This document shows, piece by piece, positions 1 to 64,000 of a DNA stretch of 64,000 bases. The notes below the pieces were generated by a model that had not been told where the DNA came from, did no database searches, and worked only from the letters and a program-made list of their open reading frames with translations. The translations under genes and the position numbers were made by a program. Each line of letters opens with the position of its first letter. Within the stretch, counting starts at the first letter, position 1. Source of the stretch: Rhodopirellula sp. P2 (lineage in GTDB: Bacteria > Planctomycetota > Planctomycetia > Pirellulales > Pirellulaceae); the NCBI RefSeq assembly GCF_028768465.1, contig NZ_CP118225.1, positions 7,049,001 through 7,113,000 on the forward strand. Reading direction: 5' to 3'.

Positions 1-375
1 CCCAGCGGAGCGACCATGCGATCGCTGTTGCAACTGGTTCGTGCCGCAACCCGCAACCAAGATCACATTGGTTGCTTGGATCAATCCACGTTGGTGATCT
101 GCATGCCTCAGCTGGATGCCGAGGATGCGATGGATCGGGCTCAACAAATCTGCGGTGCAGCGGGTTCCATCGGCATGTCACTCGCAGCGGCTGAAAAGTC
201 GGCTGATGGAGAGAAGTTGTCGATCGGTATCCTGCAGATCGGTTCTTCCGTCAACTCGATGTCGGCTTACGAAAAGTCCTTGAAACAGGTGTGTGCGATC
301 GCTGGTTTGGCGGCTCGCCAAAGCGGCCAGGACGATCAGTTGCCGGTGCTGTCGCATCAGATGGCATCTGCCTGA
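1..375 (+). CDS. Degenerate GGDEF-like domain protein, C-terminal part
   Basis: The reading frame is open from the first base, so the gene begins outside the window and only about 124 C-terminal residues are present. The segment from RNQDHIGCLDQSTLVICMP resembles the core of a diguanylate cyclase (Arg, Asp, then a short beta hairpin and a strand ending in Pro), followed by an Ala-rich helix. The catalytic GGDEF signature is absent: the hairpin reads CLDQS. If the family call is right this is an inactive or regulatory GGDEF relative rather than a c-di-GMP synthase. The 15-residue tail is uncharacterised. Its position just upstream of flagellar genes fits a signalling role, but that is inference. 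Confidence 0.5.
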   Translation, partial: PSGATMRSLLQLVRAATRNQDHIGCLDQSTLVICMPQLDAEDAMDRAQQICGAAGSIGMSLAAAEKSADGEKLSIGILQIGSSVNSMSAYEKSLKQVCAIAGLAARQSGQDDQLPVLSHQMASA

Positions 376-458
376 CACAAGGCCAGGGCGTTGAAACACA
401 CGGTTGGGATGAACCGGTCTTTGGACCGCATCCTCCACGGTCTCGGGGCTTCCGCCGA

Positions 459-602
459 ATGGCACTTACTTCACCCTCCCTCAGGGAGGGTCGGCCCGCT
501 TCGGGCCGGGGAGGGCGAACCTAAAACCCGGTGTGTAGCCCTCCCCTCGCTTCGCTCGCCCCTCCCAGGGGGAGGGTAAATTTGTAAAGTAAGTGCCATT
601 GG
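459..602. repeat. Inverted-repeat element, CCCTCCC/GGGAGGG family
   Basis: The outer ends read ATGGCACTTACTT and, inverted, AAGTAAGTGCCAT. Just inside each end is a G/C-rich hairpin built from CCCTCCC and GGGAGGG. The left half (about 471-515) and the reverse complement of the right half (about 541-585) are clearly related, so this is two copies facing each other. The same core is found at about 679-715 and, in frame, inside a PSD1 gene at about 28797-28846. It resembles a small non-autonomous palindromic repeat; no transposase is linked to it. Confidence 0.7.
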
Positions 603-678
603 GCTTCCGCCCCGAGCTACCGATGTCGGCCCCTCCGGGGCGAATCTGCGTGCAGGAGTCCGGAGGCACAACCCAGCC

Positions 679-715
679 GCTCCCCCCGGGAGGGTCGAGC
701 GAGGGGAGGGTTCAG
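679..715. repeat. Short copy of the CCCTCCC/GGGAGGG repeat
   Basis: CTCCCCCCGGGAGGGTCGAG followed by CGAGGGGAGGG matches the core of the element at 459-602, without its outer ACTTACTT ends. It is a single hairpin-forming copy in non-coding DNA upstream of the flagellar operon. Confidence 0.6.
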
Positions 716-944
716 CACAGCCGCTCGACCTCAGGGTGTGGCAGAGGGGAACATGAGTCGCTCCGCGACGGCTGAGGAACGAGTTCCGGATGCACGGAAA
801 ACTCAACGCCTGGATCGAATCTGGACATTCCGTGAACTTTCGCTCAAGAATTGGGCTTGAGGTTGGCTCCTCCGATTGCGTACCCCCAAAGGAACGTCGA
901 GCGGTTCGGCGGAAGCGGAGTCACGCGATCCAAGCGAGCGGTCC

Positions 945-1697
945 ATGCCTTACGGAGTCTATCTCTCTGCAGCGGGTGCCCAGGCACAAAACCACCGTCT
1001 GCAGCAGATCAGCCATAACCTTGCCAACGTTGACACGCCTGGTTTCAAACCCAGCGAAACGATCCTGCAGGCGCGGTTCTCGGAAATGATCGAAGAAGGC
1101 ATGGTCTCCCCCGGTCTGGGCGGTGCCGACGACATCGGTGGGGGCGTCACCATTCAACCCGAACAGACTCAATTCACCGTGGGGGCGATTCGCACCACCG
1201 GCCGCGAAACGGACTTTGCGCTGCATGACAAAAAGAGTTTCTTTGTCCTGCAACGCGGCGACGAACAGCTGCTCACTCGAGCGGGTGACTTCCTGTTCGA
1301 TTCCACGGGCACGATGGTCAATTCAGGGGGCGATGCCGTCGTCGGAAAAGACGGCCGGCCGATCCAAATCGACCCTCGACTTCCATTCAACGTGGGCTCC
1401 GAAGGCACCATCACTCAAGCGGGCGAGACTCAACAGTTGATGCTTGCTCAACCGGCCAGCTACGGCGACTTGGCCAACATCGGCGGCAACTTGTTTCGCC
1501 CCTTGGCCGGGTTCAATCTGGCTGCCGACAGCGATCGGAATGTCGTGGCCGGTTCGTTGGAACAATCCGCCGTCAGTCCCACCGGCACGATGATGGAAAT
1601 GATTGAAACGTCGCGTGCCTATGAAGCCAACATTCAAATGATCAAGAACCAAGACAGCGTCTTGGGATCCCTGATCGGTCGCGTCCTCCAAGGCTAA
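945..1697 (+). CDS. flgF: Flagellar basal-body rod protein FlgF
   Basis: FlgF is a proximal rod component of the flagellar basal body, exported through the flagellar type III apparatus. The protein starts MPYGVYLSAAGAQAQNHRLQ and continues with ISHNLANVDTPGFK, the N-terminal heptad-helix signature of rod/hook proteins. It ends with the matching C-terminal motif (METSRAYEANIQMIKNQD, about residues 216-233). Length is 250 residues, usual for the family. The open frame extends upstream to 876, but the ATG at 945 places the conserved motif at the N-terminus and was chosen. It is the first gene of a collinear flgF-G-A-H-I-J run. FlgF and FlgG are paralogous; the second gene is the more canonical FlgG, so this one is assigned FlgF. 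Confidence 0.88.
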   Translation: MPYGVYLSAAGAQAQNHRLQQISHNLANVDTPGFKPSETILQARFSEMIEEGMVSPGLGGADDIGGGVTIQPEQTQFTVGAIRTTGRETDFALHDKKSFFVLQRGDEQLLTRAGDFLFDSTGTMVNSGGDAVVGKDGRPIQIDPRLPFNVGSEGTITQAGETQQLMLAQPASYGDLANIGGNLFRPLAGFNLAADSDRNVVAGSLEQSAVSPTGTMMEMIETSRAYEANIQMIKNQDSVLGSLIGRVLQG

Positions 1698-1737
1698 CCG
1701 CGATGCAGTCGTCGCTCTCTCTCAAGGTAAATTTCGC

Positions 1738-2544
1738 ATGAGTGTTCAAACGCTGTACACCGCCGCCACCGGCATGGAGGCGATGCAAACCAAACTCGAT
1801 GTGATCGCCAACAACCTGGCCAACATCAACACAACCGGTTTCAAAAAAGACCGCGCCAACTTCGAAGATTTGCTGTATCGAACCGAGGTCTACCCCGGCG
1901 TGCAAGATGCAACGCAAACCCCCACCGCGGTCGGCACCCAAGTCGGCTTGGGCGTTCGCGTGACCAGCACCCAAACGGATCAACGGCAGGGCACCCTGCA
2001 GCAAACCGGACGTGACTTGGATGTTGCCATCCAAGGCAGCGGTTACTTCCGTGTGGTGGATCCCTCGAGCCAAGACACGATGTACACCCGGGCCGGCAAC
2101 CTCGACATCAATGCGGACGGTCAATTGGTCATGGGTTCCGCGCAAGTGGGCCGTTTGCTCGATCCACCGATCACGATCCCGAACGATGCCACCGCCCTCG
2201 TCATCACCAGCAACGGCGAAGTCATGACCCGGCAACCGGGGCAAACCGAACTGACCAACCAAGGCCAGATCCAGCTCGCTCAGTTCATCAACCCGGACGG
2301 GATGCTGAAGACCGGCGAAAACCTGTACATGGAAACGGACGCCTCGGGCCCGGAACAAATCAACAACCCGGGAACCGACGGAATCGGCGTGCTACGCCAA
2401 GGCAACTTGGAAGCGTCCAACGTTGAACCGGTCCAAGAGCTGATCGACCTGATCACGACTCAGCGCGCGTTCGAACTGAACAGCCAAGCGGTCCAGGCAG
2501 GCGATCAAGTCATGCAAAACATCTCTCAACTGCGACGGTTCTAA
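1738..2544 (+). CDS. flgG: Flagellar distal rod protein FlgG
   Basis: FlgG forms the distal rod that passes through the P and L rings. The 268-residue protein opens with MSVQTLYTAATGMEAMQTKL and NNLANINTTGFKKDRANFED, a near-textbook FlgG N-terminus, and closes with EPVQELIDLITTQRAFELNS, the family C-terminal motif. Length matches the usual 260-262 residues. It lies 40 bp after flgF, with AAGG about 10 bp before the ATG. Like other axial proteins it has no Sec signal, as expected for type III export. Confidence 0.95.
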   Translation: MSVQTLYTAATGMEAMQTKLDVIANNLANINTTGFKKDRANFEDLLYRTEVYPGVQDATQTPTAVGTQVGLGVRVTSTQTDQRQGTLQQTGRDLDVAIQGSGYFRVVDPSSQDTMYTRAGNLDINADGQLVMGSAQVGRLLDPPITIPNDATALVITSNGEVMTRQPGQTELTNQGQIQLAQFINPDGMLKTGENLYMETDASGPEQINNPGTDGIGVLRQGNLEASNVEPVQELIDLITTQRAFELNSQAVQAGDQVMQNISQLRRF

Positions 2545-2550
2545 ACCTTG

Positions 2551-3999
2551 ATGGATTCGATTTCGAAAACGTCGTTCCGATCCGCCTTCGTGAGAAGGTG
2601 GTTTTTGGCGTGCGCCGCGGCGTGTTCGATTGGGTTCTCGTTGCACCTGCCTGCACAAACACCGGGCGATGCCAACGCCATCGCCAACGCGGCGATGCGG
2701 ACGCCCTTTCATGGCGTCGATCCAAAATTCAATCGCAATCCCGCACCGCGAATTTTGCCTGCGTCGATGCAGTCCTCCGGCCAGCCCGAACAGCACGCGG
2801 GGCGTCAACCAACCCAACCGCGATCCAGTCAGCCACACAGCCAAACGATTGACGCGAACACACGTTGGCAATTCACCGCGATTGAAAACGCCAGCACGGG
2901 TTCCCCGATCATCCGGCTCCGTGATGTCGTGCGTCCCTTGCATGCCAACATGGCGGCTTGGCCCCGCCTGGCCGATGCCACCGTGGGCCTGATGCCACTG
3001 GATGGAACGCCCGCCAAAATTTCTCGGGATCGGTTGGCGGATCTGATCGTTGGCGGGCAAGCCACAGCGGGCCGCATCAAGATCTACGGGAATCAAACCA
3101 TCGTGGTGCATGCCGTTCAAAACAGCCCTCCAACCGAAGCGGGCAACACGCACTCGCTGGCCGCACAACCGGTTTCGGCGTTTCGAGAATCGATCGACAA
3201 CACCTACGTTGCCCACGCGATGCTGGATGCCCCAGCCGCCTCTGAATCCGTTTCGTCCCCCACCTCTGCCCCCGGGGATGAACTGGATTTCGAAACACGA
3301 GAGCGACTCAGTCACTGGGTCCAGCTCGGATTGAAAAACCAATTTCGCGACCTGCCGGACGCCTTTGACTACGAAGCCTCCTTCATCACGCAGGAAGTCG
3401 GCCCGCTGACGGAGATGCAAGGCATTCGAGAGATTCGGTTCCTCGATCCGATCCCAACTTGGTCGGCCGAGAGTTCCTCGCCCATCACCTGCCGTCTCAA
3501 AATCGATGCCCGATCCCGGGTCGACGATTGCGAAGGCATCATCCGCGTCACCTTCACGCCCAAGCCCGCCGTGGTCGTCGCGCGACGTCCGCTGCAACGG
3601 GGGCACCGCGTGGGTCCCGGTGACGTTCACTTGCAACCCTCCCCCGTGACCGATCTTTCAGGCGACCAGGTCATGGACGTGAACGAAGTGATCGGGATGG
3701 AAGTCGTGGGACTGATTCGCGCCGACGTGCCGCTTCGCCCCAGTGACTTTGCGGCACCGCGATTGGTACGCCGAGGTGACTTGGTCGAGGTTCAAGTGAC
3801 CGGCGGCGGTATCCGCGTGACGACCACTGCGAAGGCTCTGGGCGATGGCGCCCAAAATGAACTGATCGAGATCGAAACACTCTCGCCCAAGCGACGCCTG
3901 CTGGCCAAGGTCGTGGAACCGTCCGTCGTCGAGATCGTGACCCAGCCGAACCGTGTCCTCGCGAATCAACCCTCTCGCAAATGGCAACCGCAACCATGA
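2551..3999 (+). CDS. flgA: FlgA-like P-ring assembly chaperone with SAF domain
   Basis: FlgA is a periplasmic chaperone needed to polymerise FlgI into the P ring. The C-terminal 140 residues carry a SAF/FlgA region: VVVARRPLQRGHRVGPGDVH, then GMEVVGLIRADVPLRPSDF and LVRRGDLVEVQVTGGGIRV. The N-terminus is a Sec-type signal peptide (RRWFLACAAACSIGFSLHLPAQ). At 482 residues it is about twice the size of enterobacterial FlgA; the extra N-terminal region is Pro/Gln-rich and then of unknown fold. The frame also has a TTG at 2548, but ATG 2551 is the simpler start. It sits 6 bp after flgG and overlaps flgH by 19 bp, so translation is probably coupled. The family call relies on the C-terminal domain and on position. 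Confidence 0.82.
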   Translation: MDSISKTSFRSAFVRRWFLACAAACSIGFSLHLPAQTPGDANAIANAAMRTPFHGVDPKFNRNPAPRILPASMQSSGQPEQHAGRQPTQPRSSQPHSQTIDANTRWQFTAIENASTGSPIIRLRDVVRPLHANMAAWPRLADATVGLMPLDGTPAKISRDRLADLIVGGQATAGRIKIYGNQTIVVHAVQNSPPTEAGNTHSLAAQPVSAFRESIDNTYVAHAMLDAPAASESVSSPTSAPGDELDFETRERLSHWVQLGLKNQFRDLPDAFDYEASFITQEVGPLTEMQGIREIRFLDPIPTWSAESSSPITCRLKIDARSRVDDCEGIIRVTFTPKPAVVVARRPLQRGHRVGPGDVHLQPSPVTDLSGDQVMDVNEVIGMEVVGLIRADVPLRPSDFAAPRLVRRGDLVEVQVTGGGIRVTTTAKALGDGAQNELIEIETLSPKRRLLAKVVEPSVVEIVTQPNRVLANQPSRKWQPQP

Positions 4000-4886
4000 C
4001 TCTCAGGCCTCGCTCATTCGCCGCCCTGGCAATGTCGCTGACGTTCGCCAGCGGTGTCGCCAGCGCTCAAAATTCTTCGTTGCTGCATGCCACGCCGCCG
4101 TGGATGCCCAACGCGCCCGTCAGTCGGCCCAGCATGGTGGCTCCCGCCAGCAACACACAAGCACGCGCGGTTCCCGGTGTGGGACCTGACGCCGCTGTGA
4201 TGCCGCCGGAGTTCCTGCCACCGGGCATGGCAGAACGCGTCCCCAACGGTTTGGCTGCCAATGGCAGCGGCCCTCCCGCTCCCAATCCGAACGCCGCCCG
4301 GCCGTCTTTTAACAATTCGCCGCCCCCCGCAGTTGGATTGGCAGGAGTCAGCTGGACGTACCAGCCCGCTCCTCCGATGCGAGCCTTTCGGATCCAAGAC
4401 ATCGTCACCATTCGGGTCGACGAGATCGCCAGGATGATGGCCGAAGGGGACACCGAAAAACGGCGAGTGTCGTTGTTTCAAGCCACGCTTTCGGAATGGA
4501 TCAAACTTGGCAGCGGCGGATTGATTCCCGATCCGCAGGCGGAAGGCGATCCCACCGTCGACGCCCAAACCACCGCCAACTCGCGAGCCGAAGCGTCCGT
4601 CGAGTCTCGCGAATCGATGTCGTTCAACATTGCGGCTCGGATCGTCGACATTCGCCCCAATGGCAACTTGGTCGTCGAAGCTCGCAAGCAATACCGGGTC
4701 AACGACAACCTCTGGGAAACGTCGCTGTCAGGCATCTGCCGCGCCCAAGACATCGGGCCCGACAACGTCGTGCTCAGTCGCGACCTGATCGACCTTGAAA
4801 TCAACAAACAAGACCAGGGCCAATTGCGAGACGGTTATCGTCGCGGATGGTTCCAACGTGCCTTTGATCGTTTGAAACCATTCTGA
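3981..4886 (+). CDS. flgH: Flagellar L-ring protein FlgH
   Basis: FlgH builds the outer-membrane L ring around the rod. The C-terminal half has the FlgH pattern: IQDIVTIRVDEIA, SFNIAARIVDIRPNGNLVVE, ARKQYRVNDNLWETSLSGIC and a terminal region ending GWFQRAFDRLKPF. The N-terminus is a Sec signal peptide ending ASGVASAQ, followed by about 100 Pro/Ala-rich residues. Classical FlgH is a lipoprotein, but no lipobox cysteine is present here; the only cysteine is near the C-terminus. The gene overlaps flgA by 19 bp and its stop codon overlaps the flgI start (TGATG at 4884-4888). Confidence 0.88.
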   Translation: MATATMTLRPRSFAALAMSLTFASGVASAQNSSLLHATPPWMPNAPVSRPSMVAPASNTQARAVPGVGPDAAVMPPEFLPPGMAERVPNGLAANGSGPPAPNPNAARPSFNNSPPPAVGLAGVSWTYQPAPPMRAFRIQDIVTIRVDEIARMMAEGDTEKRRVSLFQATLSEWIKLGSGGLIPDPQAEGDPTVDAQTTANSRAEASVESRESMSFNIAARIVDIRPNGNLVVEARKQYRVNDNLWETSLSGICRAQDIGPDNVVLSRDLIDLEINKQDQGQLRDGYRRGWFQRAFDRLKPF

Positions 4887-6025
4887 TGAACAACCAACGC
4901 ATGCTTCGCACGACCGTTTTCTTCACCGCCATCCTATGGGTCGCCGCTTCCTGCGGTGTCTCCTCCGCGATGGCAGGTGGATTGAAACTGGGCGACCTGT
5001 GTCGCTTGAAGGGTCAAGAAACCAACACGCTGCAAGGCCTGGGTTTGGTCGTTGGACTGCAAGGCACCGGCGATGGTGACGCTGCCCCCAAGGGTCGCGC
5101 ACTGGCTCGGATGATGCAGCTGATGGGTGGCCCCATGGCCGTGGACGCGGCCGGGCGTCTGAACATCGAAGACGTCGGCGACGCGAAGAATGTTGCCATG
5201 GTTTTCGTCAGCGCGACGATCCCCACGGTCGGTGCACAGCAGGGTGACGTGCTGGATGTCACCATCAATGCGATCAGTGCGAAAAGCCTGGACGGCGGTT
5301 ACCTGATGCTGACCCCGATGCTCGGGCCTCGCGCCGACAACCCGACCGTGTACGGGATGGCCGAAGGACGGGTGTCCGTGTCAGCGGATTCCCCGCCCAC
5401 TTCGGCGAGCATTCAAGGCGGCCTGAAAATGGAAACCACCGTGCGAGCGTCTTACGTTGAAAACGACCGCATCACCTTGATCATCGACCGGGACTTCGCC
5501 GACTTCAACACCGCACAACGGATCGAAGACGAGGTCAACAGCCTGACATCCCTGACGATGGGTGACCGCAATGCTTCGCGTTTATCCAGCCCCAACCACA
5601 ATGCCGGTGCCGACCTTCACGAGTCCGCCCACGCGCGTGCCATCGATCAATTGCACGTCGAAGTCATGGTGCCGCCGCTGTACCGCGACAACCCGATCAA
5701 GTTCATCGCGTTCTTGCTGGACATCCCCATTCAGTTGGCCAATCGCAGCAAACGGGTCGTGATCAATGAAGCCGACGGCGTGGTGGTGATCGGCGAAGAC
5801 GTTGAGATCGCACCGGTCTTGGTCACGCATCGCAATTTGCGCATCGAAGCCGGTGGCGGAGGGCGGTTTGTCGAAGTCGGCCCAGACGGAACGCCAGCGG
5901 CGGCCAAGCTCAAAAGTTTGGCGGACGCGCTCGGCGCCTTAGACGTCCCCACGGAAGATTTGATCGCCATCATCAAAACACTGAAAGCGAAAGGTGACTT
6001 GTACGGCGAAGTCATTTTCCGGTAG
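4886..6025 (+). CDS. flgI: Flagellar P-ring protein FlgI
   Basis: FlgI forms the periplasmic P ring in the peptidoglycan layer. After a signal peptide ending SSAMAGG, the mature protein has the family hallmark LKGQETNTLQGLGLVVGLQG TGDG (split for length), then GDVLDVTINAISAKSLDGGY and a C-terminal region with VVINEADGVVVIGEDVEIAP. Length is 379 residues, typical. The ATG overlaps the flgH stop codon by one base, indicating coupled translation. It is the best conserved gene of the cluster and fixes the identity of its neighbours FlgA and FlgH. Confidence 0.95.
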   Translation: MNNQRMLRTTVFFTAILWVAASCGVSSAMAGGLKLGDLCRLKGQETNTLQGLGLVVGLQGTGDGDAAPKGRALARMMQLMGGPMAVDAAGRLNIEDVGDAKNVAMVFVSATIPTVGAQQGDVLDVTINAISAKSLDGGYLMLTPMLGPRADNPTVYGMAEGRVSVSADSPPTSASIQGGLKMETTVRASYVENDRITLIIDRDFADFNTAQRIEDEVNSLTSLTMGDRNASRLSSPNHNAGADLHESAHARAIDQLHVEVMVPPLYRDNPIKFIAFLLDIPIQLANRSKRVVINEADGVVVIGEDVEIAPVLVTHRNLRIEAGGGGRFVEVGPDGTPAAAKLKSLADALGALDVPTEDLIAIIKTLKAKGDLYGEVIFR

Positions 6026-6044
6026 AGACAACTGAGTCGTCGCC

Positions 6045-6476
6045 ATGACTGACACTCGGTTTTTGAGCCGCCCTCCCATCGCCGACTTTCGTTTCGAGGT
6101 CGAACCTGCCATGTCACCGCTTTCGTCTTCCCGACTTTCATCCCTGCAAACACCGTCCGCGCAATTGGGGCCCAGTGCAGAATCGAAGTCCGCCTTGGAC
6201 GCCCTTGCCAATTCCTCGTCCAAGGAACCGGGCACCGAGGAGGCAGAACCACTGAAGGAAGCCTTCGGCGATTTTGTGGGGCAAACCTTGTTCGGAAGCA
6301 TGTTGTCGACCATGCGTGAATCAGTTGGCAAACCCGCCTACTTCCACGGCGGGCGGACCGAAGAGGTCTTCCAACAACAAATGGATCAGCACCTCGTGGA
6401 AGCCATGTCAGACGCATCCGCTGACACGATCGCCAATCCCATGTTTGAACTGTTTCAAATGCAACGTCGAGCTTGA
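6045..6476 (+). CDS. flgJ: Rod-binding protein, FlgJ N-terminal type
   Basis: The 143-residue protein carries the rod-binding domain found in the N-terminal half of FlgJ: LKEAFGDFVGQTLFGSML, a helix with MRESVGKPAYFHGGRTEEVF, and QQMDQHLVEAMS. That domain acts as a rod cap during assembly. The muramidase domain of enterobacterial FlgJ is missing, as in many bacteria that use a separate wall hydrolase. It begins 19 bp after flgI in the same direction. The first 60 residues are low complexity and poorly conserved. Confidence 0.85.
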   Translation: MTDTRFLSRPPIADFRFEVEPAMSPLSSSRLSSLQTPSAQLGPSAESKSALDALANSSSKEPGTEEAEPLKEAFGDFVGQTLFGSMLSTMRESVGKPAYFHGGRTEEVFQQQMDQHLVEAMSDASADTIANPMFELFQMQRRA

Positions 6477-6570
6477 TGGAGCCAACCGGTTCCGTGCTCG
6501 CTGATTGCCACCCCTCCCTTGCATCCCCATCCGTCCCTCGCGTTTCGTCACAGCTCAGTCGTTTGGTTCG

Positions 6571-6628
6571 CCGTGTTGGCGCTTACCACGGTTTCATCGC
6601 CATCACCGGGGCTTACGCCCAAACGGTT
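6571..6628. repeat. Possible decayed copy of an ACGG-type palindromic repeat
   Basis: GTTGGCGCTTACCACGGTTT, then ACCGGGGCTTACGCCCAAACGG, resembles the better-preserved element at 61594-61661 (GTTGGCGTGAGCCACGG, then ACCGGGGGCCAGCGTCCAAACGG). It lies in the 225-bp gap between flgJ and the FlgN-like gene. The match was made by eye and is imperfect. Confidence 0.4.
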
Positions 6629-6701
6629 CCAATCATCCCCCTCATTCCAAGCTGTGACGCAGCACCAGCCCCTTTTTTCTCAACCGCCTTCCATCTGAAA
6701 T

Positions 6702-7217
6702 ATGACCAACGCTATGTCTGCTCATGAATCTTGGACTCAACGGGTCTCCGATTATGTCGACGATCTGGTTCAAATCACCGAGGCGATGGACCTGATTCTG
6801 GACGAAACCCGCGTCCGCACGATCGCCTTGCAGCCCAACCAAGTCGACGAATCGACGGTGAAATTGGCGGAAACGATTTCACAACTGGAAGCCATGGTGG
6901 AACGCCGCGACGTTTTGCTTCGCGACCCCGAGGCCCCCGAGGCTGGGCTCAGCCTGTCTGAAAAACTGCTGGCGTCTCGCCGCATTGAAGACGCTCGCCT
7001 GGCGCGACGCTGCGGCGAAGCGGCGGAGCAGATCAAAACCACGCACCAACGAGCCAATGCGTTGTTCGTGTGCCAGTACCACCTTTCGCAGTTTCAATCC
7101 GAGATGCTCGACCGCTTGGCTGGCGTCGCTGCCCCCCCCACCTACGACAAACCGAATGCCAAGGGTGGTCAAAAGCCAAACCATGGTGGTGGCGAACTGT
7201 TCAACGAAGCTGCTTGA
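6702..7217 (+). CDS. FlgN-like flagellar export chaperone (probable)
   Basis: This 171-residue protein is predicted to be almost entirely alpha-helical, with coiled-coil character in residues 20-130 (for example TVKLAETISQLEAMVERRDVLL) and a disordered, Gly/Lys/Asn-rich tail. Size, helical layout and position at the end of a flagellar rod/ring operon match FlgN, the chaperone for hook-filament junction proteins. Sequence conservation in this family is low, and flgK/flgL do not follow. An alternative ATG lies five codons in. It could also be a planctomycete-specific flagellar accessory protein, so no symbol is given. Confidence 0.5.
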   Translation: MTNAMSAHESWTQRVSDYVDDLVQITEAMDLILDETRVRTIALQPNQVDESTVKLAETISQLEAMVERRDVLLRDPEAPEAGLSLSEKLLASRRIEDARLARRCGEAAEQIKTTHQRANALFVCQYHLSQFQSEMLDRLAGVAAPPTYDKPNAKGGQKPNHGGGELFNEAA

Positions 7218-7344
7218 AGAAGCCGCTCAAAACGAATTGACATGGCGACTCTGCGAAGACTACACCAGTGACGCAGACTTTCCTGAATAGGTAAACTTGT
7301 CGTGGTCCCACCGTGCGGCCACTGACTTCATTGATTTTTTTGTT

Positions 7345-7350
7345 GAAAGG
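7345..7350 (+). promoter_or_regulatory. Shine-Dalgarno GAAAGG deciding a GTG start
   Basis: GAAAGG lies 8 bp before the GTG at 7359 and supports this non-ATG start for the downstream TIM-barrel gene. No ATG near this position fits the alignment of the fold's first strand. Confidence 0.6.
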
Positions 7351-7358
7351 ATTCCCAC

Positions 7359-8138
7359 GTGTTTGTTGCTGCTTCGACCCGATGCTGGCCAGACCTTGAA
7401 TTGCAGGCCTCGATCGAACTGCTTCAGGATTTGGATTTCACAGCGATTGAAATCGCGATTCATGAATCGTCCGCCCACTGCCGTCCCAGTGACGTGTTGA
7501 GCGATGAGGACCGTGGCATTCAGTTGCTCCGGCACACCCACCGTTTAGAAATCAGTGGGTACAGCGTCGAGCTGGACTCCACCGGCGAACAACACTACAC
7601 CGATTTTGAAGGCATTTGCCGGATCGCGAAAGCGACCAAAGTCGTCAACATCGCCGTGCCTTCCAGCGAAAAGGGCACCCCGTTCAACGAAGAAGTGGAA
7701 CACCTGCGGCGATTGGTTGCGATCGCAGAAGGCGAAGGCGTGCGAGTCAACGTGCGATCGATGCTGGGCTGCCTGAGCGAAGATCCCGACACGCTGCTGG
7801 TGCTTTGCAACAACGTCGACGGGTTGGGCGTGACGCTCGACCCCAGCGTGCCCTTGGTGGCCGCTCATGAAAATCCCGCCGCTGGCAAGACAATGGCTGG
7901 TGGCAAGGGCTTCGATCAAATCTTGAAGTTCGTCCACAACGTTCACCTTCGCGACACCCGCAAAGACGCGTTCCAAGTCAGCGTGGGCCAAGGCGAAGTC
8001 GATTACGGCAAACTGGTCACCCAACTGGAACGTGAAAAGTACACCCGTGCGTTGACCGTCGACATGACACCGATGGAAGATTACGACCACCGCGTGGAAC
8101 TTCGAAAACTGCGTCGCTTGCTCGAAACGTTGATCTAA
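7359..8138 (+). CDS. Xylose-isomerase-like TIM-barrel protein (sugar phosphate isomerase/epimerase type)
   Basis: The 259-residue cytoplasmic protein has the layout of the AP-endonuclease-2/sugar isomerase TIM-barrel superfamily: an early TRCWPDLELQASIELLQDLDF helix, FTAIEIAIHE strand, VVNIAVPSS, RVNVRSML, GLGVTLDPS, VHNVHLRD and LTVDMTP. These correspond to successive barrel strands, several ending in His/Asp/Glu residues suited to metal or sugar binding. The start is GTG, supported by GAAAGG 8 bp upstream. It follows the flagellar run by 141 bp on the same strand but has no evident flagellar role. The substrate cannot be read from the sequence; such paralogues are abundant in planctomycetes. 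Confidence 0.7.
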   Translation: MFVAASTRCWPDLELQASIELLQDLDFTAIEIAIHESSAHCRPSDVLSDEDRGIQLLRHTHRLEISGYSVELDSTGEQHYTDFEGICRIAKATKVVNIAVPSSEKGTPFNEEVEHLRRLVAIAEGEGVRVNVRSMLGCLSEDPDTLLVLCNNVDGLGVTLDPSVPLVAAHENPAAGKTMAGGKGFDQILKFVHNVHLRDTRKDAFQVSVGQGEVDYGKLVTQLEREKYTRALTVDMTPMEDYDHRVELRKLRRLLETLI

Positions 8139-8196
8139 GCCACGCGACTTCACACCCATGTCAGATCGCGTCCCCACGCGATCCCCCAGGCCCCGC

Positions 8197-8201
8197 GGAG
8201 G
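8197..8201 (+). promoter_or_regulatory. Shine-Dalgarno GGAGG for a GTG start
   Basis: GGAGG is followed by a 5-bp gap and GTG at 8207. It supports the start of the Nudix gene; an upstream ATG (8158) is in another frame. Confidence 0.6.
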
Positions 8202-8206
8202 TTTCG

Positions 8207-8998
8207 GTGCTGAGCCCCCAATCCACTTCATGGACGACCGAACTTCCAACCGATGCCGACCAATTGGCCGATGGGCTGACCCGACATCTGCTGCCGAATG
8301 ATTCGACGCCGTCGACCACTCAGAACCTCCCACCGTGGTCGCTCAATCGAGATTTTCGATGTGCGATGGCGCCGCATTTGGCGTACGGTCGACACCGTGG
8401 CCCTCACCGTTGCCATTCGCGACACGCGGCCGTGGCGGTTTGCTTGTTCCAAGATCCCTCCACTGGTTCATGGATGATTCCGTTGACCCGGCGTCCCACG
8501 ACGCTGCGTCATCATGGCGGCCAAATCTGTTTTCCCGGTGGCCGGATCGAACGTGGAGAAACACCCTCGCGGGCAGCCCTGCGTGAATTCGACGAGGAAC
8601 TGGGCGGCCCCGCTCAGGTGCACCACTGCTGTGGTAATTTGCCACGGCAATACGTTTACGCCAGCGACAATCTGGTCACCCCGATCGTGTTTGTGATCGA
8701 TCCGCCCGACCCCGCTTGGCAACCCGATCCAGCCGAGGTGGACGAAGTCATTGATTTCCCGATCGAAGCCGTTTTGAACCCCACTCAAAACGCGACCTCG
8801 CGGCAGTCGCCGGCTGAGAAAACGTGTCAAATTGACATGATTCAGCAAACCAAATCGCTGCGTTCAGGAATTCACCCGGACTGCGTGGCTGGTCAGCTGA
8901 CGTTCGCGGTGCCTGCATTTCGCCATGGTTCGGTGCATGTTTGGGGAGCCACCGCCATCATTCTGGGCCAATTGGCCCAGGCTTTGCATTCCCTTTAG
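8207..8998 (+). CDS. Nudix hydrolase, CoA pyrophosphatase-like
   Basis: The Nudix box is at about residues 111-133: GGRIERGETPSRAALREFDE then ELGG, matching Gx5Ex7REUxEExGU. It is preceded by LTRRPTTLRHHGGQICFPGG, a pattern typical of the YeaB/NudL CoA-pyrophosphatase group (HxGQxxFPGG). The enzyme probably hydrolyses CoA or a related nucleotide diphosphate, cutting the pyrophosphate with Mg or Mn. Its 263 residues are longer than usual because of an N-terminal extension of about 70 residues. The GTG start is favoured by GGAGG 5 bp upstream. It stands between an isomerase gene and trxA on the same strand, with no obvious operon partner. Confidence 0.8.
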   Translation: MLSPQSTSWTTELPTDADQLADGLTRHLLPNDSTPSTTQNLPPWSLNRDFRCAMAPHLAYGRHRGPHRCHSRHAAVAVCLFQDPSTGSWMIPLTRRPTTLRHHGGQICFPGGRIERGETPSRAALREFDEELGGPAQVHHCCGNLPRQYVYASDNLVTPIVFVIDPPDPAWQPDPAEVDEVIDFPIEAVLNPTQNATSRQSPAEKTCQIDMIQQTKSLRSGIHPDCVAGQLTFAVPAFRHGSVHVWGATAIILGQLAQALHSL

Positions 8999-9247
8999 CC
9001 CCAACCGCTCCCGTCTCTCCGCTTCCGTTGGGAAGCAATTGGCGAATCATTCTGCGAAACGGTCATTTCAAAAACAGAGACGGCCTCCTCCGGAAAACCA
9101 CCTTTCGGCCGCGTTTTAGGAGGGAACTCGTTCTGAGCGACAGGTTGTCCCACCGACTCCAATTCAACCGTTAGGCAAATTGACAGTTTCCCGACGGCTT
9201 CTAAAATCACTCTTCCAATAACACCGTAACGTTCAAGGACCTTGGCC

Positions 9248-9574
9248 ATGGCCTCAGAAGCAGTCAAAGAATTCAACGACGACAATTTCGATTCCGAAGT
9301 CCTTCAAAGCGACAGCCCTGTGCTGGTCGATTTCTGGGCTCCATGGTGTGGTCCTTGCCGTCAAATCGCACCCATGATCGACGAACTGGCTTCCGAAAAT
9401 CCTGGCGTCAAGATTGGCAAAGTCAATATCGACGACAACCCAGGTGCCGCTCAGAAGTTCGGCATCAACAGCATCCCAACTTTGTTGCTGTTCAAGAACG
9501 GCGAAATCGCGGACACCTTCGTTGGCGTTCGCCCCAAAGCCGCTCTGCAAGACGCCCTGACTTCGGTCAGCTGA
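9248..9574 (+). CDS. trxA: Thioredoxin
   Basis: This 108-residue thioredoxin has the redox motif WCGPC in the context VDFWAPWCGPCRQIAPMIDE, the buried Asp of the fold (VNIDDN), and the cis-proline loop SIPTLLLF. It is a general disulfide reductase, reduced by thioredoxin reductase and supplying ribonucleotide reductase, peroxiredoxins and other partners. ATG 9248 is preceded by AAGGA at 9235-9239; an in-frame TTG at 9242 is less likely. The gene is monocistronic and followed 37 bp later by a strong intrinsic terminator. Confidence 0.96.
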   Translation: MASEAVKEFNDDNFDSEVLQSDSPVLVDFWAPWCGPCRQIAPMIDELASENPGVKIGKVNIDDNPGAAQKFGINSIPTLLLFKNGEIADTFVGVRPKAALQDALTSVS

Positions 9575-9610
9575 ATTCGGAACCGAATTCCAGTTGAACC
9601 ACTCGATACA

Positions 9611-9641
9611 CCTCGCGTTCCCATTGGGACGCGAGGTTTTT
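9611..9641 (+). terminator. Intrinsic terminator of trxA
   Basis: CCTCGCGT (9611-9618) pairs perfectly with ACGCGAGG (9629-9636) around a 10-base loop and is followed at once by TTTTT. It lies between trxA and a gene on the opposite strand. It is one of only two classical hairpin-plus-U-run terminators I found. Confidence 0.92.
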
Positions 9642-9725
9642 CAATGCGCTGGCGATGCGTGGGAAAGCACGGTGGGCCACACCGTTCTTTCCCGCGTTCG
9701 ACTCCGGGTTCTTTCCCGCGTTCGC

Positions 9726-11213
9726 TCACGCCAGAATGTCGGTCACCAATTCGCCGTGCACATCGGTCAATCGATAGTCACGGCCCTGGAAACGATAGGT
9801 CAGTTGTTTGTGGTCAAAGCCCAACAGATGCAAGATCGTGGCGTGCAAATCATGCACGTGCACCGGGTTCTCAGCCACATCGAAACCGAGTTCATCCGTT
9901 TGCCCGTAAGCCAAACCGGACTTCAATCCACCGCCCGCCATCCACATGCTGAATGAGTTGGGATGGTGATCGCGACCGTCGTTGCCACCTTGAACCATCG
10001 GGGTCCGACCGAACTCACCGCCCCAGATCACCAGCGTCTCATCCAACATGCCCTGCTGCTTGAGATCCTTGACCAACGCAGCGCAAGCCTGATCGGTGTC
10101 GGCACAGTTTCGCTTCAAGCCTCCCGTCAAACCACCGTGCTGATCCCATGATTCATGGAACAGTTGCACAAAGCGAACCCCTCGCTGAACCAAGCGACGG
10201 GCCAACAAGCAATTGTTTGCAAACGACATTTTGCCCGGTTCGGCACCGTACAACTTCAGAATGTGTTCCGGTTCGTTGGCGAGTGACATCGCCTCCGGTG
10301 CGCTCGATTGCATCCGGTAGGCCATCTCATACCCATTGATGCGGGTCGCAATTTCGGGGTCCCCGACCACATCCAATCGCCGCCGGTTCAATTCATTGAC
10401 GGTTTGCAACGACTGTCGCTGGGACCAATCGCTGATGCCGGGCGGATTGGACAGGTACAGCACGGGATCGCCACTGCTGCGGAACTCCACCCCGGAATGC
10501 AACGAAGGCAGGAATCCTGAATTCCAATTCCCAGACCCGGCACTGGGCCCCTTCTGCCCGCTGTTGAAAACGACAAAGGCGGGCAGATCACGTGATTCGC
10601 TGCCGAGCCCATAAGTGGTCCAGGCCCCCATGCTGGGTCGTCCAAACTGTTGAGACCCGGTGCTCATCATCAACTGCGCGGGAGCATGGTTGAACGCGTC
10701 GGTCTTCATCGACCGGATCAAACAAATGTCGTCGAGCACACCGCCGGTGTGAGGCAGCAATTCACTGATCGGTGTTCCAGCCGATCCCTTCTTTTCAAAT
10801 TTGAATTTCGGTCCCAACAGTTTGGAGTTCGGATTGATGAACGCCGCGCGGTAACCGTCCAGCAACTCCGGCGGAGGCAGCGTTCCATCGAGACGCTCCA
10901 AGTCCGGTTTGTAGTCAAACATCTCAAACTGGCTGGGCCCGCCGCCCATGAACAACAAGATCACGTTCTTGATTTTCGCGGGAAAGTGAGGGGCTTTGGG
11001 CGCCATCGGGTCCACCCGCGATCGGTCGGCCTCCGCGACACCTAATTCACCGGCCTCGGCCATCAAAGACGTCAGGGCAATGTGGCCCAGACCGAGTCCA
11101 CACTGCTGCAGGAACCAGCGTCGCTTCATCAAATCCAATCCCTTCGCCAGCTGCGAGGGATTGATGGATTCAGACTGGGTGGATTGCAAGCAAGGCATGT
11201 TGAAAGACTTCAT
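9726..11213 (-). CDS. DUF1501 protein, Tat-exported (operon A)
   Basis: The protein belongs to DUF1501, a sulfatase/alkaline-phosphatase-fold family common in planctomycetes. Visible signatures are KNVILLFMGGGPSQFEMFDY, ICLIRSMKTDAFNH, FVQLFHESWDQHGGL, LVIWGGEFGRTPM and GRDHHPNSFSMWMAGGG. The N-terminal region MKRRWFLQQCGLGLGHIALT looks like a twin-arginine-type export signal; with this second Met as start (at about 11132) the RR would be at the extreme N-terminus. The upstream ATG at 11213 overlaps the stop of the PSD1 gene by 4 bp (ATGA), favouring the longer start. The catalytic role of DUF1501 proteins is not established. It always occurs here next to a PSD1 protein. Confidence 0.85.
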   Translation of the reverse strand: MKSFNMPCLQSTQSESINPSQLAKGLDLMKRRWFLQQCGLGLGHIALTSLMAEAGELGVAEADRSRVDPMAPKAPHFPAKIKNVILLFMGGGPSQFEMFDYKPDLERLDGTLPPPELLDGYRAAFINPNSKLLGPKFKFEKKGSAGTPISELLPHTGGVLDDICLIRSMKTDAFNHAPAQLMMSTGSQQFGRPSMGAWTTYGLGSESRDLPAFVVFNSGQKGPSAGSGNWNSGFLPSLHSGVEFRSSGDPVLYLSNPPGISDWSQRQSLQTVNELNRRRLDVVGDPEIATRINGYEMAYRMQSSAPEAMSLANEPEHILKLYGAEPGKMSFANNCLLARRLVQRGVRFVQLFHESWDQHGGLTGGLKRNCADTDQACAALVKDLKQQGMLDETLVIWGGEFGRTPMVQGGNDGRDHHPNSFSMWMAGGGLKSGLAYGQTDELGFDVAENPVHVHDLHATILHLLGFDHKQLTYRFQGRDYRLTDVHGELVTDILA

Positions 11214-14200
11214 GATTTGGTGATCGTTTCATCCAAGTTCAAAATCGTGCGACTGACCGTCATCCAGGCTGCCAATTCAGCGGCGTCGAATCCGGTGAGC
11301 TGCTGGCACAATCCTGCGGGGACTCCCAACAACTCCGGCAGATTCAGGTTCCCATCGGCAATGTGTTGACGTTGTTGCTGAAGCAAACGCAGCAGGATTT
11401 GAACTTCCTCCGCATCGGGTTCGCGACTGGTGCACCATCGAAACGCAAACTGAATTCGTTGGGCGTCATCGGCCGACGCTTCCCGCAGAATGCGTGCTGC
11501 CAACGCTCGTGCCGCATCGACAAATTGAGGTTCGTTCATCAACACCAGCGATTGCAACGGAGTGTTGCTTTGCTCGCGACGAACGCAGGCCGCATCGCCT
11601 TTGGGTGCATCGAAGACTTGCAGCGGCGGGTAGGGAACGCTGCGGTACTGGTGCACGTACAGACTCCGGCGGTATTGGTCGGACCCCGTCGACGTGTTCC
11701 AAATCTTGGGTCCGTAACTGGTTGGCGGTTGAAACAAAAACCCCGGGGCCGGCGGGTAGATGCTGGGACCACCGACGGATGTGTTCAGCAAACCACTGAC
11801 CGACAGGGCCAGATCGCGAATCATCTCGGCTTCCATGCGGTGCCGAGGGCCGCGAGCGAGCCACTGATTGTCGGGATCCTCTCGCCAGGCCTGATCCGGG
11901 ACCGTGGACGATTGGCGGTAGGTCGCTGAATCGACAATCAAGCGATGAATGTGCTTCAGTCGCCAACCGTTTTGCATCAGTTCGGTGGCCAGGTAGTCCA
12001 ACAGTTCCGGGTGAGTCGGAGCGGCGGATTGGAACCCAAAGTCTTCCGGCGTGGAAACCAAACCACGCCCAAAGTAGGCCTGCCAGATTCGGTTCACGAT
12101 CACGCGGGCGGTCGTCGGCGAATCCTTTGACACCAACCACTTTGCAAATCGCAGACGATCCGGGGCGTCATCACGGGGCATCTCGTGCAAGAAATCCGGA
12201 GCGTCCGGCTGGACCAGGTCGGTCGGATTCAAGAAGTCGCCTCGAGAGAACACAAACGTTTCGCGAGGATGCTGGGTGGCTTGCGCGACAAGCTGCGTGG
12301 TCGTTTCGGGGAACTGCTGCCACAGCGCTTCCACCTGGGCATTGAGCGCCAACAGATCGTTCTGGAGCGTGGACGTCGAAGGATCATGATCGCTCGACGA
12401 CTCATCGCTGTTCGCCACCTCATCGCTGTTCGCCAGGTTGTCGTTTGTGAGTCCGGCGGTCGCCAGCGAACGATGCCAGGCCGTGAACGCGAGTTCGGCT
12501 TGCGAATGCGTCCAATCATTGGGATCCATTGCCAAAACGGATTCCGTTTCGGTGGGAACCGAGGAAGCAGGCAATTCAGCCGCGTCGGTGATGCTGACGC
12601 GATAACGTCCGATCAAGAAGTTTTGATTGTCATCGCTGTTCCAGCCCCCGTGCTTTTGCACCAACGTGAACGTGACTTCGGCTTGGTCGTTGATTGTGAC
12701 GGGTTCTTCGGGGACGAACACAATGTGACGAGATTGGTTGCTGCGTCCGGGCCCGATGTCCGTGGTCCACGCGGTGGCTTCATCGCCATCGATCGCGTAT
12801 TCAGGCGGGCCCACAACACGCGTGTCTTTATCAGGGTCCCGATTGCGGTATTGCGGCTTCAACGTCTGGCGTGCCGGATTGGCATCGCTGAACGCGCGAT
12901 GAAACTTCACCCAAACGGCCGGCTTGGGATCACCCTTTTCATCTTTGGTCAGCGGGGTGATTTTGAGTTTGAATTCGGACAACGCCCCCGTGCCATCGAT
13001 GCTGCGGCCGGGGCCACCACGAGGCAACTGCGGATGCGTGAGCGCATCGAGTCGAACCGCGGTGATTGTGCCCAGGTGAGTTTCCAGGGTGAAGTCGTTG
13101 CTGACTTTGGTGGGTGCGTAGCTTTCGCTGACAATCGATCCATCTTCCAAGACGTTGAACTTCTGGCCTTCGAACGGAACCGTGGTGGGATGCAGCACTT
13201 GCCAGGCGACGTGGTTGCCAGATCGCGACCGAGCCCACTCGGCCACCTGTTCCCGCCACTCAGGATGTTCGCGTTGAAACGCCTTTTCAGCCGCTTCGAT
13301 CGACGACAGCATGTCCTCGCGTTGTTTCGTTTGCTCGGGGGTGAAGACGGTGATGCAGGCTTCGTGAAAATCATTCAGGGCCGCGAACATTTCGTAGTAT
13401 TCGTGGTGACTGATCGGATCGTATTTGTGCGTATGACATTGAGCACACTGGGTGGTGATGCCAAGCACTGATTTGCCGATCGCGTCCATTCGATCGAACA
13501 TGCCTTCGATACGAAATTGTTCGGGGTCGGCCCCGCCCTCTTCGTTGGTCATCGAGTTCCGTAGAAACCCAGTCGCGACACGTTGGCTTTGCGTGGCACC
13601 GGGCAGCAAGTCACCGGCGATCTGTTCCAGGATGAATTGGTCGTAGGGCATGTCTTGGTGCATCGCATCGACGACCCAATCACGATAGAACCACACATTG
13701 CGTTGCATGTCCTTTTCGTAACCCGCTGAATCCGCGTAGCGTGCCGCGTCGAGCCACCAACGCGCCCAGCGTTCACCGAACGAGATGGATTCCAACATGC
13801 TGTCGCTGAGTTGTTGCAACAGCAACTCGGGATCATCCGCGGAGGCGAGCTGATCCAACGTTTGCAGTGTGGGCGGCAAGCCCGTCAGATCCAAATGCAA
13901 TCGACGCGTCAACGTTGCGATGTCGGCGGGCTGGTTGGGGGAACGCTGGGTGGCTTCCAAGCGTGCCAGCACAAATCGATCGATGTCGTTGCGGCACCAC
14001 TGCGAATTGGAAACGCTCGGTATTTCGGGAACACGTGGCGGGACATACGCCCAATGCTCTTCGTAGATGGCACCCTGATCGATCCAGCGCTGGATCGCGA
14101 TTCGTTCCTTGTCTGTGATTGTCTTGCCGGTGCTGGGTGGCGGCATGACCAAGTCAGGATCATCGCTGGTGATCCGCGCCATCAACTCGCTGGCATCGGC

Positions 14201-14470
14201 GTCGCCGGGATCGATCGCCCCACCTTCGATCGCTTCGGCCCGCAGGTCCAATCGCAAACTGGCTTCTCGGGTGGATTCATCGGGTCCGTGGCAAAGAAAG
14301 CACTTGTCCGACAGCACGCTGCGAATGTCTCGATTGAATGAAACCTCCTCGGCGGAGGTCGGCCGAATAGCGGATCCCAGTGACCACACCATCCCCACAA
14401 GCAAGACTGGCAGGGAAGTTCGACAGCAAAAGCTTCGAAGACAAAACGATTCGGCAGCCATTGGCTTCAT
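11210..14470 (-). CDS. PSD1-type protein: cytochrome c-like domain, DUF1549, DUF1553 (operon A)
   Basis: The 1086-residue protein starts with a hydrophobic signal segment, then a heme-binding CFLCH (residues 57-61) in a planctomycete-type cytochrome c domain. DUF1549 follows, with YADSAGYEKDM, FILEQIAGDLLPGA and a second CxxCH in CAQCHTHKYDPI. The C-terminal half is DUF1553, with ARVIVNRIWQAYFGRGLVST and QSNTPLQSLVLMNEPQFVDA. A middle insertion of about 300 residues may be a jelly-roll carbohydrate-binding-like domain, judged from its beta-rich composition. The protein is probably exported and heme-bearing; its substrate is unknown. It is the first gene of a two-gene operon with the DUF1501 gene, overlapping it by 4 bp. 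Confidence 0.87.
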   Translation of the reverse strand: MKPMAAESFCLRSFCCRTSLPVLLVGMVWSLGSAIRPTSAEEVSFNRDIRSVLSDKCFLCHGPDESTREASLRLDLRAEAIEGGAIDPGDADASELMARITSDDPDLVMPPPSTGKTITDKERIAIQRWIDQGAIYEEHWAYVPPRVPEIPSVSNSQWCRNDIDRFVLARLEATQRSPNQPADIATLTRRLHLDLTGLPPTLQTLDQLASADDPELLLQQLSDSMLESISFGERWARWWLDAARYADSAGYEKDMQRNVWFYRDWVVDAMHQDMPYDQFILEQIAGDLLPGATQSQRVATGFLRNSMTNEEGGADPEQFRIEGMFDRMDAIGKSVLGITTQCAQCHTHKYDPISHHEYYEMFAALNDFHEACITVFTPEQTKQREDMLSSIEAAEKAFQREHPEWREQVAEWARSRSGNHVAWQVLHPTTVPFEGQKFNVLEDGSIVSESYAPTKVSNDFTLETHLGTITAVRLDALTHPQLPRGGPGRSIDGTGALSEFKLKITPLTKDEKGDPKPAVWVKFHRAFSDANPARQTLKPQYRNRDPDKDTRVVGPPEYAIDGDEATAWTTDIGPGRSNQSRHIVFVPEEPVTINDQAEVTFTLVQKHGGWNSDDNQNFLIGRYRVSITDAAELPASSVPTETESVLAMDPNDWTHSQAELAFTAWHRSLATAGLTNDNLANSDEVANSDESSSDHDPSTSTLQNDLLALNAQVEALWQQFPETTTQLVAQATQHPRETFVFSRGDFLNPTDLVQPDAPDFLHEMPRDDAPDRLRFAKWLVSKDSPTTARVIVNRIWQAYFGRGLVSTPEDFGFQSAAPTHPELLDYLATELMQNGWRLKHIHRLIVDSATYRQSSTVPDQAWREDPDNQWLARGPRHRMEAEMIRDLALSVSGLLNTSVGGPSIYPPAPGFLFQPPTSYGPKIWNTSTGSDQYRRSLYVHQYRSVPYPPLQVFDAPKGDAACVRREQSNTPLQSLVLMNEPQFVDAARALAARILREASADDAQRIQFAFRWCTSREPDAEEVQILLRLLQQQRQHIADGNLNLPELLGVPAGLCQQLTGFDAAELAAWMTVSRTILNLDETITKS

Positions 14471-14967
14471 TCAATTTGTTCGGCGGGACCAACCAAGATC
14501 CGCTCGCTGTGATCTCACCTCACCGACCGCTGACAAGCGAACGGGCAAGGGTGCTCCGGCAAGTGAAGTCTCGTCGGCGACAGTTCCGCCATCGCGGGTG
14601 GGCAGGGGAGGGTGCTGAGACAGCAACGGAAGGGGATCCCCCATTGTATCAGCGATGAATCCCCCACGCCAAAACGATTGTCTTCCTTTTCAGAACTCGT
14701 ATCCCGGGAACAATGCAGCGAGTCTCTGCCTGGGCTGACGAAAATCACTTCGACTGGAAGGCTTGGGCTGTTTCGCACTGGCAAAGCGAAACGCAATTTG
14801 CGCTCACGATTCGGAGAATCGAGCGACATTGTCGCACAACTCTCCGAGTTGTCAGCGTTCGCCTCGGATGGGCTAATACTCGACGAAGCACATCTTTATC
14901 AGCCCAGGCTCTGCCCCCAGGGCCAATCCGCACGGCGTTTCTATCCGTTGACACAAGTTCGAACCGA
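14471..14967. other. 497-bp divergent intergenic region
   Basis: This lies between the start of PSD1 operon A (minus) and the GGCT-like gene (plus). It should hold both promoters. Open frames are short, overlapping and of poor coding character, and the frame of the plus-strand gene extends into it only by chance. I see no repeats or RNA genes. Confidence 0.5.
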
Positions 14968-15486
14968 ATGAATCCGATTTCCTATGCCGGCACGATCCCG
15001 GAGAACCCCGATGAGGTGGTTGTTTACTTTGTCTACGGGACGCTGTGCCGAGGTCAGTGCCGGCAACATTGTTGGCCGATCACCCCGCTGGCCGTTCACC
15101 CGGCTTGGGTTCAGGGGACCTTGTTCGGTCGCGAAGACTACCCAGCCTTGAGACCGGGAAACCAGCGTGTGGGCGGGGAATGCTGGTTCTTTTCGAAGCC
15201 AGATGCTCAGCGAGTGACCGCAGTCCTGGATGAAATTGAGGTGACAAATCAACCGGGACACCCCAATTTGTACGACCGCGTTGAATTGCAAGCCAATCTG
15301 GTCGCACCCTCCCACCAGAAACCAGTCAATCAGGTTGGTTTGCCGCAAACCTGGGTGGCGTCCGCCTATCACTACGCCACCGATCCGCTGCGGGACGGGT
15401 TCGATCGCTTGACGGAGCGAGAGACTGAATACGGAACGCTGGTCCTTTGGCCACCAGAAAAATGGCGATTGCCTCGTGACCTTTGA
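14968..15486 (+). CDS. Gamma-glutamylcyclotransferase-like (GGCT/AIG2) protein
   Basis: The 172-residue protein has the GGCT-fold opening VYFVYGTLCRGQCRQH, where YGTL is the family's substrate-binding loop, followed by VQGTLFGREDYPAL and a VTAVLDEIEV segment in which the acidic residue matches the catalytic Glu of the fold. Members cyclise gamma-glutamyl amines or amino acids to 5-oxoproline, or act on related amides. The open frame reaches back to 14713, but ATG 14968 (MNPISYAG) begins just before the first strand and was chosen. It stands alone, upstream of the protease gene. The exact substrate is unknown. Confidence 0.65.
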   Translation: MNPISYAGTIPENPDEVVVYFVYGTLCRGQCRQHCWPITPLAVHPAWVQGTLFGREDYPALRPGNQRVGGECWFFSKPDAQRVTAVLDEIEVTNQPGHPNLYDRVELQANLVAPSHQKPVNQVGLPQTWVASAYHYATDPLRDGFDRLTERETEYGTLVLWPPEKWRLPRDL

Positions 15487-15736
15487 ACCACCGGCGGGGT
15501 TGAACCGAATTAACAAGGTGAAATCAGCCGCCCCCTGCCTGAGATCGTAGGTCGTTCCGAACGCCACCAGCGGGACCAGGTCCTGTGGGGACATTGGGAA
15601 ATCAAGGTTGCCGTTTTTTCGCCACACTCCTAACATCGAACTGGACGGACGCGCGCAAGCTGCCTGAATGCCCTATTTTGGTAGGCACGCATTCCTCCAA
15701 CCTCTGTCGGTTTTTCCTTTTACCCGATCGTGATCT

Positions 15737-17872
15737 ATGTCGTTTCGTCAAATCCTTCCCGTCGCGTTCCTCGCGGTGGGGTGCATCGGTTCCACACCGC
15801 TTCCACAACCCGCCGCCGCGCAGGAACAAGTCGTCGAGCGGGCCGCACCGGAACAAGTCGCTCCTCCGCAGCCCACGCCTCAGGACAAAGTGATCGCGAA
15901 GCTGATCGCCAAACTGATGCCCAGCAATCATGTTTCGGGCAGAGAACTCAATGACGAAATCAGTCGTCGAGCTTTGGATTTGTTTCTCGAATCCTTCGAC
16001 CCGATGAAGCTGTATTTCTTGCAGAGCGATGTCGACGAATTCAAACGTTACTCCGAAGTGGTGGATGACCAAGTTCGCTTGGGCGACCTCAGCTTGGCGT
16101 ATTACATCTACGGCCGATTCACTCAGCGTGTCGATGAACGTGTTGCCGTGGTGATGGAGTTGCTCGACAGTGACTTTGATTTCACCCGCGACGAACAAAT
16201 CATCATCGACCGCGATGCCACCCAGTTCGCTCGCAACGCGGACGAAGCCCGGGACCGCTGGCGTCGTCAGATCAAATTGGCGCTGTTGGATTTGCGGAAC
16301 GAAAAGGCGGACACAAAAGACGACTCGGAGACTGATGAACCCGAGTTGACCAAGGAAGAAATCACCGCAGACGCCAAGGATCAATTGCGTCGCCGTTACG
16401 CACGTTACGCTCGCCGTTGGAAACAAACCAGCTCGGATGATTTGTTGGAACTGTTCCTCACCTCGGTGACCAACGGTTACGACCCACACTCGACTTACAT
16501 GTCGCCTGCGACGCTCGAAGATTTCGCGATCAGCATGCGTCTGAACCTGGATGGCATCGGTGCCTCCTTGGGCGAGAAAGACGGCAACACGGTTGTGCGT
16601 CAAGTCATCCCAGGCGGAGCGGCTGACTCGCACGGCAAACTGAAGCCAGACGATGTGATCGTCGCCGTTGGCCAAGACGCGGAAGGCGAGATGGTCGACA
16701 TCGTGGAAATGCCTCTCAAGGAAGTCGTCAAGCTGATTCGTGGTCGGGCTGGCAGCGTCGTGCGATTGGCCGTTCGTCCCGGTGGCACAGGCAACGAAGA
16801 GATTTTCAAAATCGTTCGCGCTCGCATCGAACTCGAAGACTCCGCTGCTCGCGGCGAAGTGATCGATCACGAAATGCCAGGGCAGGGAAAGGTCAAGCTT
16901 GGCTACATCAATCTGCCCAGCTTCTACATGGACATGGAAGCCGCTCGTCGCAACGAAGTGGACTACCGCAGCAGCACCCGTGACGTCGAACGAATCCTGC
17001 GAGACTTCAAGGAACAAAATGTCGGTGGCGTGGTCCTCGACTTGACTCGCAACGGTGGCGGCAGCTTGACCGAAGCGATCAGTTTGACCGGATTGTTCAT
17101 CGACCGCGGCCCGGTGGTTCAAGTCAAGAACTCAGACGGGTCGGTCCAACAATACGCCGACGACCAAAGCGGCACCGTTTGGGATGGCCCCTTGGTGGTC
17201 GTGACCAGCAAACTGAGTGCGAGTGCCAGCGAAATCTTCGCCGGTGCCATCAAAGACTACCACCGCGGGATCGTCGTCGGAGACCCGGCCACCCACGGCA
17301 AAGGCACGGTTCAGACGCTGATGGACATCGGTCAAAGCCTGTTCCGCAGCAACAACGCCAATTACGGGGCTCTCAAAGTCACGTTGCAACAGTTCTACCT
17401 GCCCGACGGAGAGAGCACTCAGCTCAAAGGCGTCGAAGCGGACTTGGTTCTGCCCAGCATGACCAGCAAGCTCCCCGTTGCCGAAGGCGACCTCGAATAC
17501 GCCCTCGAATTCGACAAGGTCCCGTTGGCCAAACATAGCCTGTACGCGATGACGCCGGACAGCCTGCTCAACCAAATGCGAATCAATTCCGCAAACCGAG
17601 TCCAACAGGACAAGGAATTCAACGAGTTGATGCGTCGGATTGAGCTCTACGTTCGCGAAAAAGACCAAAAGAGCATTTCGCTGAACGAAGAAGAGTTCCT
17701 GCGTCGCCGGGCCGAACGCGAAGCCCAAACGGAAGCCGAAGAAGAGGAACTCGATGATGTTCTCAACAACGAGGAGATCTTCCGTGACACGTATTACAAC
17801 AAAGAGGTCATGAACGTGGCCCACGAATACGTGACCGGACTGCGTTCGCAGAACTTGGCTGTTGCAAAGTAG
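15737..17872 (+). CDS. prc: Carboxy-terminal (tail-specific) processing protease, S41 family
   Basis: The 711-residue protein matches the Prc/Tsp architecture. It has a signal peptide (residues 1-30, ending AAAQ), a helical N-terminal region (LFLESFDPMKLYFLQSDVDE), a PDZ domain at about residues 250-340 (GIGASLGEKDGNTVVRQVIP), and the S41 catalytic domain. The catalytic serine lies in KLSASASEIFAGAIKDYHRG and the lysine in HGKGTVQTL, spaced as in E. coli Tsp. It degrades proteins with non-polar C-termini in the periplasm. The C-terminus contains an Arg/Glu-rich coiled-coil stretch. The stop codon lies 28 bp before the 5' end of rnpB, and the rnpB promoter probably overlaps the gene's 3' end. 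Confidence 0.9.
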   Translation: MSFRQILPVAFLAVGCIGSTPLPQPAAAQEQVVERAAPEQVAPPQPTPQDKVIAKLIAKLMPSNHVSGRELNDEISRRALDLFLESFDPMKLYFLQSDVDEFKRYSEVVDDQVRLGDLSLAYYIYGRFTQRVDERVAVVMELLDSDFDFTRDEQIIIDRDATQFARNADEARDRWRRQIKLALLDLRNEKADTKDDSETDEPELTKEEITADAKDQLRRRYARYARRWKQTSSDDLLELFLTSVTNGYDPHSTYMSPATLEDFAISMRLNLDGIGASLGEKDGNTVVRQVIPGGAADSHGKLKPDDVIVAVGQDAEGEMVDIVEMPLKEVVKLIRGRAGSVVRLAVRPGGTGNEEIFKIVRARIELEDSAARGEVIDHEMPGQGKVKLGYINLPSFYMDMEAARRNEVDYRSSTRDVERILRDFKEQNVGGVVLDLTRNGGGSLTEAISLTGLFIDRGPVVQVKNSDGSVQQYADDQSGTVWDGPLVVVTSKLSASASEIFAGAIKDYHRGIVVGDPATHGKGTVQTLMDIGQSLFRSNNANYGALKVTLQQFYLPDGESTQLKGVEADLVLPSMTSKLPVAEGDLEYALEFDKVPLAKHSLYAMTPDSLLNQMRINSANRVQQDKEFNELMRRIELYVREKDQKSISLNEEEFLRRRAEREAQTEAEEEELDDVLNNEEIFRDTYYNKEVMNVAHEYVTGLRSQNLAVAK

Positions 17873-17887
17873 CCGGCATGCTATCCT
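17862..17887 (+). promoter_or_regulatory. Candidate rnpB promoter
   Basis: A -10-like TATCCT at 17882-17887 lies 13 bp before the inferred rnpB 5' end at 17901. A TTGCAA at 17862-17867 could act as a weak -35 box, but with only 14 bp between them. The assignment rests mainly on the -10 position. Confidence 0.4.
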
Positions 17888-17900
17888 GGTCGTTGCAAGA

Positions 17901-18301
<401 letters not shown>

Positions 18302-18432
18302 TTTTGCATTCTTTGTGCTTGAAAGCCATTCCGGGTAGGGGACTGCCCCTTTGGAAGCGGCTCATTTCAGACGGTTCTTCACGGGCTCGCCGGAGAGGGT
18401 CAGCCCCCTTTTCGGATAGGCACTTTGATTCC

Positions 18433-19473
18433 ATGGCGATCTCCGACCCAAACGATCGATACCTCCGCCAATCGCAATTCGCCCCCATCGGCGAAACGGG
18501 GCAAGCCAAAATTGAATCGGCGCGGGTTGCGATCCTCGGCTGTGGTGCCCTCGGCTCCGTCGCTTCGGAACTGCTCGTTCGCGCCGGTGTCGGTCACATT
18601 CGTCTGATCGATCGTGATCTGATCGAGTGGAGCAACCTGCAGCGTCAAAGCCTGTACGTGGAATCCGATGCCGAGCAAGCCCTCGCCAAAGCCGAGGCCG
18701 CCGCCAGTCATCTTCGCGAAATCAATTCCAGTGTGGTGATCGAAGAAGTCGTCGCGGACATCCATCCGGCAAACATCGCGGAACACCTTCGCGACGTCGA
18801 TTTGGTTCTCGATGCCGCCGACAACTTCACGCTGCGTCTGCTGCTGAACGATTGGTCGCTCTCGACCGGCACCCCTTGGGTTCACGGAGGCTGCGTCGGT
18901 GCCAACGGACAGGTTCGTTTCTTCGCCGGCGTGTCCCCCTGCTTCCGCTGCCTCGTCCCCGAGGTTCCCGACCCCAGCGAAGTGGCCACCTGCGATACCG
19001 CAGGAGTGATCGGCCCAGCCACGCACCTGATCGCCAGCTTGCAATCCTCCGAAGCACTCAAGTATCTCTCGGGCAACGCCTCTGCGATCAACCCGCGTGT
19101 GCTCTCGGTTGATCTGTGGCGCAACCAAATTCGAGAGATCGCGATCGACGATCAGCTGTCCAGCCAATGCCCGGCTTGCTCAGGTGGCCAACGAGCATTC
19201 CTGGATGCAGCGGAAGCGGGCGTTTCGCAAGCCGAAACGTTGTGCGGCCGCAACGCGGTTCAAATTCCCGGCGGAAGTCACCGGATCGACCTGGCCAAGA
19301 TTGCCGAGCGTTGGAACAGCGTCGCGCCGGTCCAAGCAACCCGCTTTTTCACGCGTCTTCAATTGCCCGACGACCAAACCCTGACGCTCTTTCGCGACGG
19401 CCGAGCCGTGATCAGCGGCGTCCGTGACATCCCTCATGCGAGATCAATTTACGATCGCTACGTCGGTTCGTAA
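18433..19473 (+). CDS. ThiF/MoeB/HesA-family E1-like adenylyltransferase
   Basis: The 346-residue protein has the E1-like Rossmann core: RVAILGCGALGSVASELLVR (nucleotide-binding loop), IRLIDRDLIEWSNLQRQSLY (adenylation site), a LVLDAADNFTLRLLLND strand and the catalytic-type cysteine in EVATCDTAGVIGP. Zinc cysteines occur as CFRC and CPAC. The C-terminal 80 residues (CGRNAVQIPGG to the end) form the small domain seen in many stand-alone ThiF/MoeB proteins. Such enzymes adenylate the C-terminal Gly of a MoaD- or ThiS-like protein for sulfur transfer. The open frame runs into rnpB, so ATG 18433 was chosen. No sulfur-carrier gene is nearby, so MoeB and ThiF roles cannot be told apart. Confidence 0.82.
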   Translation: MAISDPNDRYLRQSQFAPIGETGQAKIESARVAILGCGALGSVASELLVRAGVGHIRLIDRDLIEWSNLQRQSLYVESDAEQALAKAEAAASHLREINSSVVIEEVVADIHPANIAEHLRDVDLVLDAADNFTLRLLLNDWSLSTGTPWVHGGCVGANGQVRFFAGVSPCFRCLVPEVPDPSEVATCDTAGVIGPATHLIASLQSSEALKYLSGNASAINPRVLSVDLWRNQIREIAIDDQLSSQCPACSGGQRAFLDAAEAGVSQAETLCGRNAVQIPGGSHRIDLAKIAERWNSVAPVQATRFFTRLQLPDDQTLTLFRDGRAVISGVRDIPHARSIYDRYVGS

Positions 19474-19486
19474 GCCAAGCCGGCAA

Positions 19487-19745
19487 ACCAACCGTAGCCG
19501 GATTCGCCAGAATTCGGTTGGCGCCCGTAGGCCATGTCCCACATGGCTCCCACGCCGACGCTTTGGAACAAAGCGAGGCGTCAACGACGAACTTCACAAG
19601 GTCGAGTCTCACCGGCCAATCACCATCGCCAGGTAAGACCTGGCCTACAGGTAGCCGGATTCGCCAAGAATTCGGTCTTCAGGCGGGCGAACAGTTGCGA
19701 GACCGAATTCTGGCGAATCCGGCGACGAGGAACCTGGCCTACGCG
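19487..19745. repeat. Dispersed copy of the 175-bp palindromic repeat family
   Basis: This segment has one unit of the family that forms the array at 42230-44049: GTAGCCGGATTCGCCAGAAT, GTAGGCCATGTCCCACATGG, GCTTTGGAACAAAGCGAGGC and the closing CAGGTAAGACCTGGCCTAC. A strong inverted repeat follows (19655-19677 against 19701-19722, CCGGATTCGCC...GGCGAATCCGG) with a 23-base loop. It fills the gap between two convergent genes, and its last bases (CTA at 19739-19741) form the stop codon of the minus-strand gene. Confidence 0.85.
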
Positions 19746-20110
19746 TCGTTCGGGGCCGGATACTTGACCGCGTTGCGGATCATTTTGGCCCGCAGCGTGG
19801 TCGCCAAATCGATGTCCAACTTGTTCGCGATCGCCAGCAGATACGCCAAACAATCGGCGACCTCTTCGCCGACCTCATGAAGCTTCTGCTCGTCGTCCTT
19901 CACGCGAGCGGATTCTTCCGGCGTCAACCACTGAAAATGCTCCATCAACTCGGCGGTTTCAATCGCCAGTGACATCACCAGATTCTTGGGCTGGTGGAAC
20001 TCATGCCAATTTCGTTCATCGACGAACTGATGCACGATCGCTTTCAGCTCATCGACGGTGGCAACGTCGTCCTTGCGAGGCAGTGAATTCACGCGATTGC
20101 TGTGTCTCAA
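19739..20110 (-). CDS. MazG-like nucleotide pyrophosphohydrolase (dCTP pyrophosphatase-like)
   Basis: The 123-residue protein is an all-alpha NTP pyrophosphatase. It has the metal-binding ExxE-x(n)-ExxD layout: ETAELMEHFQW and later EVGEEVADCLAYLLA. The start of the fold, RNWHEFHQPKNLVMSLAIE, closely follows the dCTP-pyrophosphatase subgroup. It would hydrolyse non-canonical or excess dNTPs to monophosphates, cleaning the nucleotide pool. It is the distal gene of a minus-strand group with mtaB, 86 bp away. The TAG stop coincides with the boundary of the adjacent repeat, so the last residues may have been altered by repeat insertion. Confidence 0.82.
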   Translation of the reverse strand: MRHSNRVNSLPRKDDVATVDELKAIVHQFVDERNWHEFHQPKNLVMSLAIETAELMEHFQWLTPEESARVKDDEQKLHEVGEEVADCLAYLLAIANKLDIDLATTLRAKMIRNAVKYPAPNDA

Positions 20111-20195
20111 ATAGGAATGGAGGTTCTGGCCGGAGCAGAAGTCGTCAAGACTTTCGGCAATCCAGAATGCAAATCGAAACTCTTGACGAGTTTCG

Positions 20196-21506
20196 CTACC
20201 CGAAGACTTCGCTGCGATGCAGCGTCAGTTCCAATCGATCGTCTTGGATGCCAACCACTCGCGCGGTGACCAAGTCATTTTCACGCAGTGCGTCCGCGTC
20301 TTCGGCTTGGCGAGGACGATCCAGCGAGGCAGGTGCGTAGCGACACGTCGTGCCTTGCAGTCGCCCGTCGGGTGTCACTTCCTCGACCAACAACTCCACG
20401 TTCGTGCCCAGCAACGAGCGGTGATATTCGTCTCGCAGTTCGGCTTCGACTTCCCCCAACCGGTCGACTCGCTCGGAGATCAAACCTTTGTCGAGTTGGT
20501 CGTCGCGTTCGGCGGCGGGAGTCCCGCGACGAGCCGAAAACGGGAACGCATGAATCTTTGAGAAACCCGCTTGGCGACAGGTCTGCAATGTTTGCTCGAA
20601 TTCCTCTTCGGTTTCACCGGGGAATCCCGCGATGATGTCCGTCGTGATCGCGGGTCGGTCCAACGATTCGCGAACCAGACGGCAACGGTCGAGAAACATC
20701 TTCGTGCCCCAGCGACGTCGCATGCGACGCAGGACGGAATCGCTTCCCGATTGCAAGCACAGGTGCAGGTGCGGCACGACCTTGTCGGGGAACTCGGCCA
20801 TCACGCCAATCAATTCTCGCGTGACCTCGGTTGCCTCGATGCTGCTCATTCGAATTCGGAATTGGCCGGGGATCTGGCACAGGTCTTTGACCAAGTGCGC
20901 CAGCCGCACCCATTCTTCACGAGGCTTGTTGCGGTTCCAGTCGACTCCGTAGTGGCCCAAGTGAATGCCGGTCAGGATGACTTCGCGGTGTCCCGCGTCG
21001 ACCAACCGAGTGACCTCGTCGACAATCTCTTGGCTGGGTCGGGAATGCAACTTCGGACGCACCATCGGGATGATGCAGTAACTGCAGCGAAGCAAGCATC
21101 CGTCTTGGACCTTCACATAGGCTCGTTTTCGACCAGCGAACCCGGACAAACCGGTGGGCACATCGATGACGCCGAAGCGGCCCATCAAATCGCCCAGTTC
21201 TCGTTTGTCGGTCAGGACTTCGACCACGCCGGGCAGAGCCCCGACTTCCTCGGGAGCCCGCGTGGCGTAACAGCCCATGACCACGATTCGAGCGTCGGGA
21301 TTTTCGCGATGCAACCGCCGGACAACTTGCCGACTTTTCGCGTCGCCCGTTTCCGTGACCGTGCACGTGTTGACGATGCACAGATCGGCCGATTCACCAT
21401 CCCTGGCGTCTTCGTACCCGATCGTTTGCAGGCCCTGTCGCACCAGTTCGGTTTCGTACTGGTTGACCTTGCAGCCCAGTGTGCGGGTTCGAATTTTCGC
21501 CGTCAT
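20196..21506 (-). CDS. mtaB: tRNA t6A37 methylthiotransferase MtaB
   Basis: MtaB converts N6-threonylcarbamoyladenosine-37 to its 2-methylthio derivative in ANN-decoding tRNAs. The N-terminal cluster-binding domain opens with RTLGCKVNQYE, the MtaB-type signature, followed by cysteines in NTCTVTETGDAKSR and MGCYA. The radical-SAM motif CLLRCSYC (CxxxCxxC) is at about residues 141-148. A TRAM-like region lies at the C-terminus (VELLVEEVTPDGRLQGTTCR). Length is 436 residues, usual for the family. It lies between clpS and the MazG-like gene, all on the minus strand. Confidence 0.92.
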   Translation of the reverse strand: MTAKIRTRTLGCKVNQYETELVRQGLQTIGYEDARDGESADLCIVNTCTVTETGDAKSRQVVRRLHRENPDARIVVMGCYATRAPEEVGALPGVVEVLTDKRELGDLMGRFGVIDVPTGLSGFAGRKRAYVKVQDGCLLRCSYCIIPMVRPKLHSRPSQEIVDEVTRLVDAGHREVILTGIHLGHYGVDWNRNKPREEWVRLAHLVKDLCQIPGQFRIRMSSIEATEVTRELIGVMAEFPDKVVPHLHLCLQSGSDSVLRRMRRRWGTKMFLDRCRLVRESLDRPAITTDIIAGFPGETEEEFEQTLQTCRQAGFSKIHAFPFSARRGTPAAERDDQLDKGLISERVDRLGEVEAELRDEYHRSLLGTNVELLVEEVTPDGRLQGTTCRYAPASLDRPRQAEDADALRENDLVTARVVGIQDDRLELTLHRSEVFG

Positions 21507-21539
21507 CAGAAAAGAATGCCTGTTCAGCCTCGGGCTCGT

Positions 21540-21923
21540 TCAGCCACGAGCCGGTTCAATGGTGGCAGTCATGCTGCCTTTGCAACGGTCCAATTGTTCG
21601 TCTTTGCCAAACGCGTGGATTTGATCGCGTTTCAGTTCCGCCAGTTCCAACGTGGTGGTCATACAAATCGCACGGCCACTTTTGTCAACCTCTTTTGCGA
21701 CTTGATAGCCTTTTTCGATGGGCATGCGGAACAAACGCTTCATCATCGAAATCACATAGTCATAGCTGTGGTCGGTGTCGTCCCACAGAATGACGTGATA
21801 AGGCGGTTGCCGTTTTGGCTTGCGGTCGCTGCATTGTTCTTCTTCCGTGACCACATCGGGCTCGGCAACGGCGGCGGAATAATCGGACATGCTTCCAACA
21901 GCTCCTCTTGAAATCTGGTGCAA
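21540..21923 (-). CDS. clpS: ATP-dependent Clp protease adaptor ClpS
   Basis: ClpS delivers N-end-rule substrates to ClpAP. The core PPYHVILWDDTDHSYDYVIS followed by MMKRLFRM is characteristic; the Asp-Asp and His residues line the N-degron pocket. The C-terminal half has KGYQVAKEVDKSGRAICMTT and ELAELKRDQIHAFG, as in the family. At 127 residues it has a slightly long N-terminus; an internal ATG at 21890 (MSDYSAAV) is an alternative start. No clpA gene is adjacent. It is the first gene of the minus-strand group with mtaB. Confidence 0.92.
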   Translation of the reverse strand: MHQISRGAVGSMSDYSAAVAEPDVVTEEEQCSDRKPKRQPPYHVILWDDTDHSYDYVISMMKRLFRMPIEKGYQVAKEVDKSGRAICMTTTLELAELKRDQIHAFGKDEQLDRCKGSMTATIEPARG

Positions 21924-22073
21924 TCAGCGGCGTGTTACCCTGCCGCTTGGTGGTCCTGTTTTGGTTTGCGAAGTGCTATTGTAAGGACGTCCAGATAGAC
22001 CTGTTAGTCCTCAATTACGGATTTTTCCGTATTCGAGGGCACGCCGCTTGATTCTCTTTCGCAATGCAAATCA

Positions 22074-23492
22074 ATGTCCCAACCCGAACAATCTTCCACC
22101 CCTGCCACTCCCTCCGCCTCCCCCTTGCCCACGGAGGTTCAGTCGCGACTGGACGAGGGAAAGCAGCGTCACGAAGCGGAGTTGATCGAGTGGTTGAAGA
22201 TCCCCAGCATCAGCAGTGACTCGTCTCGCCACGACGATGTGCAGCGTGCCGCCGATTGGCTGCGGGAAAAAATGAACGCGGCCGGCCTGCAGACCGAATC
22301 CATCTCCACCAACGGGTTCCCCCTGCTAGTCGCCTCCACCCCACCCGTCCCGGGCGCCCCCGTGGCCCTGGTCTACGGACACTACGACGTTCAGCCACCG
22401 GAACCCCTGGAACTGTGGACCAGCCCACCGTTCGAACCCGTGGTCCGCGACGGCAAAGTCTTTGCTCGCGGTGCGACGGACGACAAAGGCCAAGTCCTGA
22501 CGCACATCCACAGCGTTTGTGACTGGCTGGCCAGCGGACAAGCTCTGCCGTTGCAGATCAAATTCCTGATCGAAGGCGAAGAGGAAGTCGGCAGCAAGAA
22601 CCTGGACGAATGGTTGCCTCAGCTCGCTGAAAAGCTGGCCTGCGACGTCGTCGTGGTCAGCGACAGCAGCCAGTACGGCCCCGGCCGTCCCGCCGTCACG
22701 TGCGGATTGCGTGGGATCGCGACGTACGAGTTGTTCGTCGATGGCCCCAGCCACGATTTGCACAGCGGCAGTTTCGGCGGCGCAGTCGCCAACCCCGCCA
22801 TGGCCCTGTGCCAGTTGCTGGCCAGCATGAAAGACACTGACGGAAAAATTGCGATCGACGGACTGTATGACGATGTCGCCGCGATTCCCGAAATCGAACG
22901 CCAAGCCTGGAAGCAGCTCGGTGCCGACGACGCTGAATTCGCCAACAGCGTCGGTGCCTCCGAACTGCACGGCGAAGCGGGCTACACCACCGACGAACGA
23001 CGCTGGGCTCGTCCATCGCTGGACATCAACGGCCTGACGTCAGGGCATCAAGGCGAAGGCGTGAAAACCGTGTTGCCAGCCAAAGCGTCCGCGAAATTCA
23101 GCTTTCGACTGGTGCCCAACCAAGACCCGAAACGTTTGACCGGGTTGATCGAATCCCACCTAGAGCGTCATTGCCCACCAGGCATTCGCTGGACGTTGAA
23201 ACCCGATCACGGTGCCGGTGCCATGCTGGCGGATGCCAACAGTCGCTACGCCAAGGCAGCCAGCGTCGCCGTCGAAAAGGCCTTCGGAACGCCGCCCGTG
23301 ATGATTCGCGAAGGCGGCTCGATTCCGATCCTGGCGCGGTTCCAAGAAGTTCTGGACTGCGACTGCCTGCTGCTCGGCTGGGGCCAAAACGACGATGCCG
23401 CTCACAGCCCCAATGAAAAGTTCTCGCTCGAGGATTTCCACCGAGGCATCCAAGCCTCGGCCTCGCTCTGGCAAGCCATCGCCTCGGCCTGA
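22074..23492 (+). CDS. M20 family dipeptidase/metallopeptidase
   Basis: The 472-residue enzyme is a di-zinc M20 peptidase of the dipeptidase (CNDP/DapE-like) branch. Metal and catalytic motifs appear in order: VYGHYDVQPPEP (first His and Asp), RGATDDKGQVL (bridging Asp), EGEEEVGSKNL (general-base Glu pair) and a C-terminal LLGWGQNDDAAHSPNEKF with the last His ligand. The dimerisation domain lies in between (GPSHDLHSGSFGGAVANPAM). It probably cleaves dipeptides in the cytoplasm, since there is no signal peptide. It is convergent with thrS across a large repeat array. Confidence 0.9.
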   Translation: MSQPEQSSTPATPSASPLPTEVQSRLDEGKQRHEAELIEWLKIPSISSDSSRHDDVQRAADWLREKMNAAGLQTESISTNGFPLLVASTPPVPGAPVALVYGHYDVQPPEPLELWTSPPFEPVVRDGKVFARGATDDKGQVLTHIHSVCDWLASGQALPLQIKFLIEGEEEVGSKNLDEWLPQLAEKLACDVVVVSDSSQYGPGRPAVTCGLRGIATYELFVDGPSHDLHSGSFGGAVANPAMALCQLLASMKDTDGKIAIDGLYDDVAAIPEIERQAWKQLGADDAEFANSVGASELHGEAGYTTDERRWARPSLDINGLTSGHQGEGVKTVLPAKASAKFSFRLVPNQDPKRLTGLIESHLERHCPPGIRWTLKPDHGAGAMLADANSRYAKAASVAVEKAFGTPPVMIREGGSIPILARFQEVLDCDCLLLGWGQNDDAAHSPNEKFSLEDFHRGIQASASLWQAIASA

Positions 23493-23504
23493 GGCGGGCA
23501 CCGC

Positions 23505-24832
23505 TCCGCGGTTCAGTCCCCCGCACAACCAGTCGCGAATCGATCGGTCGCGATCAGATCAGTCACGAACGGATCCGGCCCAACCAGTCGCGGAGCGACG
23601 TCAGCCGATAGCCTTGGGTTTCAACCCAAGGTCTCGTGACGCCACCCGCGCCACCCGAGTCGCAGAGTGACGGCAGCCGAAAACACGTCGCAAACACCTG
23701 TCGCCGCTCCGCGGCTGGCCGGTCTTCGTGCTGCCACTCCAAACCTCGGGTTGAAACCCGAGGCTGACGAATGTCACCGCTCCGCGGTTCAGTCCCCGGC
23801 GCAACCAGTCGCAGAGCGACGGCAGCCGGAAACACGTCGCAAACACCTGTCGCCACTCCGCGGCTTGCCGGTCTTCGTGCTGCCGCCCAAACCTCGGGTT
23901 GAAACCCGAGGCTGACAGATGTCACCGCTCCGCGGTTCAGTCCCCGACACAACCAGTCGTGGAGCGACGGCAGCCGATAGCCTTGGGTTTCAACCCAAGG
24001 TCTCGTGACGCCACCCGCGCCACCCAAGTCGTGGAGCGACGACAGCCGGAAACACGTCGCAAACATCTGTCGCCGCTCCGCGGCTGGCCGGTCTTCGTGC
24101 TGCCACTCCAAACCTCGGGTTGAAACCCGAGGCTGACGAATGTCACCGCTCCGCGGTTCAGTCTTCGGCCCAACCAGTCGCAGAGCGACGGCAGCCGATA
24201 GCCTTGGGTTTCAACCCAAGGTCTCGTGACGCCACCCGCGCCACCCAAGTCGCAGAGCGACGGCAGCTGGAGACACCTCGCAAACACCTGTCGCCGCTCC
24301 GCGGCTGGACGGTCTTCGGTGTTACCGCCCGAAACCTCGGGTTGAAACCCGAGGCTGACAGATGTCACCGCTCCGCGGTTCAGTCCCCGGCGCAACCAGT
24401 CGCAGAGCGACGGCAGCCGATAGCCTTGGGTTTCAACCCAAGGTCTCGTGACGCCACCCGCGCCACCCAAGTCGCGGAGCGACGACAGCCGGAAACACGT
24501 CGCAACACCTGTCGCCGCTCCGCGGCTGGCCGGTCTTCGGTGTTACCGCCCGAAACCTCGGGTTGAAACCCGAAGCTGACGAATGCACCGCTCCGCGGTT
24601 CAGTCTTCGGCACAATCAGTCGCGGAGCGACGGCAGCCGATAGCCTTGGGTTTCAACCCAAGGTCTCGTGACGCCACCGGCGCCACCCGAGTCGCAGAGT
24701 GACGGCAGCCGGAAACACGTCGCAAACACCTGTCGCCGCTCCGCGGCTGGCCGGTCTTCGTGCTGCCACTCCAAACCTCGGGTTGAAACCCGAGGCTGAC
24801 GAATGTCACCGCTCCGCGGTTGTTGGATCGTC
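23505..24832. repeat. Array of about 221-bp palindrome-rich repeats
   Basis: This convergent gap holds two alternating hairpin modules. CCTTGGGTTTCAACCCAAGG occurs at 23612, 23981, 24202, 24424 and 24644. The opposite-facing CCTCGGGTTGAAACCCGAGG occurs at 23744, 23892, 24113, 24335, 24556 (one mismatch) and 24776. The period is 220-222 bp; one unit has lost about 73 bp, including its first hairpin. Spacer segments share GTCGCRGAGCGACGGCAGCC and CGCCGCTCCGCGGCTGGCC. Long open frames exist on both strands, but they overlap and share repeat peptides, so I do not count them as genes. No transposase is present. Confidence 0.92.
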
Positions 24833-24882
24833 CGAACACGCAAGACCATTCGCGGAGACCGCCGGCGACGGAAAACCCTCGA

Positions 24883-27120
<2,238 letters not shown>

Positions 27121-27425
27121 CAGACAATTTTCTTTCTGAACAAGGATGGGTCGCGAGATACGAAGTCGCGAATCGACTGCCAAGAATAGCGGTTCAGGGG
27201 GGGACAGCAGAAGTTCAGTTCGAGTTCACCTTGAGTTTCACGATTCTTTCGTCCCCAGGCAGCCATCGCTCCGGACTCCGTTTCCCGAGCAAAACCCTGG
27301 CTGAACCGAGGCCGGCCGGCCCCTCTGCAGGTTGTAAATCGGCCTCCCTGAAACACAGCAATCCTGGCCACATCGCACCGCCTGGGCACCCGATTCAGTT
27401 GCGACTTGGCTGCCAGTCGACCAAA

Positions 27426-30074
27426 ATGAGATTCCTGCCCTCCCAATTCGCTCCTCGCACCCCCGCCTCGCGAATGCCTGCGTCCTTGCCCTCCGTGGTT
27501 TTCATGACTGCGAATCCGATTGCCATGGCGTTCGGCATGGCGATCCTTCTCACCTGCTGCTCGGTGGCCACCGCGGAAGAAACCGTCACCCAGGAGGTTT
27601 CCTTCCAGGAAGACGTGCGTCCGATTCTTTCGAACCACTGCTTCGCATGCCACGGTCCCGATGAAAACCACAATGCCGCGGGATTCCGCTTGGATGTTGA
27701 GGGCGAAGCCGACCTGGACGAAGTGCTGGTGCGGATCGGGTCGGAAGATCCCGAATCGATCATGCCGCCACCGGACATGCACAAACCGCTGAACCCCGAG
27801 CAGATCGCGATTCTGAAACAATGGATCGAGCAAGGGGCACCGTACGAAGCCCACTGGTCATTCGTCGCACCAACCCCGCCTGCGTTGCCCGAGTTGGTGG
27901 ACGCCGACTGGACCTCCCCCATCGATCGCTTCGTGCGATCCAAAATGGAATCCAAAGGGCTGACACCGCGCCCCCGAGCTGACCGGCGAACGCTGATCCG
28001 TCGCCTGTCGCTGGACCTCACCGGGTTGCCCCCGACTGCCGATGAGATCAAAGCGTTTCTGAACGACGACTCGAAAACCGCCTACCAAGACCTCGTTGAT
28101 CGCTTGATTGCCAAGCCCGCGTTTGGCGAGCACATGGCCCGCTACTGGCTGGACCTCGTCCGGTTCGCGGACACCAACGGGATGCACCACGATCACTACC
28201 GCGAGATGACGCCGTATCGCGATTGGGTGATCCGTTCGTTCAATGAGAACTTGCCGTTTGACCAATTCATGGTGGATCAGATCGCCGGCGACCTGCATCC
28301 CGATCCCAGCGTCGATCAATTGATCGCTTCGGGCTTCAACCGACTGCACTTGATCATCGATCGCGGAACAGCGCTGCCCGAAGAAAGCTTCATGAAAAAT
28401 GTGGTCGACCGGGTTTCGGCGGTGGGGACCGCCTTCATGGGGCTGACCCTGCAGTGTGCCGTTTGCCACGATCACAAATACGATCCGATCTCGCAGAAAG
28501 ACTTTTACTCGCTGTACGCGTTCTTCAACAACTTTGATGGCGGCCCTGAGACGGGCGGACGTCGGGGCACCGATTTCCAACGCGGGCTGCAACCGCCGTT
28601 CATTGAGTTTCCCTCGGACGAACAAGCTCAAACGTTGACTCGCCTGAACGACGAGATCGCTCGCTTGCAATCCGAAGCCAAAGCTCTGCAACCCAAACCG
28701 GAACCACCCCCACAAGCAGCCCCGGCTGCAGAAAAGGTGACGAGCGACAAAAACGCCGAACCAAGTTCGAGCGTCACGACCTCCGACGCTTCCAAACTTC
28801 ACCCTCCCTCTGGGAGGGTCGAGCGAAGCGAGGGGAGGGCCGAGCCAGAAATGTCACCGGAAGAGCGCAAGCAAAAACGGCAGCAGGTCCAAGCCGCGAT
28901 CGCGAAGCTGAACCAAGAACGCGACAGCGTTCTAGTGAACGTTCCCGCGACGCTCGTGATGAAAGAACGAGCGGAAATCCGCCCGGCTCACATCCTGATC
29001 CGCGGTGCTTACGATGCTCCTGGCGAAGTGGTGCCCCGCGACACGCCGTCGTTCTTGCCACCGATGCCCACGAAAGATGATCCAAACGCCACCCAAACGC
29101 GGATGGATCTGGCGCGTTGGATGGTCGATCCTTCCAACCCGCTGACCGCGCGGGTCGCAGTCAATCGTTTTTGGCAGCAACTGTTCGGCGTGGGGCTGGT
29201 CAAGACCTCCGAGGACTTCGGCGCCCAAGGACAACCGCCCTCGCACCCCAAGTTGCTCGATCACTTGGCCATCGACTTCGTCGAAACGGGATGGAACGTG
29301 CAAGCCTTGATGCGTTCGATCGTCCACACCAAGGCCTACCAGCAATCGTCGATCGCACCGTCGGACGCCTACGAGTCCGACCCGCAGAACCGTTGGCTCG
29401 CTCGTGGGTCGCGTTATCGACTGGATGCCGAAGTCATTCGTGACCAAGTGCTTTCCGTCTGTGGACTGCTCAGCCCCACGATGTACGGCAAGAGCGTCAA
29501 ACCACCACAACCGGAAGGTCTGTGGAAGATCGTTGCGATGCCAACTTCTTACCCCAACAGCTACGTCCCCGATTCGGGCGAAAACACGGTTCGACGAAGC
29601 GTTTACACGTTTTGGAAACGAGGTTTGCCACCGCCGCAAATGACCATCTTCGACGCTCCCAATCGCGACAGTTGCATTGCCAGACGAGAGCGCACCAACA
29701 CGCCGCTGCAAGCGTTGCTGATGATGAACGAGCCTCAGTTTTTCAGCGCGACCACGGCGTTCGCCCAACGCTTGCTCGACAAGGAAACCTGGAACGCGGA
29801 CGACAGCGAAAATCAAAAGCGTCTGGCCGCGGCTTACGAAGCGATCACGTCGCGACCGCCCACCGACGCGGCTCTCGAGTCGTTGTCACAATCGCTCGAC
29901 ACCTTTCAAGCGTTGTATGAATCACAGCCAGCCGAGGCCACCGCGCTCGTGCAACGATGCACGGCCCCAACCGTCCAGTCCGTGACGTCCGTGCCCGACC
30001 AAATCCGCTTGGCCGCATGGACGATGGTGGTCCATTCCATCTTGAATCTGGACTGCGTTCGAACACGGGAATGA
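27426..30074 (+). CDS. PSD1-type protein: cytochrome c-like domain, DUF1549, DUF1553 (operon B)
   Basis: It has the same architecture as the operon A protein but is shorter. A hydrophobic signal segment ([20 protein letters not shown]) precedes CFACHGPDE, the heme motif. DUF1549 contains [34 protein letters not shown] and [12 protein letters not shown], a second CxxCH. DUF1553 contains [20 protein letters not shown] and [20 protein letters not shown]. Possible starts are ATG 27426 and ATG 27504; the first gives a positively charged n-region, so it is listed. A low-complexity linker at 28700-28870 contains an in-frame copy of an intergenic repeat. The stop overlaps the DUF1501 start by 4 bp (ATGA). 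Confidence 0.87.
28797..28846 (+). repeat. CCCTCCC/GGGAGGG repeat inside a coding sequence
   Basis: CTTCACCCTCCCTC, then GGGAGGGTCGAGCGAAGCGAGGGGAGGG, matches the left and right halves of the element at 459-602. Here it is read in frame as [16 protein letters not shown] within the disordered linker of the PSD1 protein, adding about 16 residues without a stop. Confidence 0.8.
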
Positions 30075-31636
30075 CCTCCCGTTTGATCTCGCAAGCCAAC
30101 TCGCCGAATTCGACCTGCCTCTCATTTGACCTCGCCATGAACGTCACTCAAAACCCTGCCCTTCAAACGCTCGCCAACCTGTCCGGTCGGCGCCAGTTCC
30201 TGCAGCACACCGGGATGGGACTGGGAGCCGCCGCACTGGGGTCGATCGTCGCGCGAGCCCAAGCCAATGAAGCCAGTTCGGCGAAGAAGCCGGCGGCAGC
30301 GGATTCGAAAGCGGGTGAGATGGCGGGCCTGCATTTTCCCGCCAAAGCCAAGCGGGTGATCTTTCTGTTCATGGCGGGTGCCCCCAGCCAAATGGATTTG
30401 TTCGATTACAAACCGGAGCTCGCCAAGCAGTTCAAGCAACCGCTGCCGCCCAGCGTCAGCAACGGGCAACGCGTCACGGCGATGACCCGGGGCCAGGAGC
30501 AAATCATCGCACCGTCGATGTTTGAGTTCTCACGACATGGCGAAAACGGGATCCACCTCAGCGAACTGCTGCCGCACCTGGGGACGGTGATCGATGACAT
30601 CTGCCTGATTCGGTCCACCCACACCGATGCGATCAATCACGACCCCGGCAAAACGCTGTTCTGCACCGGATCCGAGATCCCTGGCAAAGCGAGCTTGGGA
30701 TCTTGGCTGAGCTACGGCCTCGGCCGGATGAATGAAAACCTGCCCGATTTCATCGTTCTCAACTCCGCGTTTTGGAGCGGTGACAAAGCCAACATCCAAG
30801 CTCTCTACAGTCGCTTGTGGGGATCGGGTTACTTGCCATCGAAGCATCAAGGCGTCTCGTTCCAACCCTCCGGTGATCCGGTTTTGTTCCTCTCCAATCC
30901 CCAAGGGGTGAACCGGGAAAGTCGGCAAAAAATGCTGGAGCTGGTCACGGACCTCAATCACCAACACATGCAGCAAAGCGGCGACCCCGAAATCCTGACG
31001 ACGATCGCTCAACAAGAGATGGCCTTTCGGATGCAAGCCTCGGTGCCCGAACTGACGGACCTGAGCCAAGAAACCGAAGACACCTTGGCGATGTATGGTC
31101 CCGAAGTTCACAAGAGCGGGTCGTTCGCTCGCAACTGTTTGATGGCCCGCCGAATGGTCGAACGCGACGTGCGATTTGTGCAACTGTTCCACCGCGGATG
31201 GGATCACCACTCGCACCTGCCCAAGAAAATTCGCGGCCAAGCCTACGATGTCGATCAACCCTGTGCCGCACTGATTCGCGATCTGCGGCAACGCGGGATG
31301 CTCGACGACACACTGGTCGTGTTCGCGGGCGAGTTTGGACGCACCACCTATTGCCAAGGCAAACTGACGCACAAGGATTACGGACGCGATCACCATCCAC
31401 GTTGCTTCACCACTTGGATGGCCGGCGGCGGTGTCAAAGGCGGCATCGCCCACGGTGTCACCGACGACTTCAGCTACAACGTGGTCGAGAACCCGGTTCA
31501 TGTGCGAGATTTCAACGCCACCATCCTGCACCAATTGGGAATCGATCACGAACGATTGACGTTCCCGTTCCTTGGACTGGATCAACGTTTGACGGGCGTG
31601 GAAGAAGCCCACGTCATCCACGACATTCTGGCTTGA
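30071..31636 (+). CDS. DUF1501 protein, Tat-exported (operon B)
   Basis: The twin-arginine signal is clear: [20 protein letters not shown], then an ARAQA cleavage-like site. The mature part has the DUF1501 marks [68 protein letters not shown] and [17 protein letters not shown]. These His/Asp motifs sit where sulfatase-fold enzymes bind metal, but activity is unproven. The start at 30071 overlaps the upstream PSD1 stop (ATGA); an internal ATG at 30137 would shorten the leader before the Tat motif. It ends a two-gene operon. Confidence 0.87.
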
Positions 31637-31944
31637 TTCCAAATCGTGAATCGCACCCCCTCGACGATTCACCGTGGTTTGAAATGGGTCGAAGACGGTG
31701 TTGCCCAAACCAAGTCGAGACACGTCCTTCATTCACGACGGCCCCGTCCGGGGCGAGTTTGCAGGCATGGCTCCGGCGGAGTTCTCGTGGATCGCCCGGT
31801 TCGGAAGCCTCGAGAACACTGACGCATGGAGAGATCAAGCATGGTCAATTGGTTCCGGCGGCATTAGGATTTTGGAGCACACGCCATGCTGGATTGCGGA
31901 GCAATCCAGGACACTCCCAAAGCGAGCGGACTTAGAACTGCGTC
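31637..31944 (+). other. 308-bp intergenic region
   Basis: This lies between the operon B DUF1501 gene and the exonuclease-BRCT gene, both plus strand. I see no gene, repeat array or classical terminator. It presumably holds the promoter of the exonuclease gene. Confidence 0.45.
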
Positions 31945-32985
31945 ATGGATTTCACCGCAATCGATTTTGAAACGGCGACACGTCGCTCCGACAGTGCTTG
32001 CCAACTGGCGGCGGTCCGTGTTCGCGGCGGCGAGATCGTTGACTCGGCAAGCTGGCTGATTCGGCCGCGACCGTTTGTGTTTTCACCGGCCAACATTCAG
32101 ATCCACGGCATCACCCCCGGCATGGTCCGTGACGAATCTGAATTTGGTGAACTGTGGCCAGACATCCAATCCACGCTCGGCGACGATTGCTTGATCGCTC
32201 ACAACGCCAGCTTTGATCTCGGCGTGTTGATGGCCTGCTTGGAATCGCATGATCATCCCGTTCCGGACATGCAGTACAGTTGCACGCGAGCGATCGCTCG
32301 GCGGACTTGGCCGCAGCAACCTCGGTTTGGTTTGAAACCGTTGTCGGATTGGTTGGGCATTCGGTTCCGTCACCACGATGCCCTCGAAGATTCGATCGCC
32401 TGCGCCAAAATTGCTTTGGCCGCAGCGGAAGACTCGGGCGCGACCAGCCTCGAAGAATTGGAAGCCAAGCTTTCCCTTTCGCGGGGCACCGCTGGCGAAT
32501 GGGGCAAGCAAGGCCCGACCACCCGGCGAGCGTCAACGAAGCGCAAGTCCTCGCCACAGCGTTCCGGATTGCGAACACCGGAAGTCGTGATCGCAGGCTC
32601 AACCGTCCCCGATTCCACACCGTCGACTGCCGCCGCACCGCGAACCTGTGGGATCGGTGGCAGCGGGGTCGACCTGCAGCGACTGATGATTCGAGCGGAT
32701 TTCATCCGTCCGCTGGAAGGTCGAAAAGTCGTCTTCACCGGCGTCCTGCACAAACTGCAGCGAGAGGAAGCCGAATTACTGACCTCGCATTGCGGTGGAA
32801 AATGCCAAACCAACGTGTCGCGAAAAACGGACCTGGTCGTGGTGGGTGAACTCGATTCGCGAACGATCCAGGCGGGGCGCACGATGAGCACGAAAGAAGC
32901 CACCGCTCGCCAATTGGCCGCCGAGGGGGCGTCTCTGAAAATCATGACGGAACTCGAGTTTCTCGAAATGATCATCGCGATGTGA
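31945..32985 (+). CDS. DEDDh 3'-5' exonuclease fused to a BRCT domain
   Basis: Residues 1-170 form a DnaQ-type exonuclease: DFTAIDFETA (DxE), a mid HNASFDLGVLM (HxAxFD) and HHDALEDSIACA (Hx4D), which together provide the DEDDh metal-binding set. A basic, low-complexity linker (residues 175-235) leads to a C-terminal BRCT domain: LEGRKVVFTGVLHKLQREEA, then CQTNVSRKTDLVVVGE. The combination suggests a DNA-repair exonuclease recruited through BRCT contacts, similar to stand-alone epsilon-like exonucleases in other bacteria. It is not the replicative epsilon subunit. It stands alone, 237 bp before carB. Confidence 0.85.
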   Translation: MDFTAIDFETATRRSDSACQLAAVRVRGGEIVDSASWLIRPRPFVFSPANIQIHGITPGMVRDESEFGELWPDIQSTLGDDCLIAHNASFDLGVLMACLESHDHPVPDMQYSCTRAIARRTWPQQPRFGLKPLSDWLGIRFRHHDALEDSIACAKIALAAAEDSGATSLEELEAKLSLSRGTAGEWGKQGPTTRRASTKRKSSPQRSGLRTPEVVIAGSTVPDSTPSTAAAPRTCGIGGSGVDLQRLMIRADFIRPLEGRKVVFTGVLHKLQREEAELLTSHCGGKCQTNVSRKTDLVVVGELDSRTIQAGRTMSTKEATARQLAAEGASLKIMTELEFLEMIIAM

Positions 32986-33222
32986 ACATTCGTCTCACGG
33001 AGAAATTGCCCGCCAATCTGGGCTCGCAACGTGAATCCGAGCAAGAGTTCGCGACGAATCGATTTTGATCGGATCCCGGTCCTCTGCGCCGAGGACAAAC
33101 CGTGTTATCCTTCCCGAAATTTTCACGGCAGGCGTCGTTGAATCAGGGCCCCCACAGCTGGTGGGCTCTCGACCGAATCGCCAGCCATTCGAGCCCCTCC
33201 GCCCTCTTTTGGGATCGTTTCC

Positions 33223-36474
<3,252 letters not shown>

Positions 36475-36477
36475 TTC

Positions 36478-36590
36478 GACTGTTGATTGAGTCAGCCGGA
36501 ACGCGATCGCGTCCGGTTCGTCTCCGGTAACCGTGGGCCAGCGCCCGTCGGCTGATCCTTCGATCTGGCAAACGTTTTAAATCAACAGTC
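36478..36590. repeat. Inverted-repeat-bounded element after carB
   Basis: GACTGTTGATT (36478-36488) and AATCAACAGTC (36580-36590) are a perfect 11-bp inverted repeat bounding 113 bp. Inside are a second palindrome (ACGCGATCGCGT, 36501-36512, flanked by CCGGA/CCGG) and ACCGTGGGCCAGCG, which resembles the interior of the element at 61594-61661. It starts 3 bp after the carB stop codon and could aid termination, but there is no U-run. Confidence 0.6.
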
Positions 36591-36714
36591 TGCTAGTCAG
36601 AATGTGAACGTTTGAGGAAACAGTCGCCCAACCGCGGCTGTTTCCGTTCACAAGCGATGTTTCGAGCCATTAAGATGGGGATCTCATCCCCCATGGTTGT
36701 CAGGCGACGAAAAC

Positions 36715-38430
36715 ATGACTCATCGATTGAAGCGTCCCAAAGAAATCTTGGTCGGCACGCTGCTACTGGGCGGCTTGCTGGTCGGCTCGCTGCTCACCGT
36801 TTCTGCGGCCACTGCGGCTGATCCCGCTCGTTTCAGCAATCAGGTTGGCGAGTCGGTCACCTACAAAATCAACATTCAAATTGGCATCGGCAAGGATGCG
36901 GGCAAGTACCCCGGCTCGTTGACTTATCACGTCAAATCGGCCACGCCAGAACTGATCCAGCTGACCGTCACAGGCGATCTCCAGGGCAAATTCTCCCGGC
37001 CCTCTTCGTTCTTTCGCAGCAGCAACGATTCTCCGTTGCCGACCCTCGAATCGGTTTCTTGCCGCGGGGCCTTGCTGGGCATCACGCCACTCGGTGAAGT
37101 CGAGGTGGCCCAGCGAGACGAGATGCTGGGTTTGCTGCTCGGCACGATCGGCCAACTCGCCATCGCACCACTGCCGCCTGCGGACGCGGCTCCCGTCAAT
37201 GCACGCGCTGCGAACAACGGTGCCGATGTCGCGGTGACCTGGGATGTTTCTGACACGACCACGATCGCGCGCGTTAGCAGCCCCTTTGGGATGACACCTT
37301 CGTTCGCCAGCCGGGCTGGAATCAACAACAAAAAGCTCTCGATCGCGACCGAAAAGTGGAAGTATGTCGCTCATCCAGCGGCCCGAAACCGGATGAAGAT
37401 CGATCATCAATACGAGTTGTCCGCGCCCGAATCCGATCCGCCACTGAAGATGCAAGGTGAGGGCATTGCGTTCTTCAACTTGGACGACGGCTTCTACGAA
37501 CAAATGCAAATCAATCGGATGCTGTTCCAAGTTGAGGATGGGGTGGAGGTGAAGATCCCCGTGTCGATCGCCTTGGTTCGTGAGACCCAGCAGGAACGCG
37601 ATGCCAAAATTGCCGCGGCCAAGGAAGCGGCTCTCAAACGCACGCGGCCATTCACCGATGCCGAGCGAAAACAGTGGGTTCAGGCACTCGCCCCGGGTTC
37701 TTCCGCCGTGGTGGCTCACCGCGCGATGACGGAACTCAATTCCCGGAATCAACGGCAAGACCCGGTGCTCGCGCAGGCATTGCTGAAGCGAGCCGAAACC
37801 TCCGACAACAACATGAAATCCTTCTACTATTCCGCAGCGGCTCGCTATGACGAATCGATCAAGCAAATGGCGGAGGACCGTCGCGATTACAGCCGTGGGG
37901 TTGGGACGGTGAAGCGGACCGGCGCCCCAGTCACCACCGCCAGCCGTTTGGTTGTTGGCCAGATCCTCGCCAAATCGCGAGAACGGTTCAGCGGCCACGA
38001 GGCGGTGGAAGTCACGGAGATTCATGACCGCAACGAAGTCTCGGTGCGATCCGTCGGTGGGCACGGCCGAGTGGAACGGGTCAATGTCTCACTGTTGCGT
38101 TATCCCCCGGACACGGTTCCACAACCGGTCCACACCCGGCCTGAACCACGAGCCCGACGAGTCGCTCCCAAACCCCGGGTGGTGATGGAGGAACCGGAGG
38201 AGTTCGACGAAATGGATGCCATCCGAACTTGGACCGACAAAACGGGGAAATTCAAGATCGAGGCCTCGTTTCTGGCGGTGGAAGACGAAAAGGTTCGCCT
38301 GAAATCCGCGGACGACAAAACGATCGAAGTCCCGCTGGCGGCACTCTCGAAGAAGGACGCGGACCTGGCGGAACAATTCCAAAAGGAATCCGAAGCTCCC
38401 GCCAATCCATTTCAGGTTGTGACGGAATGA
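36715..38430 (+). CDS. Exported protein with C-terminal SHD1 domain
   Basis: The 571-residue protein has a signal peptide (EILVGTLLLGGLLVGSLLTV, cleavage near ATAAD) and a long unrecognised central region of mixed alpha/beta composition. The C-terminal 60 residues, RTWTDKTGKFKIEASFLAVE through VPLAALSKKDADLAEQFQ, match SHD1, a small SH3-like domain frequent in planctomycete exported proteins. A short Pro/Arg-rich linker precedes it. ATG 36715 was chosen; an in-frame TTG lies 18 bp upstream. The function is unknown; SHD1 suggests protein-protein or surface binding. Confidence 0.7.
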   Translation: MTHRLKRPKEILVGTLLLGGLLVGSLLTVSAATAADPARFSNQVGESVTYKINIQIGIGKDAGKYPGSLTYHVKSATPELIQLTVTGDLQGKFSRPSSFFRSSNDSPLPTLESVSCRGALLGITPLGEVEVAQRDEMLGLLLGTIGQLAIAPLPPADAAPVNARAANNGADVAVTWDVSDTTTIARVSSPFGMTPSFASRAGINNKKLSIATEKWKYVAHPAARNRMKIDHQYELSAPESDPPLKMQGEGIAFFNLDDGFYEQMQINRMLFQVEDGVEVKIPVSIALVRETQQERDAKIAAAKEAALKRTRPFTDAERKQWVQALAPGSSAVVAHRAMTELNSRNQRQDPVLAQALLKRAETSDNNMKSFYYSAAARYDESIKQMAEDRRDYSRGVGTVKRTGAPVTTASRLVVGQILAKSRERFSGHEAVEVTEIHDRNEVSVRSVGGHGRVERVNVSLLRYPPDTVPQPVHTRPEPRARRVAPKPRVVMEEPEEFDEMDAIRTWTDKTGKFKIEASFLAVEDEKVRLKSADDKTIEVPLAALSKKDADLAEQFQKESEAPANPFQVVTE

Positions 38431-38490
38431 TCCACCGAGTCGCCCCACACCGAGCCTGCTGCCTCGGTGAACTCAACCGCGGAGAAGGCA

Positions 38491-38983
38491 ATTGAAAAAG
38501 TTAAATTGACAATTGTAAATTTCAAATTGTTGGTTGAAGGGCAGCTACTTCGTGTTTTGTAGATTTGCTTTTGCCGTCACAACAGATTTCCCAATGATGT
38601 TGCACAGTTGGATGCACTCATCGAGAAGCGGCTTGATGCGGTCATCGGAAAGCATCTCCGACTTCAGAATTAGCTTGACCCAAGTTCGCGATTCACGAAG
38701 CTCCTTCAACGCGATCCCCAGCTTGTGAACAAAGTCCTTCTTGCTTTCAGCGGCACACGCTTCGGCATAGTTTGGTGCGGGCGAAGTGCCACTTCGCACC
38801 AGCTGGCCAGCGATGTGCCGCCCCAGGCGGGTCTCCGGCAACGCTTCGACCAATTTCCCGACGCGTGTCGCGAAATCCAGTAGCCGATCTTCTAAATCTT
38901 CACCACGCTGATCCATTAGGTCGCTCGCCGGCTGGAGAACAAACAAATTTACAATTTCCAATTGTCAATTTAACTTTTTCAAT
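38491..38983. mobile_element. Putative inverted-repeat element carrying a four-helix-bundle gene
   Basis: A perfect 25-bp inverted repeat bounds this 493-bp segment: 38491-38515 (ATTGAAAAAGTTAAATTGAC then AATTG) and its exact complement at 38959-38983. Immediately inside, both ends carry AATTGTAAATTT-like sequence. The ends are AT-rich in a GC-rich neighbourhood. The only gene inside is a minus-strand four-helix-bundle protein of the type encoded in 23S rRNA intervening sequences. No obvious target-site duplication is visible. I read it as a small mobile or formerly mobile unit; the mechanism is unknown. Confidence 0.6.
38545..38916 (-). CDS. Four-helix-bundle protein, S23/IVP-like
   Basis: The 123-residue protein matches the family found in 23S rRNA intervening sequences and related to the Avd accessory protein of diversity-generating retroelements. 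Landmarks are LPETRLGRHIAGQLVRSGTS, PNYAEACAAESKKDFVHKLG, IALKELRESRTWVKLILKS and four predicted helices. Members form pentameric, positively charged barrels that may bind nucleic acid. The frame is open to a TTG at 38961, inside the right inverted repeat, but ATG 38916 (MDQRGEDLED) is the usual N-terminus. It is convergent with the SHD1 gene and lies inside perfect inverted repeats. No reverse transcriptase or rRNA gene is nearby. Confidence 0.82.
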   Translation of the reverse strand: MDQRGEDLEDRLLDFATRVGKLVEALPETRLGRHIAGQLVRSGTSPAPNYAEACAAESKKDFVHKLGIALKELRESRTWVKLILKSEMLSDDRIKPLLDECIQLCNIIGKSVVTAKANLQNTK

Positions 38984-39167
38984 GGCGTCGAGTGATGAGT
39001 ATCCCCTCCTTCATTTTGTGCAGGATCATCTGACGGACGATTGAAGCCCCAAACCCCAGTTTCGGAGACATGGTTCCCAGGAACCTGGACTGGCTTAGAA
39101 TCTAGGGCTCACGACCACGAAATGGGGTCGTTTTTCGCCAGCCCTTCTCGTCATCCGTCTGATTTGA

Positions 39168-40619
39168 ATGACTTCCGATCTCACTGCTGCCACTGATTCT
39201 CCCACCGAGCCGCTCGATCGTTCCAAGTATCGGTTGCTGGTCGTCGACAACGAGGCCGCTCATGCGCGAGCGATGACGGAGAGCCTGGAGAAAGTCGGCT
39301 ACGTTTGCGAAGTCGCGACCAGCGGCCCCGACGCTGCCGCTCTGATCCAGCGAGAAACGTTTGACATCATCATCACGGACATGGTGATGAACGACGTTGA
39401 CGGAATGAAAATCCTCGCTCTGGCCAACGAACGACTGCCCGAATGCGAAGTCGTGATGGTCACCGGACACGCGACCGTGCCGATCGCTGTCGAAGCCATG
39501 CAACTGGGCGCGTTCAACTTCCTCGAAAAACCGATCACGCCCAGTCGGCTGCGGGCCATCGTCGAAAAGGCCGCCGAGAACGTCGAATTGCGACGCCAAA
39601 ACACCGAGTTGATGCAGCGACTCGATGAGCGATTTGGCTTTGAAGGAATCATCTACACCAGCAAGAAGATGCAGACGGTCATCGATCGTCTGCGGCGAAT
39701 CGCGGCCACTGACGCAACCGTGCTGATCACCGGTGAATCCGGAACCGGCAAAGAGATGGTGGCCCAAGCGATTCACCAGAACAGCCCTCGGAAGAACAAA
39801 CGGATCGTCGCGCTCAACACCCGAGCCGTTTCCGAAAACCTGGTCGAAAGCGAACTGTTTGGCCACGTCAAAGGATCGTTCACCGACGCGGTCTCTGATC
39901 GCGAAGGTGCGTTTGAGTACGCCAATGGCGGAACGCTGTTCCTGGACGAAGTTGGCGACATGCCGATGAGCACCCAGATCAAACTGCTGCGAGTGCTGGA
40001 AGAAAGCCAGATCACTCGCGTCGGCGGCAACAAATCCATCAAGGTCAACGTTCGCCTGATCTCGGCCACCAACCGACCGCTCGAAGAGATGATCGATGCA
40101 GGAACGTTCCGCAACGACCTCTACTTCCGACTGAAAGTCGTGACGATCGAACTGCCGCCGCTGCGTGAACGTCGCGACGATGTGATCACGCTGATGGACC
40201 ATTTCCGCAAGATGTTCCTGCGGCGGCACGGGAAGTCCTCTGCCCATTTCACCCCTGCGGTGACCAAGAAGTTCTTCGCTTATGACTGGCCCGGCAACAT
40301 CCGTCAGCTCCGAAACTTTGTCGAAACCATGGTGGTGCTGGACACCGATGGGTCGCTCGATGAAGACGACTTGCCACCTGAATTGATTGACGAGACTCCA
40401 CCGGAAGGCAGCGACGCAACAATGCCAGCCTTGATCGAAGGCTCGATGAGTTTCGTTGGGAAGCCGCTTGCCGAGATTGAACGCTGGGCAATCGAAGAAA
40501 CGCTGAAGATGACCGGCAACAATCGGGAAGAAGCCGCCAAGATCCTTCAGATCGGCGCCCGGACGCTCTACCGCCGTCTCGACCAATACAAAAAAGATGA
40601 AGACGAAGCCACGTCATGA
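39168..40619 (+). CDS. NtrC-family response regulator (receiver-AAA+-Fis) with variant GAFTGA loop
   Basis: The 483-residue regulator has a receiver domain with phospho-acceptor Asp71 (IIITDMVMNDVDG) and Lys121, a sigma-54-type AAA+ domain, and a Fis-like helix-turn-helix at the C-terminus (NNREEAAKILQIGARTLYRR). Walker A is GESGTGKE (189-196) and Walker B GGTLFLDEVGD. The loop that contacts sigma-54, normally GAFTGA, reads GSFTDA (236-241). No histidine kinase is adjacent. It could still activate sigma-54 promoters, as GAFTDA-like variants exist, or have lost that contact. It lies 72 bp upstream of pepA on the same strand. Confidence 0.9.
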   Translation: MTSDLTAATDSPTEPLDRSKYRLLVVDNEAAHARAMTESLEKVGYVCEVATSGPDAAALIQRETFDIIITDMVMNDVDGMKILALANERLPECEVVMVTGHATVPIAVEAMQLGAFNFLEKPITPSRLRAIVEKAAENVELRRQNTELMQRLDERFGFEGIIYTSKKMQTVIDRLRRIAATDATVLITGESGTGKEMVAQAIHQNSPRKNKRIVALNTRAVSENLVESELFGHVKGSFTDAVSDREGAFEYANGGTLFLDEVGDMPMSTQIKLLRVLEESQITRVGGNKSIKVNVRLISATNRPLEEMIDAGTFRNDLYFRLKVVTIELPPLRERRDDVITLMDHFRKMFLRRHGKSSAHFTPAVTKKFFAYDWPGNIRQLRNFVETMVVLDTDGSLDEDDLPPELIDETPPEGSDATMPALIEGSMSFVGKPLAEIERWAIEETLKMTGNNREEAAKILQIGARTLYRRLDQYKKDEDEATS

Positions 40620-40691
40620 ACCATCGCCTCGTCAAATCAACTTGATCTGACCAACCACTTCCTTTCTCTTTCGACTGACACCGGATCCAAA

Positions 40692-42197
40692 ATGCAACCT
40701 TTGCCTTTCCCTTCGTTGACGCTGACCGCCGAAGCCAAACTTGACCTCGCCAAAGCAGGTGTGTTGGTCCTCGGCGTCGAACCGGCCGGCGATTCGGAGG
40801 ATTCCTCCGACGGCAAAGCAACGGCGAAGTGTGTTGCGATCTCAGCGTTGCCTGAATCGCTCGCCAAGACCGTTCAAAACGCTTGCGACTCCGGTCAAGT
40901 GAATGGCAAACCCGGCGAATTGACCAGCTTCGCGACCGGCGACTCTCAAACGCCTTGGATCGTGCTCGCCGGATTGGGCGCAAGCGACAAACGCACGCGA
41001 GGGTCCGCCATTGAACTGGGCGCCGCGGTGGTTCGCAGCTTGGTCGACAAACCTCGCCCACAAATCACATTTGCCTTGGGCGATGGTGTCACCGCCGAAA
41101 ACCACGATGCCGTCGTCGCCGGTGCGGTCTCCGGATGCGAAGGCCAACACCTGTACCAACGTGAACCAGCCGTCTCGGTTCCCGACGCGATCGCATTCGT
41201 TGGTTACTCAGCCGAAGCCGTTTCGCGAGGCGAGAAGCTCGGCCAATCGATCAATCACACTCGGCGTCTGGTCAACGAGCCACCGTCGATCATGAACCCA
41301 ACCGGCTTCGCTCAATACGCTGAAAAAATCGCCAGCGATTGCGGTTTGAAATGCGAAATCTGGGACGAGAAGAAACTGGCAGCTGAAAACTGCCGAGCGA
41401 TCTTGGCTGTCGGCCGAGCATCGACCAGCCCTCCGCGTTTGGTGATGCTGCGTCACGATGGCGGTGGCGACGAAGCCCCACTCGTGATCGTTGGCAAAGG
41501 CGTCACGTTCGACTCCGGCGGTTTGTCACTCAAACCCAGCGATGGCATGGTCGACATGAAGTGCGACATGGCTGGGGCGGCCACCGTTGTTGGCGTGATG
41601 AACGCGCTCGCGAAACTGAAGGTGCCACGCAACGTCATCGGGCTGTGTGGGCTGGCCGAAAACATGGTCAGCGGTGACAGCTACAAACTGGGTGACGTGA
41701 TCGAAACCCGCAGCGGCAAAACGATTGAGATCTTGAACACCGACGCCGAAGGCCGCGTGGTGCTGGCCGACACGCTGGACGTCGCCGTCCAACAAAAGCC
41801 CCAAGCGATCGTCGACTTGGCCACGCTCACCGGTGCTTGCATGGTGGCCCTGGGAATCGATGTCGCTGGTTTGATGACCAACAACCAAGCCCTCTGCGAC
41901 GCAGTTCAAAGCGCGGCGGAATCCGAGTGCGAACCCGTTTGGCAATTGCCAATGTTCTCGCTGTACGACGACAAAGTCAAAAGCAAAGTCGCTGACATCA
42001 AGAACGTCGGCGAAGGTCGCTGGGGCGGCGCGATCACCGCTGCGAAGTTCCTGGAGAACTTTGTCGCCGACGTGCCTTGGGTGCACATCGACATCGCTGG
42101 CCCCGCCTTCGTTGATTCCGCCAAGCCTCATCGTGATGCAGGTGCCACCGGCGTCATGGTCCGAAGTCTGGTCCGCTGGATCGAAAACGCTTCGTAA
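40692..42197 (+). CDS. pepA: Cytosol (leucyl) aminopeptidase PepA
   Basis: PepA is a di-metal M17 aminopeptidase that releases N-terminal residues and, in some bacteria, binds DNA. The catalytic C-terminal half shows VGKGVTFDSGGLSLKPSDGM, DMKCDMAGAATVVGVMNAL and the signature NTDAEGRVVLADTLDVA. The last region has ITAAKFLENFVADVPWVHID. Length is 501 residues, normal for the family. The N-terminal domain is divergent, as usual. No signal peptide is present. The gene ends 32 bp before a long repeat array and is convergent with operon C. Confidence 0.95.
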   Translation: MQPLPFPSLTLTAEAKLDLAKAGVLVLGVEPAGDSEDSSDGKATAKCVAISALPESLAKTVQNACDSGQVNGKPGELTSFATGDSQTPWIVLAGLGASDKRTRGSAIELGAAVVRSLVDKPRPQITFALGDGVTAENHDAVVAGAVSGCEGQHLYQREPAVSVPDAIAFVGYSAEAVSRGEKLGQSINHTRRLVNEPPSIMNPTGFAQYAEKIASDCGLKCEIWDEKKLAAENCRAILAVGRASTSPPRLVMLRHDGGGDEAPLVIVGKGVTFDSGGLSLKPSDGMVDMKCDMAGAATVVGVMNALAKLKVPRNVIGLCGLAENMVSGDSYKLGDVIETRSGKTIEILNTDAEGRVVLADTLDVAVQQKPQAIVDLATLTGACMVALGIDVAGLMTNNQALCDAVQSAAESECEPVWQLPMFSLYDDKVKSKVADIKNVGEGRWGGAITAAKFLENFVADVPWVHIDIAGPAFVDSAKPHRDAGATGVMVRSLVRWIENAS

Positions 42198-42229
42198 GCA
42201 AAGGCCTCCAAGCCGTTTGGATAATCCCC

Positions 42230-44049
42230 GTCGCCGGATTCGCCAGAATTCGGTTCCCGATCCCCGTAGGCGATGTTCCACATGGCGTCCACGCCGATGC
42301 TTTGGAACAAAGCGAGGCGTTGTCAAAACGCGCTCGCGAGAGCAACGTTCACCGGCAAGGAACCATCGCCAGGTGGAACCTGGCCTACAGCAACCACGCC
42401 GGCTCGTAGCCGGATTCGCCAGAATTCGGTTCCGATCCCCGTAGGCCATGTTCCACATGGCGCCCACGCCGATGCTTTGGAACAAAGCGAGGCGTTGTCA
42501 AAACGCGCTCGCGAGAGCGACGTTCACCGGCCAAGAACCCTCGCCAGGTGGAACCTGGCCTACGGCAGCCACGCCGGCTCGTCGCCGGATTCGCCAGAAT
42601 TCGGTTCACGATCCCGTAGGCCATGTTCCACATGGCGTCCACGCCGATGCTTTGGAACAAAGCGAGGCGTTCTCAAAACGCTTTCGCGAGAGCGACCTTC
42701 ACCGGCAAGGAACCATCGCCAGGTGGAACCTGGCCTACGGCAGCCGCCCCGACTCGTCGCCGGATTCGCCAGAATTCGGTTCCGATCCCCGTAGGCCATG
42801 TTCCACATGGCGTCCGCGCCGATGCTTTGGAACAAAGCGAGGCGTCATCGAAACGCTTTCGCGAGAGCAACCTTCACCGGCCAAGCACCCTCGCCAGGTG
42901 GAACCTGGCCTACAGCAGCCACGCCGATTCGTAGCCGGATTCGCCAGAATTCGGTTCCGATTCTCGTAGGCCATGTTCCACATGGCGTCCGCGCCGATGC
43001 TTTGGAACAAAGCGAGGCGTCATCGAAACGCTTTCGCGAGAGCAACCTTCACCGGCAAGGAACCCTCGCCAGGTGGAACCTGGCCTACAGCAGCCACGCC
43101 GACTCGTAGCCGGATTCGCCAGAATTCGGTTCACGATCCCCGTAGGCCATGTTCCACAGGGCGCCCACGCCGATGCTTTGGAACAAAGCGAGGCGTCATC
43201 GAAACGCTTTCGCGAGAGCAACCTTCACCGGCCAAGCACCCTCGCCAGGTGGAACCTGGCCTACGGCAGCCACCCCGACTCGTCGCCGGATTCGCCAGAA
43301 TTCGGTTCCGATCCCCGTAGGCCATGTTCCACATGGCGTCCGCGCCGATGCTTTGGAACAAAGCGAGGCGTTGTCAAAACGCGCTCGCGAGAGCAACCTT
43401 CACCGGCCAAGCACCCTCGCCAGGTGGAACCTGGCCTACAGCAGCCACGCCGACTCGTAGCCGGATTCGCCAGAATTCGGTTCACGATCCCCGTAGGCCA
43501 TGTTCCACATGGCGCCCACGCCGATGCTTTGGAACAAAGCGAGGCGTTGTCAAAACGCGCTCGCGAGAGCGACGTTCACCGGCCAAGAACCATCGCCAGG
43601 TGGAACCTGGCCTACGGCAGCCACGCCGGCTCGCAGCCGGATTCGCCAGAATTCGGTTCACGATCCCCGTAGGCCATGTTCCACATGGCGTCCGTGCCGA
43701 TGCTTTGGAACAAAGCGAGGCGTTGTCAAAACGCTTTCGCGAGAGCAACCTTCACCGGCCAAGCACCCTCGCCAGGTGGAACCTGGCCTACAACCGCCAC
43801 GCCGACTCGTCGCCGGATTCGCCAGAATTCGGTTCACGATCCCCGTAGGCCATGTTCCACAGGGCGCCCACGCCGATGCTTTGGAACAAAGCGAGGCGTC
43901 ATCAAAACGCTTTCGCGAGAGCAACGTTCACCGGCCAAGCACCCTCGCCAGGTGGAACCTGGCCTACAGCAGCCGCCCCGACTCGTAGCCGGATTCGCCA
44001 GAATTCGGTTCACGCGGCGGCGTCTGAACTCTGGCGAGTCCAGCTACGA
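42230..44049. repeat. Tandem array of about 175-bp palindromic repeats (about 10 units)
   Basis: CCGGATTCGCCAGAATTCGG recurs at 42234, 42410, 42585, 42760, 42935, 43110, 43286, 43461, 43637, 43813 and 43989, a 175-176 bp period. Within each unit GTAGGCCATGTTCCACATGG faces CCAGGTGGAACCTGGCCTAC as an imperfect inverted repeat; between them are GCTTTGGAACAAAGC and GCTCGCGAGAGC hairpins. Units differ by scattered substitutions (for example GTTGTCAAAACGCGCTCGCG versus CATCGAAACGCTTTCGCG). A degenerate inverted copy (44024-44049) ends the array and supplies the TAG stop of the minus-strand gene. Overlapping open frames shift by one base each unit and are not counted as genes. Confidence 0.95.
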
Positions 44050-45477
44050 AGCTTTGATCAGCGGCTCGATCACTTTGCCGCCGAACTGGCTGAGTTGCTT
44101 GAATCGGCCGGCGTGATAATACGTGAGCTTGTTGTCATCGAGCCCCAACAATCGCAACAACGTGACATGGAAGTCACGAACCGGCCGCACCTCTTCGACC
44201 GCCGTCATCCCAGTCTCATCCGTCGCGCCGATCGTGTGCCCCGCGTTGACGCCTCCGCCAGCCATCCAAATTGTCATCGCGTTGGCGTTGTGATCGCGTC
44301 CGTAGGCGGTTCCGCCTCGAACGCCGTTGTCGGGTGAACGACCAAATTCGCCGCACCACACGACCAAGGTGCTCTCGAGCAATCCACGTTGCTTCAAGTC
44401 TTGAATCAATGCCGCGATGGGTTGATCGACACCTCGCACCAAGTTCCCGTGCGCCCGTTCGATGTAGTCGTGGCTGTCCCAGGTTCCGTTGTACAACTGA
44501 ACGAAACGCACCCCCTTCTCGACCATCTTGCGAGCCAACAAACACTTGCGCCCAAAAGCATCGGTGGCATCGTTCCCGATCCCATACAGAGCGAACGTTT
44601 CCTTCGTCTCGCCGGAAAGGTCCATCGCTTCGGGAACTTCGGTCTGCATCCGAAACGCCAACTCGTAACTCTCCAGGCGTGCGGACAGTTCATCCTGCCC
44701 CGGATGCTTGGCCGCATGTCGCTGGTTCATCCGTGCAAGCAGATCCAGATTCAGTCGCTGCCGTGCTCGGCTGACCCCGGCCGGTGGTTGCAGATCCAGA
44801 ATCGGCGATCCTTTGGCTCGCAGGGGCGTGCCTTGATAGAACGCCGGCAGATAACCGTTGCTCCAATTCGCCGCTCCGCCTTGCGGGTACGACACCTCTG
44901 GCAACACGATGAACCCGGGCAGACTTTGATTTTCGGAACCGAGTCCATAAGTCACCCAAGCCCCGATGCCGGGATCACCGCCGAAGCGATTGCCGCAGTT
45001 CATTTGATACATCGCGGTGGGATGGTTGACGCTATCGACCTGGCACCCTCGGTAAAAACAAAGCTCGTCCGCGACCTTCGGCAAATGCGTCCAGTTGTCC
45101 GCCATCGGCGCACCGCTCTCGCCGTGCCGCGAAAACGAAAAGGGGCTTTGGACGAAGTAACGTTTGCCGCTCTCCATCGCGGATTTCTGTTGGCCTTGGC
45201 GAACAAACTCCTGCAAGTGCAACTGGTTGAGTTTGGGTTTGGGATCGAACGTGTCGATGTGCGACGGCCCACCTTCCATCATCAAGAAAATGCAGTTCTT
45301 CGCCTTGGCTGGGACATGCCCAGGCTTGGGCTGCATCGGCGCGGCTTCGCTGTTTTCGGCACGCCTGTCTTCCGCAGATGCTTCGTCCGCCAACATCGAC
45401 GCCAGCGCAATCCCGCCCAGCGATGTCCCCATCCGAAACAAACTTTCGCGTCGTGGGATCACAAACATTGCATCCAC
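44044..45477 (-). CDS. DUF1501 protein (operon C)
   Basis: The 477-residue protein has the DUF1501 marks NCIFLMMEGGPSHIDTFDPK, LCFYRGCQVDSVNHPTAMYQ, FVQLYNGTWDSHDYIERAHG, LVVWCGEFGRSPDNG and GRDHNANAMTIWMAGGGVNA. The N-terminus MFVIPRRESLFRMGTSLGGI has an RR followed by a hydrophobic stretch and ASMLADEASA, which fits a Tat signal. An alternative start is the internal ATG three codons in. The gene follows the PSD1 gene by 30 bp. Its TAG stop is built from the edge of the neighbouring repeat array, so the natural C-terminus may have been changed by one or a few residues. Confidence 0.86.
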   Translation of the reverse strand: MDAMFVIPRRESLFRMGTSLGGIALASMLADEASAEDRRAENSEAAPMQPKPGHVPAKAKNCIFLMMEGGPSHIDTFDPKPKLNQLHLQEFVRQGQQKSAMESGKRYFVQSPFSFSRHGESGAPMADNWTHLPKVADELCFYRGCQVDSVNHPTAMYQMNCGNRFGGDPGIGAWVTYGLGSENQSLPGFIVLPEVSYPQGGAANWSNGYLPAFYQGTPLRAKGSPILDLQPPAGVSRARQRLNLDLLARMNQRHAAKHPGQDELSARLESYELAFRMQTEVPEAMDLSGETKETFALYGIGNDATDAFGRKCLLARKMVEKGVRFVQLYNGTWDSHDYIERAHGNLVRGVDQPIAALIQDLKQRGLLESTLVVWCGEFGRSPDNGVRGGTAYGRDHNANAMTIWMAGGGVNAGHTIGATDETGMTAVEEVRPVRDFHVTLLRLLGLDDNKLTYYHAGRFKQLSQFGGKVIEPLIKAS

Positions 45478-45507
45478 CTTGATAGGAACAAACGGCGCCG
45501 GATGAAT

Positions 45508-48339
45508 TCAATCCACATAAACAAACTCGTTGCAATTCAGCAGCACCAAACAAACATCCGCCAACGCCCAGGTCTGCCGATCCACATCGGCCGGTTGCAA
45601 ATCAGGTTGAAAGTCCACGTTGGCGTGCAAGCGTTCGACAAACTCGAACTTCTCGCCCGTGTTCTCTTCCACCGCTTTGCGCACCACTTCCAAAGGCGGG
45701 CGGTCACGTTCAGGTGGCGACGCCGGAAGGATTTCATTCACGCGTGACCAATGCGACAACATTTCCCCCACCTCTTCGCTCGAAGGCGATCGTGACAACA
45801 CCAGTTCAAAACACCGGGCGATCGCTTCCTCGTCCGAGTGCGTTTCCCGGCGGACTCGATCGGCCAAGGCCAAAGCACGAGCGTGCGTGCTTTGCCCATT
45901 GAAGAGGCTGAAGACCTGAGGCGTGACCGTGGATGCGGATCGTCGCTCACATGAGAAATCGGGCGATGGCACGTTGAAGACTTCCAAAAACGGATCAATC
46001 AAACCGCGAAGTTTCAACACGTAGATGGATCGCCGATGACGCTCTTTCGGTTTTGGATTGGGGACCCAAGCGGCCGCGAATGTTCCCATGACCTGTCGAG
46101 GCTGCAACGCAACCTCCTGATTGATCTCGGGCCGACATGGGATCCCACCCAGCACCGGGTTGAGTTCTCCGGTCACCGCCAACATCGAATCCCGCAGTTC
46201 TTCAGCACTCAACCGACGAGGTTGGAATCCCAGAGACGGCTGAGCAGATGCACTGGAAGTAGAACGACAATAAACATCCGAATTCATGATCCGGCGATGC
46301 ATCGCTTTGATCGACCAGTTCTCTTCCACCAACGTGGCCGCCAACCAATCCAGTAACTCCGGGTGCGTCGGCGGTTTTCCGGTTGCACCAAAGTTGTTGG
46401 CGTTGCCCGCGATGGCGTCTCCGAAATGCCATTGCCATAAACGATTGACGATCACGCGAGACGTCAGCGGGTTTTCCGGTGCCGCCACCCAATTCGCGAA
46501 TGCGGCCCGGCGTCCTTCGATGGCGACCGGAATGTCCGCCGCGACCTGATTCTCAATCACGCTGAGCACGCCAGGGGAGACCGCTTCGCCGGCGGAAAAG
46601 GGATCGCCACCGGTCAAGATCACGCTGGATTCCAGCTCCCCCTTCTTCAACCGATCCTGCGGCATTCGGATCGGACTCACGACCGACGTTCGCGAAACGG
46701 TTCGTCCGCTGTAGACCGCCAAGGCATACGGTTGGTAACGATCTTGTTCCCAGCGTAAACGTTGCAATCCCTTTCGCGCGACGCGTTCCTTCCCAAATTG
46801 CTCCGGCGTGAACCCGACCAACTTTGGCGGGTAGTCGCTCTCCGGTACTCCCGCCGCTCGCATCGCATTGCGAGCGGAGGTGAACAGCGACTTTGTTTTC
46901 CCGTCGGATCGCAACCGTTTCAGTTCCGCATTCCACGCAGCCGGGTCCTTGCCGTTTTCCGCAAACCAAATCTGTGAGTTATCCAGGAGGACTTGTTCGA
47001 TCTCTTCGAGCGTCCGTTCGTGGATTTGCTTCGAACGATCGAGATAACGTTTCTCATCAAAACCAGCCCGGTTCTCATCGTCTAAGAATGCCGCCTTCCG
47101 CTCGGCGAGCTGTGTCGTCGCGAAAACAGCTTGGACGGAGTAATAATCTCGCGTGGGAATCGGATCGAACTTGTGATCATGACAGCGGGCGCACTGCAAC
47201 GAATGCCCCAAGAACGTTTCACCGACACTGTTGGTCACATCGTCGAGGAACCGTTGACGAGCCACCTTGGCGACCTCCATCGAGGTCAACTCCCAAGGCC
47301 CCATCCGCAAAAAACCAGTCGCGATCAAACACTCCGGATCGCTGGGATCGATCTCATCGCCCGCGATCTGTTCTCGGATGAATTGGTCGTACGGTTTGTC
47401 TTCGTTGAAGGAGCGAATGACGTAATCGCGATACCGCCACGCGTTCCCTCGTTCAAAATCATTCGCGAATCCGGAGGAGTCGGCGTAGCGAACCACATCC
47501 AACCAATGCTGAGCCATCCGCTCGCCGTAATGAGGCGACTGCAACAACCGCTCGACCAACATTTTAAATGCTGCACGATCATCGGCGGGGTCTTGGAGAA
47601 AGCGTTTCACATCTGAGGGAGTTGGCGGCAATCCGGTCAGGTCGTAAGTGGCTCGGCGAATCAATGTTCGGCGATCGGCCCGCGGTGCCACATCGTTCGC
47701 ATCAGTCCAGTCGGCTTCGATCAAGACATCGATCGGATTCCGCTGCTTCTTCAACGCAGGCTTCTGCACCGGTTGATAGGCCCACAATCCGGCTGGGTCA
47801 TACTTCCGGTTCGTCCAATGTTCATCGAGCCCACCGGAGGTTGCGACGGTGATGCCATCTTCGGCGGACCACACGTCTTCATAGGAAGCTTGGATCTCGG
47901 CCACGCGATCCTTGTCTGGCCAAACCGCACCGGAGGCAATCCAATCTCGCAGCCATTCCAGTTGCTGCTTGGAAAGTTGCTCGGATTCCTTCGGTGGCAT
48001 CTCCGACCAATTATCGCTGGTTCTCGTCGATGCCAAATACAGTGGGCTGTGTTCCGGCGCACCAGGAACAACCGCAGCTTCCCCGCTGTCGCCGCCATCT
48101 TCCAAGCCAGCGAACGATCGCAGATCCAACGAACCTTCGATCAAATCAGGATCCTGCCCGTGACATCCCAAACACTTTTCGCGAAGCAGCGGTGCCACCC
48201 GGCGAACGAACAACGCTTCCGAATCCGACACACTGGACGATTCCGCGATGTCATCGGCAAACAGTTGGCCATTCATCAAGATCGCCAGCAACCATAGCGT
48301 CAGCGGTTTCCTGATGGTCGTCAGAATGCGAACTCGCAT
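45508..48339 (-). CDS. PSD1-type protein: cytochrome c-like domain, DUF1549, DUF1553 (operon C)
   Basis: A signal peptide (PLTLWLLAILMNGQLFAD) precedes CLGCH (residues 56-60) in REKCLGCHGQDPDLIEGSLD. DUF1549 includes LDVVRYADSSGFANDFERGN, IREQIAGDEIDPSDPECL and CARCHDHKFDPIPTRDYYS. DUF1553 includes SRVIVNRLWQWHFGDAIAG and RRSASTVTPQVFSLFNGQST. It lacks the long middle insertion of the operon A protein. ATG 48339 was chosen; GTG 48354, five codons upstream in frame, is possible. It heads the operon with the DUF1501 gene and is divergent from a sulfatase gene, unlike operons A and B. Confidence 0.86.
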   Translation of the reverse strand: MRVRILTTIRKPLTLWLLAILMNGQLFADDIAESSSVSDSEALFVRRVAPLLREKCLGCHGQDPDLIEGSLDLRSFAGLEDGGDSGEAAVVPGAPEHSPLYLASTRTSDNWSEMPPKESEQLSKQQLEWLRDWIASGAVWPDKDRVAEIQASYEDVWSAEDGITVATSGGLDEHWTNRKYDPAGLWAYQPVQKPALKKQRNPIDVLIEADWTDANDVAPRADRRTLIRRATYDLTGLPPTPSDVKRFLQDPADDRAAFKMLVERLLQSPHYGERMAQHWLDVVRYADSSGFANDFERGNAWRYRDYVIRSFNEDKPYDQFIREQIAGDEIDPSDPECLIATGFLRMGPWELTSMEVAKVARQRFLDDVTNSVGETFLGHSLQCARCHDHKFDPIPTRDYYSVQAVFATTQLAERKAAFLDDENRAGFDEKRYLDRSKQIHERTLEEIEQVLLDNSQIWFAENGKDPAAWNAELKRLRSDGKTKSLFTSARNAMRAAGVPESDYPPKLVGFTPEQFGKERVARKGLQRLRWEQDRYQPYALAVYSGRTVSRTSVVSPIRMPQDRLKKGELESSVILTGGDPFSAGEAVSPGVLSVIENQVAADIPVAIEGRRAAFANWVAAPENPLTSRVIVNRLWQWHFGDAIAGNANNFGATGKPPTHPELLDWLAATLVEENWSIKAMHRRIMNSDVYCRSTSSASAQPSLGFQPRRLSAEELRDSMLAVTGELNPVLGGIPCRPEINQEVALQPRQVMGTFAAAWVPNPKPKERHRRSIYVLKLRGLIDPFLEVFNVPSPDFSCERRSASTVTPQVFSLFNGQSTHARALALADRVRRETHSDEEAIARCFELVLSRSPSSEEVGEMLSHWSRVNEILPASPPERDRPPLEVVRKAVEENTGEKFEFVERLHANVDFQPDLQPADVDRQTWALADVCLVLLNCNEFVYVD

Positions 48340-48676
48340 GCGATGGTGGGTCACGGGTAAAGGAATCCTTCGCGTCCGGCCAGACGCATCGGGCTTGCTA
48401 CTTTAAAAGTCAACCGAACCCAACCAGGGTAACTCATACTGACATGTGGTGCTCGATGGAGACTCATTCAGTCAATGAAAAGGTCGCCGAAAAACTGGCA
48501 CTGACCGACGCTTCGTAAGTTCTTTCCCACACACACGATCGGTCAATCGAACAAACTGCTTTCGTGTCTCCAGCGTCACATCGGCATCACGTTTGAACGA
48601 CAAGTCCGCCTCGGGGAATACGATGGTTGACCTCGATTGCAATTGTCCCCACACCATTCCGATCATCGACCACTCC
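48340..48676. other. 337-bp divergent promoter region
   Basis: This lies between PSD1 operon C (minus) and the first sulfatase (plus) and should contain both promoters. The sulfatase frame is open back to 48593, but I attribute the first 28 codons to chance because a signal peptide begins at ATG 48677. No repeats or RNA genes are seen. Confidence 0.5.
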
Positions 48677-50443
48677 ATGCACCATCGAATTTGGATCCTC
48701 CTCGCCGCCTGCCTGACGACTTGTTCTCCCGCCTGGGCTCAAACCCCCAGCGAGTCCCGCCCCAACGTGATTTTGGTGGTGACCGACGACCAGGGTTACG
48801 GCGACATGTCTTGCCACGGCAACCCTTGGCTCGACACGCCCAACTTGGACCGCCTCGCATCGCAAAGCGTGCGGCTGGAAAACTTTCACGTCGATCCGGT
48901 TTGCACGCCCACCCGAGCCGCATTGATGACGGGCCGTTACTGCACACGTGTGGGTGCTTGGGCGGTCACCGAAGGTCGCCAGTTGCTCGATCCCGACGAA
49001 ACAACCATGGCCGAAATTTTTCGCGAATCGGGCTATCGCACTGGCATGTTTGGCAAGTGGCACCTGGGTGACCCGCCGCCGTTTGCACCTCGTGAGCGAG
49101 GGTTTGAAACCGTGGTCCGGCACATGGCGGGCGGGGCAGACGAGATCGGAAATCCGACCGGCAATGACTACTTCGATGACACCTACTTCCGAAACGGAAC
49201 ACCTGAATCGTTCGACGGATACTGCACGGATATCTGGTTCGATGAAGCGATTGATTTCATCCAGAAGGAATCGGAACAACCATTCTTCGTTTACATCCCC
49301 ACCAACGCGATGCACAGCCCGTACTTGGTTGCCGATCGTTATTCCGATCCGTTCAAGCAGCAAGGTATCGAACCCCAACGAGCTGCCTTCTATGGAATGA
49401 TTCAAAACTTTGACGAGAACCTTGGCCGACTCCTGAAGAAGCTTGACCAAGACAACCTGCGTGACAACACGTTGCTGATATTCATGAGCGACAATGGCAC
49501 GGCGCAAGGAGCCAGCGAACAAAATCGCAAGGTCGGATTCAACGCGGGCATGCGAGGAAAGAAAGGCTCAGTCTACGAAGGCGGTCACCGTGTTCCGTGT
49601 TTCGCAAGCTGGCCGGCGAAGTGGGATGGCAATCGTCCAGTCGACCAATTGACTTGTCATCGTGATTGGTTGCCAACCTTGATCGATCTTTGTGATTTGA
49701 AGCGACCGACCGACATCCAGTTCGACGGGCGTTCGATGGCGGGACTGCTCAATCATTCCTCGCAGCAGTGGCCTGAACGGACCCTGATCATTGAACGCCA
49801 ACCGGACAACGTCGTCTCGGCAACGAAGACGCAGGGCAGGGCACAACCGCCGTTTGTCGTGCTGACAGACCGCTGGCGATTGGTTCGCGACGAACTGTAC
49901 GACAACCAAAACGATCCGGGGCAGTTCAAGAACATCGCCGCCGAGTATCCCGAGGTCGTGCGTGAATTGCGTGCTGAATACGACTCCTACTTTGAGGACG
50001 TTCACGGGAGCCGCAAGGACGTGATTCGATTCGTCGTCGGCAAGGACACCACGCCCATTCTGATCACCGTCCGAGATTGGCACCCGACCGAAGGCCGAGT
50101 GATTTGGAAACCGTCTCAGTTGCCGGACAGCAATCTGCTGATCAACGGCTTCTGGGAAATCGAAGTGGCGGAAGCGGGACGATACGCGATCAAACTGCAA
50201 CGTTTCCCCGACGACGCATTGGCTCCGATCCAAGCCGACCAGGCTCGCCTTCGTGTGGGCTCGATCGAGCAAGCTCAAACACTGAAGCCGGAAGATTCAT
50301 CCGTCACGTTCGAGATCGATCTTCCCGCTGGTCCGCATCGATTGCAGACCTGGTTGCGTGACGCGGCCAGCCAGAAAATTCGCGGGGCCTACTTTGTGGA
50401 ATTCACACGAATCGGGCCGAGCGATGTGCCTCCGCGTCGATGA
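48677..50443 (+). CDS. Arylsulfatase-type sulfatase with C-terminal extension
   Basis: The 588-residue enzyme is an exported formylglycine sulfatase. The signal peptide (HHRIWILLAACLTTCSPAWA) is followed by NVILVVTDDQGYGDM, with the metal-binding Asp pair. The CxPxR motif CTPTRAALMTGRY has its Cys codon at 48902-48904, to be oxidised to formylglycine. FMSDNGTAQG and a GMRGKKGSVYEGGHRVP segment supply further active-site residues. The last 130 residues (ITVRDWHPTEGRVIWK onward) form an extra beta-rich domain. The substrate, probably a sulfated polysaccharide, cannot be named. No sulfatase-maturing enzyme is encoded nearby. Confidence 0.87.
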   Translation: MHHRIWILLAACLTTCSPAWAQTPSESRPNVILVVTDDQGYGDMSCHGNPWLDTPNLDRLASQSVRLENFHVDPVCTPTRAALMTGRYCTRVGAWAVTEGRQLLDPDETTMAEIFRESGYRTGMFGKWHLGDPPPFAPRERGFETVVRHMAGGADEIGNPTGNDYFDDTYFRNGTPESFDGYCTDIWFDEAIDFIQKESEQPFFVYIPTNAMHSPYLVADRYSDPFKQQGIEPQRAAFYGMIQNFDENLGRLLKKLDQDNLRDNTLLIFMSDNGTAQGASEQNRKVGFNAGMRGKKGSVYEGGHRVPCFASWPAKWDGNRPVDQLTCHRDWLPTLIDLCDLKRPTDIQFDGRSMAGLLNHSSQQWPERTLIIERQPDNVVSATKTQGRAQPPFVVLTDRWRLVRDELYDNQNDPGQFKNIAAEYPEVVRELRAEYDSYFEDVHGSRKDVIRFVVGKDTTPILITVRDWHPTEGRVIWKPSQLPDSNLLINGFWEIEVAEAGRYAIKLQRFPDDALAPIQADQARLRVGSIEQAQTLKPEDSSVTFEIDLPAGPHRLQTWLRDAASQKIRGAYFVEFTRIGPSDVPPRR

Positions 50444-50471
50444 ACGCGAGGTGGGACGGGATCGTGTGTTC

Positions 50472-50538
50472 GATTTCGCCGGGCTTGGAAGCCCAGCGTA
50501 CTGTTCTTGATTTCGCCGGGCTTGGAAGCCCAGCGTAC
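50472..50538. repeat. Two direct copies of a GGGCTTGGAAGCCC hairpin repeat
   Basis: Two copies of GATTTCGCCGGGCTTGGAAG followed by CCCAGCGTAC (50472-50501 and 50509-50538) lie 7 bp apart between the two sulfatase genes. Each can form the hairpin GGGCTT-GG-AAGCCC. A third copy is at 52157. ACTTCCTAGTCCGTTGAA just after may be a decayed partner of the sequence at 52198. Confidence 0.85.
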
Positions 50539-50622
50539 AATGGACTTCCTAGTCCGTTGAACCGACCAGCGCAAATCACTCCTCCGCTGTGCCGCTCCCC
50601 TCCCCACTTCCTCGCGTGACTC

Positions 50623-52143
50623 ATGCATTTGGCATCCTCCCTCGCATCACCTTCCATCCACAACCCAAGCCGCCGCCTGTGGATGCTCGCCACACTCATC
50701 GCGTGCATCGCCAATCACGCAGCGCCGGCAAACGCGGAAACGCAATCCAAGCCTTCCAAACCCAACGTGCTCTTCATCGCCGTCGACGACCTGGCATCGA
50801 CGCTGGGGTGCTACGGCGATGTGGTTGCCAAGACACCCCACATCGATCGCTTGGCAGCGTCGGGAGTCTGTTTCCGCCGAGCGTACAACCAACTGCCACT
50901 GTGCAATCCGACTCGCGCGTCCGTGATGACGGGTCTGCGTCCCGATCAAATCAAAGTCTACGACCTCGATCGACATTTTCGTGACGAAGTTCCAAACGTC
51001 GTCACGTTGTCGCAAGCGTTTCAACAGGCCGGTTACTTTGCCGCTCGAGTTGGCAAGATCTATCACTACAACGTGCCAGCGTCGATCGGAACCGACGGCT
51101 TTGACGATCCGCCCTCGTGGAACCAAACGGTCAATCCCAAGGGACGTGACAAAGACGACGAGCAGCTCGTTTTCAATGCCGAACCGCATCGCAAGATCAG
51201 TGGTGCACTCAGTTGGTTGGCTGCCGACGGGGAGGACGAAGAACAGACCGATGGCATGATCGCGACGGAAGCCATCCGCATCATGCGAGAAAAGAAAGGT
51301 GAACCATTCTTTTTGGGTGTCGGTTTCTTTCGACCGCACACGCCCTATGTCGCACCGAAGAAATACTTTGACATGTACCCGCTGGAGTCACTGCGGTTGC
51401 CCTTCGCTCCCGCCGGTGATCGCGACGACATTCCCACGGCAGCGTTCGCTCACAATTGCCCGGTTCCTAACTATGGACTCGACGAAACAACGCTGTTGAA
51501 AGCGACGCAGGCTTACTACGCGTGCGTGTCATTCGTCGACGCTCAGGTCGGACGCTTGCTCGATGCGCTGGAGGAACAGGGACTGGCCGACAACACGATC
51601 GTGGTGTTCTGGAGCGATCACGGTTACCACCTCGGCGAACACAACGGAGTCTGGCAGAAACGAACGCTGTTCGAAGAAGGAGCCCAAGCGCCGCTGATCA
51701 TTCGCGATCCATCGCAGTTGGGACATGGTTCCTGCAATCGCATCGTCGAGTTCGTGGACATCTATCCAACGCTCACGGATGTGGCTGGGATTGAATCACC
51801 GAGCGGATTGGCAGGTCGCAGCTTGAAACCTTTGCTGAACGATCCGGTTGCCAAGTGGGACGGCACGGCGATCACGCAAGTCTTGCGTCCCGCGGACGAT
51901 CGATTGCCCGAGCAAGTGATGGGATGCAGCATTCGCACGCATCGCTATCGGTACACCGAATGGGCCGAAGGTCGGCACGGGGTCGAGTTGTACGACCACC
52001 AAAGCGACCCGAATGAATTCCACAACCTGGCCGTGGATCCGGATGAGCGGGCGGTTGCCGTCATCCGGCGATTGCGTCCGTTACTGCGAGCGAAAGCGTC
52101 GGGGGAGATCCCGACGGTGCCGGTCAATCCGGCTCGGTTGTAG
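50623..52143 (+). CDS. Iduronate-2-sulfatase-like sulfatase
   Basis: The 506-residue enzyme has a signal peptide (residues 16-38, ending APANA), the metal-binding [19 protein letters not shown] and the formylglycine motif [15 protein letters not shown], Cys codon at 50902-50904. [18 protein letters not shown] and [20 protein letters not shown] are the pattern of the iduronate-2-sulfatase branch. [20 protein letters not shown] fits this too. It probably removes sulfate from a marine polysaccharide outside the cytoplasm. It follows the first sulfatase by 179 bp, with hairpin repeats between, so one transcript is possible but not certain. Confidence 0.88.
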
Positions 52144-52156
52144 AGGCGTCGAGTTC

Positions 52157-52222
52157 GATTTCGCCGGGCTTGGAAGCCCAGCGTACATTCCCCGTACTCA
52201 ACGGGCTTCCAAGCCCGTTGAA
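52157..52222. repeat. GGGCTTGGAAGCCC repeat and a facing hairpin
   Basis: The first part (52157-52186) is a third exact copy of the repeat at 50472. The second (52198-52222), TCAACGGGCTTCCAAGCCCGTTGAA, is a near-perfect hairpin with an AACGGGCTT stem. It fills the 97-bp gap between the convergent second sulfatase and ilvD genes and may terminate both transcripts. Confidence 0.85.
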
Positions 52223-52240
52223 GTGGTGTCCTCTACCGAC

Positions 52241-53944
52241 TCACTCGTCGGTGACGCAGCCTTCGCTGGCGCTCTTCACGCACTTGATGTACTTGTAGAG
52301 CGTTCCGCGGGTGGCTTTCAGTGCCGGTGCGGTCCACTTGGACCGGCGGGCTTCCAATTCAGCCGCGTCGACTTCCAAATCCAACGAGTTGGTTTCGGCA
52401 TCGATGGTGATGGTGTCGCCATCTTCGATCAACGCGATCGGACCACCGACTTGAGCTTCGGGGGTGATGTGGCCGACGATGAAGCCGTGGCTGCCGCCGC
52501 TGAATCGCCCGTCGGTCAGAAGAGCAACGTCGCTTCCCAGACCGGCACCCATGATGGCACTGGTCGGGGTCAGCATCTCAGGCATGCCGGGTCCGCCCTT
52601 GGGACCTTCATAGCGGATGACAACCACGTCACCCTTTTGAATTTGCTTTTGTTCCAAGGCAGCGAGCATCAACTCTTCGCTGTCATACACACGGGCGGGA
52701 CCGCTGAACTGCAGACCTTCTTTGCCGGTGATTTTCGCAACCGCACCTTCGGTTGCCAGCGAGCCTTTCAGGATTCGAATGTGACCTGACTTTTTGATTG
52801 GTTCTTCGATCGTCGCCACGATCTTTTGACCGGCCTTCAATCCAGGCAGATCGGCCAAGTTCTCAGCCAGTGTCTTGCCGGTGACGGTCATGTGCTCGCC
52901 TTTGATCATGCCTTTTTCGAGCAAGTATTTCATCACGGCAGGCGTGCCACCGATGCTGTGCAGGTCTTCTTGCACGAACTTACCGCTCGGTTTCAGGTCG
53001 GCCAGGAAAGGAGTGCGATCGCTGACCGACTGGAAATCCTCGATCGTCAGCGGCACATCGACGCTGCGAGCCATGGCGATCAAGTGCAACACCGCGTTGG
53101 TGCTGCCGCCCAGTGCCATCAACGTCACCATGGCGTCTTCGAACGCGCCGCGAGTCATGATGTCGCGAGGCTTGATGTCTTTCTTCAGCAGTTCCAGGAT
53201 CGCCAGCCCAGCACGTTTGCATTCCTCTTTCTTCTCAGGATGCTCAGCGGGGATGCTGGCGGAGTAGGGCAGGGCCATGCCCAAGGCTTCGATCGCGGTG
53301 GCCATGGTGTTGGCGGTGTACATCCCACCGCACGCTCCGGCACCGGGGCAACTGTGGCGAACGATTTCGCTGCGTTCTTCCTCGGTGATCTGTCCAGCGA
53401 TGTACTGCCCGTAGCACTGGAAAGCACTGACGATGTCCAGTTTCTCATTCTTGAAATGGCCGGGTTTGATCGTTCCGCCGTAAACCATGATGGCGGGACG
53501 GTTCAGACGTCCCATCGCCATCAAACAGCCGGGCATGTTCTTGTCGCAGCCGGGCAGGGTGATCAGCGCGTCGTACCACTGGGCTCCCATGATCGTCTCG
53601 ATCGAGTCGGCGATCAGGTCGCGACTTTGCAACGAGTAGCTCATCCCGTCGGTGCCCATCGAGATCCCGTCGGACACCCCAATGGTGTTGAATCGCATGC
53701 CGACCATGCCAGCGTCGGTGACACCGGCTTTGACGTCCGCGGCGAGATCGAGCAGGTGCATGTTGCAGCTGTTGCCCTCGTACCACATGCTGCCGATCCC
53801 GACTTGAGGCTTGTTCATGTCCTCGGAGGACATGCCGGTGGCGTAGAGCATTGCCTGCGAGGCACCCTGGCTTTTCGGCTGGGTGATCTTGCTGCTGTAC
53901 TTGTTCAGTGCATTGGAATCGGAATCAGGCTGAGTCGCGGTCAT
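52241..53944 (-). CDS. ilvD: Dihydroxy-acid dehydratase
   Basis: IlvD dehydrates 2,3-dihydroxy-acids to 2-keto acids in valine, isoleucine and pantothenate synthesis. Recognisable parts are [20 protein letters not shown], the iron-sulfur cysteine region [40 protein letters not shown] and the C-terminal [20 protein letters not shown]. Length is 567 residues from ATG 53944 ([10 protein letters not shown]), standard for the family; the frame is open to 54004 without support. The cofactor is a [2Fe-2S] or [4Fe-4S] cluster, depending on the subgroup. It is divergent from the DUF1080 operon and convergent with a sulfatase. Confidence 0.95.
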
Positions 53945-54009
53945 GAGATTGTTTTGGCAGGGGAAAGCGGCCGGAGAGGGGTGGCAACACCTTGAAAGGG
54001 TCAAAGAGT

Positions 54010-54966
54010 ATGATCGGTGACATGAAAACTACAAAGATGGGGCAGTTCGCCTCAGGTCCAACCCAGACAGCGGCGTCCCAACATCCGTTCGGAACTGAGA
54101 CCGGTTTCACTTCCAAGAAACCATCCGCGGCCCGCCGCCTCACTCGACTTTCACCCGTGAATTCCCGGCGAACTCGCTGGGTGATGGCAATGCTATTTGC
54201 CCTGGCCAGCACTTCGGTGGGGCAGGGCACACACGCTCAAGAGCGACCTGAATCACTTGCACCCGCCGCGGCGACCGCGGCGCCGGCGAGCGAGGACATC
54301 GGCGTCAGCGACGAAGAATTTCGAACTCGCAGTCGATCCCTGTTCGACGGTCAGATCCTGGCTGGATTCGAAGGAGATGCCTCCTGGTTTCGAATCGAAG
54401 ACGAAACGATCGTGGCCGGCCGGCTGGATCAACCGATTCCCAAGAATCAGTTTCTGGCCACCACCGAGAAGTTTGACAACTTCGAGTTCCGGGCTGAAAT
54501 CCGGATGCGTGGCGAGGGCCGAAACGCGGGCATCCAGTTCCGCTCACGACGCCCAAAGAAAAGCGACCAGGTGCCACCGCACGAGATGATCGGCTACCAA
54601 GCTGACGCGGGTTACTCCGCTGAGCGTTCGATTTGGGGTGCGTTGTACGACGAATCGCGTCGCCGCCGAATGCTGCAATTGCCCGAACCGCCGTTCGAAG
54701 TCGAGTGGAAACGCAGCCGCGACCAACAAGACTCACAGGGTGAGCAGGACTCACAATCCGCCGCACCGGAACAAACCGAATGGATCGAGATGCGGATCGT
54801 GTGCCGGGGGCCGCGGATTCAGATCAGTCTCAACGGAATTCAGACCGTTGACTACACTGAATCGGAAGACGACATCCCCCAAGTCGGGGTGATTGGTTTG
54901 CAAATTCATGCTGGCAAACCCGCCGAAGCTTGGTACCGCAACCTGCGCATTCTTGGACTGGACTGA
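54010..54966 (+). CDS. DUF1080 (3-keto-disaccharide hydrolase-like) protein, exported
   Basis: The 318-residue protein has a long, basic N-terminal leader and a hydrophobic segment ([17 protein letters not shown]) compatible with export. The DUF1080 jelly-roll follows: [60 protein letters not shown] and [20 protein letters not shown]. Some DUF1080 members hydrolyse 3-keto-sugars; many are unassigned. ATG 54010 is supported by GAAAGGG at 53994-54000; an in-frame TTG at 53992 is weaker. It is the first gene of a tightly packed four-gene run, and its TGA overlaps the next ATG by one base. Confidence 0.8.
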
Positions 54967-55664
54967 TGGCAACCGACATTCGATTTATCTACTTCGACCT
55001 CGGGAACATCTTGGTCTCGTTTGATCGCAATCGAGCCAACGACAATGTGGCCGATCTGTTTGGTGGCACCCGCGAAGCCTCCGATGAAATCCTGCACGCG
55101 AGCGGGTTGCAGAATCGATTGGAAACCGGGTTGATCACGGCAGAAGAGTACGCGCAAGCCATCCGCGATGCCTACGCGACGCTGGTGGGTCCCAATGGAA
55201 TGGTGGCGACCGGCGACATCATGCGTGCGATCAGTGACATGTTCACTCCGATCGAACCGATGGTTGCCGCCTTGCAATCATTGCGTGACGCGAAAGTCCC
55301 GATTGGAATCCTCAGCAACACCTGCGAGGCTCACTGGACCTGGGTCAACGGCCGGGGCTGGGAAGTCATGAGCGGTCCGTTTGAAGTGCAGGTCGTCAGC
55401 TACGAGGCCCAGAGCATGAAACCGGACCGCCTGATTTATGAAACAGCGATGAATTTGGCCAGCGAGTGCTTGGCAACCAGGCAAGGCAGAGACGAGAATG
55501 CCGCGTTGCGCCCAGAAGAAATTCTCTTCGTCGACGATCGTCCAGAAAACGTCGACGCGGCACGCTCTCACGGATGGACGGCGGAAGTGTGTTTGGGTGG
55601 TGAACAAGCCATCGATGTTTTGCGACGACACGGGTTCAACGTCCCTCTCGCATCCACCGCCTAG
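54966..55664 (+). CDS. HAD-superfamily hydrolase
   Basis: The 232-residue protein has the HAD motifs: FIYFDLGNILVSFD (motif I, where the second catalytic Asp of DxD is replaced by an Asn), ILSNTCEAHWTW (motif II Ser/Thr), a Lys in SMKPDRLIYE (motif III) and EILFVDDRPENVDAA (motif IV Asp pair). The DLGN form of motif I is common among HAD phosphatases related to alpha-D-glucose-1-phosphatase (YihX). It is cytoplasmic. ATG 54966 overlaps the upstream stop. Its substrate is unknown. It is translationally coupled to DUF1080 and 9 bp from the Ppx/GppA gene. Confidence 0.85.
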   Translation: MATDIRFIYFDLGNILVSFDRNRANDNVADLFGGTREASDEILHASGLQNRLETGLITAEEYAQAIRDAYATLVGPNGMVATGDIMRAISDMFTPIEPMVAALQSLRDAKVPIGILSNTCEAHWTWVNGRGWEVMSGPFEVQVVSYEAQSMKPDRLIYETAMNLASECLATRQGRDENAALRPEEILFVDDRPENVDAARSHGWTAEVCLGGEQAIDVLRRHGFNVPLASTA

Positions 55665-55673
55665 GAATTCAGC

Positions 55674-57329
55674 GTGAAGAACATGGACAATCCACTCACA
55701 CCTCGAAGCACCGCGACCGCGCCGCACATCAGTGCTGCGAACCCGCACCTCAACACGGCGACCTCGCACATTGCCACGCCACTGGACAACTCCCCGCGAA
55801 CGGTAGCGGCGATTGACATCGGTGCGACCAGCATCCGGATGGCGATCGCGGAGATCTTGCCCGACGGCAGCGTCCGCACCTTGGAGTCGTTGCTGCAACC
55901 CGTCGACCTGGGACGCGACGCCTTTGAAACGCGACGCCTGTCACGCAAAGGCATTGAACGAGCCGCGGCGGTTTTGAGACGTTTCCGCCGAGTCCTGCGG
56001 GAATACGGCATCGACTCGACCAACGACATTCGCGTCGTCGCCACCAGCGCGGTTCGCGAAGCCAGCAACCGCGTCGCGTTCATTGACCGAGTCTATGTGG
56101 CCACCGGTTTGGACGTCGAACCGATCGATGAAGCCGAGGTGAACCGGATCACCTACATGGGCATCACGCCCCAGTTGATGGCCTTGGCAGAAACTGCCGA
56201 GAGCAAATCGTTGGTCGTGGAAGTTGGCGGCGGCAGCACCGAATTGCTCGTCATTCGCGGTGGCAATGTCCTGCACAGCGAATCGTTCCGGTTGGGATCC
56301 TTGCGATTGCTGCAGACGCTGGACGCGTCCGGTGCCCGCGGCGTTCGCTGGCGTGAACTGCTGGAAACCCACATCCGCCGAATCCTGGTTCGCATCAGCG
56401 AACAAGTCCGCACGGACATCCAACTGAACTTGGTCGCACTCGGTGGCGACATTCGTTTCGCCGCGCATTGTTTGATCGAAGATTGGGACGAGACCTCACT
56501 GGCTCGCATTCCGGTCGACAAGCTCGAAGAACTGACCCAGCAAATCCTGGAAATGGGTGAGGACGCGGTCGTCAAAAAGTATGGTGCGACGTTTGTCGAA
56601 GCGGAAACGTTGGCGCCGGCCTTGCTGGCGTACACGATGCTGGCACGACACTTTGAGCTCAAGCACATCCTGGTCAGCGACATCAACCTGCGAGACGGGC
56701 TGCTGGCCGACATCGTGCAGGGTGGCAATTGGACCAGCGAATTCCGCCAGCAGATCGTTCGCTCAGCCGTTTCGCTCGGACGCAAATACCAAATCGACGA
56801 GACCCATTCCCGAGCCGTCGCCGAGTTGGCTCGCCGGTTGTTCGAAGAACTGACCAAAGAGCACCAACTGGACGCCCGCTACGAAGTGCTGCTGTACGTG
56901 TCCGCGTTGCTGCACGAAGTTGGCTTGTACATCAGTCTGCACAGCAATCACAAACACGCTTATTACATCATTCGCAACAGCGACCTGTTTGGCCTGTCGC
57001 AACAAGAGTTGAGGCTGGTTGCGTTGGTGGCCCGGTATCACCGCCGTGCCTCACCGCAATCGAACCACGAAGGTTACGGGTCCCTGGATCGACACGACCG
57101 AGTCGCGGTGGCCAAAATGGCCGCGATTCTGCGTCTGGCGATCGCGCTCGATGACACTCGCAGCGGCCGAATCCGCGAAATCAATCTCTCCCAAGAAGGC
57201 AAACGATTGGTCATTTCCGCCCCGGGAGTGGACGACGTGTCGCTGGAACAAATCGCCATGCGAAGCCAGTCGGGTTTGTTCCAAGACATCTTTGGCAAAC
57301 CCGTTCTTCTGCGTCCCGAGGTGAAGTGA
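55674..57329 (+). CDS. Ppx/GppA exopolyphosphatase-family protein with HD-type C-terminal domain
   Basis: The 551-residue protein starts with a nonconserved 40-residue stretch, then the ASKHA fold: VAAIDIGATSIRMAIAEI (phosphate loop 1), VVATSAVREASNRVAFIDRV and LVVEVGGGSTELLVIRGGN (phosphate loop 2). The C-terminal third has HD-domain features: LYVSALLHEVGLYISLHSNH and LVALVARYHRR. Such proteins degrade polyphosphate or the stringent-response nucleotide pppGpp; which one cannot be read here. GTG 55674 is preferred to ATG 55683 because AGGA lies 7 bp before it. Its stop overlaps the PCMT start (TGATG), within one operon. Confidence 0.88.
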   Translation: MKNMDNPLTPRSTATAPHISAANPHLNTATSHIATPLDNSPRTVAAIDIGATSIRMAIAEILPDGSVRTLESLLQPVDLGRDAFETRRLSRKGIERAAAVLRRFRRVLREYGIDSTNDIRVVATSAVREASNRVAFIDRVYVATGLDVEPIDEAEVNRITYMGITPQLMALAETAESKSLVVEVGGGSTELLVIRGGNVLHSESFRLGSLRLLQTLDASGARGVRWRELLETHIRRILVRISEQVRTDIQLNLVALGGDIRFAAHCLIEDWDETSLARIPVDKLEELTQQILEMGEDAVVKKYGATFVEAETLAPALLAYTMLARHFELKHILVSDINLRDGLLADIVQGGNWTSEFRQQIVRSAVSLGRKYQIDETHSRAVAELARRLFEELTKEHQLDARYEVLLYVSALLHEVGLYISLHSNHKHAYYIIRNSDLFGLSQQELRLVALVARYHRRASPQSNHEGYGSLDRHDRVAVAKMAAILRLAIALDDTRSGRIREINLSQEGKRLVISAPGVDDVSLEQIAMRSQSGLFQDIFGKPVLLRPEVK

Positions 57330-58747
57330 TGTCGGAGCAGCGCCCCCCCAACCCAAACGCCTCCCCTGGCTGCGACGCGGTTGCAATCGAATCCCGAAAG
57401 AAGCGTTGGGCGTGCCAGGCCACCTTGGTGTGCCTGCTGACTTCGGCGATGACGCCCGTTTGGTCGCAGTCCCCGGAACAGCCCGCTTCCTCTCTCCATC
57501 CAACTCCATCGACGAGCGACAATTCCTTGGCCCAGCCTCCTCCGTTGATCCTGGGTCAAACTGGCTCCTCACCGACTGCCCTCCACGACCGCTACGCCGC
57601 CGCCCGCCGCAAGCTGGTTGAAACCAGGATTCGCACCGCCGGCGTGACCAACGAAGCGGTCCTGAAATCCATCGAAACCACGCCCCGGCACGAGTTTGTG
57701 CCGTCGGCCGTTCGCGACAAAGCCTACTTCGACATGGCCTTGCCGATCGGTTCCGCTCAAACGATCAGCAGCCCCTTCATCGTCGCCTCGATGACCGAAA
57801 CGCTGGACCCACAACCGACGGACAAAGTGCTGGAAATCGGCACCGGCAGCGGCTACCAAGCCGCCGTGCTGAGCCCCTTGGTGGCGGAGGTGTATTCGAT
57901 TGAAATTGTCGACGAACTGGGCACCCGAGCGGCGGGCGTGTTGAGCCGACTGAGCTACGAAAACGTCCACACCCGAATCGGCGATGGGTTCCTGGGTTGG
58001 CCGGAGGCCGCACCGTTCGACAAAATCATCGTGACGTGCAGCCCTGAATCCGTGCCCGTTCCACTGGTCGAACAGCTCCGCGAAGGCGGCTCGATGATCA
58101 TCCCCGTCGGGGAACGCTACCAACAAACGCTGTACCGGATGACCAAACGCGACGGCAAATTGGTGCGTGAACCTCTGCGTCCCACGTTGTTCGTTCCGAT
58201 GACGGGCACCGCCGAAGACGCTCGCCAGACACTCCCTGACCCTGCCAATCCCAAAGTCGTCAACCAAGACTTCTCCGATCCACCCGGCGCCGATGATCCG
58301 GAAGGCTTCGTGCCGGGCTGGTACTACGGCCGGCAAGTCCAGCAGATCGCCTTGCCTGCGTCCGCAGCGGATGGAGCCGAAGATTCCGGTCTGATCCGCT
58401 TCGAGAACGAAACCCCTGGTTTGGGGTCGCACCTGCTGCAGGGCATCGCAATTGACGGAACGAAGGTCTCCTTGATTCGGTTGTCGGCGCGGCTGCGGAC
58501 GGAAAACGTCGTCAAAGGCCCCGATGCGGACTCGTGGCCAATGGTCGCCATCAGTTTTTACGATGAACTGAGACGTGACCTGGGGACCTTTTCGATGGGC
58601 CCCTACCGAGGCACTCGCCCTTGGCGGGAAGACAGCCGGTTGGTTCGGGTCCCGCGGGCCGCTCGGGAAGCCATCGTGCGAGTCGGGCTGTTCGGCGCGA
58701 CGGGCAGTTCCGAATTTGATCACGTGGCGATTGAAAAGATCGACTGA
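57329..58747 (+). CDS. pcm: Protein-L-isoaspartate O-methyltransferase, exported form with C-terminal domain
   Basis: The central domain is a PCMT: RHEFVPSAVRDKAYFDMALP, GSAQTISSPFIVASMTE (substrate loop), VLEIGTGSGYQAAVLSPLVA (SAM-binding motif I) and GGSMIIPVGE. PCMT repairs isoaspartyl residues in aged proteins and is normally cytoplasmic. Here the N-terminus (RKKRWACQATLVCLLTSAMT to VWSQ) looks like a signal peptide, and residues about 310-472 form an extra beta-rich region of unknown fold. ATG 57329 is preceded by GAGGTGA and overlaps the upstream stop. If exported, SAM supply would be a problem, so localisation needs testing. It is the last gene of the DUF1080-HAD-Ppx run. Confidence 0.83.
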   Translation: MSEQRPPNPNASPGCDAVAIESRKKRWACQATLVCLLTSAMTPVWSQSPEQPASSLHPTPSTSDNSLAQPPPLILGQTGSSPTALHDRYAAARRKLVETRIRTAGVTNEAVLKSIETTPRHEFVPSAVRDKAYFDMALPIGSAQTISSPFIVASMTETLDPQPTDKVLEIGTGSGYQAAVLSPLVAEVYSIEIVDELGTRAAGVLSRLSYENVHTRIGDGFLGWPEAAPFDKIIVTCSPESVPVPLVEQLREGGSMIIPVGERYQQTLYRMTKRDGKLVREPLRPTLFVPMTGTAEDARQTLPDPANPKVVNQDFSDPPGADDPEGFVPGWYYGRQVQQIALPASAADGAEDSGLIRFENETPGLGSHLLQGIAIDGTKVSLIRLSARLRTENVVKGPDADSWPMVAISFYDELRRDLGTFSMGPYRGTRPWREDSRLVRVPRAAREAIVRVGLFGATGSSEFDHVAIEKID

Positions 58748-58855
58748 CTATCCAGCCAGGGCAGACATTCTTCTGGCGAACGCTCCGGATTGAGCAAACA
58801 GCGGTCACAACTCCACCACCACCACAACGCAATCCAATTATTTTACCCAGGCTTC

Positions 58856-58883
58856 TTGATCGGCAACGCCGGTCCGCTATCCT
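58856..58883 (+). promoter_or_regulatory. Candidate promoter of the TIGR03000 gene
   Basis: TTGATC (58856-58861) and TATCCT (58878-58883), 16 bp apart, fit a vegetative promoter about 135 bp before the start at 59019. The same TATCCT -10 box precedes rnpB. The long leader in between has no recognised element. Confidence 0.35.
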
Positions 58884-59018
58884 GACGAAGGCGACGGGCC
58901 CCCCAGATCGAATGGCCCGCAGCTTCCAAGTGCAATTCAAGCCGTTGAATCGCTCACTGTTGTGGTGGCGATCGATCGGCAGTACCAAGAGTCGCGTCAA
59001 TAGGATGGAGAATCGTTT

Positions 59019-60332
59019 ATGAGGTGCATGCAATTATTGGCATGCCTCACGGTGGCGCTCAGCACGAGCGTTTCCGCAGAGGCGGGTGGCTCCTACGGGA
59101 GTTACGGCAGTAGCGGTGGCAGTGGCGTCGTCTACGGCAGCAGCGGCGGAAGCAGTGGGGGCGGATTACTTTCCGGCCTGCGCGCTCGCATCGCGGCTCG
59201 CCACGCTGGTTCGTCAGGGGGCTCGGTCGGAGCTTCCTCCGGCGGTTCGTCGGGTGGATACACCGCGGCGTACGCTTCTTCAGGTGGATCCTCAGGAGGT
59301 TCTTCCGGCGGATCGTCCGGCGGGTACTCGCGTGGATCTTCCGGCGGTGGCTTGGCTGGTCACCTGCGTCAAAAAATCGCTCGCCTCAAAGCTCGCCGTC
59401 ATGGCAGCAGCGGCGGGTACGTTGTCAAAGCCAACTACAGCAGCGGTGGCACGTCCTACAGCAGCGGCGGACGTTCGTCCGGCGGCAGCAGTGGCGGCTA
59501 CTACGCTCCTTCGGTGTCGTATTCGTCGGCTTACTCAGGCGGCAGCAGCGGTGGCAGCTCCGGCGGAGTCAGCTACGCAGCTCCCATCCATTACGCCGCA
59601 CCTTCGGTGTCGCACAGTTACCCCATGATCGAATCGGCTCCGATTTACTCGGCACCCATTCAGGGCGAAACCATCATCGACGGTGGAGCTCCCATCGGCG
59701 AGACCATCATTGATGGCTCGGTCATCGACAGCGGTGCTGCTTACGAATCCCGCAAACCGACGTTGGATGACGACGCCGCTTTGTTGACCGTTGCAGTTCC
59801 TGTCGACTCGGCTCGTGTGACCGTCAACGGACACGAAACAACCAGCGATGGAATGGTTCGCCAATTCATGTCGCGTGGTCTCAAAGACGGTTACCTCTAC
59901 ACCTACGAAGTCGTCGTGACCTACGACGTCGACGGGGAAGAGCGGACTGACAAACGAACCATCAAACTTCGTCCCGGCGACATGGAACGCTTGGTGTTCA
60001 ACCAAACCGAAGCTGTCTCAGACGAAGAAGCGGAAGAAGAAGACCAATTCAGCGCCGTTGAAACTGCTCAACCCGAAACGGTTGTTCAACTTCACGTTCC
60101 TGCCGAAGCGAAAGTCGTTTTGGCTGGCAACGAAACCAACGGCTTTGGAACGGTTCGCACCTTCCGCACGACCCAATTGGCCGCTGGTCAAAACTGGGAA
60201 AACTACACCGTTCGCGTTTTGTTGGAGTCCAATGGTCGCCAACTGAGCCAAGAACGCACGATCAACGTTGCTGCGGGTGACACCGTCGAACTCAACTTCG
60301 AGTTCGACGACCAAGCCATCGCCATGCGATAA
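59019..60332 (+). CDS. Gly/Ser-rich exported protein with two TIGR03000 domains
   Basis: The 437-residue protein has a signal peptide (LLACLTVALSTSVSAEAGG), about 180 residues of Gly-Gly-Ser-Ser repeats interrupted by short basic helices (GLRARIAARH, LRQKIARLKARRHG), a Pro/Ser/Tyr region, and two C-terminal TIGR03000 domains (about residues 251-328 and 352-437). The domains read VDSARVTVNGHETTSDGMVR and AEAKVVLAGNETNGFGTVRT. TIGR03000 is a planctomycete domain of unknown function. The layout suggests a surface or matrix protein with an anchoring, disordered section. GGAG lies 8 bp before the ATG. A strong terminator follows. Confidence 0.83.
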   Translation: MRCMQLLACLTVALSTSVSAEAGGSYGSYGSSGGSGVVYGSSGGSSGGGLLSGLRARIAARHAGSSGGSVGASSGGSSGGYTAAYASSGGSSGGSSGGSSGGYSRGSSGGGLAGHLRQKIARLKARRHGSSGGYVVKANYSSGGTSYSSGGRSSGGSSGGYYAPSVSYSSAYSGGSSGGSSGGVSYAAPIHYAAPSVSHSYPMIESAPIYSAPIQGETIIDGGAPIGETIIDGSVIDSGAAYESRKPTLDDDAALLTVAVPVDSARVTVNGHETTSDGMVRQFMSRGLKDGYLYTYEVVVTYDVDGEERTDKRTIKLRPGDMERLVFNQTEAVSDEEAEEEDQFSAVETAQPETVVQLHVPAEAKVVLAGNETNGFGTVRTFRTTQLAAGQNWENYTVRVLLESNGRQLSQERTINVAAGDTVELNFEFDDQAIAMR

Positions 60333-60360
60333 GCTCAACGTCGCTCAATCGATCTCAAAG

Positions 60361-60395
60361 CCGCGTCGAGGCAGATTGCTTCGACGCGGTTTTTT
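60361..60395 (+). terminator. Intrinsic terminator of the TIGR03000 gene
   Basis: CCGCGTCGA (60361-60369) pairs with TCGACGCGG (60381-60389) around an 11-base loop and is followed by TTTTTT. It starts 29 bp after the stop codon. Confidence 0.92.
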
Positions 60396-60583
60396 CATGC
60401 GCTCACCGCCTTGACTGCCTTACTCTCGCCGCCCCGCCCCAACAGGAGGTCGTGCCGTTTTGAAGCACCGTGCCAGCAACGCCTTGAGAATCCCGTTCCC
60501 CGAAGGGGTTTTGGAGACAGGGGTCGGCTCAGAAGTTAAACTGGTGAGCGAAACCTTCCTTCCTCTCCACTCCGATTGCCATC

Positions 60584-61492
60584 ATGCCAGACAAGAAACC
60601 CGAATCGTCGCTGAACCGGCGAGGAATGCTCACCCGTGCCGCCGCAATCGCGGCCGGAACCACTGCCGTTGCCGCCACCGCTTCGCACGCCCAAGACGCA
60701 ACCGGATCGGCTGCCGCCACCGGAACCGTTGACGCAAAGCAAGGCCGTTTGAACCAATCGGTTTGCAAGTGGTGCTTCCCGAAGATCTCGCTGGAGAAGA
60801 TGGCCCAGGAAGCCGCCTCCATGGGGATGGTCGGAATCGACCTGCTCGATCCGAAAGACTTTCCGACGCTGAAGAAACACGGCTTGGTTTGCACGATGGT
60901 GCAATCCCACTCGCTTCCCAACGGATTGTGCGACACCAAGTTCCATGACGAGTGCCTGGAAAAGATGAACGTGGCGATCGAAGCCACCGCGGCAGAAGGC
61001 TGGAAGAACGTGATCTGTTTCAGCGGAAACGCTCGCGGGATCGATCGCGAAACCGGCATGAAGAACTGTGTCGACGCACTGAAGAAGATCACTCCGGTGG
61101 CCGAGAAAGCCGGCGTGACGCTGCAAATGGAATTGCTCAACAGCAAAGTCGATCACGCAGATTACATGTGCGACAACAGCACCTGGGGCGTCGAACTGGT
61201 CAAGCGAGTTGGAAGCGACAATTTCAAACTGCTGTACGACATCTATCACATGCAAATCATGGAAGGTGACATCATTCGCACCATCCAAAACAACCACCAG
61301 TACTTTGGGCACTACCACACCGCCGGCAACCCCGGGCGTCACGAACTCGATGACAACCAAGAGTTGCTGTACCCGCCCATTGCAAAGGCGATCGCGGACA
61401 CCGGGTATGAAGGCTACTTCGCTCACGAATTCATCCCTGTGCGTGACCCGATCACAGGTCTCCGCAACGCCGTGGCTCAGTGCATCGTTTGA
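60584..61492 (+). CDS. Hydroxypyruvate isomerase-like TIM-barrel protein, Tat-exported
   Basis: The 302-residue protein begins with a twin-arginine signal (NRRGMLTRAAAIAAGTTAVA, cleavage near SHAQ). The mature part is a xylose-isomerase-like barrel with SVCKWCFPKISLEKMAQEAA, GMVGIDLLDPKDF, VICFSGNARGIDRETGMKNC, VTLQMELLNSKVDH (Glu ligand), KLLYDIYHMQIMEGD (Asp and His) and YFAHEFIPVRDP (final Glu), a typical metal-ligand set of hydroxypyruvate isomerases and tagatose-type epimerases. Export of this normally cytoplasmic fold is common in planctomycetes. The substrate is not known. It appears to be monocistronic. Confidence 0.82.
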   Translation: MPDKKPESSLNRRGMLTRAAAIAAGTTAVAATASHAQDATGSAAATGTVDAKQGRLNQSVCKWCFPKISLEKMAQEAASMGMVGIDLLDPKDFPTLKKHGLVCTMVQSHSLPNGLCDTKFHDECLEKMNVAIEATAAEGWKNVICFSGNARGIDRETGMKNCVDALKKITPVAEKAGVTLQMELLNSKVDHADYMCDNSTWGVELVKRVGSDNFKLLYDIYHMQIMEGDIIRTIQNNHQYFGHYHTAGNPGRHELDDNQELLYPPIAKAIADTGYEGYFAHEFIPVRDPITGLRNAVAQCIV

Positions 61493-61520
61493 TCGATGCC
61501 GACCGAGAGCACGAGTTTTC

Positions 61521-61547
61521 GCTGAGAGTTCCAATCGAACTCTCAGC
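61521..61547. repeat. Perfect 10-bp hairpin in a convergent junction
   Basis: GCTGAGAGTT (61521-61530) and AACTCTCAGC (61538-61547) form a perfect stem with a 7-base loop, 28 bp after the Hyi-like stop codon. No U-run follows on either strand, so it may be an unusual terminator, an RNA-stabilising stem or a repeat remnant. Confidence 0.65.
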
Positions 61548-61593
61548 GGCCATCACGCTGGACTGCTAAGCAGGCACGCAGGTGTCATCGGGT

Positions 61594-61661
61594 ATGTGAG
61601 CCGTTGGCGTGAGCCACGGTTTTCACGCGCAACCGGGGGCCAGCGTCCAAACGGCTCACAT
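61594..61661. repeat. Inverted-repeat element, GTGAGCCGTTGG family
   Basis: ATGTGAGCCGTTGG (61594-61607) faces CCAAACGGCTCACAT (61647-61661), one base longer. The interior has GAGCCACGGTTTTCACGCGC and ACCGGGGGCCAGCG. Parts recur at 36524-36560 and, decayed, at 6571-6628. It lies in the gap between two convergent genes. Confidence 0.75.
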
Positions 61662-61692
61662 GATTGTGCCCGATCATTCCTGCCGTCGTGCT

Positions 61693-62274
61693 TCAAAACG
61701 GCGGGGCGACCAACGGCGACGAAGCGGTCATCCCCCGCGTCATCGCGGGTGCTTTGACCGGGCGAGTCGGTGAGTCTTTGCGGGAGTAAGTTTCCTTGAC
61801 CGGTGCAGGCCTGGACGCGACTGCCTTGTCGGCTTGCTGCTTCAGCACGCGACTTTCATCGGGAACAATCCGCAATTCCAATCCGGCCAAGTCCGTTTGC
61901 TGCATTTCTTTGACCGCGCGGGCGAGAGCGATTCGATCTCGCCGCGTGGCTTCGAACGATCGCGAAACGATCTTCTTGGGCGACGTGCCACCTTTCTCGT
62001 AAAGAGCGATCCGCAACCGCCCATCGGTCAAAAACTCCTTGCTGGATCCGACATAGAATTGTCGCCAAGATTTCGAGTCTTTGTCGTACGCGGTCAGCAG
62101 GTAACGCGAACGCTGGGTCAGCGGACGCCGCAGGTATTCTTCGGGGGTGATCGGGTCGGCGATCAAATCGCGAATCTCACGAATCTGTAAACGCCGACGT
62201 CGGAACGTGGTCTTGGCTTCGACCAAGGTCGATTCGGGGTAGGTCAGCTCGACTTCATCATTGGGTTCGAACAT
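61693..62274 (-). CDS. Uncharacterised protein with disordered C-terminus
   Basis: The 193-residue protein matches no family I recognise. Residues 1-120 look folded and mixed alpha/beta, with a basic helix TTFRRRRLQIREIRDLIADP, SRYLLTAYDKDSKSWRQFYV and DGRLRIALYEKGGTSPKKIV. Residues 145-193 are Pro/Ala/Lys-rich and probably disordered. There is no signal peptide. ATG 62274 has a strong AAGGAGA at 62281-62287 on the minus strand; the in-frame TTG at 62277 is less likely. The good ribosome-binding site supports a real gene. It is convergent with the Hyi-like gene and divergent from the PQQ-like gene. Confidence 0.7.
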   Translation of the reverse strand: MFEPNDEVELTYPESTLVEAKTTFRRRRLQIREIRDLIADPITPEEYLRRPLTQRSRYLLTAYDKDSKSWRQFYVGSSKEFLTDGRLRIALYEKGGTSPKKIVSRSFEATRRDRIALARAVKEMQQTDLAGLELRIVPDESRVLKQQADKAVASRPAPVKETYSRKDSPTRPVKAPAMTRGMTASSPLVAPPF

Positions 62275-62518
62275 CAATTGTCTCCTTCGGGACCGAGGAA
62301 GCGTTGGCTCAGAAACGTTGGCCTCTCAGTGCGCCTTGCACTGCATTGTTCGCGAGTGCCCGGACACGTTTGGTCAAAATGCCCTGAAATCATGGTTTCT
62401 AGGTGACCAACAGCCATTTCCGGACCGGTTTGCAACGCTCACAGAAACTTTGCGGCACCCCACCGAACGCTTTTGCTAGAATGCGACCACCCGCCTACTC
62501 CCCCGCTTGAGTCACTCC

Positions 62519-63925
62519 ATGGTTCGATTTCCCTGCCTCGCCAACCTGTCCCGGTCATTCCAACGGTTGGCTCGATTGCCTGACTCAGCCCTGCGTCGAG
62601 GGGTCCTTTCCTGGGCCGCATTCACGATCGCGCTGACCGCCATACCCACAATCGCCTCAGCGGATTCGTGGCCACAATTCCGCGGCCCAAGCGGGGACGG
62701 GATCGTCACCGCAGGCAATCCTCCGGTTGAATTTGGCGAGGACAACAACCTGACCTGGAAAACCGAACTTGCCGGCAAGGCCTGGTCTTCCCCCGTGATC
62801 GCGGATGGGACGATTTGGTTGACTTCGGCCGTGGAGATCATTCCATCGGAAGAAGAGCGACTCGAACTGCTGAAGAAAACCGAAAACACGGAACGCCAGT
62901 TCAAGCAACTCGCGATCGCCAAATCAATCGAACTGAAGGTCTTCGCAGTTGACTTCGAAACTGGCGAACGGAAGCAAACCATTGAACTGGCCACCATCGA
63001 GCAACCCGACGCGATCCATTCGCTGAACAGTTACGCGTCGCCCACCCCGGTGATCGATGGCGACCGGCTGATTTGCCACTTCGGCACGTTTGGCACATTC
63101 TGCCTTGACCGGGCGAGCGGCGAATTGATCTGGGAACGGACTCTGCCACTCAAGCATGCGGTCGGTCCAGGCAGCTCCCCCATCATTCATGACGGAAAAG
63201 TCATCCTGATCCAGGACGGGATGGAACGCCAATACGTGATCGCCTTGAATGCCAAAACGGGATCCACCGAATGGGAAACCAACCGTCCTCCAATGGACGC
63301 TCCCACCGGCGATCAGAAAAAGGCCTACTGCACGCCGATTGCGATCACGGATTCCAATGGTCGTGAGCAACTGCTTTGCATGGGTTCCCAGTGGATGGTT
63401 TCGTACAACTCGAAAACCGGCGATGAGTTCTGGCGTCTGTACCACGGCAAGGGGTTCTCGGTCGTTCCGCGACCAATCTTCGATGGCGAAGCGGTTTACT
63501 TCGCGACAGGATTTGGCAAGCCACAACTGTGGGCAGCTAAAGTGGATGGATCGGGCGACGTGACCGAATCCCACGTGCTATGGGCGGTCAAGAAAAGCAT
63601 CCCAGCCAAACCATCGCCTGTGCTGGTCGATGGCCTGATCTACTTGGTCGATGACAACGGAGTCGCCTCCTGCATCGACCGCGAAGACGGATCCAATGTG
63701 TGGTCGAAACGTCTGGGCGGAAAATTCTCGGCCTCCCCGATCTTGGCGGCGGGCCGGATTTACTTCTGCAATCACAGCGGCGAGGTTTTTGTGATCAATC
63801 CTGGGACAGAGTGTGACATCCAAACGACCAATCAGGTCGACGGCCAAATCATGGCGTCGCCCGCGGTCATCGGCAACGCTCTGATCCTGCGGACCGACAC
63901 AGCCCTGTACCGGTTCGACCGCTAG
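62519..63925 (+). CDS. PQQ-like beta-propeller repeat protein, exported
   Basis: The 468-residue protein has an N-terminal signal (VLSWAAFTIALTAIPTIASA) followed by WPQFRGPSGDGIV, a sequence often seen at the start of planctomycete PQQ-binding-like propellers. Repeated blades contain the W-x-x-x-L and SSPVIADGTIWLTSA, ASPTPVIDGDRLICHF, GSSPIIHDGKVILIQDG, KPSPVLVDGLIYLVDDNGV and ASPILAAGRIYFCNHSGEV patterns. Family members include BamB-like scaffolds and dehydrogenases; no catalytic Asp/Glu set could be assigned, so scaffolding is as likely as enzymatic activity. ATG 62519 was preferred to an in-frame TTG at 62507. Confidence 0.83.
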   Translation: MVRFPCLANLSRSFQRLARLPDSALRRGVLSWAAFTIALTAIPTIASADSWPQFRGPSGDGIVTAGNPPVEFGEDNNLTWKTELAGKAWSSPVIADGTIWLTSAVEIIPSEEERLELLKKTENTERQFKQLAIAKSIELKVFAVDFETGERKQTIELATIEQPDAIHSLNSYASPTPVIDGDRLICHFGTFGTFCLDRASGELIWERTLPLKHAVGPGSSPIIHDGKVILIQDGMERQYVIALNAKTGSTEWETNRPPMDAPTGDQKKAYCTPIAITDSNGREQLLCMGSQWMVSYNSKTGDEFWRLYHGKGFSVVPRPIFDGEAVYFATGFGKPQLWAAKVDGSGDVTESHVLWAVKKSIPAKPSPVLVDGLIYLVDDNGVASCIDREDGSNVWSKRLGGKFSASPILAAGRIYFCNHSGEVFVINPGTECDIQTTNQVDGQIMASPAVIGNALILRTDTALYRFDR

Positions 63926-64000
63926 TTGGGTTTTGCGACTGAGGTCACTCGTTTGGCATGCCGGTTGTTTTCCTCCAGGCGGCGAGCCGTTTCTTCGCGA
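63926..64000. other. Window edge without an assignable gene
   Basis: The last 75 bp after the beta-propeller gene show no start with a ribosome-binding site and no complete motif. They could be intergenic or the end of a gene on the minus strand. Confidence 0.4.

Follow-up and report, generated by a model that had tools for sequence, protein, structure and literature searches.

An intergenic 493-bp unit in Rhodopirellula with inverted heptamer arms around an IVP gene, a candidate mobile element

What is a unit of one gene and two inverted arms, carrying a protein of the kind found in 23S rRNA intervening sequences (IVS), doing between two protein genes, and does it move? The unit occupies 493 bp at 38491-38983 of the window, by which we mean the whole 64-kb stretch of Rhodopirellula DNA that was analysed. 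The earlier note, made from the bare sequence, had read here exact 25-bp inverted repeats, AT-rich ends in GC-rich DNA and a lone internal gene of this type, and all three readings, coordinates included, proved accurate. The left terminal arm has an exact 25-bp core at 38491-38515 (41 nt at 90% as 38488-38528) and divides into the heptamers ATTGAAA, AAGTTAA, ATTGACA, ATTGTAA and ATTTCAA, followed by ATTG; the right terminal arm at 38959-38983 is its exact inverted copy, extends to 38946-38986 at 90%, and reads on the minus strand ATTGAAA, AAGTTAA, ATTGACA, ATTGGAA, ATTGTAA. Chance repetition is ruled out for these arms, the end pattern occurring twice in the window against an expectation of 0.00 in 100 dinucleotide shuffles, and the 100-bp intervals covering the ends have a GC content of 36-44% where most intervals around them have 50-68%. 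Inside lies a single minus-strand ORF (38545-38961) of 138 aa when counted from a TTG at 38961, within the right arm; the ATG at 38916 (123 aa) is the likely start rather than that TTG. Its product, a four-helix-bundle protein that we call IVP, matches PF05635 (E 3e-17) and TIGR02436, 'four helix bundle protein' (E 7e-26). The unit adjoins an SHD1-domain gene and a sigma-54 response regulator, and Rfam at gathering scores finds no rRNA in the window, which bears out its placement by the earlier note between two protein genes and outside rRNA; nor is any recognised recombinase, transposase or reverse transcriptase coded within the 493 bp, in keeping with the minimal element proposed there. Read as RNA, the minus strand of the unit (38480-38995) is predicted to fold with the arms as a terminal stem (-187.1 kcal/mol, z -5.2), a strength explained by the inverted arms, which require such pairing.

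The earlier note missed that the ends are made of heptamers and that this make-up is shared across the class. We compared 106 IVP loci, comprising 80 from named genomes (the best 80 of at least 579 confirmed candidates), 25 from relatives and the window, and leaving out the near-identical L022-L024, the decayed L043 and L001, a duplicate of the window; L034 and L102, which represent one Rhodopirellula solitaria locus, are both counted in all IVP-locus statistics. With score thresholds chosen by hand, here as for the lag-7 and intergenic measures below, 5' and 3' flanks match each other in inverted orientation (score at least 14) at 72 of 100 loci, six of the 106 having been set aside because their flanks were short or contained N, against 6 of 200 pairings between loci and 0 of 83 same-locus control pairings taken 1,000-1,300 bp away; 28 loci score below 14. 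Lag 7 gives the best self-match among lags 2-13 in 164/205 flanks versus 22/190 distant stretches, with a mean best lag-7 score of 15.2 near IVP genes and 4.4 at a distance (lags 14 and 21 are likewise raised). Heptamer arrays occur in 58 of the 97 intergenic stretches that adjoin an IVP gene versus 9 of 61 other intergenic stretches from the same loci, and at least one arm reaches a lag-7 score of at least 11 at 86 of 106 loci. An arm most often contains 4 or 5 full units (median 37 nt, consensus A-W-T-S-N-N-M). A plasmid set made up of 14 of 25 IVP records (cyanobacteria, Chloroflexota, Bernardetia and Treponema, with three closely related Planktothrix plasmids), which comes without control stretches, reaches a lag-7 score of 10 or more in both flanks in 14/14 and inverted scores of at least 14 in 10/14. 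Inverted heptamer arms evidently accompany IVP genes in many phyla.

The heptamer itself varies from locus to locus and is common to related IVPs, even across phyla. Flanks are shared (score at least 16) by 42 of 147 cross-phylum IVP pairs of at least 65% identity, as against 75 of 3,661 pairs of lower identity, where the phyla were assigned by hand to what are mostly metagenome-assembled genomes and some cases may be binning errors. When flanks were permuted within phyla, the observed rho of 0.154 (98 loci) was reached in 0 of 999 permutations. ATTGCAA arrays are found in 14 of 98 genomes (relatives, including G000, the 7.29-Mb genome of the window): they occur in 12 of the 18 genomes that encode a protein close to the window IVP (E<1e-30, a cut fixed after inspecting the list of IVP matches) versus 2 of the 80 without one. 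Counted the other way, a close IVP is present in 12 of 14 array-bearing genomes versus 6 of 84 without arrays (Fisher p 1.8e-9, uncorrected for kinship between genomes). The exceptions, G003 and G020, carry ends or ATTGCAA arrays, yet have no IVP match. With overlaps counted, the planctomycetes G054, G063 and G071, all with a close IVP, hold 234, 182 and 65 ATTGCAA matches.

Copies of the 25-bp end, for which the earlier note had proposed a search, lie in 75 places in G000 at up to 3 mismatches (43 forward, 32 reverse; 0 for a reversed-pattern control), forming about 33 clusters when grouped by hand. A single-copy feature is thereby ruled out, repeats that occur only once being what the earlier note had named as telling against mobility. 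G000 has only one intact IVP gene, and most of its end copies are without a gene. Its inverted end pairs span 35 to 236 bp, besides the window unit, one pair of 444 bp (L070, with no IVP match) and one of 7.3 kb that encloses ordinary genes, and the pairs displayed start with ATTG and finish with CAAT. The 30 examined G000 regions contain 17 convergent neighbouring pairs, of 35-444 bp except for the one of 7.3 kb, with no transposase between the paired ends; the six largest ORFs of the 7.3-kb pair comprise HPPK and HTTM matches and four without a Pfam match, none of them a transposase. One copy, L052, is a 236-bp unit that keeps both ends, its interior deleted down to an IVP remnant (protein 63% over 27 aa, E 1e-4; DNA 69% over 100 bp, E 3e-9), and tblastn for the IVP outside L052 gave chance-like matches of E 0.04 or weaker. 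By sequence, then, the same ends are dispersed in G000, mostly without the gene and in one copy with an IVP remnant. At the L052 site the unit is absent from G003 and G011, the pair in G004 and G006 has a different interior, and G009 has one end; the L071 unit is common to G009, G003 and G006, with only its left end retained in G004. Because those gaps contain other repeats, reading them as empty sites is only partly useful.

The ends, with neighbouring DNA, have also often been amplified as tandem arrays. Ten arrays of at least three evenly spaced copies (L057 being listed on both strands) occur in the examined G000 regions, at periods of 186 to about 450 bp. IVP genes carrying these same ends also turn up away from the window locus: in G008, in G049, which belongs to a different genus, and, decayed with stops, in G001. 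The contig with the IVP in G008 and in G001 is not the one that bears the ortholog of the gene to the right of the window unit. Both ends of the G049 element, with adjoining sequence, recur about four times in tandem around a single gene body (L025, 1089-1528 and 1877-2344; 3.6 copies of 122 bp and 4.0 of 118 bp), and one end of the G008 element is present as 2.9 tandem copies of 119 bp. Elsewhere in the window, 23586-24821 holds ten matches to the Acido-Lenti-1 RNA (RF01687), five per strand, interspersed with a CCGCGGAGCGGTGACA-type repeat that is found also in the heptamer-ended tandem arrays of the genome.

Four species (G000, G009, G006, G004) have the unit at the window locus, at exactly 493 bp; it is missing from G003, which has another insert, and from G011, which has a short gap. 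These absences rule out a conserved operon gene and run counter to the occurrence at the same locus in all relatives that the earlier note would have counted against mobility. Seven further members of the genus are uninformative on the unit because only the right-hand gene was matched in them. Flanks at the locus align as orthologous, with ordinary divergence. Inside the unit, each 60-bp stretch is 92-100% identical in all pairs of the four; in the first 60 bp outside, with gaps taken as mismatches, identity is 3-35% between the lineages G000/G009 and G006/G004, 52-68% for G000-G009 and 95-98% for G006-G004, a close pair that is no less alike in the flanks than in the element. The dS of the IVP gene is 0.052 for G009-G004 (5 differences in 99 sites) versus 0.827 for the right and 0.984 for the left neighbour, 0.156 for G000-G006 versus 0.728 and 0.938, and 0.132 for G006-G004 versus 0.267 and 0.682, the smallest contrast; IVP synonymous divergence is thus 2-19 times below that of the neighbours. 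High identity within, low IVP dS and diverged flanks together indicate that the element at this locus is younger than the lineage split, or was renewed after it. The synonymous sites are not frozen (pS of 0.74-0.83 against G049 and G008), and dN/dS among the four species is 0-0.13 over 120 core codons, with a whole-ORF dN of 0.003-0.016. A low dN/dS with synonymous sites free to vary indicates that purifying selection acts on the IVP protein.

For this locus alone, a single old insertion, made uniform by replacement with incoming copies and not by fresh jumps, falls in our judgement just short of an even chance; it does not compete with mobility elsewhere. The position shared by four species and the ordinary divergence of orthologous flanks favour it, but between lineages identity falls at the element edges, and the exchanged piece is therefore the element itself. 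A further point against it is that G003, closer to G004/G006 than to G000/G009 by right-hand-gene dS, is without the unit. The orthologous gap of G003 (L085, about 2246-2499) holds a different insert with a CAGCCTCGGGTTTCAACCCGAGG-type hairpin; the intergenic gap at the window locus seems to draw short repeats.

Cyanobacterial plasmids allow a site to be compared with and without its unit. On Aulosira laxa plasmid2 (L205) an IVP unit separates two genes with a spacing of 2 bp in L217, which is plasmid1 of the same strain and 90% identical to the L205 site; the spacing is likewise 2 bp in L218, L219 and L224, and the genes overlap in L225. Only the query's own record, among 38 that match the L205 site, covers at least 80% of it, and five others were examined. 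On Nostoc and Anabaena plasmids (L201, L203) an IVP unit sits between cas2 and cas1, genes that are 2 bp apart in the empty counterpart L223 (80% identity), and in Nostoc C057 (L213) a unit upstream of an integrase gene was compared with L220-L222. These are IVP units of other phyla, and no target duplication is seen in the three comparisons (L205; L201/L203; L213). As read by eye, the junctions place the arms within the inserted piece, which takes the place of about 33, 60-65 and 9 bp of target. On the plasmids, some copies of a given intergenic site carry a unit and others do not, with short target replacement. In L224, another gap of the L205 cluster contains an 'S23 ribosomal protein' gene with an adjoining GGGTGTA heptamer array. 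The IVP genes of the cyanobacterial plasmids L201, L203, L207, L208 and L212 are in or beside defence clusters, at positions between cas2 and cas1, between csx2 (1 kb away) and cas1, and between drmD and pglX or MmeI.

We consider it probable that the unit is a free-standing mobile element, in which an IVP oligomer would bind the heptamer arms and a copying process would insert the unit. The earlier note's suggestion of movement to DNA sites holds as far as the marks of a mobile element, which are there: dispersed ends, an IVP remnant, unrelated sites across phyla, and occupied and empty sites on plasmids. A heptamer-binding role for the IVP is something that we only infer. IVP and Avd are pentamers, TRAP binds triplets, and a sequence search for solved relatives yields only 2rld, an entry with five chains. 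An IVP oligomer might bind the heptamers of its own arms, typically 4-5 degenerate units each and inverted around one IVP gene, perhaps with one heptamer per subunit in the manner of TRAP; its substrate might be RNA with the arms paired, or single-stranded DNA. Such binding would bring the element ends together; host replication or repair enzymes could then insert the unit into gaps between genes by copying and template switching, and gene-less copies with kept ends would move in trans. The proposal fits the lack of target duplication, the loss of target and the tandem repetition of ends. Against the reading of a mobile, IVP-bound element count the 28 of 100 loci under the arm threshold and the 9 of 61 other intergenic stretches with heptamer arrays, as do the position shared by four species, the G006-G004 flanks that are as alike as the element itself, and the ends or arrays that G003 and G020 carry without an IVP match. 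With only one intact IVP gene in G000, its many ends could be run by something else. A further point against it comes from the Coxiella IVS, for which the authors report indications that no S23 protein is produced in vivo (PMC4990558).

A conventional transposase coded elsewhere might instead recognise the ends, as for MITEs, with the IVP gene a passenger. Most G000 end copies lack an IVP gene and L052 is an internally deleted copy with intact ends, as in MITEs, but the 17 convergent pairs of the 30 G000 regions have no transposase between them, no target duplication is seen in the three plasmid comparisons, and IVP accompanies such arms in many phyla even though the arm sequence varies by locus. 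We hold this explanation to be unlikely.

Distinctly unlikely, in our estimate, is retro-mobility: IVP, presumably kin to the Avd proteins of diversity-generating retroelements, would partner a reverse transcriptase that acts in trans on a stem-ended RNA. That presumed kinship, the predicted stem-ended RNA, the lack of target duplication and the presence of RVT_1 in 44 of the 60 genomes searched (one match in G000) are what this explanation has in its favour. Across the 60 genomes, IVP matches occur in 26 of the 44 with RVT_1 and 7 of the 16 without (counted by hand), with no clear association between reverse transcriptase and IVP. The seven of 33 IVP-bearing genomes that have no RVT_1 match (G029, G030, G067, G070, G074, G076 and G078; mostly drafts, 91-99% complete, with a weak IVP match of E 5e-4 in G074) argue against a required reverse transcriptase, although a divergent enzyme, or one since lost, may have acted.

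Very improbable is a resident regulator gene that does not move, with a slippage-born heptamer hairpin around its mRNA as, for example, an RNase III self-control site. Against it, the two arms of a locus resemble each other more closely than they do the arms of other loci, arms are shared across phyla, end copies are dispersed in the genome, and plasmid sites are found both occupied and empty. In its favour are slippage as a proposed source of heptamer arrays (PMC4679880, PMC4692102), the predicted fold and the purifying selection on the IVP.

Set against known systems, IVP units resemble MITEs in being short, with inverted ends and one internally deleted copy, and differ from them in that no parent transposase was seen in the examined G000 regions and no target duplication at the compared sites, and in heptamer ends that differ by locus. 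REPIN/RAYT systems consist of dispersed short palindromic pairs, and the IVP ends share this arrangement; they are unlike REPINs in their heptamer make-up and IVP partner, and no RAYT-type transposase lies between the paired ends examined. The 23S rRNA IVS lie in helices of 23S rRNA and are cut out by RNase III, and only part of them code for IVP/S23. Because its protein and stem-ended layout are those of IVS, we class the window unit as their kin: the protein family is the same, the size similar, and the terminal inverted repeats form a stem. It is unlike them in lying outside rRNA, and at 0 of 106 IVP loci were two or more of seven 23S motifs found. The equivalence drawn by the earlier note extends to protein family and layout; by location the window unit is not an IVS. 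The Coxiella IVS has 428-444 nt, a 28-bp terminal stem and an S23/IVP gene, and mobility of rRNA IVS has already been proposed (PMC4990558).

The arms share with the heptanucleotide repeats of bacteria (Beggiatoaceae TAACTGA, Xanthomonas GGGAATC and STRR) their 7-nt arrays in intergenic DNA. STRR are the heptanucleotide repeats of cyanobacteria. Tandem intergenic 7-nt units, by which such repeats are recognised, are what the window arms contain, in degenerate form. Compared by description, the known repeats differ from IVP units in being reported without an IVP-type partner protein; the words 'four helix', 'S23' and 'intervening' are absent from the main texts of PMC4679880 and PMC4692102, and titles and abstract openings, with few subscription journals covered, gave no published link between heptamer repeats and IVP. 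Bacterial heptamer repeats are known but unexplained (PMC4679880, PMC4692102), and two Xanthomonas genomes contain 70 and 75 GGGAATC pairs in convergent inverted orientation (PMC4692102). We tentatively suggest, at a little under even chances, that IVP with inverted heptamer arms constitutes a large unrecognised class of mobile elements without a transposase, whose IVP would recognise the heptamers of its own ends, with heptanucleotide repeats being largely the ends, deleted copies and tandem by-products of such elements. IVP-heptamer pairs offer ready biochemical tests. If the suggestion is right, an element of about 490 bp without a known recombinase, entering 2-bp operon gaps that include cas2/cas1, would represent mobility outside the known classes. 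The 23S rRNA IVS would then be a small subset that landed in rRNA, and the spread of IVS and the abundance of bacterial heptanucleotide repeats would have one testable answer.
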